The translations under genes and the position numbers were made by a program. From a virus, in IMG/VR virus record IMGVR_UViG_3300030430_003264, positions 1 to 30,511 of that record: a stretch of DNA of 30,511 bases; one strand, 5' to 3'. The notes beneath the pieces were generated by a model, which was not told the origin of the DNA, made no database searches, and saw nothing but the letters and a program-made list of their open reading frames with translations. Positions 1-30,511 of this stretch are shown in pieces (the stretch's first letter is position 1; each line of letters begins with the position of its first letter).

Positions 1-1
1 A

Positions 2-3000
2 GCCGGATGGAAAACAACTGACACCTCGCCAGATAGCGCTACAAATACAAACGGTGGTGCTTTTGGTCTTTTCATTAGCAATGTCCCTACAAGAACTTAT
101 AAGAGTGGCACTCTTGAATTGTCTAATGCAGTAATACCTACTGGTCAGACAATTACTTTAAAAGACGATATTGGAAGTGGTGCAACCAGAACAATTCAAT
201 CCGGTACCGCGACGGATGCCAACACCTTTGATGCTAGCGGCGGCACAGTTTCAGCAGTTGCAACTGAAATTGCAGCTGCAATTAATGCAGGGGATATATT
301 CACTGCGACGGCTAACTCACCTGCTGGAACTGTCAAGCTGTTCCCTAAAACCACTGCTGGTACCACTAGTGATACAAACGCTCCTTCACTTTACCCTGGT
401 CCCTCTATCAAGGAAACTGCTGATACTCAAGCTACAGCAACAATTCAGGTCACTGGTCATGTCAGTTTAGATGGAACAGTGACAATTGTGTCATCAGATG
501 GCACTTCTAAAGCTTACAAAGCTGCAGCTGCCGAAAACCTTGCGGTCGACCCCCCAGAGTTTGCCCGTTCTACTGGAGCGGTTGGAGATGTGGCTGCTTC
601 TCTAAAAGCCTGCATTGAGTCCGCTAACGGACACCAAGGTAAAATTCGAGTTACTTTATCGACTACCACCGAGAGCAATGATACTCTGAATTTAACACAA
701 GTTGTTGCAGGCACCGCAGGAAACAACACTATAGTCCTTGGTGGTCCCTCTGGTGCGCCTCAATTAACAGTCAGTGGTTTTGCAGACGGCGCTGTGGGCT
801 CTTCCGTAATCGTAGCTTCTGTTGATAACTTTATACTAGACAATAATACATTTGGTTTGGTTAGTGCAACCTATGGTGCGGTAACAGGAACGTTAGCTGC
901 AACTTGGTATATCGACCAAAGCGCGTCAATCGGTCTATCCGGTTCACGAGCCGATAATGGAACGATAGCTGTTGGTCCAGGGTACTATTTTGATTCCATA
1001 GGTACAAACAAATTTAAAGTACAAATTAGCTCCTCAAGTGGAGTTGAGATCGACACTGCATTTGGATTCACAGATACAGATGAAGACTTTATCAGAAAAG
1101 TTTTTAGCACCAATCCAACATTGACAAACGCTGCAGTTACCAAAACAAGCAGCAACTCCTTCTCTCGCTACTGGCTAGGTGAGTCTTATGAAGGTGCAGT
1201 AGGTCAGCTAACTGGCGGTACAACAACAAGCCAAGTAGGTGTTATCTTACCACTGCTAAGTGGTAGTGGCGCAAATGCTATTCTTGGAGGCGACTTCAAA
1301 AGAGATTACGAAGATGCATCAACTGGCTTCTTCTTCTCTCAAGATCTAGCGGCTGGCTCCGGTGCAGATGAAGCATTTGTCGTAGGCAACATGCAAAACC
1401 TGTTTAAGCTTGTAGCTAGAAATAGTGGTGATTATGTCTCCAGAAATCTAAAAGTTTCGATTGCAAACTTAAGAGCAGCACCAGATACTACCGTTGATCA
1501 ACCATATGGCTCTTTCAGCGTTTTAATCAGAAAAATATCTGATACTGACAACAGAGTGGAGATAGTCGAGCAGTTTAACAACTGTAACCTAAATCCAAAT
1601 TCACAAAACTTTATTGCTAAGAAAATTGGTGATAAATTTGTAGAATGGGATGACGGCGACAAAAGATATAGAGAGTTTGGTACGTATCCAAACTTATCTA
1701 AATACGTATATGTAGAAATGCCAGAAGAGGTACGCAGTGGTGATACTGATCCACGATTATTGCCTTTCGGTGTGCGAGGACCAATTCAGTTTAAATCCTT
1801 TAATGACCAGACAGGTTCAGAGGGTGCTGGAACAGGCGGTCGTCAGACTATGGTTTCTGGTAACTTTGAAGGCTTTGGAATGAGCGCAGTTAATAAATTT
1901 ATTGGTGGGGCAACTCCAACAAACGGTCAAATTAACTTTGATTTCCCACAACTACGCTTAAGAGTTTCAGCTTCCGAGGGAAGCCCAGTCGATCCATTAA
2001 ATTCTTTCTTTGGCGTCGACACTACATTTAACTCGTCAAGATTTGATAAATCTACTAGAGATCACCTTAAGATCTTCCCAAGAGGCGTTTTCAATGATCA
2101 AACACGCACTGAGACTGAAAACTCGTTTGACTTTACGCTTGATGACATATGTTTTAAAACGGGTACTACTGCTGGTGTAAAATTCTATGCTTACAAGGTT
2201 GGTTCGCGTGCTGGTGGAGCATCAAAAAGAGAAGGCTTAACCTATCTTCGTGGAACTGGATCTTACACTGAGGTTCTTGATGCTGGAGTAGATAGGTTCA
2301 CTACAGTTTTTGCTGGTGGTTTTGATGGATTAGACATTACAGAGTCCGAGCCCCTTAGAGAAGTTAACTACCCAGATGCCGGTGCTACACCTTCAAGCAT
2401 AAATAGCGCAGTGTTCAATTCTGTCACCGTTGCTCTTGATTCGATTAGAGATCCAGAGGTTGTCGAGTATAACCTTGCAGCAATGCCAGGTATCGTTAAC
2501 TCCACTCTAAACACAAAATTAGTTGATATGTGCGAGTCACGCGGTGACGCGCTTGCAATTATTGACCTTAAGGGTGGCTTTACTCCACCGGAGCAGAGCA
2601 CACTATCGGCAGAGGAAAGAAAAGGTACAGTTGATGCAGTTGTTAATACTTTAAAAACAAATGTAATCAACTCTAGCTATGGCGCAGCTTACTACCCATA
2701 TGTGCAAATCAGAGATTTAAACAATGGACAAATAGTAACTGTCCCACCGTCAGTACCTGCAATCGGCGCTTTATCTTATAGCGAAAAAATATCTGAGCTT
2801 TGGTTTGCACCAGCTGGTTTTACTCGCGGTGGTCTTTCGGCTGGTAGAGCAGGAATTCCTGTGATCGGTGTGAAGGATAGATTACAATCTCGTGATCGTG
2901 ATAAGCTCTACGAGAATAGAATCAATCCAATCGCTCAGTTCCCAGCGGAAGGAATTGTAATCTTTGGTCAAAAGACGCTACAAATCGGAGGATCTGCTTT

Positions 3001-3319
3001 AGATCGTATTAATGTAAGAAGATTAATGATCTTCCTAAAGAGAGAGATATCTAGATTTGCAGCAACAATCTTGTTTGATCAGAATGTTCAAACAACATGG
3101 AATAGATTCCGTGGGCAGGTCGAGCCATTCTTAAGAGGCGTCCAGGCTGGTCTTGGAATCACAGATTTTAAAATGGTGCTTGATGAAACAACAACAACTC
3201 CTGATTTAGTTGATAGAAACATTCTATATGCAAAAATCTTTATTAAGCCAGCAAGAGCAATCGAATTCATTGCCGTTGACTTTATTTTAACTGATTCGGG
3301 CGCAGCTTTTGAGGACTAA
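2..3319 (+). CDS. gp18: Contractile tail sheath protein (gp18-like), 5' truncated
   Basis: This reading frame is open from the first bases of the window, so the gene begins upstream; at least 1105 residues are present, against about 660 for T4 gp18. The C-terminal 150 residues carry the conserved sheath core, with segments such as INPIAQFPAEGIVIFGQKTL and a following RRLMIFLKREI helix, then a final beta strand near FIAVDFILTD. In contractile phages this protein polymerises around the tail tube and contracts on infection. The extra length is N-terminal. It includes two related beta-rich modules (about nt 150-400 and 425-790) of the form 'TITL/TIVSSDG, helix, a short beta pair, AGTxGNN'. These are probably surface-exposed insert domains. 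The tail tube gene follows 30 bases later. Family assignment is firm; the role of the inserts is inference. Confidence 0.92.
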   Translation, partial: AGWKTTDTSPDSATNTNGGAFGLFISNVPTRTYKSGTLELSNAVIPTGQTITLKDDIGSGATRTIQSGTATDANTFDASGGTVSAVATEIAAAINAGDIFTATANSPAGTVKLFPKTTAGTTSDTNAPSLYPGPSIKETADTQATATIQVTGHVSLDGTVTIVSSDGTSKAYKAAAAENLAVDPPEFARSTGAVGDVAASLKACIESANGHQGKIRVTLSTTTESNDTLNLTQVVAGTAGNNTIVLGGPSGAPQLTVSGFADGAVGSSVIVASVDNFILDNNTFGLVSATYGAVTGTLAATWYIDQSASIGLSGSRADNGTIAVGPGYYFDSIGTNKFKVQISSSSGVEIDTAFGFTDTDEDFIRKVFSTNPTLTNAAVTKTSSNSFSRYWLGESYEGAVGQLTGGTTTSQVGVILPLLSGSGANAILGGDFKRDYEDASTGFFFSQDLAAGSGADEAFVVGNMQNLFKLVARNSGDYVSRNLKVSIANLRAAPDTTVDQPYGSFSVLIRKISDTDNRVEIVEQFNNCNLNPNSQNFIAKKIGDKFVEWDDGDKRYREFGTYPNLSKYVYVEMPEEVRSGDTDPRLLPFGVRGPIQFKSFNDQTGSEGAGTGGRQTMVSGNFEGFGMSAVNKFIGGATPTNGQINFDFPQLRLRVSASEGSPVDPLNSFFGVDTTFNSSRFDKSTRDHLKIFPRGVFNDQTRTETENSFDFTLDDICFKTGTTAGVKFYAYKVGSRAGGASKREGLTYLRGTGSYTEVLDAGVDRFTTVFAGGFDGLDITESEPLREVNYPDAGATPSSINSAVFNSVTVALDSIRDPEVVEYNLAAMPGIVNSTLNTKLVDMCESRGDALAIIDLKGGFTPPEQSTLSAEERKGTVDAVVNTLKTNVINSSYGAAYYPYVQIRDLNNGQIVTVPPSVPAIGALSYSEKISELWFAPAGFTRGGLSAGRAGIPVIGVKDRLQSRDRDKLYENRINPIAQFPAEGIVIFGQKTLQIGGSALDRINVRRLMIFLKREISRFAATILFDQNVQTTWNRFRGQVEPFLRGVQAGLGITDFKMVLDETTTTPDLVDRNILYAKIFIKPARAIEFIAVDFILTDSGAAFED

Positions 3320-3320
3320 C

Positions 3321-3333
3321 ACTATTTACTATA
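3321..3333 (+). promoter_or_regulatory. Candidate phage late promoter motif upstream of tail tube gene
   Basis: ACTATTTACTATA lies in the sheath-tube gap, just before the AAGGAG ribosome site of the tube gene. The same core occurs before the genes at 8106, 12485 and 26979. The function is inferred from recurrence and position only. Confidence 0.4.
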
Positions 3334-3349
3334 ACAAGGAGACTTATTA

Positions 3350-3916
3350 ATGGGATTCTGGAACGACGTTACAACTGAGCCTAAAAGACAATTTAGGTAT
3401 TACGCTACTTTTGGTGGCAATGATCCTGGTTCAAAAATAGAATCATATGCAATTAAAAGTGTTACCAAGCCGGCTTTTACAGTTGGTTCTGTGCCGCATC
3501 AATATGTTGCACATACTTTTTACTACCCAGGTAGAATAACTTGGTCGCCTGTTGATATCACCTTTGTTGACCCAGTAAATCCAGATAGTTCAGCTGTTGT
3601 TAGTAATATGATTGTTCAGGCTGGCTATAGAAAGCCGCTGGATGAAAATACTGCAAGAAAATCTTTCAGCAAGCAAAATTTTAAAAACGCTTTAGGTCAA
3701 ATTACATTCAATCAAATTGATGCTGAAGGTGAAAAAGTTGATGAGTGGAGATTAGTGAATTCTTTCTTTACAAGTGTTAACTATGGTACATTAGACTATG
3801 GTTCGGAAGATCTAGTTGTTCTTTCTGTGACAGTCCAATATGATTATGCTGAATATGTAAACATGGGTGTTGCTTCTCCAAATTCATTATTAGAAAGTAA
3901 TGCTACCGGGTCCTAG
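3350..3916 (+). CDS. gp19: Tail tube protein (gp19-like)
   Basis: A 188-residue protein of the T4 gp19 tail tube family (T4 gp19 is 163 residues). The N-terminus MGFWNDVTTEPKRQFRYYA leads into a beta-rich domain, with the typical 'YYPGRITWSPVDITFVDP' strand near residue 60 and a C-terminal 'VTVQYDYAEY' strand. Hexamers of this fold stack into the inner tube inside the sheath. An AAGGAG ribosome site lies 8 bases before the ATG. It sits immediately after the sheath gene, the usual order in T4-like phages. A second, diverged copy follows at 3946. Confidence 0.9.
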   Translation: MGFWNDVTTEPKRQFRYYATFGGNDPGSKIESYAIKSVTKPAFTVGSVPHQYVAHTFYYPGRITWSPVDITFVDPVNPDSSAVVSNMIVQAGYRKPLDENTARKSFSKQNFKNALGQITFNQIDAEGEKVDEWRLVNSFFTSVNYGTLDYGSEDLVVLSVTVQYDYAEYVNMGVASPNSLLESNATGS

Positions 3917-3945
3917 ATGGTTTAAGTTAAAAATTGGTGTTATAG

Positions 3946-4470
3946 ATGTCTTTTTGGAATAATGTAAGATCAGAACCCAAGATGTCGTATCGATGGTATG
4001 CATCCTTTGGTATATCTGGTGGCGAAGTTAAAACTTACACGTTAAGATCATTTCAGAAACCCTCTTTTCAAATCGCAACTTCAGATTACATTTGGCTAAA
4101 CGATGTCAACTATCGTCCCGGAGTGTTATCTTGGGAGCCAATTGAGATAGTTTTAACAGACGGAGAGAGAAGAGATACTAACAACACAAGTAAGCTTGTA
4201 AATATTTTAAAAAGCTCTGGCTATCAAACTACAAACCCAAACAATCCAAGGTCTATAATTGAAAAAAAGAAGTCCTCTGCGTCTTTAGGCGGTCAGCTCT
4301 TTTTTACTCAAATTGATGCTAACGATAATCCAGTAGAAGAATGGATATTAATTAATCCATTTTTGCAATCTGCCAATTTTGGTCAAGGTAATTATGGAGC
4401 AGATGAAATTATGTCGGTGCAATTAGTAATTCGATATGATTATGCAAAATACAACTTAAGAAGTTCTTAA
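3946..4470 (+). CDS. Second tail-tube-fold protein (gp19 paralogue)
   Basis: A 174-residue paralogue of the preceding gene. It shares the start (MSFWNNVRSEPK versus MGFWNDVTTEPK), the 'YRPGVLSWEPIEI' strand and the closing 'VIRYDYAKY' strand. It therefore has the same tube fold. It could be a second tube subunit, a tail-terminator-side ring, or a baseplate-proximal ring; T4 itself uses tube-like proteins (gp48, gp54) at the baseplate end. No clear Shine-Dalgarno precedes its ATG (GTTATAG lies just upstream), so it may be translated less than the first copy or by coupling. The paralogy is seen directly; the division of labour is unknown. Confidence 0.82.
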   Translation: MSFWNNVRSEPKMSYRWYASFGISGGEVKTYTLRSFQKPSFQIATSDYIWLNDVNYRPGVLSWEPIEIVLTDGERRDTNNTSKLVNILKSSGYQTTNPNNPRSIIEKKKSSASLGGQLFFTQIDANDNPVEEWILINPFLQSANFGQGNYGADEIMSVQLVIRYDYAKYNLRSS

Positions 4471-4513
4471 GAAATAACAATTTATAAGTTATAATAAACA
4501 AAAAGAGGTTACA

Positions 4514-5326
4514 ATGTCAAGAAATAAAAACAGGGTGTCTGCTAATAAAGTAGAGCAACCTATTGCTCCTGTTAGGGAACAGGTGACTCCATTTAATTTT
4601 ATTGTTCCAACTGAGGTGGTTGACTTACCAAGTAAAGGTGAGTTCTATCCAGAAGGTCATCCCTTACATAATGTATCTTCAGTTGAAATAAAACATATGA
4701 CAGCTAAAGAAGAAGATCTTTTAACTTCTCAAAGCTTGATTAAAAAAGGTCTAGCTATCAACAAAGTTTTAGAAAGTATTTTAGTTGATAAAAAAATAAG
4801 AGTCGATGATCTCTTGATAGGAGATAAAAATGCTTTGATAATCGCTTCCAGGGTTTATGGATACGGTTCCGAGTATAATGTTAAATTGAACTGTAGGCAT
4901 TGCGGCAGTGAATTTGATGCAGAAATAGATCTAAAAAGCTTTGAAGCAAAAGACACTAGCTTGTCAGATTCGGTGTTAAAAACAGAAGATAACACTTTTC
5001 TTTTTACACTTCCCAAAAGTGGTTTCGAGGTAGAATTTAGACCGCTTACCTCTAGAGATGAAGACTTTATATCAAAAGGAAAAAATAAAGGCACAACAAG
5101 TTTACTAAAATTAATTATTATTTCCATTAATGGACAGACTGATTCTTTTTTCATTGAGCGAGCATTACAAGTATTACCTATTTTAGACTCAAGCATGTTA
5201 AAGAAAGCATATGCGTCTGTCGCTCCTGATGTAGACATGTCGTGTGATGTAGTTTGCCCTCATTGCAGTGGGGAGTCCAATGTGGAGGTTCCGCTTACTG
5301 CGGAGTTTTTTTGGCCTAACCTCTGA
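4514..5326 (+). CDS. T4 baseplate-family protein; candidate tail assembly chaperone (upstream frame)
   Basis: A 270-residue protein resembling the T4 baseplate family that includes gp26. The start of its conserved region is 'VPTEVVDLPSKGEFYPEGHP' (about residues 31-50), followed by 'IKHMTAKEEDLLTSQSLI'. Two CxxC knuckles, CRHC near residue 127 and CPHC near residue 251, could bind one zinc. It lies between the tube genes and the tape-measure-like gene, where contractile and siphoviral phages place tail assembly chaperones. It ends in FFWPNL at a seven-T run (5306-5312). The +1 frame continues there as a conserved-looking extension (see next entry). The ribosome site is AAGAGG before the ATG. 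The baseplate-family call is fairly secure; the chaperone role is inferred from position. Confidence 0.75.
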   Translation: MSRNKNRVSANKVEQPIAPVREQVTPFNFIVPTEVVDLPSKGEFYPEGHPLHNVSSVEIKHMTAKEEDLLTSQSLIKKGLAINKVLESILVDKKIRVDDLLIGDKNALIIASRVYGYGSEYNVKLNCRHCGSEFDAEIDLKSFEAKDTSLSDSVLKTEDNTFLFTLPKSGFEVEFRPLTSRDEDFISKGKNKGTTSLLKLIIISINGQTDSFFIERALQVLPILDSSMLKKAYASVAPDVDMSCDVVCPHCSGESNVEVPLTAEFFWPNL

Positions 5327-5507
5327 TTATATAAAAGACGTTTACGAACAAATGTTTTTTATGAATTACACTGGTAATTGGTCTGTCACTGAGCTATATA
5401 ATTTGCCGATCGGTCTTCGTAAGTGGTTTGTCGAAAGAACGCTTAAACAAAAAGAATTAGAAAACGAAGCAATGGAAAAGGCAAGACAAGGCTCAAAAAC
5501 AAGATAA
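5280..5507 (+). CDS. Overlapping downstream frame of the tail chaperone/baseplate gene
   Basis: An open frame in +1 (equivalently -2) relative to the preceding gene, overlapping its end. Its body, residues from DYIKDVYEQ through NYTGNWSVTELYNLP to LRKWFVERTLKQKE, is a compact helical domain of the kind found at the C-terminus of T4 gp26/gp51-type proteins. Three modes of expression are possible. A shift on the seven T's at 5306-5312 would give a 330-residue fusion. Independent initiation could occur at ATG 5280, which has GGGGAG four bases upstream. Initiation at ATG 5352 is also possible but has no evident ribosome site. A homopolymer sequencing error making one gene look like two cannot be excluded. 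The frame is coding with good confidence; the start is not settled. Confidence 0.6.
   Translation: MWRFRLLRSFFGLTSDYIKDVYEQMFFMNYTGNWSVTELYNLPIGLRKWFVERTLKQKELENEAMEKARQGSKTR
5306..5312 (+). promoter_or_regulatory. Putative ribosomal frameshift site (run of seven T)
   Basis: Upstream-frame codons read GAG TTT TTT TGG. A +1 or -2 slip on the T run changes the product from FFW-stop soon after to FFGL continuing 64 residues. The location matches known programmed frameshifts in tail chaperone genes. Confidence 0.4.
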
Positions 5508-5547
5508 TTCCCCTAAAACACTAATTATACAAAAGGAGTTTTGTGTA

Positions 5548-5892
5548 ATGGATAACCCTATAGTCATTAATGTATCAAAAGATAAACTACTAACTGAATC
5601 CTCCATAGCATCATTTGCCGCTCAAATAAAAAACATTTTAAGAAATGTCCTATCTTTAGAGGCTTATAGGGCTATAATCAGAGAAGAAGAGGAAGAAACA
5701 AAATTTGTTGTTAAGGGATCAAAAAAAGATGTTATGGCATTTGCTGACACCTTAGAAAAAGAAAAACAATATGCAAAAGACTATATGGAACACGGTTTAG
5801 GTTCCTCTGAATTATCAGACACAAAACTAGAATTAGAAAAATCAATTCACAATTTTGAGAAGACCACTGGCGTTAAGTGGCCAATAGGATAA
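5548..5892 (+). CDS. Unknown small protein between tail chaperone and tape measure genes
   Basis: A 114-residue protein I do not recognise. It has an AAGGAG ribosome site about 10 bases before the ATG. The N-terminus (DNPIVINVSKDKLL) is mixed. Residues 20-45 look helical (FAAQIKNILRNVLSLEAYR), followed by an acidic REEEEETKF stretch, a beta segment FVVKGSKKDVMAFADTLEKE, and an acidic helical C-terminus ending KWPIG. There is no signal peptide, membrane segment or cysteine. Its place directly before the tape-measure-like gene suggests a tail assembly or hub accessory role, but nothing in the sequence proves this. Confidence 0.75.
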   Translation: MDNPIVINVSKDKLLTESSIASFAAQIKNILRNVLSLEAYRAIIREEEEETKFVVKGSKKDVMAFADTLEKEKQYAKDYMEHGLGSSELSDTKLELEKSIHNFEKTTGVKWPIG

Positions 5893-5900
5893 AATTATAA

Positions 5901-8081
5901 ATGGCTGAATTAACCCCAGAACAACTAGAACTACTTGAAAAAGCTGAAAGTATAACAAGAAAAAGCATTGAGTCGCGAAAAGAAGAATTACAGATCCAAA
6001 AAGATATAGCCAAAGAGCTGGGGAAAGCTGAAGAGGTAAGGCGTCTAGAACTACAAACCGAGAGATTAAAAGTTGAGGCGGCTCAAGCAGCTTTAGATCA
6101 AGCTATTAAAGCTAAAGAAGACACGGCTGATCTTGTAGCAACACTAAGGCAAGTTACAGTTGAATACGAAAAACAAAGAAAAGCCTTAAGCGATCAAGAA
6201 GAATTTATAAAAACAATTGATGCTGACGCCGATCAAGTCTTAACCAGCTTCTTTGGTATAACTTCTCAAACAAAACAGTTTGCTAAAACTCTAGAGCAAG
6301 GTGGTGGATTAGCCAATGTTTTAAAAGCCAGGATGAGCAAGGTAAAAGAAAGCCTAACCTTATCTAACATACAGGCAAAATTAATCCAAAAATCTTTTGA
6401 GAATATAAACAGGCTTGGTAAGTCTGTGAGTGGAGCAGTCTTAAAGCCAGCAAAAGAATCACTTGATCTTGTAACAAATATAGAGAGAGCAACAAAAAGA
6501 CAAGATGAGTTTCGTTTAGCAGCTAGAGAGGTTGGCAACACAACTGGTGCAGAGATTGCCTCTTTAAGTGAAAAATTTATGCGGCTGGGTCAAGAAACTG
6601 ATGGCACCACTGAGGATTTTATTAAAATTAATAAAACGTTATTTAACACATCTAGGTTGTTTAGGGAATTAAAAAATGTTAATGATTCTTCTAGAGAGTC
6701 GTTAGAAAAAACCGCACAGACACTAGAGAGAAGATTTAATGTTTCTGCGACAGACGTAGCAAACACAGCCGATATCTTAGGGCAAACGTTTGGTAAAAGT
6801 GCTGTTGAGATAAGCCAACTACAAGAAGAGTTGGTTGTGACGGCAGATGTTCTTGGATTAGATGCAAAAAATGCTTTAAATGAATTTGCTCAACAATCAA
6901 ATAATTTAGCTAAATTTAATGTCCCTGATTTGGTTGGTTCGTTTACAAAATTAAGCGCAATAAGTCAAAAAACAGGTATATCAATTAATTCTGTGATGGG
7001 CGCACTTGAAAAGCTATCAACTTTCCAAGGTGCATTGGATGCTGCTTCTAGGCTTAATGCTGTATTTAGCACCACAATAAGTGGTTTAGAATTAATGGAT
7101 ACAATAAATATTGAGGGTCCGGTAGCAGGTTTTATAAAATTAAGAGAGCAAATAGAGCTAAGTGGGCTAGAAATAGAAGATCTAAACTTTGCTCAGATGA
7201 GAGCTTTCACTAGCGCCATTGGCTTATCTGCTGAAGAAGTAAAGCAGCTAGGAAGAGTGTCTACAGACGAGCTACAAAATTTAGCCAATCAAGGATTGTC
7301 AATACAACAAGTTCAAACAAAATTAAGTGAAGGAAGAAAAGAAGCACAAACGACAGAAGAAAAAATAGCAGAAAACATAGACAACTCTACAACTGCAATG
7401 AATAATCTAGGAAAGTCAATCGATGGGATGACCAGAAGTATTAGTGACGCTATATCCGGTTTTGAAACAATGCTCTCTGTTATCGGCTTTCTCGGTCCAG
7501 CTGTTGGCGCAATGTTATTAAGCCCTTTAAACAAAGCTGTGACGAGAACCATTCCATCTTTGATATCAGGACTAGCTAATGCAAACGCCGTCGCATCTGG
7601 TACAGGACTAACTAGTCTTGGAGGTGCAGCAAGCGGCGCAACCGCTGGAGGTGTTGGACTCGCAGCTGGCGGCGCAGCAGTAGCAGCTGGTGGGGCGATT
7701 GGCACCGGTATTGGTCTTGGAATTAACGAATTGTTGCGGAGCGGTGGCTTTTATGAGGAAGACGAAGAAATTGATTATAATATTTTTGGAAGAAACATAT
7801 TTGCACCAGGACAAAATTACATAAGTCAAAATACTGCAGGTGTTATGGGTGAGGCTGGCATAGAAACCTACACACAAAGAACAAATAAAATACTGAACGC
7901 TGGCAGTTCTTTAACAAAATCTCCCTCTGGTGGCTCATCTAATCAATTGCAAATGACCGTTAATTTTGTTACTCCTGATGGAAAAGTGCTAGACACCAAG
8001 AACATTTCTAAAACTCTTGACGAAAATGGTGTTAAAAATATTATCACTCAGTATCTCAAAGATAGCGTAAGTTTGGCTTAA
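5901..8081 (+). CDS. Tape measure / gp29-like tail protein
   Basis: A 726-residue protein dominated by predicted helices. Residues 1-100 are strongly charged coiled coil (ELLEKAESITRKSIESRKEE onward). A long helical middle contains segments such as ADILGQTFGKSAVEISQLQ. A hydrophobic stretch near 520-540 (SVIGFLGPAVGAMLLSP) is followed by a Gly/Ala-rich segment at about 550-610, then a small beta domain ending at LKDSVSLA. Helix plus hydrophobic patches is characteristic of tape measure proteins, which set tail length and are ejected with the DNA. T4's equivalent, gp29, is 590 residues. It sits downstream of the tube and chaperone genes and upstream of baseplate genes, as expected. The ribosome site is weak (AGGA, about 12 bases away). 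There is no peptidase motif that I can see. Confidence 0.75.
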   Translation: MAELTPEQLELLEKAESITRKSIESRKEELQIQKDIAKELGKAEEVRRLELQTERLKVEAAQAALDQAIKAKEDTADLVATLRQVTVEYEKQRKALSDQEEFIKTIDADADQVLTSFFGITSQTKQFAKTLEQGGGLANVLKARMSKVKESLTLSNIQAKLIQKSFENINRLGKSVSGAVLKPAKESLDLVTNIERATKRQDEFRLAAREVGNTTGAEIASLSEKFMRLGQETDGTTEDFIKINKTLFNTSRLFRELKNVNDSSRESLEKTAQTLERRFNVSATDVANTADILGQTFGKSAVEISQLQEELVVTADVLGLDAKNALNEFAQQSNNLAKFNVPDLVGSFTKLSAISQKTGISINSVMGALEKLSTFQGALDAASRLNAVFSTTISGLELMDTINIEGPVAGFIKLREQIELSGLEIEDLNFAQMRAFTSAIGLSAEEVKQLGRVSTDELQNLANQGLSIQQVQTKLSEGRKEAQTTEEKIAENIDNSTTAMNNLGKSIDGMTRSISDAISGFETMLSVIGFLGPAVGAMLLSPLNKAVTRTIPSLISGLANANAVASGTGLTSLGGAASGATAGGVGLAAGGAAVAAGGAIGTGIGLGINELLRSGGFYEEDEEIDYNIFGRNIFAPGQNYISQNTAGVMGEAGIETYTQRTNKILNAGSSLTKSPSGGSSNQLQMTVNFVTPDGKVLDTKNISKTLDENGVKNIITQYLKDSVSLA

Positions 8082-8093
8082 AAAATAAAAATA

Positions 8094-8106
8094 ACTATTT
8101 ATAGTA
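8094..8106 (+). promoter_or_regulatory. Candidate late promoter motif abutting a start codon
   Basis: ACTATTTATAGTA overlaps the first base of the ATG at 8106. No Shine-Dalgarno sequence lies between the motif and the start. See also 3321, 12473 and 26966. Confidence 0.4.
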
Positions 8107-8915
8107 TGCCGGTAACTGATAGCGCAAGTAAAGGATTTAAACGTATATCGATTAAACCGCTGCATATTAAAGGTGCAGAGAGATTATATTTTAGCAGTAT
8201 TATAACTGAATTTTCAGATTCATGGAATCCAAGGTGGACAGCGGAAAACGTCTATGGTCGAATGGATCCTGTATCTTTCTATGGAGGAACCAGCAGGGAA
8301 CTCAGCTTAGGTTTTAGGGTTGTTTCTGATGACGCCGAAGAAGCAAAGTCAAATATGGGTAAAATACAAAAACTCATACAATACCAATACCCTTCATACA
8401 CTCAGGACGCCCGCGCACCGAACACAATTAATGCACCACCTTATTTTGAGTTTCAGTTTTTAAATATTTTACAAAGCAGTACAGAAGGATCTGTTTTAAC
8501 TGGGTATATTAACGGTGCCGTGCAAATAAATCCTGGTTTTCAAACCAGAGAGCAGGCACAATATTTTAATGCTAATTTTAACGAAATATACTTCTCTGAT
8601 GTGACCATTGGGCTAAGAATACAAGTTTTACATCAAGGGTCTATCGGTTGGGAACTAAGAGGCTCGCGCTCCTCTAACAGCACAGATTTTAGTCATAAAA
8701 ACTATCCATATGGGATTGATGATTCAAATAGAACGGTTGCAAAGGCGCCTGCTTCTCCTGCTCCGCAACAGACGCCGGATCCAGAGGATCCTACGCCAGC
8801 TCCGGATCCGCCGCCCGATCCGCCGGATGGTTTTCCGTGGAACGTCTGTCGGGTCGAAGGAGTGGACAAGTATGCGGGTATATTAGGAGTCAAACTAAAG
8901 CTACCAAATACTTAA
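8106..8915 (+). CDS. Baseplate tube-initiator-like protein with Pro-rich C-terminal linker
   Basis: A 269-residue protein. Residues 36-72 contain 'WNPRWTAENVYGRMDPVSFY' followed by GGTSRELSLGFRV, a pattern I associate with small baseplate or tube-cap proteins of marine myoviruses analogous to T4 gp48/gp54. That is pattern recognition, not a search result. Residues 80-205 continue as a beta-rich domain. Residues about 213-246 form a Pro/Asp-rich linker (PDPEDPTPAPDPPPDPPDG), encoded by an unusually GC-rich stretch with three GGATCC copies, before a short tail containing one Cys. The start ATG is directly preceded by an ACTATTTA motif instead of a ribosome site. It probably caps or initiates the tail tube at the baseplate. 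Confidence 0.65.
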   Translation: MPVTDSASKGFKRISIKPLHIKGAERLYFSSIITEFSDSWNPRWTAENVYGRMDPVSFYGGTSRELSLGFRVVSDDAEEAKSNMGKIQKLIQYQYPSYTQDARAPNTINAPPYFEFQFLNILQSSTEGSVLTGYINGAVQINPGFQTREQAQYFNANFNEIYFSDVTIGLRIQVLHQGSIGWELRGSRSSNSTDFSHKNYPYGIDDSNRTVAKAPASPAPQQTPDPEDPTPAPDPPPDPPDGFPWNVCRVEGVDKYAGILGVKLKLPNT

Positions 8916-8939
8916 AACAATTATTATAAAGAGAATAAT

Positions 8940-9290
8940 ATGGCAATATCTAGATATAACGAAAGACAAATTATAACAACAAACGATTCCCAATATAGGC
9001 TATCAAGTCTGTTTAAAAAAAGAGGAATTAAATCTGTTGATCATTTTTCTACACCCGAGTTAACCTATTTAACTTCTGAGAATTATTTAGATATCATAGA
9101 GATAACTCAAGTTTGGGGTGTTGGATCTAAATATTTTAAATTAGCCAAAGAGTTTTATGATGATGAACAGTACTGGTGGGTTATAGCTTGGTATAATTTA
9201 AAACCACTTGAAACAGATTTTAGTGTTGGCGATATTGTTTATATACCAACACCATTAGAAGAAATTTTATCTATATATGAGGTAATTTAA
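8940..9290 (+). CDS. gp53-like baseplate wedge / LysM-type tail protein
   Basis: A 116-residue protein. The second half, 'FYDDEQYWWVIAWYNLKPLE', then TDFSVGDIVYIPTPLEEILS, matches the pattern of phage LysM-like tail proteins and the T4 gp53 baseplate family: a Trp-rich helix, a 'YN..P' turn and a 'G..I.IP' strand. T4 gp53 is longer (196 residues), so this is a short version. Such proteins pack in the baseplate hub or wedge and may contact peptidoglycan during penetration. AAAGAG lies before the ATG. Neighbours on both sides are baseplate-type genes, supporting the call. Confidence 0.7.
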   Translation: MAISRYNERQIITTNDSQYRLSSLFKKRGIKSVDHFSTPELTYLTSENYLDIIEITQVWGVGSKYFKLAKEFYDDEQYWWVIAWYNLKPLETDFSVGDIVYIPTPLEEILSIYEVI

Positions 9291-9295
9291 AAAAC

Positions 9296-12200
9296 ATGGC
9301 AACACCTCCCCCACCAGGAGCGGGACCTGGATCAAGAGCAGCAACAGAAACAGCGGAAAGAGCAAAACTTTATACTGAAAGACACGTTCCTTCTTTTAGC
9401 GACCAGTGTATCTTATTAGAGATGGCTGATGCGATAAGGGGCTTAGGCGGTCTAACAGCCGGTCCTGGTAATTCAGTTGGTGGCAAACCCGTCCCTGTCA
9501 GGCAAATAAATATCCCCCCAGCAGCAAAGCCATTCGGGTCAATACAAGAGTATGAAACAAATTTAGATTATATACAACACATCACCAGGTTAAAATCGAA
9601 GTACTTTAAAAAATATTTTCAATTTACCCCAGATGAGATAGCAAGAATAAGTCACTACATAACAATCAAAGAAAGGCTTGATAGTAGGGACCCTTCACAG
9701 CGCAGATCAACGACGACTACAATTTTTGGAGAGAGAAGCCAAAAAGAGTTTGCTATAAATGGACTACTATCTAGTAGAAGCAGACGTTTGGGAGCAGGAA
9801 TAAAAAGCGTTAATGTTGATTTTGATGGTGTAGATTCTTTTACAAAAAAACAAGTTGTCGTAAGTGCCACTTTTATCTTTCAAGATATTAAAGAAATGAT
9901 GTCCGATAGGTATGGAAAACTATTTACACTAGAGACAGATAGGGAGACAACACAAGGAAACAAACTTCGCACAATAGAATTCAAATTAGGTTGGAGAAGC
10001 GAAGATAAAAATTTAAAAGCTGCTGTTGCCAATTTAGATTTAACAATTCGTGCAACTTTGTTTAAGTATGATTTTGATGTTAGACAAGATGGTTCCATAG
10101 TGGCTAACGCAACCTACAGAGGACAATACGTTGATACTTTTAATGGTCCTGGGTCAAATGTGTTAGAGATAGCTAAAAATAGATATAAACAAATCAAAGA
10201 TCAATTAAAAGAAATAGAAAAAACAAAAGGCGAAATAATTTCTCGATCAAGTAGAAATGCAAGAGAAGCACAGCAAGAGATAGCGATTCTAGATTTTTAC
10301 ATAAATGCATTGGATGAAACTCTTGGTGAGATCGATAGTGGCAAAATCATCATAAGAAAAGGCAGAGCGGATACAACAATAATTCTTTCAACTTCTGTAG
10401 CCACGCCATATGCAGGTCAACAATTTAGAAAGGAAGTAAGAGAAATAGCCCTGAAAAGACTAGAGAGGCAGTATACAGCAGCTGGATATACTGCCTCTGC
10501 TGTACGCACTACTAGGACGAAGGCATATAGAATATATGGGGCTATAGGAAGAACCGCGGGAGATCCAGCAGGAGGTATGCTTCTACGCGAATACTCAGAA
10601 GAATTAAAGAAACAAACTTTACACAAAAAAAACCTGATAACAACAAATAGAACAAATGCCACAGATGCGGGTACTTTTGCTGCAAAATACGCCGCTGATG
10701 CGCAATTAAGAAAAGCAAACTTGGGCAAACTACTAGCTTTACAAATTATAGGTGAGGGTCTTATATCAGAAGATAAAGTTAAGTATGCAGTCATAGACAG
10801 AGAAACAGTAAAACAATTTAAATTAGCTTCTGCGCTTGGCGATAAAGGCGCTGTAACGAGTACAGTTGATGACCTTCTTAGTCGATCAGCTGACATTATT
10901 AAAACCAACCGAGCTGATTATGAGGCAATAATAAGTAAGGAAGCGATAGATAATGTTAAATATCAAGTTGTGCCTTTTATTCTTTTTGGAGAATTTGTTG
11001 AAAGCATCTTAAGAATTCCTGTAGATTTTACTGAAGACGCTTCGGGTAAGATAATCCCAAACAAAAAAGAAATAGTTTATGATCTAATGAAAAAAGAGGG
11101 ATCAGACTTTAGAGTTGATTTGGGTCTTGTTTCTTATGATGGTCCGTTTACAGGATCTAGGATTCATGATCTACCTTTATACTATTTGCCTATATCTTTA
11201 CTAGAAATAAATAATTTTTTTGTTAGAGAAGTGATAGCTAAAGGTAAATCTTTCTACTCCTTTAATGATCTAATCTTAGATGTTGTTAAGAAATTTTTAA
11301 CTGGAGTGTTTTCTTCTTGCACTAAAGAAGCAAATGCTCAATCTTTTTCGCCGCCAAAAATAGCCACTGTAATTGGAGAACAAAAAGAAAAAAAGAAAAA
11401 AGTCACTCAATTTTTTATTTACGGCGCAAAAAATGTAGTAAATGATTTAGCGAGTAAAGGATTAAATAAAAAAAATAAGTTTGGAAAATATAGCTCGAAT
11501 ATTAATGCCGCTGTGCCACACTTTTTCTTATTCGGAACAGATAAAGGAATAGAAAAAAATATAAAACTTCGTGACAATGCTGATGACACTTTAAAAACTG
11601 CGGTATATTACAGCCCAAGATCTTCTCTTGTTAATGAGCTTGATGGAGCTAAATCAATGAAACAAACCGGTTTCATACCCGCTGTGTTTACAGCAGATGT
11701 AACCACAATTGGCTTCCCTTTAATGTCGCTTGGTCAATTAATATACATAGACTTAAAATCTCAATTAACAGCTAAAAAAGAAGCTACAAGACCGTTTAAA
11801 GCAAGTGGGTACTATAATATACACAAGGTTAGCCATAATTTTACTGTTGATACCTTCTCAACAACCATTAGCGCAATAATACAAGTGCCTTATGTTAATA
11901 GAAAAAATCTTAGTATAGATAACACAGCGAAAGCTAGATCTTTGGGAGGGTACAAGAAAGCTGTTACGGCAGCGATAGGAGGTTCTAGCGGGGCAACACT
12001 AGCTGATACATTGGCAAAGGTGAGAGGTACAAAACCCTCGGTCAAAGTTACTGTTTCTTTTGCAGGCTCTGATTTTCAAGTCATACCTCAGTTGTCAAGA
12101 GGCGGCAACTCTAGTATTCTTGCGGGAGATATAGATAATGCTTTAGAATCTTTCAAATCAGCAATTTCCAGTACACCCAAAAATTTTAGTAGTGTTCCGT

Positions 12201-12460
12201 TGCAATTCAGACCAGATCCCACTAAAACAATTAAAGCAAATCACGCTGTTAAAGGCTCTACTTTGGCAGTTTTAAACGATGCTAATATATTAGCATCGCC
12301 GCCATATGCCGCGTTAGATCCACAATTACAGCAGGTGTTAATAGCGGACCTAAGAAAGACTGAAAAGGCTGGTAAGGTGCTATTAAAACAAAGATTATAT
12401 TATATATACATATATGAGGATAATTCTGCAGACGTATTAGTAGAGCACCTTTACAACTAA
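9296..12460 (+). CDS. Large baseplate hub-like structural protein
   Basis: A 1054-residue protein that starts five bases after the previous stop. It opens with a Pro/Gly-rich tail (ATPPPPGAGPG). Residues about 165-290 are beta-rich (KSVNVDFDGVDSFTKKQVVV; LDLTIRATLFKYDFDVRQDG). Residues 290-340 form a probable coiled coil (YKQIKDQLKEIEKTKGEIIS). Residues about 805-870 (FPLMSLGQLIYIDLKSQ, then 'GYYNIHKVSHNFTVDTFSTT') resemble the closing barrel of baseplate hub proteins, where a 'Y.I..V.H.F....F.T.' pattern is usual. It is therefore a candidate for the gp27-like hub or an enlarged hub fusion. I see no lysozyme or needle motif. The last 130 residues are unassigned. The gene contains an overlapping pair of hairpins at 10464-10504. 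Confidence 0.6.
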   Translation: MATPPPPGAGPGSRAATETAERAKLYTERHVPSFSDQCILLEMADAIRGLGGLTAGPGNSVGGKPVPVRQINIPPAAKPFGSIQEYETNLDYIQHITRLKSKYFKKYFQFTPDEIARISHYITIKERLDSRDPSQRRSTTTTIFGERSQKEFAINGLLSSRSRRLGAGIKSVNVDFDGVDSFTKKQVVVSATFIFQDIKEMMSDRYGKLFTLETDRETTQGNKLRTIEFKLGWRSEDKNLKAAVANLDLTIRATLFKYDFDVRQDGSIVANATYRGQYVDTFNGPGSNVLEIAKNRYKQIKDQLKEIEKTKGEIISRSSRNAREAQQEIAILDFYINALDETLGEIDSGKIIIRKGRADTTIILSTSVATPYAGQQFRKEVREIALKRLERQYTAAGYTASAVRTTRTKAYRIYGAIGRTAGDPAGGMLLREYSEELKKQTLHKKNLITTNRTNATDAGTFAAKYAADAQLRKANLGKLLALQIIGEGLISEDKVKYAVIDRETVKQFKLASALGDKGAVTSTVDDLLSRSADIIKTNRADYEAIISKEAIDNVKYQVVPFILFGEFVESILRIPVDFTEDASGKIIPNKKEIVYDLMKKEGSDFRVDLGLVSYDGPFTGSRIHDLPLYYLPISLLEINNFFVREVIAKGKSFYSFNDLILDVVKKFLTGVFSSCTKEANAQSFSPPKIATVIGEQKEKKKKVTQFFIYGAKNVVNDLASKGLNKKNKFGKYSSNINAAVPHFFLFGTDKGIEKNIKLRDNADDTLKTAVYYSPRSSLVNELDGAKSMKQTGFIPAVFTADVTTIGFPLMSLGQLIYIDLKSQLTAKKEATRPFKASGYYNIHKVSHNFTVDTFSTTISAIIQVPYVNRKNLSIDNTAKARSLGGYKKAVTAAIGGSSGATLADTLAKVRGTKPSVKVTVSFAGSDFQVIPQLSRGGNSSILAGDIDNALESFKSAISSTPKNFSSVPLQFRPDPTKTIKANHAVKGSTLAVLNDANILASPPYAALDPQLQQVLIADLRKTEKAGKVLLKQRLYYIYIYEDNSADVLVEHLYN
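10464..10504 (+). repeat. Overlapping, mutually exclusive inverted repeats inside the hub-like gene
   Basis: Stem 1 pairs AGAGGCAGTATA (10464-10475) with TATACTGCCTCT (10487-10498): 12 perfect pairs and an 11-nt loop. Stem 2 pairs TACAGCAG (10474-10481) with CTGCTGTA (10497-10504): 8 perfect pairs. The two share bases at 10474-10475 and 10497-10498, so both cannot form fully at once. No T tract follows. Both are read directly from the sequence. Confidence 0.7.
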
Positions 12461-12472
12461 ATAAACAATAAA

Positions 12473-12485
12473 ACTATTTATTATA
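12473..12485 (+). promoter_or_regulatory. Candidate late promoter motif abutting a start codon
   Basis: ACTATTTATTATA; its last base is the A of the ATG at 12485. No ribosome site separates motif and start. This is the best match to the four-site family. Confidence 0.42.
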
Positions 12486-13879
12486 TGCCAGATTACAAGC
12501 CACCATTTGTTGCAAAAAGTGATATTCCTTTAAAATCTTATTTTCTCTATGAAAATAGAAGATGGTATCGAGAAAAAACAACAGAAATATATGAAGACAT
12601 CAGCCCAAATTATCTTGATCTCTGGTATGATGTTCCCTATTATGGTAAAGTAAACCCTGCAGGGCAATTTGTTTTTCCCAATCCAAAGAAAATAATATTT
12701 CCATTAGGAACCCCCGGTAACGATGAAAATGTTTCAGGTTTTGATTTTGCTTTGGAAGCCTTAAATGAAATGGTTTTCTTTTTCAAAAGAGGTTCGGCAT
12801 CAGGAAAGACTGGTTTAGGATCTCTTTTAAATAATTTTGAGGTTGTGAATTCATTTGTTAATCAACAACAAATATCCAAACAAGAAGCTTTTGATACCAT
12901 ATCTTCTTATAATAGACTAATAAACGTATATGGCTTAAACAGTAAAGTCTTAAACTTTCATCAATATATTTGTACTTTTATAGATTTAGCACAAAAAGAA
13001 AATTTTAAGTTTACTTTCTTTCATAAATATACTGGTATAAAATCAAACTTAAATTCGACTGGTCTTTCTTTTGAATTTGTACAAGCTAACCATGATGACG
13101 ATAATTTAAAAAATAAATTTTATCAACATCCAGAATTTCATAAATATGTAAAAACAACTGCTAATTTTGGATTTAGAATAAATAAAAATGCCCCGTGGAT
13201 GATTGCAGTTGATGTGAACTCGAAGCCAATGCTTCAAGAGAGAACGATAAAAAGGTCTTGGCAGCAATCAACAAAGCAAAAAAGAGCAGTCAAAACAGCT
13301 GGCTTTTTACAATCTAAATTTATAACAGATTCAGAAATTTTCTTTTCTAGGTATTATAAAAATGTAATGTATGAGTCCTATAATATTTTTAAAGAGGTTT
13401 TGATTGATGGTTATAATAATTATCAAAAAAATATGAGTTACGCTGTTGACCACGGCAGACCGCTTATAATAAGCGCAAAACAGAATAAGTTGATATCTGA
13501 TCTTAGAGTGGTTAGACCTAAATCAAAACAAGTAGATATTAAAGAATATTCGATACAAGAATATAATGATTTTTACTTTATTGACAAATTTAATCAAATA
13601 TTAAAAAATGAGTTTAGAGGTCAGTATAATAATAAATCATATAATAATTTTAAATTTAATTTAAATAATTCTTTAAAAAAAGAAAAAAATATAGATAAAT
13701 CGATTGATCTAATAGATAGATTTTATACGTTTAATAAAACATACGATCCCGTAACTAAAAAGTTAGCATGGACCCAACCAAAAAAACAATTGACACCAGT
13801 AAAAAGTTATGCTAATCTCCAAGACAAACCTCAACCCACGGTTGGCAAGGTTGTAACTGAATTTATGCCGGATATTTAA
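12485..13879 (+). CDS. Unknown probable virion protein
   Basis: A 464-residue protein I do not recognise by family. It begins MPDYKPPFVAKSDIPLKSYF, then FLYENRRWYREK and an aromatic-rich segment around residues 30-60. The centre (about 110-180) is helical. A region near 255-275 is very basic (ERTIKRSWQQSTKQKRAVK). Residues 370-420 are extremely Asn/Lys/Phe-rich, with very AT-rich DNA (around 13560-13740). There is no signal peptide or membrane segment. It shares the ACTATTTA start arrangement with the baseplate gene at 8106 and closes the tail block, so a structural or tail-associated role is likely. Its TAA overlaps the ATG of the polymerase gene by one base, implying co-translation with a replication gene, an unusual junction. 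Confidence 0.7.
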   Translation: MPDYKPPFVAKSDIPLKSYFLYENRRWYREKTTEIYEDISPNYLDLWYDVPYYGKVNPAGQFVFPNPKKIIFPLGTPGNDENVSGFDFALEALNEMVFFFKRGSASGKTGLGSLLNNFEVVNSFVNQQQISKQEAFDTISSYNRLINVYGLNSKVLNFHQYICTFIDLAQKENFKFTFFHKYTGIKSNLNSTGLSFEFVQANHDDDNLKNKFYQHPEFHKYVKTTANFGFRINKNAPWMIAVDVNSKPMLQERTIKRSWQQSTKQKRAVKTAGFLQSKFITDSEIFFSRYYKNVMYESYNIFKEVLIDGYNNYQKNMSYAVDHGRPLIISAKQNKLISDLRVVRPKSKQVDIKEYSIQEYNDFYFIDKFNQILKNEFRGQYNNKSYNNFKFNLNNSLKKEKNIDKSIDLIDRFYTFNKTYDPVTKKLAWTQPKKQLTPVKSYANLQDKPQPTVGKVVTEFMPDI

Positions 13880-15066
13880 TGATTTTCCAAACATTTGATG
13901 AAAAAAACAAGTGTTCTCTAATTTACAAAAAGGGAACATTTAGCGAACAAATCACAGATAATTGTACCAAAACTTGGTCTTATGCTACTTATCTACGCGA
14001 CAAGGAGGTCGAGTATGCTAATCTTTACACCGGGGGTAAATCCCTGGACGAACTTTGCCCAGAAGATTCTAGAGGGGAGTGGTCCTCCGTCCAGGCAAGA
14101 ATCAAAGCAGCGTTCAAAGCAGCAAACGAAGTAGGTCTAAGCCTTGACAATCATTGCTTATATGATCTAATCCCAAGTCACTATCTACAAAACTTTGCAG
14201 AGATAAAAAATAAAATTTGTGAAGACATTTTTACCAACTATCCAAAACCCACAAACTACGATCAGTTGTTAAAAATTAATAAAGTCATTGCAGATATTAA
14301 AAACCGCAAGGTTAATATCGACCCTACACAGATAGAGCGACTTACAGTCCAAGACCGAAACATGTTTAAGACTGTGAGTAACTGTAAGCCTTACATTGAC
14401 TATGATATGTTTAAAACAGTCACAGGTCGTTTAGCAACAAAGCAAAACTCATTTCCAGTAATGACGCTTCCAAAGAAATATCGCCAGATCCTTACCCCCA
14501 GCAACGATTGGCTTTATGAGTTGGACTTTAATGCTTGTGAGTTGCGAGTTGCCCTTGCTTTGCTTGGTCACGATCAGCCCCAAGAAGATTTACATGATTG
14601 GAACTTGAAGAATGTATTTACCAGAACTAAAAGTAGAGAAAATGCAAAGAAAAGGATTTTTTCTTGGCTTTACAATCCAAACAGCACTGATGACAAGGTA
14701 GATAAGATTTATGACCGTAAAATCCTAAAAGATATGTATTTTGATAAAGTTTTGGGTAAAGTATACACACAGTTCGGTCGTGAAATTGACGCTGATGAAG
14801 ATCATGCGATTAGTTATATTATTCAATCTACAGCAGCAGATTTAGTATTTGAGCAAGTATATAAAGTCTGGGAGTTTCTTGAGGGCAAAAAATCTTTTGT
14901 TAAATTTTGTAATCATGATAGCTTAGTTATTGATTTAGCAGAGGAAGATCAATACGACATAAACCAAATTTCTAAACTATTTAGTAACACAAGGTTTGGC
15001 AAGTTCAAAATAAATCATGAAGGCGGCAAGAACTGGTCAGAAATGAAACCATTACAAATTAAATGA
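13879..15066 (+). CDS. Family A DNA polymerase, polymerase domain only
   Basis: A 395-residue protein with the family A (Pol I/T7) polymerase motifs and no recognisable exonuclease domain. 'TGRLATKQNSFPVM' near 182-195 is the usual thumb/palm signature. Motif A is 'YELDFNACELRVALALLG', with the metal-binding Asp at 216. Motif B is 'RENAKKRIFSWLYN', with Arg253, Lys257 and Phe261 aligned as in T7 polymerase (R, K, Y). The helix 'IIQSTAADLV' matches the O1-type helix. Motif C is 'CNHDSLVID', with catalytic Asp347; the usual Glu of HDE is Ser348. A polymerase separated from its exonuclease is known in the far-T4 phage RM378. No proofreading gene is seen nearby. A DnaE gene at 28115 raises the question of which polymerase is replicative. 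It overlaps the previous gene by one base. Confidence 0.85.
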   Translation: MIFQTFDEKNKCSLIYKKGTFSEQITDNCTKTWSYATYLRDKEVEYANLYTGGKSLDELCPEDSRGEWSSVQARIKAAFKAANEVGLSLDNHCLYDLIPSHYLQNFAEIKNKICEDIFTNYPKPTNYDQLLKINKVIADIKNRKVNIDPTQIERLTVQDRNMFKTVSNCKPYIDYDMFKTVTGRLATKQNSFPVMTLPKKYRQILTPSNDWLYELDFNACELRVALALLGHDQPQEDLHDWNLKNVFTRTKSRENAKKRIFSWLYNPNSTDDKVDKIYDRKILKDMYFDKVLGKVYTQFGREIDADEDHAISYIIQSTAADLVFEQVYKVWEFLEGKKSFVKFCNHDSLVIDLAEEDQYDINQISKLFSNTRFGKFKINHEGGKNWSEMKPLQIK

Positions 15067-15073
15067 GGAATAA

Positions 15074-15922
15074 ATGCAAACCGTCATAGGTTTGGGTAAA
15101 GCGGGTTGCAATATCGCAGACCACCTGTCACAATACCCACAATACCAAATAAAAAAATTAGATGTAGGTTTAAAAAAGACCAAAACAACATTTGGTCTTA
15201 AGCATCAGGACAGTCCCGAACTTTATGAATCAACCACACTACCGAAAGGTATTAACAACTTCTTAGAGGGGGTGATGTCTGAAACCTTGTTCATCACAAG
15301 TTGTGGTGCTGTTTCTGGTGCTTCTCTTAAAATATTACAGAAAATATACAAGAAAACTAAAATACGAGTAATGTATATTCTTCCACAAGAAGATAACCTT
15401 GCGGGTCAAAAACTTTTACAAAATCGTCTTCTTTTTAACGTTTTTCAAGAATACGCTCGATCAGGATTATTGAATCGTGTCTTTTTAGTTGACAATTCGA
15501 AATTATCTGATATAATGGGTCCTGTTCCAATAATGAAGTTTTGGGACTCAATGAATAAATTAGTGACAACAACATACCATATGTTAAATGTTTTTCAAAA
15601 TACACACCCCGTCATGACCACGCAGACCAAGCGTATTAATACGGCTCGTGTATCTACTTTTGGTCTACTCGACTCAGAAAATAATCAAGAAAAAATGTTT
15701 TTTAACCTTGACATTCCAAGAGAGAAGTGTTACTATTATGGAGTTCCGAAAAAACAATTGGAAGAAGATCCTAATCTTATGGAGGTTATTCGTAAAAATT
15801 TAAAATGTAATGTTGAACACGAAAAAATGAAAACTACTTATTCGGTACATTCAACCGATTATAATAAGCTTATAGCTTACTGTGAAAAAAGCAGCACTTT
15901 AATACAACAACTAGCAGTGTGA
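15074..15922 (+). CDS. Divergent FtsZ/tubulin-fold protein
   Basis: A 282-residue protein. It starts with 'VIGLGKAGCNIADHL', the GxGxxGxN nucleotide loop (T1) of FtsZ/tubulin at residues 6-13. Residues 75-84, TSCGAVSGAS, sit where FtsZ has its GGGTGTG T4 loop, after a hydrophobic strand (TLFI) as in FtsZ. 'YILPQEDNLAGQKLLQNRL' and 'LNRVFLVDNSKL' follow the FtsZ order of the PF strand, long helix and the 'IPNDRL'-like strand. At about 188-196, where the synergy loop would be, INTARVST lacks the usual acidic residues. It is probably a GTP-binding or degenerate tubulin-fold protein, perhaps with weak or no GTPase activity. It lies seven bases after the polymerase gene with a GAGGAA ribosome site, and before SSB. 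The fold call is from motif order only. Confidence 0.6.
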   Translation: MQTVIGLGKAGCNIADHLSQYPQYQIKKLDVGLKKTKTTFGLKHQDSPELYESTTLPKGINNFLEGVMSETLFITSCGAVSGASLKILQKIYKKTKIRVMYILPQEDNLAGQKLLQNRLLFNVFQEYARSGLLNRVFLVDNSKLSDIMGPVPIMKFWDSMNKLVTTTYHMLNVFQNTHPVMTTQTKRINTARVSTFGLLDSENNQEKMFFNLDIPREKCYYYGVPKKQLEEDPNLMEVIRKNLKCNVEHEKMKTTYSVHSTDYNKLIAYCEKSSTLIQQLAV

Positions 15923-15961
15923 AAGATCAACGCACTGACTTTAACTAAGGAGAAAATTATT

Positions 15962-16708
15962 ATGGGAATTAATATGGATAAAATGCGTGCTCGTATGGAG
16001 GCGCTACAAGGAAACGGAAATAACAAAAAGAATAACTTTTGGAAACCACAGGAGGGTGAGCAGACTATCCGTCTAGTAGCCCCATCGGATGGCGATCCCT
16101 TCCGAGATTATTGGTTTCACTATGACGTAGCAGGTGAGCCCGGATTCCTTTCGCCAAAGCGCAACTTTGGTGAGGACTGCCCACTTGACGATTATGTACG
16201 TGCCCTATGGCGTGAAGGCTCTGAAGAATCAAAGCGTGTTGCGCGTAAGTTAGGTGCGAAGCAACGTTTCTTTGCTCCAGTTCTTGTTCGAGGACAAGAG
16301 GAAGAAGGCGTAAAAGTTTGGGGCTTTGGTAAGCGTGCTTACGAAACTCTACTTGGTCTTGTTCTTAACCCAGAGTATGGTGATATCACAGATCCCTCAG
16401 AGGGTACTGATTTGGTGATTGGCTATTCTAAGCCAGCAGGGGCATCTTATCCAGAGACTAAAATTACTCCACGGCGCAAGTCTTCTCTTCTTCACGAGGA
16501 TGAGACACAAGCGCGAACTATCATGGAGTCCGTTCCTGATTTTGATGAGGTCTTTTCAGATGCTCGTCGTTCCACTACACAAGTAGCGGACATTCTTGAC
16601 CGCTTCCTCAACACTGTTGACGAGACGGTTTCCAACCAGACAGCAACTACTACTGCTGGAACGGTTTCGGATGTCGATAAGGCATTCTCCGAGCTACTAG
16701 GTAGCTAA
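15962..16708 (+). CDS. gp32: Single-stranded DNA binding protein (gp32-like)
   Basis: A 248-residue protein of the T4 gp32 type. The basic N-terminus (MDKMRARMEAL, then NGNNKKNNFWKP) resembles the self-association region. The core includes 'QTIRLVAPSDGDPFRDYWFH' and 'KVWGFGKRAYETLLGLVLNP', typical of the gp32 OB fold. The Ser/Thr-rich linker leads to an acidic tail DVDKAFSELLGS, the usual partner-binding tail. The zinc-binding Cys cluster of T4 gp32 is absent: I see only one Cys, at EDCPLDDY. The ribosome site is AAGGAG. Codons are richer in GC than those of the tail genes, consistent with high expression. A strong terminator follows directly. It would coat ssDNA for the polymerases, UvsX and the helicase. 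Confidence 0.88.
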   Translation: MGINMDKMRARMEALQGNGNNKKNNFWKPQEGEQTIRLVAPSDGDPFRDYWFHYDVAGEPGFLSPKRNFGEDCPLDDYVRALWREGSEESKRVARKLGAKQRFFAPVLVRGQEEEGVKVWGFGKRAYETLLGLVLNPEYGDITDPSEGTDLVIGYSKPAGASYPETKITPRRKSSLLHEDETQARTIMESVPDFDEVFSDARRSTTQVADILDRFLNTVDETVSNQTATTTAGTVSDVDKAFSELLGS

Positions 16709-16714
16709 TCTTGT

Positions 16715-16745
16715 GGGGGGGCTTGTCCCCCCTTTTTTATTTTTA
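16715..16745 (+). terminator. Intrinsic transcription terminator after the SSB gene
   Basis: Seven G (16715-16721), a five-base loop CTTGT, six C (16727-16732), then TTTTTTATTTTTA. This is a textbook GC stem with a U tract, six bases after the SSB stop codon. Confidence 0.92.
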
Positions 16746-16766
16746 CTACGAAAGGAAGGGATAAAA

Positions 16767-17054
16767 TTGCTGGTAAGAGCGATTCATTGTGAAGAGTGTA
16801 ACACAACGGTATATTCTAGAACATCAGAAGACTTAAGAGAATGTAAATGTGGTCGCGTAAGAGTTTACGGCGGGTTCACGGGTCATTTTAAATATGACAT
16901 AATGGGTAAAAAAACAAAGTTTAAACCTATAAAAATGGAAATCAAAGCAACACCTGATGATCTGTATGATGATTATGAGAATATGGAGGACAGGTTTGGC
17001 TTAATAAATAAGAACACAGACAAAGAAAAAACACAAACAACATATGTTTTTTAG
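16767..17054 (+). CDS. Small zinc-ribbon protein
   Basis: A 95-residue protein. The start is set to TTG 16767 because AAAGGAAGGG (16751-16760) lies just upstream, whereas the longer frame begins inside the terminator hairpin. Near the N-terminus, 'HCEECNTTVYSRTSEDL' plus RECKCGRVRVYGG gives CxxC and CxC pairs, a zinc ribbon. This resembles small phage zinc-ribbon proteins that end the motif in 'CxCG...V.GG'. The C-terminus is charged and acidic (DDLYDDYENMEDRFG). Its biochemical role is unknown; small zinc ribbons of this type often bind nucleic acid or RNA polymerase. It shares an operon with UvsX downstream. Confidence 0.72.
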   Translation: MLVRAIHCEECNTTVYSRTSEDLRECKCGRVRVYGGFTGHFKYDIMGKKTKFKPIKMEIKATPDDLYDDYENMEDRFGLINKNTDKEKTQTTYVF

Positions 17055-17063
17055 GAGATGATT

Positions 17064-17399
17064 GTGAAAAAATGGAAAAAAGGAGAAGAAGGTTTTGAAA
17101 AAGCCTTACAAGATATAGCAAGAAAATATAAAGGTCTTGGAGGCGGTCCAAACAGTGAATCATCTGTTCATGCTTCGAAGCAGGACATAAAAGAAGGTTA
17201 TGCTTGGTTTTGGTCTGATAATAGTGATGTGTCTAATCTAATTCAACGATCTAAAGATTATATTCTAGAGATTAGAGATCATGGTGATAATATTTCGTTT
17301 AAGCTAGATAAGAATGGCTATCGAGGACCGATATATGCATTTAGACCCGACAGACTACTAAATGAAAATTTATATGAGGAGGAAAATGAGATTGGCTAA
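17064..17399 (+). CDS. Unknown small protein upstream of uvsX
   Basis: A 111-residue protein I do not recognise. GTG 17064 is chosen as start because GGAG (17054-17057) is six bases upstream; it touches the nearer ATG 17058, too close to serve it. The N-terminus is basic (KKWKKGEEGFEKALQDIARK), followed by a Gly-rich turn, an aromatic stretch (GYAWFWSDNSDVSNLIQR) and a beta segment (YILEIRDHGDNISFKLD), ending acidic. There is no membrane segment or cysteine. It overlaps the uvsX start by 14 bases, so the two are probably translationally coupled and this may be a recombination accessory factor; that is inference from position. Confidence 0.7.
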   Translation: MKKWKKGEEGFEKALQDIARKYKGLGGGPNSESSVHASKQDIKEGYAWFWSDNSDVSNLIQRSKDYILEIRDHGDNISFKLDKNGYRGPIYAFRPDRLLNENLYEEENEIG

Positions 17400-18498
17400 A
17401 AAGAAACCAGCTGGTCGTCTATCGATGGACCAGATGAGAAAACTAATAAATAAAAAAGCAGGACAAGAAGTTTCTGTTGATCTAGCAGATCCAAACAATC
17501 CAACAACTGTTAAACAGTGGATTCCAACTGGCTCGCGTTGGCTTGATAGTATTATTTGTCGTGGTAAGCTAGCTGGCATACCTGTGGGTAAAGTCACAGA
17601 AATAGCTGGTTTAGAAGCGAGTGGTAAGTCCTATATGGCTGCTCAAATAGCAGGCAACGCTCAGAAGATGGGTATTGATGTTGTCTACTTTGATTCAGAG
17701 TCTTCACTGGACTTTAACTTTTTGGAAAAAGCAGGATGTGATCCATCTAAAATCCTTTATGTCCAAGCAACTTCAGTAGAGTTTGTTTTGGAAACAATGG
17801 AAGAACTACTTTCTTCCACAGATAGTCAGTTTCTTTTTATCTGGGATAGTTTGGCTCTTACACCTTCCATCTCTGATGTGGAGGGTGATTTCAACCCACA
17901 GTCTAGTATGGCTGTAAAAGCCCGGATCTTAGCAAAAGGCATGTCTAAATTAACTGTTCCTATTGCGAATAGTCAATCGACATTTCTAGTGTTAAATCAG
18001 CTTAAGACAAACATTACTCGTTCACCTTCGGAGACGCTTACTACACCTTATGTAACACCCGGTGGCAAAGCAATGATATATTCTTATTCGTTGCGCGTAT
18101 GGTTGACCAGACCGAAAGCAAAAGCTTCTTTTGTGACTGATGATAAAGGTTATCGTATTGGTAACACCGTCAAGGTTAAACTAGAGAAGTCTCGTTTTGG
18201 ATCACAAGGACGTCAATGTAAGTTTCAAATCCTTTGGGGCGATCAAGTTGGTGTTGCCGATGAAGAAAGCTGGTTTGATGCTATTCAAGGCTCTGAGTAT
18301 TTAGATCGCGCCGGTGCGTGGTATGAGCTTAAGTTCGAAGATGGCACAAGCGAAAAGTTTCAGTCTGCACGTTGGATTGACAAGCTTCAAGATGATAAAT
18401 TTAAAGCACGAGTTCTTGAAATAATGGATGAAGAAATTGTTCGCAAGTTTGATAAAAGAACTGGTGATGCCACTGAGTTCTACGAGGAAACTGCATAA
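17386..18498 (+). CDS. uvsX: UvsX/RecA-like recombinase
   Basis: A 370-residue RecA-superfamily strand-exchange protein (T4 UvsX is 391). ATG 17386 is preferred because AGGAGG (17377-17382) precedes it; TTG 17392, with better spacing, is an alternative. The Walker A motif is GLEASGKS at about residues 75-82. Walker B is 'FLFIWDSLALTPS'. 'PYVTPGGKAMIYSYSLRVWL' is the conserved UvsX/RecA segment that includes the L2 and ATP-sensing region. 'LNQLKTNI' matches the RecA 'NQ(L/I)R.KI' motif. The C-terminus is acidic. It would form presynaptic filaments on SSB-coated ssDNA for recombination-dependent replication and repair, acting with the gp32-like SSB nearby. Confidence 0.9.
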   Translation: MRLAKKKPAGRLSMDQMRKLINKKAGQEVSVDLADPNNPTTVKQWIPTGSRWLDSIICRGKLAGIPVGKVTEIAGLEASGKSYMAAQIAGNAQKMGIDVVYFDSESSLDFNFLEKAGCDPSKILYVQATSVEFVLETMEELLSSTDSQFLFIWDSLALTPSISDVEGDFNPQSSMAVKARILAKGMSKLTVPIANSQSTFLVLNQLKTNITRSPSETLTTPYVTPGGKAMIYSYSLRVWLTRPKAKASFVTDDKGYRIGNTVKVKLEKSRFGSQGRQCKFQILWGDQVGVADEESWFDAIQGSEYLDRAGAWYELKFEDGTSEKFQSARWIDKLQDDKFKARVLEIMDEEIVRKFDKRTGDATEFYEETA

Positions 18499-18506
18499 GG
18501 TAGAAT

Positions 18507-19481
18507 ATGAGCGAGCGAGTAATCATTATAGACGGACTAAACATGTTTCTGCGAAGTTACATTGTAGTCCCACAGCTTTCTAAAGAAGGTCAGCCTATTG
18601 GTGGAACAACTGGCTTTCTTAAATCTCTTCAAAAACTTTGTCGAGAAATGAAACCAACTCAAGTTGTTGTTTGTTGGGATGGACGCGGCGGCAGTCGTAA
18701 GCGTAAACAACAGAACAAAAACTATAAAGAGGGTAGAGCGCCTATTCGTCTCAACCGTAACTTTAAAGTTTTAACAGAAGATCAAGAAAAAGAAAATAAA
18801 ATCTGGCAGCAAGAAAGAATCTGTGAGTATCTAAATAACTTTCCAGTTATGCAGCTAATCGCAGATGAAGTCGAAGCAGATGATATTATCTCTTACATAT
18901 GCCGATATAGTAGTTTACGTGATAGTGAAAAAATTATAGTTTCTAGCGATAAAGACTTTTATCAGCTGCTTAATCAGAAGACTATTTTGTATCGCCCGGT
19001 TCAAAAAAAGCTATTAACTCAAACCAGTATAATAGATGAGCACAGCATTCATCCAAATAACTTTGCTCTTGCTCGCGCCATCGTTGGAGACAAATCTGAT
19101 AATTTAGATGGAGTTCCCGGTATTGGGCTGAAAACGGTTGCTAAACGATTTCCTTTCTTTAAGAAAGAAGAAGATGTTTATCTTAATGATTTAATAGAGT
19201 TTTGTGAAAATCAAGAAAGCAACGCTAAGGCGTTCACCTCTATAAAAGAGAATAAACCACTTATTCAGTCTAATTATAACCTGATGCAACTGTATAGTCC
19301 AAGCCTTTCGGCGCAGACTAAACAAAGCATCGAATGGATTATTGACAACTTCGAACACACCTTCAATAAAACTCAAACATATAAAATGATGTTAGAGGAT
19401 GGGATCAATGAGATCAGTTGGAGTGCTATGTTTGAAAGTTTCGCAAAAATCCAAAGGGATAAAAAGGAACTTAATAAATGA
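18507..19481 (+). CDS. 5'-3' exonuclease / flap endonuclease (T4 RNase H type)
   Basis: A 324-residue FEN-family nuclease. Metal-binding acidic positions can be followed in order: Asp9 in 'VIIIDGLNMFLRS', Asp58 in 'VVVCWDGRGGS', the EVEADD cluster at 121-126, Asp148/Asp150 in SSDKDFYQLL, and Asp195/Asp198 in GDKSDNLDGVPGIG, which opens the helix-3-turn-helix DNA-binding motif. Basic residues after Asp58 (RKRKQQNKNYKEGR) are the usual arch. The family removes RNA primers and 5' flaps on the lagging strand. The family A polymerase here lacks its own 5' nuclease domain, so this would be the separate partner. The start is close behind uvsX, and its stop overlaps the next ATG (ATGA). Confidence 0.9.
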   Translation: MSERVIIIDGLNMFLRSYIVVPQLSKEGQPIGGTTGFLKSLQKLCREMKPTQVVVCWDGRGGSRKRKQQNKNYKEGRAPIRLNRNFKVLTEDQEKENKIWQQERICEYLNNFPVMQLIADEVEADDIISYICRYSSLRDSEKIIVSSDKDFYQLLNQKTILYRPVQKKLLTQTSIIDEHSIHPNNFALARAIVGDKSDNLDGVPGIGLKTVAKRFPFFKKEEDVYLNDLIEFCENQESNAKAFTSIKENKPLIQSNYNLMQLYSPSLSAQTKQSIEWIIDNFEHTFNKTQTYKMMLEDGINEISWSAMFESFAKIQRDKKELNK

Positions 19482-19855
19482 AGAACTTAAAACCAATTTT
19501 TATTGAAAATAGCAAACTACCCTATTGGCTATCAAAGATCGCCCCTATTGACGTATGGGCATTCTCTGCTGGTCCTTTTGTTGTTTGTCGTGGAAAATTA
19601 AGTGAGAAAACGATAACTCATGAAACAATTCACTTCTTTCAGCAATTAGAGATGTTGTTTGTTCTTCAGTGGATTTTGTATGGTTTATTTTATGTTATTG
19701 GTCGTTTCACAAAGGGAAGCTGGAAAGCAGCGTATTACGGAAATCCATTTGAGGTAGAAGCATACGCGAACGACCTAGACCCAGATTATCTGGAAGAAAG
19801 AAAATTCTGGGCTTGGACAGGCTATGTAAAAAGCTTGTTTAGTCGACAAAGCTAA
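19478..19855 (+). CDS. HExxH-containing putative membrane-associated protein
   Basis: A 125-residue protein whose ATG overlaps the flap-nuclease stop codon. Residues 48-52, HETIH in 'TITHETIHFFQQLEM', form a zinc-metalloprotease-type HExxH. Directly after it lies a hydrophobic stretch (MLFVLQWILYGLFYVIG, about 59-75), and then 'YYGNPFEVEAYAND' carries Glu residues that could provide a third ligand. The arrangement HExxH-QQxE-hydrophobic-NPFExEAY recurs in small proteins of unknown function in phages and bacteria. The substrate is unknown and catalysis is unproven. The coupling to the nuclease gene is seen directly. Confidence 0.75.
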   Translation: MKNLKPIFIENSKLPYWLSKIAPIDVWAFSAGPFVVCRGKLSEKTITHETIHFFQQLEMLFVLQWILYGLFYVIGRFTKGSWKAAYYGNPFEVEAYANDLDPDYLEERKFWAWTGYVKSLFSRQS

Positions 19856-19874
19856 AAACAGTATAATTACCTAT

Positions 19875-19901
19875 AGGGGGCGTGATCATTTCCGCACCCC
19901 T
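19875..19901 (+). other. Short GC-rich hairpin upstream of exported-protein gene
   Basis: AGGGG-GCG (19875-19882) can pair with CGC-A-CCCCT (19893-19901), with one bulged A and a ten-base loop. No T tract follows, so it is not a clear terminator. It lies between the HExxH gene and the ribosome site of the next gene. Confidence 0.35.
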
Positions 19902-19917
19902 TATGGGAGTTATATCA

Positions 19918-20154
19918 TTGAAAAAAATATTTATTATCACATTATTAACCTTATCTTTTACTGCGACAGCAGCACCACCAAGCAAATCAAAGTTCTATGA
20001 TTTTGGAGATCAAATGATCGATGGCGAAATCAAAAAACCAACAGGTCAATACATTAATTCTAGAGAGCGAGCAAGGTTCGACAGACTGTTAAATTTAAAG
20101 AAATCTTTTCTGCCTAAAATGTATCTCAGTGCAAAAGAAAAAATATTTAAATAA
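19918..20154 (+). CDS. Small exported protein of unknown function
   Basis: A 78-residue protein. TTG 19918 is chosen because GGGAG (19905-19909) is eight bases upstream and the protein then begins with a standard signal peptide. That peptide has two Lys, a hydrophobic core IFIITLLTLSF and a TATAA-type cleavage region before PPSKS. The longer upstream frame would put extra residues before the signal peptide. The mature part, about 57 residues, is charged and contains 'GQYINSRERARFDRLL'. It has no Cys. It probably goes to the periplasm or envelope. I do not recognise the family. A possible role in altering the host surface or in lysis is speculation. Confidence 0.68.
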   Translation: MKKIFIITLLTLSFTATAAPPSKSKFYDFGDQMIDGEIKKPTGQYINSRERARFDRLLNLKKSFLPKMYLSAKEKIFK

Positions 20155-20161
20155 ATTGGTC

Positions 20162-20190
20162 TTGACATTGCTTTTTGCTTAAGTTAAATT
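20162..20190 (+). promoter_or_regulatory. Sigma70-type promoter
   Basis: TTGACA at 20162-20167 (6/6), a 17-bp spacer, TAAATT at 20185-20190 (4/6). It points to the small gene starting at 20220. Confidence 0.65.
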
Positions 20191-20219
20191 ATAGTTACTG
20201 TATAACACAGGAGGCAGTG

Positions 20220-20381
20220 GTGCGAAACTTTTTATACGGTTTAAGTTTATTACTGTATTTTTTGCTCACCTCTGCGTTTGTTCAGCCTGTTGATTATAGC
20301 GAATCATCAAGCATTTCAGAGACTTCTGAAAAATCAAAAAGTAAAAAGAAAAAGAAAAAAAAGCGTAGACTGAGACGCTAA
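20220..20381 (+). CDS. Small membrane or exported protein with Lys/Arg tail
   Basis: A 53-residue protein. GTG 20220 is chosen because AGGAGG (20209-20214) lies five bases upstream; an adjacent GTG at 20217 is too near. Residues 1-22 (VRNFLYGLSLLLYFLLTSAF) form a signal peptide or a single membrane anchor. Residues about 24-40 are Ser/Glu-rich, and the C-terminus is a run of Lys and Arg (KSKKKKKKKRRLRR). It has its own promoter and its own terminator, which makes it a self-contained transcription unit. The family is unknown. A basic tail next to a membrane anchor could bind nucleic acid or membrane lipids; that is inference. Confidence 0.65.
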   Translation: MRNFLYGLSLLLYFLLTSAFVQPVDYSESSSISETSEKSKSKKKKKKKRRLRR

Positions 20382-20389
20382 ATTTTTTT
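20362..20389 (+). terminator. Probable intrinsic terminator after the small basic gene
   Basis: AGCGT (20362-20366) pairs with ACGCT (20375-20379) around an eight-base loop, followed by AAA and seven T (20383-20389). The A-rich run upstream could extend the stem past a small bulge. The stem is short, so efficiency is uncertain. Confidence 0.5.
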
Positions 20390-20431
20390 ACCCTATAACA
20401 TTCACCACTTATAAAATAGTTGATAATCAAC

Positions 20432-20460
20432 TTGACTTTTTAAACCACAAAGGTTATATT
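20432..20460 (+). promoter_or_regulatory. Sigma70-type promoter for the helicase gene
   Basis: TTGACT at 20432-20437 (5/6), a 17-bp spacer, TATATT at 20455-20460 (5/6). The expected start of transcription is about 20 bases before the helicase ATG at 20487. Confidence 0.72.
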
Positions 20461-20486
20461 TATATCCACAACTCAGCGAGGAATTA

Positions 20487-21845
20487 ATGGACAGTTTAGG
20501 AATCTTTGGAAAGAGTTTCCAAGAAAATATGTGTAAGCTTATGCTTTACGACCGATCTTACTGTGATCAAATGCAAGAAGTGTTAGATGTTAAATACCTA
20601 GAGCTAAAGTATCTGCAAGTTTTTACAGATAAACTTTTTAATTACAAAAAAGAATACGGTATACATCCAACAAATGATACACTCAATTCAGTTCTAAATA
20701 CAGAGCTAACAGATGAGAATGAAGTAATAAAAAAACAAGTAATGGATTATTTTGTAAAGGTGCAAGCTTTTCCCGAGATCCAAGACACAGAATATATTAT
20801 ATCAAAGTCTGTAGATTTCTGTAGAAAACAAGTGCTCAAAAAAGCCATGATGAAATCCGTACCTCTTTTAAATAAATGTTCATTTGAGGAAATAGAGAAG
20901 CTTATATCTGATGCTTTACGTTTGGGCATAAGCAATGATCATGGTTACGATTATATTAAAGATTTTGAAGCTCGTTTTATTGAAAGAGCCCGTAACCCGG
21001 TAACAACCGGCTGGGCAAAAATAGATAAGATAACCAAAGGCGGCTTAGGTCAGGGTGAACTAGTAGTTGTAGTTGCCCCAACAGGCGCCGGAAAATCTCA
21101 TGTTCTTGTTCATCTCGGCGCACAAGCATTAAAACAAGGTAAAAACGTTGTTCATTTTACACTAGAACTTGCCGATACGTCCGTTGCTCAACGTTATGAT
21201 GCCTGTCTCACTGGAATACCATTAGATGAGCTTATAAGTCAAAAAGATGAGGTTTATGACACAATTAAGGATATTGATGGTCAACTCATTGTAAAAGAGT
21301 TTCCAACTAAGTCTGCTTCCGTTGTGACTCTTAAAAATCACTTAGAAAAAATTAGACAAACAGAAATGGAAATCGATATGATCGTTGTTGACTACGGCGA
21401 TTTGTTAAAAAGTTCAGTGGTTCGTAAAAATTCTGAGAAAAGACATGAATTAGAATCTATTTATGAAGAGCTACGCGGGCTTGGACAAGAGTTTGGTTGC
21501 CCTATAGTAACCGCTTCACAAACCAACCGAAAGGGTCTTAACGAAGAAGTAATCACAATGGAGTCAATCTCGGAAGCGTTTAATAAATGCTTTGTCGCAG
21601 ATTTTATCATAAGCTTATCTAGAACTATCAAGGATAGGAATGCAAATATAGCACGCATTTTTGTGGCTAAAAACAGAAATGGTCCTGATGGAATTGTGTT
21701 TTCCGCGTTTATGGATACGTCAAGTGTGTCCATTAAAGTTCTAGAAAGAGACGATGTTGTAAAGTTGCAACAACAACAGCTAGCAAAACAGCAACAAAAA
21801 GAGTTTTCAAAAGCCCGAGAAGTCTTTAGAAATATGAAGAAATAA
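20487..21845 (+). CDS. dnaB: Replicative DNA helicase (DnaB/gp41-like)
   Basis: A 452-residue DnaB-family helicase; T4 gp41 is 475. The N-terminal 150 residues are helical and divergent. The RecA-type motor follows: 'TGWAKIDKITKGGLGQGEL' near 174-191, Walker A 'APTGAGKS' at about 197-204, 'VVHFTLELADTSVAQRYDA' (motif 1a), and Walker B 'MIVVDYGDLL'. The motif 3/4 region has 'CPIVTASQTNRKG', and an Arg-rich closing segment 'IFVAKNRNGPDG' is typical of DnaB. The C-terminus is Gln/Lys-rich. It would unwind the fork in the 5'-3' direction for the polymerase. GCGAGGAA precedes the ATG. It is the first gene after a dedicated promoter. No primase gene is visible in this window. Confidence 0.92.
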   Translation: MDSLGIFGKSFQENMCKLMLYDRSYCDQMQEVLDVKYLELKYLQVFTDKLFNYKKEYGIHPTNDTLNSVLNTELTDENEVIKKQVMDYFVKVQAFPEIQDTEYIISKSVDFCRKQVLKKAMMKSVPLLNKCSFEEIEKLISDALRLGISNDHGYDYIKDFEARFIERARNPVTTGWAKIDKITKGGLGQGELVVVVAPTGAGKSHVLVHLGAQALKQGKNVVHFTLELADTSVAQRYDACLTGIPLDELISQKDEVYDTIKDIDGQLIVKEFPTKSASVVTLKNHLEKIRQTEMEIDMIVVDYGDLLKSSVVRKNSEKRHELESIYEELRGLGQEFGCPIVTASQTNRKGLNEEVITMESISEAFNKCFVADFIISLSRTIKDRNANIARIFVAKNRNGPDGIVFSAFMDTSSVSIKVLERDDVVKLQQQQLAKQQQKEFSKAREVFRNMKK

Positions 21846-21859
21846 GGAGAGAAAGACAT

Positions 21860-23722
21860 ATGCCACAAGACATCGCCAACAAGACATTATCGGACATCAC
21901 AGTCCACATGAAGTACGCAAAGTACTTACCTGAGAAAGAGAGAAGAGAAGTATGGTCAGAGTTAGTAGATCGCAACAAATCGATGCACATAAAAAAGTTT
22001 CCAGAGATGAAAGAAGAGATAGAGGCAGCGTATGAATACGTATATGATAAAAAAGTTTTGCCTTCTATGCGCTCTATGCAGTTTGGCGGTAAGCCCATTG
22101 AAGTTGCCCCTAATCGTATTTTTAATTGTGCCTATTTGCCTATCGATGATTGGCGTTCATTTCATGAAATTATGTTTTTACTTCTTGGCGGCACTGGCGT
22201 TGGCTATAGCGTACAGTTCCATCACGTAAATAAATTACCGGAAATCGTAAGACCGTCTGTTAAGCGCACACGCCGCCACCTTGTTGGTGATAGCATAGAG
22301 GGCTGGGCAGATGCGGTTAAAGTACTTATGAAATCTTATTTTGTTGGCGGTTCTAAGATTCGTTTTGATTATAGTGATATTAGACCAAAAGGCGCGAGAT
22401 TAGTAACTTCGGGTGGTAGAGCGCCAGGACCACAGCCTCTTCGTGAATGTTTGGTTAAATTAGAGGGTATATTGTGTAATAAAGACACTGGAGACAAGTT
22501 AACTCCTATTGAGGTCCACGATATGGTGTGTTACATCGCTGACGCAGTTTTAGCTGGTGGCATCCGACGAGCCGCACTCATATCTCTATTTTCTGCTGGT
22601 GATGATGAAATGATCTCTGCAAAAAGCGGTCACTGGTGGGAAAAGAATCCACAGCGCGGACGAGCAAACAATTCTGTTGTTCTTATGCGCCACTTGGTTA
22701 CGGAAGAGTTCTTTAAAGACCTCTGGTTTCGCGTAAAGGCGTCAGGAGCAGGCGAGCCAGGGTTTTATTTCTCAAATGATAAAGACTGGGGCACAAATCC
22801 TTGCTGTGAAATTGCCCTTCGACCTTATCAGTTCTGCAATCTAACAGAAATCAACGCTTCTGACGTAGATAACCAAGAAGAAATCAATGCAAGAGCCCGA
22901 GCAGCTACATTTATTGGCACTTTACAGGCTTCTTACACTGATTTTCATTATCTTCGCGACGTTTGGCGTAGAACAACGGAAAAAGACGCTCTTGTTGGTG
23001 TATCGATGACCGGTATTGCTTCTGGTAATGTTTTAAAACTCAATATGAAAGAAGCGGCAAAAGAAGTTAGAAAAGAAAATAAAAGAATTGCAGATCTTGT
23101 GGGTATCAAGCCTGCAGCCAGAACAACTTGCGTAAAGCCAGCTGGAACAACAAGCTTGACTCTTGGAACATCCTCTGGCATCCATGCTTGGCACAATGAT
23201 TATTATGTACGTCGCTTACGTGTCGGCAAAAATGAAGCCATCTATAATTATTTGTCGATTTACCATCCAGATCTAGTGGAAGATGAGTTCTTCCGACCAC
23301 ATGATACTGCAGTTATCTCTGTTCCACAGAAAGCACCCCAGGGGGCTATTACTCGCGATGAAACTGCTATGGACATGTTAGAAAGAGTGAAAAAAGTTTC
23401 TACAGAGTGGGTAAAGAACGGACACGGCAAAGGTCAAAACACCCACAATGTTTCAGCAACCGTCTCTATTCGTGAAGAAGAATGGGATACTGTCGGTCAG
23501 TGGATGTGGGATAATCGCGCAGTTTATAATGGTCTGTCGGTTCTTCCTTATGATGGCGGCAGCTATAAGCAAGCTCCGTTTGAAGACTGTGATGAAGTAA
23601 CTTATATTAAGCTTTTAGATACACTGGAAGATATTGATTTATCTAAAGTTATTGAGATTGAAGATAACACAGACCTCAAAGGCGAGCTAGCTTGTGCTGG
23701 TGGAGCTTGCGAAGTTTCCTAA
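21860..23722 (+). CDS. nrdJ: Adenosylcobalamin-dependent (class II, monomeric) ribonucleotide reductase
   Basis: A 620-residue class II reductase of the monomeric Lactobacillus-type (RTPR) group. It makes deoxyribonucleotides for phage DNA and needs coenzyme B12 from the host or medium. Visible features are 'RIFNCAYLPIDD' (Cys90, active-site pair member), 'LLGGTGVGYSVQFHHV' and 'NPCCEIAL' with the radical Cys315 and Glu317. Cys326 in 'QFCNLTEIN' is the second pair member, and 'CVKPAGTTSLTLGTSSGIH' is the phosphate-binding segment. The C-terminal redox pair CAGGAC is at 612-617. All key cysteines are present, so it should be active. GGAGAG is upstream. The length is below the roughly 740 of L. 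leichmannii, suggesting trimmed regulatory parts. Confidence 0.9.
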   Translation: MPQDIANKTLSDITVHMKYAKYLPEKERREVWSELVDRNKSMHIKKFPEMKEEIEAAYEYVYDKKVLPSMRSMQFGGKPIEVAPNRIFNCAYLPIDDWRSFHEIMFLLLGGTGVGYSVQFHHVNKLPEIVRPSVKRTRRHLVGDSIEGWADAVKVLMKSYFVGGSKIRFDYSDIRPKGARLVTSGGRAPGPQPLRECLVKLEGILCNKDTGDKLTPIEVHDMVCYIADAVLAGGIRRAALISLFSAGDDEMISAKSGHWWEKNPQRGRANNSVVLMRHLVTEEFFKDLWFRVKASGAGEPGFYFSNDKDWGTNPCCEIALRPYQFCNLTEINASDVDNQEEINARARAATFIGTLQASYTDFHYLRDVWRRTTEKDALVGVSMTGIASGNVLKLNMKEAAKEVRKENKRIADLVGIKPAARTTCVKPAGTTSLTLGTSSGIHAWHNDYYVRRLRVGKNEAIYNYLSIYHPDLVEDEFFRPHDTAVISVPQKAPQGAITRDETAMDMLERVKKVSTEWVKNGHGKGQNTHNVSATVSIREEEWDTVGQWMWDNRAVYNGLSVLPYDGGSYKQAPFEDCDEVTYIKLLDTLEDIDLSKVIEIEDNTDLKGELACAGGACEVS

Positions 23723-23729
23723 AAAAACC

Positions 23730-23758
23730 TTGACAAATTAATAAAATTTTATTATTAT
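23730..23758 (+). promoter_or_regulatory. Strong sigma70-type promoter directly before the lipoprotein gene
   Basis: TTGACA at 23730-23735 (6/6), a 17-bp spacer, TATTAT at 23753-23758 (5/6). The expected start of transcription falls at about the ATG at 23765. Confidence 0.75.
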
Positions 23759-23764
23759 ATATTC

Positions 23765-24064
23765 ATGAAGAAATCAGTTATTGGTTTGGTCTTTACGCTT
23801 GCTCTTGGGTGTGAAATTAGACCTAATCCCTATTCAAGAGCGGAATTTATCAACCAACCAGCACAACCAGTTGCTGCTTGCGAATATAATTTTTATTATA
23901 CTGGTCCAAGAAATTATGAGTACTGCACATCGTATGATGAATTTGGTGATTGTGATTGTTATGTAGTTATTGATCCAACTGTCATTGATTACGAGTGCTA
24001 TGTTGAATATTGTTACTACTGGGATTCTTGCCGGTGGGAAACTTATGACTACAGTTGTTATTAA
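23765..24064 (+). CDS. Cys/Tyr-rich lipoprotein
   Basis: A 99-residue protein. It opens with a lipoprotein signal peptide, MKKSVIGLVFTLALGC, with LALG-C as lipobox (Cys16 lipidated). The mature part has eight more Cys and many Tyr, Asp and Glu, for example YCTSYDEFGDCDCYV and ECYVEYCYYWDSC, so it is probably disulfide-stabilised outside the cytoplasm. The promoter at 23730 is so close that the mRNA would begin at or next to the ATG; there is no upstream ribosome site, so translation may be leaderless. Phage lipoproteins of this size often block superinfection or alter the envelope; that role is not shown here. The family is not recognised. Confidence 0.78.
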   Translation: MKKSVIGLVFTLALGCEIRPNPYSRAEFINQPAQPVAACEYNFYYTGPRNYEYCTSYDEFGDCDCYVVIDPTVIDYECYVEYCYYWDSCRWETYDYSCY

Positions 24065-24073
24065 GGAGAAAAA

Positions 24074-24379
24074 ATGACACCAAAATATTTACAAGTTGTT
24101 GAAGAAGTAGAGGAAACACAAGATAATGAAGAATCAAAAGAGCATTATGTTGTTAACTATCTTAAATCAATGATCGCTCTAGAAGAAGCCATGGAGCCAT
24201 TTAAAGAGCAAAAAAAAGAGTTACGAGTAGAATATATTGAAAACGGCTGGCTAAGTAAAGAAGAAATTTGGTCTGCGATTAAAGCATTCCGAATGTATCA
24301 AAAATCCGCAGATTTAGATGCTGTCAATGAAATGTTTGATTTGATTGAAAAGAAATTTGGACAAAAGGAGGAAGTATGA
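24074..24379 (+). CDS. Small acidic helical protein of unknown function
   Basis: A 101-residue protein with AAGGAG upstream. The N-terminal 30 residues are very acidic (EEVEETQDNEESKE). The rest is helical: 'LKSMIALEEAMEPFKEQKKE', then ENGWLSKEEIWSAIKAFRMY and a final EMFDLIEKKFG. The order (helix with EKK, Gly turn, basic helix with 'K..R') loosely recalls GapR/DUF2312 proteins, which bind overtwisted DNA. I would not rest a name on it. Its stop overlaps the start of the GroES-like gene (ATGA), so the two are likely translated together. Confidence 0.72.
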   Translation: MTPKYLQVVEEVEETQDNEESKEHYVVNYLKSMIALEEAMEPFKEQKKELRVEYIENGWLSKEEIWSAIKAFRMYQKSADLDAVNEMFDLIEKKFGQKEEV

Positions 24380-24657
24380 GTTTAAATCCACGAAATCGTT
24401 TTTTACTTTTAGAAGAGGCGCCACAACAAACAGAACAAGACGCACCAACAATTCTTCTACCAGAAGATTATAATGTTAAAACAAATCCTTTCGGTGTTTA
24501 TAAAATTAGTCAAATATCTGCTGATTGCAGTAAAGTTACCTTGGAGGATATTGGTAAACTTGTTGTAGTTGAAGATCACATGGTTTCAACAGCTAGTTTA
24601 GACCAAGGTGATTTTTTGTTAGTTCAAGAGAATCATATTTATGGAGTTTTGGGTTAA
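24376..24657 (+). CDS. GroES-like co-chaperonin (gp31 analogue)
   Basis: A 93-residue protein with the GroES layout. An initial strand 'PRNRFLLLEE' corresponds to GroES 'HDRVIVKR'. A mobile-loop-length segment containing PTILLPEDY corresponds to the 'GGIVL' contact tripeptide. The middle strand is 'FGVYKISQI'. 'DIGKLVVVEDHMVSTASLDQ' is followed by a last strand FLLVQENHIYGVL, matching GroES 'VGDIVIFNDGY...EVLIMSESDILAIV'. GroES is 97 residues. T4 needs its own co-chaperonin gp31 to fold the capsid protein in host GroEL, and a similar role is likely. AGGAGG lies just before the ATG. The call rests on pattern, not a search. Confidence 0.62.
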   Translation: MSLNPRNRFLLLEEAPQQTEQDAPTILLPEDYNVKTNPFGVYKISQISADCSKVTLEDIGKLVVVEDHMVSTASLDQGDFLLVQENHIYGVLG

Positions 24658-24724
24658 AGCAAAACAACGAACCTATTTAAATTTATTAACTTTAATATGT
24701 AGTAAACAAAAAGGAGAATAAGGT

Positions 24725-25303
24725 TTGATAGGATATATAGTTTTAAGTATTATCACCTCGAATAATTTAAGTTATGATTATAACAATTTAATTAACGAAG
24801 CATATAATTGTAGAAATGCAAGAGAAAACGTTTTACAGACAGGGATAATAGAGAAGTTAGTTGAAATAGAAGATTTTCATTTTCAAGCATATGATATCCC
24901 AGAAGATTTACGAGGAATGCTTCTAGCAGCTGCGTGTATAGAAAGTGGCTATGATGCTCAGGCTAAAGGTGATTGGAAAATTACTTTTAAAACAAAAAAA
25001 CACCCAAGAGCAAAAGGTATACTACAGTTCTGGCATTGGGCAGAAAAAGAATATGGGCTCAATCGACTCGATCCAATACAGTCGGCACATGTTTGGATGT
25101 TTCATGTTGCCAATACCCACAAAAAAAACTTTTGTAGGGGCTATAAGCTTACAAATAAACAAAAATGGTTAGGTGCGTGGGCACAAGCGGTTAGAGGTCG
25201 CCTTACACAAGAAAATCGCTATCGTTGTTTTGAGCGAACTAAACATTGGAAACAGTTAAGGAAATGGAAGAAAAATATTAAAAACTATGACGAAGGATGT
25301 TAA
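24725..25303 (+). CDS. Lytic transglycosylase-like cell wall hydrolase
   Basis: A 192-residue protein. The core 'MLLAAACIESGYDAQAKGDW', with Glu at the 'A.ESGYD' position, then 'RAKGILQFWHWAEKEYGLN' and DPIQSAHVWMFHV, follows the SLT/goose-lysozyme-like order: catalytic 'ESxxxxxA', then 'G..Q......YG', then 'P..sI..g'. The product would cleave peptidoglycan, for lysis or for entry. The C-terminus is very basic (KHWKQLRKWKKNIKN). The N-terminal dozen residues are hydrophobic (IGYIVLSIIT) and may be a signal or anchor. The start is TTG 24725, with AAGGAG ten bases upstream. CCTATTTAAAT (24672-24682), a weak variant of the late motif, lies about 45 bases upstream. It overlaps the next gene by 17 bases. 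Confidence 0.72.
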   Translation: MIGYIVLSIITSNNLSYDYNNLINEAYNCRNARENVLQTGIIEKLVEIEDFHFQAYDIPEDLRGMLLAAACIESGYDAQAKGDWKITFKTKKHPRAKGILQFWHWAEKEYGLNRLDPIQSAHVWMFHVANTHKKNFCRGYKLTNKQKWLGAWAQAVRGRLTQENRYRCFERTKHWKQLRKWKKNIKNYDEGC

Positions 25304-25970
25304 TATAACAATTGGTGGAAGCTTAAATGCTCTTCAATGGGCTTATCAACACGGGACTAGATTGATAATAAATAAGCCTTCCTTTCCTCCTCCCTATGAG
25401 CCCTCAGACAAAAAACTTGCCTGGGGGCTACTTTATTATAAGCTAATGATGGACGGTAAAATAATCGGTGGCGATTATGTAAACGCAGTTCGTATTGATG
25501 ACGACGAAATTACTGTCGCTTGTAAAAATAACATAATAAATAGAACAACTTATGATAAAGTTACTCTTTTTGATGACCAAAATGTTATAGGCTTGCCCGA
25601 TCAGAAAAAACAAATTGACCAGTATACCGTAATAGATACAATGATGGCTGTTTCTTTTGTGTTTAAAGACACAGCTTTTACTCTCAAAACAGGTGATGAT
25701 TTAGTTAACGAAATTCATATACACAAAGATTACATAAACTCTCCAGCAAAAATAGCAGTTGTTTCAAATTTAAACAAAAAACAGTTGAACGACTTTGATT
25801 TTTCTGATACAATGGCTAAGTTCAAGACCGAAACAATCTTAAAACAATCAGGTTTTACGGGAAACTTTATGAAAAGAGATGAGCTTGTTTTAGAAGTCCA
25901 AGAGCGAATAGTCAAACCTAAAATGAACATTTACGAGGAAGCAGAAAAAATAAAGTTTATCTATGTATGA
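25287..25970 (+). CDS. Unknown protein with Rossmann-like N-terminus
   Basis: A 227-residue protein. The first 30 residues, 'VNITIGGSLNALQWAYQHGT' then RLIINKPSF, read as strand, Gly-rich turn, helix, strand. This is the opening of a dinucleotide-binding fold, though with a GGSLNA turn instead of the strict GxGxxG. Further on come 'IIGGDYVNAVRIDDDEITVA' and 'YDKVTLFDDQNVIGLP'. No catalytic motif is recognisable. It overlaps the preceding gene by 17 bases and the following nucleotidyltransferase-like gene by 8, so the three genes are coupled. The two unknowns may act together, but that is only suggested by this arrangement. Confidence 0.72.
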   Translation: MTKDVNITIGGSLNALQWAYQHGTRLIINKPSFPPPYEPSDKKLAWGLLYYKLMMDGKIIGGDYVNAVRIDDDEITVACKNNIINRTTYDKVTLFDDQNVIGLPDQKKQIDQYTVIDTMMAVSFVFKDTAFTLKTGDDLVNEIHIHKDYINSPAKIAVVSNLNKKQLNDFDFSDTMAKFKTETILKQSGFTGNFMKRDELVLEVQERIVKPKMNIYEEAEKIKFIYV

Positions 25971-26868
25971 ACCCGCACTAACAATAAAAAACAAAACACA
26001 CGTAAACCTAGCAGGCATAGTTCCAGTAGCAGGGCAACCTCTTAACTTTAACTTTCCCTGGCATGATAGTTTAATGCCGATTGGACATAACTATCTCGCA
26101 GTTGAGAAAGCAGTTTTTGACTGTGTAGTCGCAGGCTGTAATACTATTTGGTTAGTATGTCCTAAAGACATGCAACCTCTTATTAGATATCGTCTAGGTG
26201 ATTGGGTTGTAGACCCTGTTCGTTATGACAAAGGCGCAACGTTCGGTAAAAGACCAAAAGTTTACGAAGTTCCCATTTACTACACACCTATGCACCCAAA
26301 AGACACAGGACGAAGGGACTGTCTAGCCTGGAGTATTATTACAGGTGCCCAATATGCTTGGCATGTAAGCAGAAAGATAAGTCGCTTCGCACACCCAGAC
26401 AAATACTTTGTTTCATTTCCCTACGGAATGTTTTCACCTTGGTGGTTAAAAGACCATAGACCAGCAATAAGAAACACGAGTACAAACTTTTATGCCGAGT
26501 GCGATAATAAGAATTTTAAAGATGGAAGCTTCCTGCCCTTTACCTTCCTTTCAGAAGACTTTCTAGAGTGCCGAAGGCATTTTAGAAAAAGCGAAACAAA
26601 AGGCTACGACGATCAACTGAATAAGCTACCAGCATCTGAAAGTTGGACCGGTCGTTACTTTACACACGACTTTGTTTTTAGCAAAGTAAACACAGAAGGC
26701 GCAGCGACTTGTAGCTTGCCTTGGTATTATGATGTCTCTTCTTGGGAGGGACTAAAAGCTTGGTTAGGTGGTGAACATGACCTACCTAGACCAAAAGACT
26801 TTTTAATGTCTTACAATGAATGGAATCCACTAGGAGTAGATATTGAAGAAGACGATGAAGATAATTAA
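25963..26868 (+). CDS. Nucleotidyltransferase-like (GT-A fold) protein of unknown function
   Basis: A 301-residue protein. The N-terminal third reads 'LAGIVPVAGQPLNFNFPWHD' then SLMPIGHNYLAVEKAVFDC and VVAGCNTIWLVCPKD. This parallels sugar-nucleotide pyrophosphorylases ('viPAAG...kPKsLlPIg...pliervi....aG...I.iv'), but the Gly-x-Gly-x-Arg loop is altered and the catalytic Arg is missing. 'KDTGRRDCLAWSIITGAQYA' and DKYFVSFPYGMF are placed where such enzymes have the 'GTA.A...A' and 'vlv.l.GD' segments. The C-terminus is acidic (EEDDEDN). The middle is rich in Trp, Tyr and Arg. It could activate or modify a nucleotide, or be a degenerate relative. The family call is tentative; the gene itself is secure. 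Confidence 0.7.
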   Translation: MYEPALTIKNKTHVNLAGIVPVAGQPLNFNFPWHDSLMPIGHNYLAVEKAVFDCVVAGCNTIWLVCPKDMQPLIRYRLGDWVVDPVRYDKGATFGKRPKVYEVPIYYTPMHPKDTGRRDCLAWSIITGAQYAWHVSRKISRFAHPDKYFVSFPYGMFSPWWLKDHRPAIRNTSTNFYAECDNKNFKDGSFLPFTFLSEDFLECRRHFRKSETKGYDDQLNKLPASESWTGRYFTHDFVFSKVNTEGAATCSLPWYYDVSSWEGLKAWLGGEHDLPRPKDFLMSYNEWNPLGVDIEEDDEDN

Positions 26869-26965
26869 TGAAGCCCTATATTTTGTGATATTTTATACGG
26901 CGCTTTTGTGCTATACAGCCGCGTACAAAATTCAAAGCTTGTTTGTCAGAAAGAAAAACAAATAA
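26855..26965 (+). CDS. 36-residue single-pass membrane protein
   Basis: A short open frame overlapping the end of the previous gene by 14 bases. It begins MKIINEALYFVIFYTALLCY, carries one hydrophobic segment of about 18 residues, and ends with a basic tail VRKKNK. It fills an otherwise gene-free gap and stops one base before the ACTATTTA motif at 26966. The ribosome site is weak (GAAGAAG). The shape resembles small holin or spanin-like membrane proteins, and a peptidoglycan hydrolase gene is 1.5 kb upstream, but no function is shown. Confidence 0.5.
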   Translation: MKIINEALYFVIFYTALLCYTAAYKIQSLFVRKKNK

Positions 26966-26978
26966 ACTATTTATTATC
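26966..26978 (+). promoter_or_regulatory. Candidate late promoter motif abutting a start codon
   Basis: ACTATTTATTATC immediately precedes GTG 26979. No ribosome site separates the two. It matches the motif at 12473 in 12 of 13 bases. Confidence 0.42.
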
Positions 26979-27806
26979 GTGAAACTTATACTTGAAAACT
27001 GGCGTCGATACTTAAAAGAGCAGCAAGAGTCCGAACTAGGACTAGGAGCTTATGTTGAAATGGAAAAAGGATATACAATAAGTCTTTCTCTTGTTGACTT
27101 AAGCGTCATAAGCCAACAACTGTCGGGCTCTTCTTCAGTTCAAGATTTTGCAAAGAAGCTTAATAATAGAGAAATGTATGATGCGGCAATAGTAGGAAAT
27201 ATACGAGCCCATCATAATTCTATGTTAGCTAAGGCTGGTATTTCCGGTGGTGAATGCGGACCCTCTGACAGCTACTCTGTTATTGCTTCTATCGGAAAAG
27301 GATACGGAGAAGAACTATACAACGCTCTTCTTGGTTTTGCTGCATCGCAAAAGGATTACATATATATCACACCGGATAGAAATGCCGTTTCCCCTGGCGC
27401 TGCAAAAAGGTGGAAGGATATTGATAATCAAACAGCAGACATAACCCCTCCTGATACTGAACCTTACAAGGGGACGTTTGACCCGGTAGGGCAAAAACAA
27501 ACCACCCCAACTGACGATGATTGTAAAGTACATGACGAAGAACATTTAGATAGAGGCTATAGAGATACGAATCAGGTTGCATTTTATAAAAAATTAAAAG
27601 ATAATCTAGATAACTTCTTCGCCAAAGAAGTAGAACCAATGTTCGATGAACCGGGCTTTTTTGCTAAGTTGTTTGGTAATACACCAGAAAACAAAGCTTT
27701 AAAGATAAAAAAACAACTTCTTAAATTAGGAAAAAAGAAATTTGATAATTGGATTAATCCCGCTACACGTAACAGCGCTTCAAGCAACCAGTCTACTGGT
27801 TCCTAA
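26979..27806 (+). CDS. Unknown protein with GNAT-like segment and 'LENWRRYLKE' N-terminus
   Basis: A 275-residue protein. GTG 26979 is chosen because the product then begins VKLILENWRRYLKEQQES, directly after the ACTATTTA motif. This opening recalls short N-terminal capsid-targeting peptides of T4-like internal head proteins (T4 type MKTYQEFI.E), so packaging into the head is possible. Residues about 99-145, SYSVIASIGKGYGEELYNAL and PDRNAVSPGAAKRW, resemble a small acetyltransferase-like module in which GKGYG would be the acetyl-CoA loop. The middle is Pro/Thr/Asp-rich, and the C-terminal 90 residues are helical and Lys-rich. Its stop overlaps a weak 6-bp hairpin region. Function unknown; the motif readings are tentative. 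Confidence 0.68.
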   Translation: MKLILENWRRYLKEQQESELGLGAYVEMEKGYTISLSLVDLSVISQQLSGSSSVQDFAKKLNNREMYDAAIVGNIRAHHNSMLAKAGISGGECGPSDSYSVIASIGKGYGEELYNALLGFAASQKDYIYITPDRNAVSPGAAKRWKDIDNQTADITPPDTEPYKGTFDPVGQKQTTPTDDDCKVHDEEHLDRGYRDTNQVAFYKKLKDNLDNFFAKEVEPMFDEPGFFAKLFGNTPENKALKIKKQLLKLGKKKFDNWINPATRNSASSNQSTGS

Positions 27807-28053
27807 AAACCAGATCCGCCATTCGAGTAATCAGTCTTGTTATATTGAGAATAACAAATATTCTTGCTTTCTTCGGATAACAAAAGACAAGCCACAGTTT
27901 TCTGTAAAATGGGGAAACAAAATGCTCGTAAAGGAAGCCAATAAACCTTTTTCCATTGAGCATCCACTGCTAAGTAAGTATACTTTCAAAATCACAAACG
28001 TTCGGCTTAAACCAAAGCCGATATCTATTTTTGAGTGGCTCAAAACACGTTAA
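27742..28053 (+). CDS. Unknown small protein overlapping the preceding gene
   Basis: A 103-residue frame from TTG 27742 (AGGAAAAAAG lies about 10 bases upstream). The part beyond the previous stop is protein-like: 'CYIENNKYSCFLRITKDKPQ', FSVKWGNKMLV and a C-terminus ending in IFEWLKTR. The first 20 residues are hydrophobic (MIIGLIPLHVTALQATSLL), but they lie in the overlap with another gene, so they may not be used. No other good start exists downstream. The dnaE promoter follows within ten bases of its stop. The family is unknown. Confidence 0.5.
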   Translation: MIIGLIPLHVTALQATSLLVPKNQIRHSSNQSCYIENNKYSCFLRITKDKPQFSVKWGNKMLVKEANKPFSIEHPLLSKYTFKITNVRLKPKPISIFEWLKTR

Positions 28054-28061
28054 GTTTTCTC

Positions 28062-28090
28062 TTGACTTTAAACACAAACTATATTAGTAT
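28062..28090 (+). promoter_or_regulatory. Sigma70-type promoter for the DnaE gene
   Basis: TTGACT at 28062-28067 (5/6), a 17-bp spacer, TAGTAT at 28085-28090 (4/6). It is about 25 bases upstream of the DnaE ATG. Confidence 0.6.
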
Positions 28091-28114
28091 TAGCAAAAAT
28101 AACTTGGAGAATAA

Positions 28115-30511
28115 ATGTCCGAAAGAACACAAAGTAGTATTCCGTTTGTAGGCTTACACGCTCATAGCGGAACGGGTAGCCCTTTTGATGGACTCGGCTA
28201 TCCTGGCGAGCATATGGACTTCGCCTATCAGAATGGTAATGATGCTCTTGCCCTGACTGATCACGGTAACATGAATGGATTTGCTTATCAAGTTCAGCAC
28301 GCTCAAAAGATGATGAAAGAGGGCAAAGACTTTAAGCCTATCTTTGGTGTCGAAGCTTACTTCCTGCCTAGCATCGAAGAGTGGCGCGAGGAACTAGAGC
28401 GCGTCAAAGAAGATAAGAAAGCAAAGAAATCGATTGATAAGTCGGCTTCTGGAACAACTATTGAGAATGAAGAAAACAAAAGAGAAGTTAAAAATATTCT
28501 TAATCGTCGTCGCCATCTTATCTTATTAGCGCAGAACCAAAAAGGTTTGAATAATATTTTTTCTCTCGTATCTAAATCCTACAGAGAAGAAAACTTCTAT
28601 CGCTTCCCGCGTATTGATTACGCTATGCTTAAAGAGCACAACGAAGGTGTAATCGCAGCTTCGGCCTGTCTTGGCGGCGTATATGCTGGAAACTTCTGGG
28701 AAAACCGTGAAGAGGGCGAAGAAGCTGTACTTAATGCTATGCGCGAGACAACCAGGAATATGGTTGATATTTTTGGCGATCGCTGGTACGGTGAACTTCA
28801 ATGGAACAATGTACCCGAACAGCATCAATTAAACCGCCTAATTGTAAAAGTTTGTGATGAATTTGGCGTTGAATTAATTTCTACGGCTGATAGTCACTAT
28901 CCAAACAGAACAGCCTGGAAAGATCGAGAACTTTACAAAAGACTAGGTTGGTTAAGCAGGGGTATGCCTAAGTGGGCAACAAACACGGAACTCCCGGAAG
29001 GCGTCGAAGAAATTGGTTACGAATTGTTTCCAAAGAATGGCGATCAAATGTGGGAGGCATACAAAGAATATTCACAAAAAGCAGGAGTAGAATACGATGA
29101 TAATATTATCCGAAGATCTATTGAAAGAACGCATCAAATCGCTCATGAGCGGATTGAAAAGTTTATGCCTGATAACACAGTTCGTCTCCCGAACTTTGTT
29201 GTTCCCGCTGGCCAAACTCCCGATAGAGCCCTTGTCGCTGCTTGTGTGGATGGGCTTAGAGAGCTTGGGTTAACTAATAAAAAAGAATATGTTGATCGAC
29301 TAAAAGAAGAGATGAATGTAATTAGCGAACGAGGCTTTAGTAAATATTTTTTAACTATGAAGTCTATTGCTGATAAAGCAACTGACGTACAACTTACAGG
29401 TGCAGGCCGAGGATCTGCGGCAGGTTCATTGGTTGCTTATGCCCTTGGCATCACACAGGTTGACCCTATCAAGTATAATCTTCTATTCTCTCGTTTTATG
29501 ACAAAAGATTCAAAAGATTATCCTGACATTGATTATGATGTGTCTAGCCCAATGGAGCTAAAAGAAATGCTGATTGATGAGTGGGGTGGTAATACTGTTG
29601 TGCCAATCTCCAACTTCAATAAACTGCAGCTGCGCTCTTTGATTAAAGATATTGCAAAGTTCTACGAGGTACCGTTCACAGAGGCTAATGCTGTGACTTC
29701 TAAAATGTTGGCCGAGGCAACACCAATTGCTAAAAAGAAACATGGCATAAAGGCTGGTATATATGCGCCCACATTTGAAGAGGTGATGGAATATTCTGAT
29801 TCGCTTAAAGCGTTTCTCCGAAAGTATCCAAAGATTAAAACTCACGTCGAGGCTTTGGTCGGTGAGGTTCGTTCTGTATCTCGTCACGCTGGTGGTGTAG
29901 TTATTGGCGAAGAGTTAGATAAGTATATGCCGCTTATTAACTCTGGTGGTGTAACCCAAACGCCTTGGTCCGAAGGCCAACACGTTCGGCAGTTGGAGCC
30001 GATGGGTTTTATTAAGTTTGATATTCTTGGTCTTTCGACATTAAAAATGATCGAGGGCTCTGTCTATCATATTTTAAAGAAACAGGGAAACCCAGATCCC
30101 AGCTTTGAGGACATTAAAAAGTTTTATAATGAAAACTTACATCCTGATAGTATTAATCTAAAAGACAAGAATGTCTATGAGAATATCTTTTGGAAAGGTA
30201 AGTGGGCAGGTATCTTTCAGTTCGCAGAGAAAGGCGCTCAGAACTTTTGTAAAAGAACAAAACCAAAGAACATTATTGATATCGCCTCTATCACTTCTAT
30301 CTATCGTCCTGGTCCGCTCTCCGCGAACGTTCATGAAGATTTTGTAGAAGCAAAAGAAAACCCAAGAAGTATCCGCTATGGTCATGATATTGTAAAAGAA
30401 GTTACAAAAGAAACTTATGGCTTTCTTATTTTCCAAGAGCAGATTGCTTTGCTAGCTCACAGACTGGGCAAAGACTTGTCTCTGGATGAAGGTAACAAAC
30501 TTCGCAAGCTA
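28115..30511 (+). CDS. dnaE: DNA polymerase III alpha subunit (family C), 3' truncated by window end
   Basis: An open frame of 799 codons running to the last base with no stop. GGAGA is upstream of ATG 28115. An N-terminal PHP domain is visible: 'FVGLHAHSGTGSPFDGLGYP' (HxH at 15-17), 'ALALTDHGNMNGFAYQVQHA' and a later ADSHYP. The palm has 'GAGRGSAAGSLVAYALGITQ' near 430-450. Catalytic Asp471 and Asp473 lie in YPDIDYDV, matching E. coli D401/D403, and Asp636 in 'GFIKFDILGLSTL' matches D555. 'FGIFQFAEKG'-type and 'SIYRPGPLSANVHEDF' segments follow the bacterial order. All catalytic acids are present, so it should be an active polymerase. The clamp-binding and OB regions would lie beyond the window. 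No epsilon-type exonuclease domain is in the visible part; PHP may proofread. Confidence 0.93.
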   Translation, partial: MSERTQSSIPFVGLHAHSGTGSPFDGLGYPGEHMDFAYQNGNDALALTDHGNMNGFAYQVQHAQKMMKEGKDFKPIFGVEAYFLPSIEEWREELERVKEDKKAKKSIDKSASGTTIENEENKREVKNILNRRRHLILLAQNQKGLNNIFSLVSKSYREENFYRFPRIDYAMLKEHNEGVIAASACLGGVYAGNFWENREEGEEAVLNAMRETTRNMVDIFGDRWYGELQWNNVPEQHQLNRLIVKVCDEFGVELISTADSHYPNRTAWKDRELYKRLGWLSRGMPKWATNTELPEGVEEIGYELFPKNGDQMWEAYKEYSQKAGVEYDDNIIRRSIERTHQIAHERIEKFMPDNTVRLPNFVVPAGQTPDRALVAACVDGLRELGLTNKKEYVDRLKEEMNVISERGFSKYFLTMKSIADKATDVQLTGAGRGSAAGSLVAYALGITQVDPIKYNLLFSRFMTKDSKDYPDIDYDVSSPMELKEMLIDEWGGNTVVPISNFNKLQLRSLIKDIAKFYEVPFTEANAVTSKMLAEATPIAKKKHGIKAGIYAPTFEEVMEYSDSLKAFLRKYPKIKTHVEALVGEVRSVSRHAGGVVIGEELDKYMPLINSGGVTQTPWSEGQHVRQLEPMGFIKFDILGLSTLKMIEGSVYHILKKQGNPDPSFEDIKKFYNENLHPDSINLKDKNVYENIFWKGKWAGIFQFAEKGAQNFCKRTKPKNIIDIASITSIYRPGPLSANVHEDFVEAKENPRSIRYGHDIVKEVTKETYGFLIFQEQIALLAHRLGKDLSLDEGNKLRKL

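Follow-up and report, generated by a model that had tools for sequence, protein, structure and literature searches.

To our knowledge, every phage tubulin described to date is a GTPase that forms filaments and comes from a jumbo or plasmid-like phage. Phage tubulins that position or segregate phage DNA are on record (PMC3678025, PMC13282480). In tubulin, FtsZ and phiKZ TubZ, the canonical longitudinal contact is made by the T7 loop, the base of helix H8 and strand S9, with T7 bearing the catalytic acid; PhuZ of phiKZ, a tubulin of the nucleus-forming jumbo phages, assembles canonical protofilaments and has the catalytic T7 aspartate (PMC3678025). The window studied here, a 30,511-nucleotide stretch of an IMG/VR virus record (IMGVR_UViG_3300030430_003264), encodes a 282-residue protein, TUB1 (15074-15922), between a DNA polymerase and a single-stranded DNA-binding protein. 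In contrast, the PhuZ gene of phiKZ does not adjoin such a pair. A preliminary description, made from the letters alone, had taken TUB1 for a degenerate FtsZ/tubulin-fold protein inside a phage replication module, and this assignment is upheld by structure search, by profile-profile comparison with negative controls and by synteny in more than 250 loci. TUB1, its elements and the genes from PolA to DnaB described below lie on the plus strand.

An AlphaFold model of TUB1, computed from an input of 36 aligned sequences, had a pLDDT of 93.2 and a pTM of 0.91. When residues 1-282 were compared by VIA-align, the best structural matches were CetZ (Z 24.4) and FtsZ (2r6r; Z 22.5), at about 10-15% identity, and the two-domain fold was also shared with the partition tubulin TubZ of plasmids and phages (PF00091 + PF22453; 2xka, Z 23.5); Z values ranged from 21 to 24, and the alignments spanned the whole model. 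FtsZ also ranked first with Foldseek (E 4.5e-13). Every chain among the 50 PDB matches listed belongs to the tubulin superfamily and aligned across essentially the entire model. The outcome that would have overturned the preliminary description, a confident match to a non-tubulin Rossmann family with no second domain of tubulin type, did not emerge. In BFVD the best viral match was A0A6J5RW92 (E 2.7e-12), a 452-residue protein of an uncultured Caudovirales phage named 'FtsZ Cell division GTPase', whose likeness to TUB1 is structural. The relatives of TUB1 fall into two clades, A, which includes the window, and B. The clade B protein of L279, 29% identical to that of the window, gave a model with a pLDDT of 90.9 and a Z of 25.6 against CetZ. 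This shared predicted fold, together with a dN/dS of 0.105 across 22 window-like genes, indicative of purifying selection, shows that these features of TUB1 go beyond chance.

As a single sequence, TUB1 matched no family in Pfam or PHROGs, and nothing useful in NCBIfam or meaningful among PDB sequences. However, the tubulin/FtsZ family PF00091 was touched below threshold by 10 of 36 members, more than any other Pfam family (best E 0.0014). A family profile of 99 nr90 sequences, compared by hhalign with pooled FtsZ and PhuZ, gave a probability of 94.1 (P 1.2e-7), collinear across residues 3-175 and as strong as that between FtsZ and PhuZ (93.4). The match rose to 96.6 (P 4.9e-10) when TUB2, a second tubulin of clade B, was added to the pool; these stronger values belong to the pooled profiles, those against FtsZ alone (P 5.6e-4) and PhuZ alone (probability 19, P 0.0012) being weaker. 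Control profiles (PolA, RecA, SSB, exonuclease, DnaB and a neighbouring protein) did not match TUB1 (P > 0.08). Moreover, TUB2 matched the TUB1 of four clade A records over H6-H7 (E 3e-6 to 2e-5), which provides a direct sequence link between the family of the window and a canonical tubulin. The best PDB sequence-profile match, to SirA, a sporulation protein that controls replication (E 0.0088), covered residues 106-166 only; given the tubulin fold, we dismissed it as probably due to chance. That TUB1 is instead a Rossmann-type protein for another ligand, such as a dinucleotide, and merely resembles tubulin, seems highly improbable: its T1 loop is GxGxxG-like and a few members show weak Pfam matches to NAD(P)-binding or TrkA_N families, but the listed structural matches are tubulins over the full length, second domain included, and the profile match to FtsZ, PhuZ and TUB2 would be hard to reconcile with it. 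We conclude that a two-domain fold of the tubulin/FtsZ superfamily, degenerate in a specific way, is well supported for TUB1 by the models and profiles.

This degeneracy can be followed element by element. The T1 nucleotide loop pointed out in the preliminary description, GLGKAGCN (residues 6-13; 15089-15112), is conserved, with G6, G8, G11 and C12 each at 97% or more in 99 nr90 relatives. The T4-like segment, TSCGAVSGAS, corresponds to residues 75-84. Within it (residues 76-84, SCGAVSGAS; 15299-15325), profile alignment and conservation agree with the earlier reading that the GGGTGTG signature is broken: GGGTG[ST]G is replaced by [CG]Gx[VI]SG, typical of clade A, or by G[DE]P[IV]SG in clade B, and some relatives are richer in glycine (e.g. 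VGGGGxISGAS). Neither the GGGTGTG nor the NxDFAD of CetZ and FtsZ is present. LVDNSKL falls at S6/H6, in the FtsZ order that had been proposed, and N141 (15494-15496) is conserved in 98% of the 99 nr90 relatives. We take N141 to be the equivalent of FtsZ N166 and tubulin N206, a guanine contact, and the aromatic residue at 157 and N161, in the core helix H7 (residues 153-175; 15530-15598), to correspond to tubulin Y224 and N228; in the profile alignment, W157 and N161 are paired with a W and an N of TUB2. Clade A retains these positions (126 nr90 sequences, the window's included; N141 97%, 157 mostly aromatic, N161 97%), whereas in the 31 clade B sequences they are replaced by mostly R/K, by E and by mostly S/A, respectively. 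Helix H5 of the model (residues 112-130; 15407-15463) carries the family hallmark FNVFQEYARS. In both clades Q125, S130, L85 and Y101 are invariant (Q125 and S130 at 100%) and R129 is conserved at 98-100%. Since the H5 residues are invariant even where the guanine residues are lost, guanine contacts are not the most conserved feature of TUB1.

At the site expected for the T7 synergy loop and H8, the AlphaFold model has a linker (residues 176-192; 15599-15649) with neither helix nor catalytic acids, and the same was found for residues 177-193 of the L279 model; the absence of H8 is thus read from predicted models. The preliminary description had the synergy-loop acids replaced by INTARVST. The acids are indeed gone, but INTARVST is a linker into strand S7 and not a mutated synergy loop. 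The model continues with a second, activation-type domain (residues 193-274; 15650-15895) made of strands S7-S10 and H10, in which a short strand, within EKMFFNLD, takes the place of H9. TUB1 is about 100 residues shorter than TubZ, from which it also differs in lacking T7, H8 and H9, in its altered T4 and in having PolA and SSB as neighbours; PhuZ, a phage member of the superfamily like TUB1, differs from it in retaining T7. Because T7 and H8 are absent and T4 is altered, TUB1 is predicted to be unable to polymerise or to hydrolyse GTP in the usual way, and the loss of T7/H8, as modelled, argues against a simple homopolymeric cytoskeletal role. It could still form a real but non-canonical filament, comparable to those of PhuZ or TubZ, for positioning or segregating phage DNA, as other phage tubulins do, and the fold, the T1 loop and the base-contact residues of clade A would fit such a role. 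We regard this as quite improbable, however, because the protofilament contact and catalytic acid are missing from both clades, T4 is altered and clade B is without the guanine residues. Also, a search of 10 long records with chimallin (phiKZ gp54) gave no match, although remote homologs could escape a single-sequence search of this kind.

The gene immediately upstream of TUB1 codes for a short family-A DNA polymerase, PolA (395 residues, PF00476; 13879-15066), and the one immediately downstream for a gp32-type single-stranded DNA-binding protein, SSB (PF08804; 15962-16708), both assigned by domain match and synteny. Domain matches place a UvsX/RecA-type recombinase (17362-18498), a 5'-3' exonuclease (18507-19481) and a DnaB-type replicative helicase (20487-21845) in the same module. 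By eye, PolA has the family-A motifs, apparently without a 3'-5' exonuclease domain, and its motif C reads HDS, not HDE. DnaB is followed by a B12-dependent (class II) ribonucleotide reductase (21860-23722). A DNA polymerase III alpha (PHP, PF07733 and finger domains; 28115-30511) runs past the end of the window, so that the phage encodes a C-family polymerase in addition to the short PolA.

The position of TUB1 in this module is nearly fixed. Among loci with enough sequence, a set made partly redundant by contigs that had been retrieved repeatedly, PolA lies upstream in 258 of 259 (214/215 in clade A, 44/44 in clade B) and a gp32-type SSB downstream in 282 of 282 (242/242 and 40/40). In 159 of the 198 unique genes the start codon of TUB1 falls between -30 and +25 nt from the stop codon of PolA, with overlap in 112; the gap is 7 nt in the window. 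When relatives were retrieved by PolA alone, TUB1 was found in all, save at one locus that ends inside PolA. In clade B (L386, L396, L366), a protein of about 130-150 residues with the motif HRKKxxNTLYTINALN is encoded between TUB1 and SSB, and in outgroup phages without TUB1 it lies between PolA and SSB (L225:1346-1801, L224:4675-5064, L223:7785-8174), suggesting that TUB1 may be an insertion between PolA and that gene. L396 and L366 also have, between TUB1 and SSB, an ORF resembling a small heat-shock protein (MSNLVRYNTPSLLGRSIFDELFGDF...).

This setting bears on whether TUB1 could block host division, stopping the Z-ring by co-assembly with host FtsZ or by capping it. A protein of tubulin fold that has lost one of its contact faces would suit such an activity, and phage proteins that block FtsZ are a known theme (the unrelated T7 Gp0.4, P1 Icd and lambda Kil). 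However, TUB1 is strictly linked to PolA and SSB, which are not early host-takeover genes, its structure-based identity to FtsZ is very low (about 10%), and its H5 patch is invariant over a divergent phage group, unlike what a host-specific effector would show. We therefore think an inhibitory role improbable.

TUB1 relatives are encoded on at least 595 IMG/VR stretches, and TUB1 belongs to the core genes of a group of uncultured phages. By tblastn, neither TUB1 nor two divergent members found a relative in 50,697 phage records (INPHARED). In gene content and order, by which it was placed rather than by a tree, the group resembles the Far-T4 phages (PMC4360716). The main text of the Far-T4 paper mentions neither FtsZ nor tubulin (PMC4360716), and the first 50 kb of Rhodothermus phage RM378, a possible Far-T4 relative, gave no match to the TUB1 profile. 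We found no earlier description of the family in the open-access papers searched. Three wider relatives, Flavobacterium phage immuto, Microcystis phage Mel-JY01 and the huge phage LR756508, have the same module order without TUB1, which was found in none of 80 immuto-like loci with the PolA-SSB-RecA-exonuclease-DnaB module; the replication module does not, then, need TUB1. Clade B is a genome-level clade, as SSB and RecA separate it too. A WOR-3 MAG chromosome (CP070664; L082) was considered as a bacterial occurrence of TUB1, and so as a pointer to the host, and rejected, since its phage module lies between runs of N and is likely a mis-scaffolded phage fragment.

Long clade B records encode a second tubulin, TUB2 (377-378 residues), which scores above the PF00091 and TubZ-like_C cut-offs. 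This canonical TubZ-like protein, encoded near the terminase gene (L440:5975-7111, L442:7243-8376), retains T1, a G-rich T4 and the T7 DxxD (segment FDATDYD). It was found in 5 of 5 clade B records against 0 of 12 of clade A, the terminase being found in all 17; in G043, one of the clade A records, no TUB2 lies in the syntenic interval that runs from an SbcCD-like gene to the terminase, and seven clade A records scanned for PF00091 gave no other match. Searched by tblastn, TUB2 had no match in annotated phage records. It is under extreme constraint (dN/dS 0.021; 92% mean identity over 59 unique sequences). Its presence together with the loss of the guanine site in TUB1 is suggestive, on the evidence of one clade.

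It seems possible, if doubtful, that TUB1 is an end-cap or anchor, similar to gamma-tubulin or to a protofilament-capping inhibitor, that terminates or tethers a filament at the site of phage replication. A polymerising tubulin could dock by its T7/H8 face onto the nucleotide face that TUB1 keeps, while the T7/H8 face of TUB1 itself is absent; longitudinal contact would be lost on one side only. The filament would be TUB2 in clade B, where 11 of the contigs listed carry both genes and TUB2 keeps T1, a G-rich T4 and the T7 DxxD under extreme constraint; in clade A it would be host FtsZ or some other partner. Yet TUB2 was found in none of the 12 clade A records, the two genes are distant from each other in the genome and differ greatly in evolutionary rate (61% identity for TUB1 and 95% for TUB2 on the same contigs), and the co-occurrence, being confined to one clade, possibly reflects one event. 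We consider it rather unlikely that TUB1, made with the DNA polymerase, works in the manner of gamma-tubulin and, as a cap or anchor, links the replication machinery to a tubulin filament (TUB2 in clade B). If TUB1 were a cap or anchor, clade B would have a two-tubulin viral cytoskeleton with one dead and one live member.

Our preferred reading, to which we give slightly less than an even chance, is that TUB1, a member of the tubulin superfamily, no longer forms filaments or turns over GTP and has come to serve as an accessory protein, adaptor or regulator, in the replication machinery. Such a role is suggested by the genome setting and by conservation: the fixed position between PolA, which the gene in most cases overlaps or adjoins, and SSB, the purifying selection on the gene, and the H5 residues that stay invariant even in clade B. 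TUB1 would be made together with PolA and act at the replication complex, possibly through a surface near H5 or through the nucleotide face. Either GTP or GDP might be bound in clade A, as a switch or as a structural ligand; in clade B this nucleotide input would have been lost, with the canonical TUB2 encoded elsewhere in the genome. Against an accessory role, gene neighbourhood is no proof of a complex with PolA or SSB, the immuto-like phages have the same module without TUB1, the mirror-tree partial correlations of TUB1 with PolA (0.33) and SSB (0.43) are modest, and, as H8 is missing from predicted models, a non-canonical polymer is conceivable.

TUB1 is a widespread core gene whose product retains the tubulin fold, appears to have dropped the filament machinery and is encoded among DNA replication genes. 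The two clades provide a natural experiment, in that clade A has the guanine residues and no second tubulin, whereas clade B has lost these residues and has a highly conserved canonical tubulin. TUB1 would extend the tubulins into replication.
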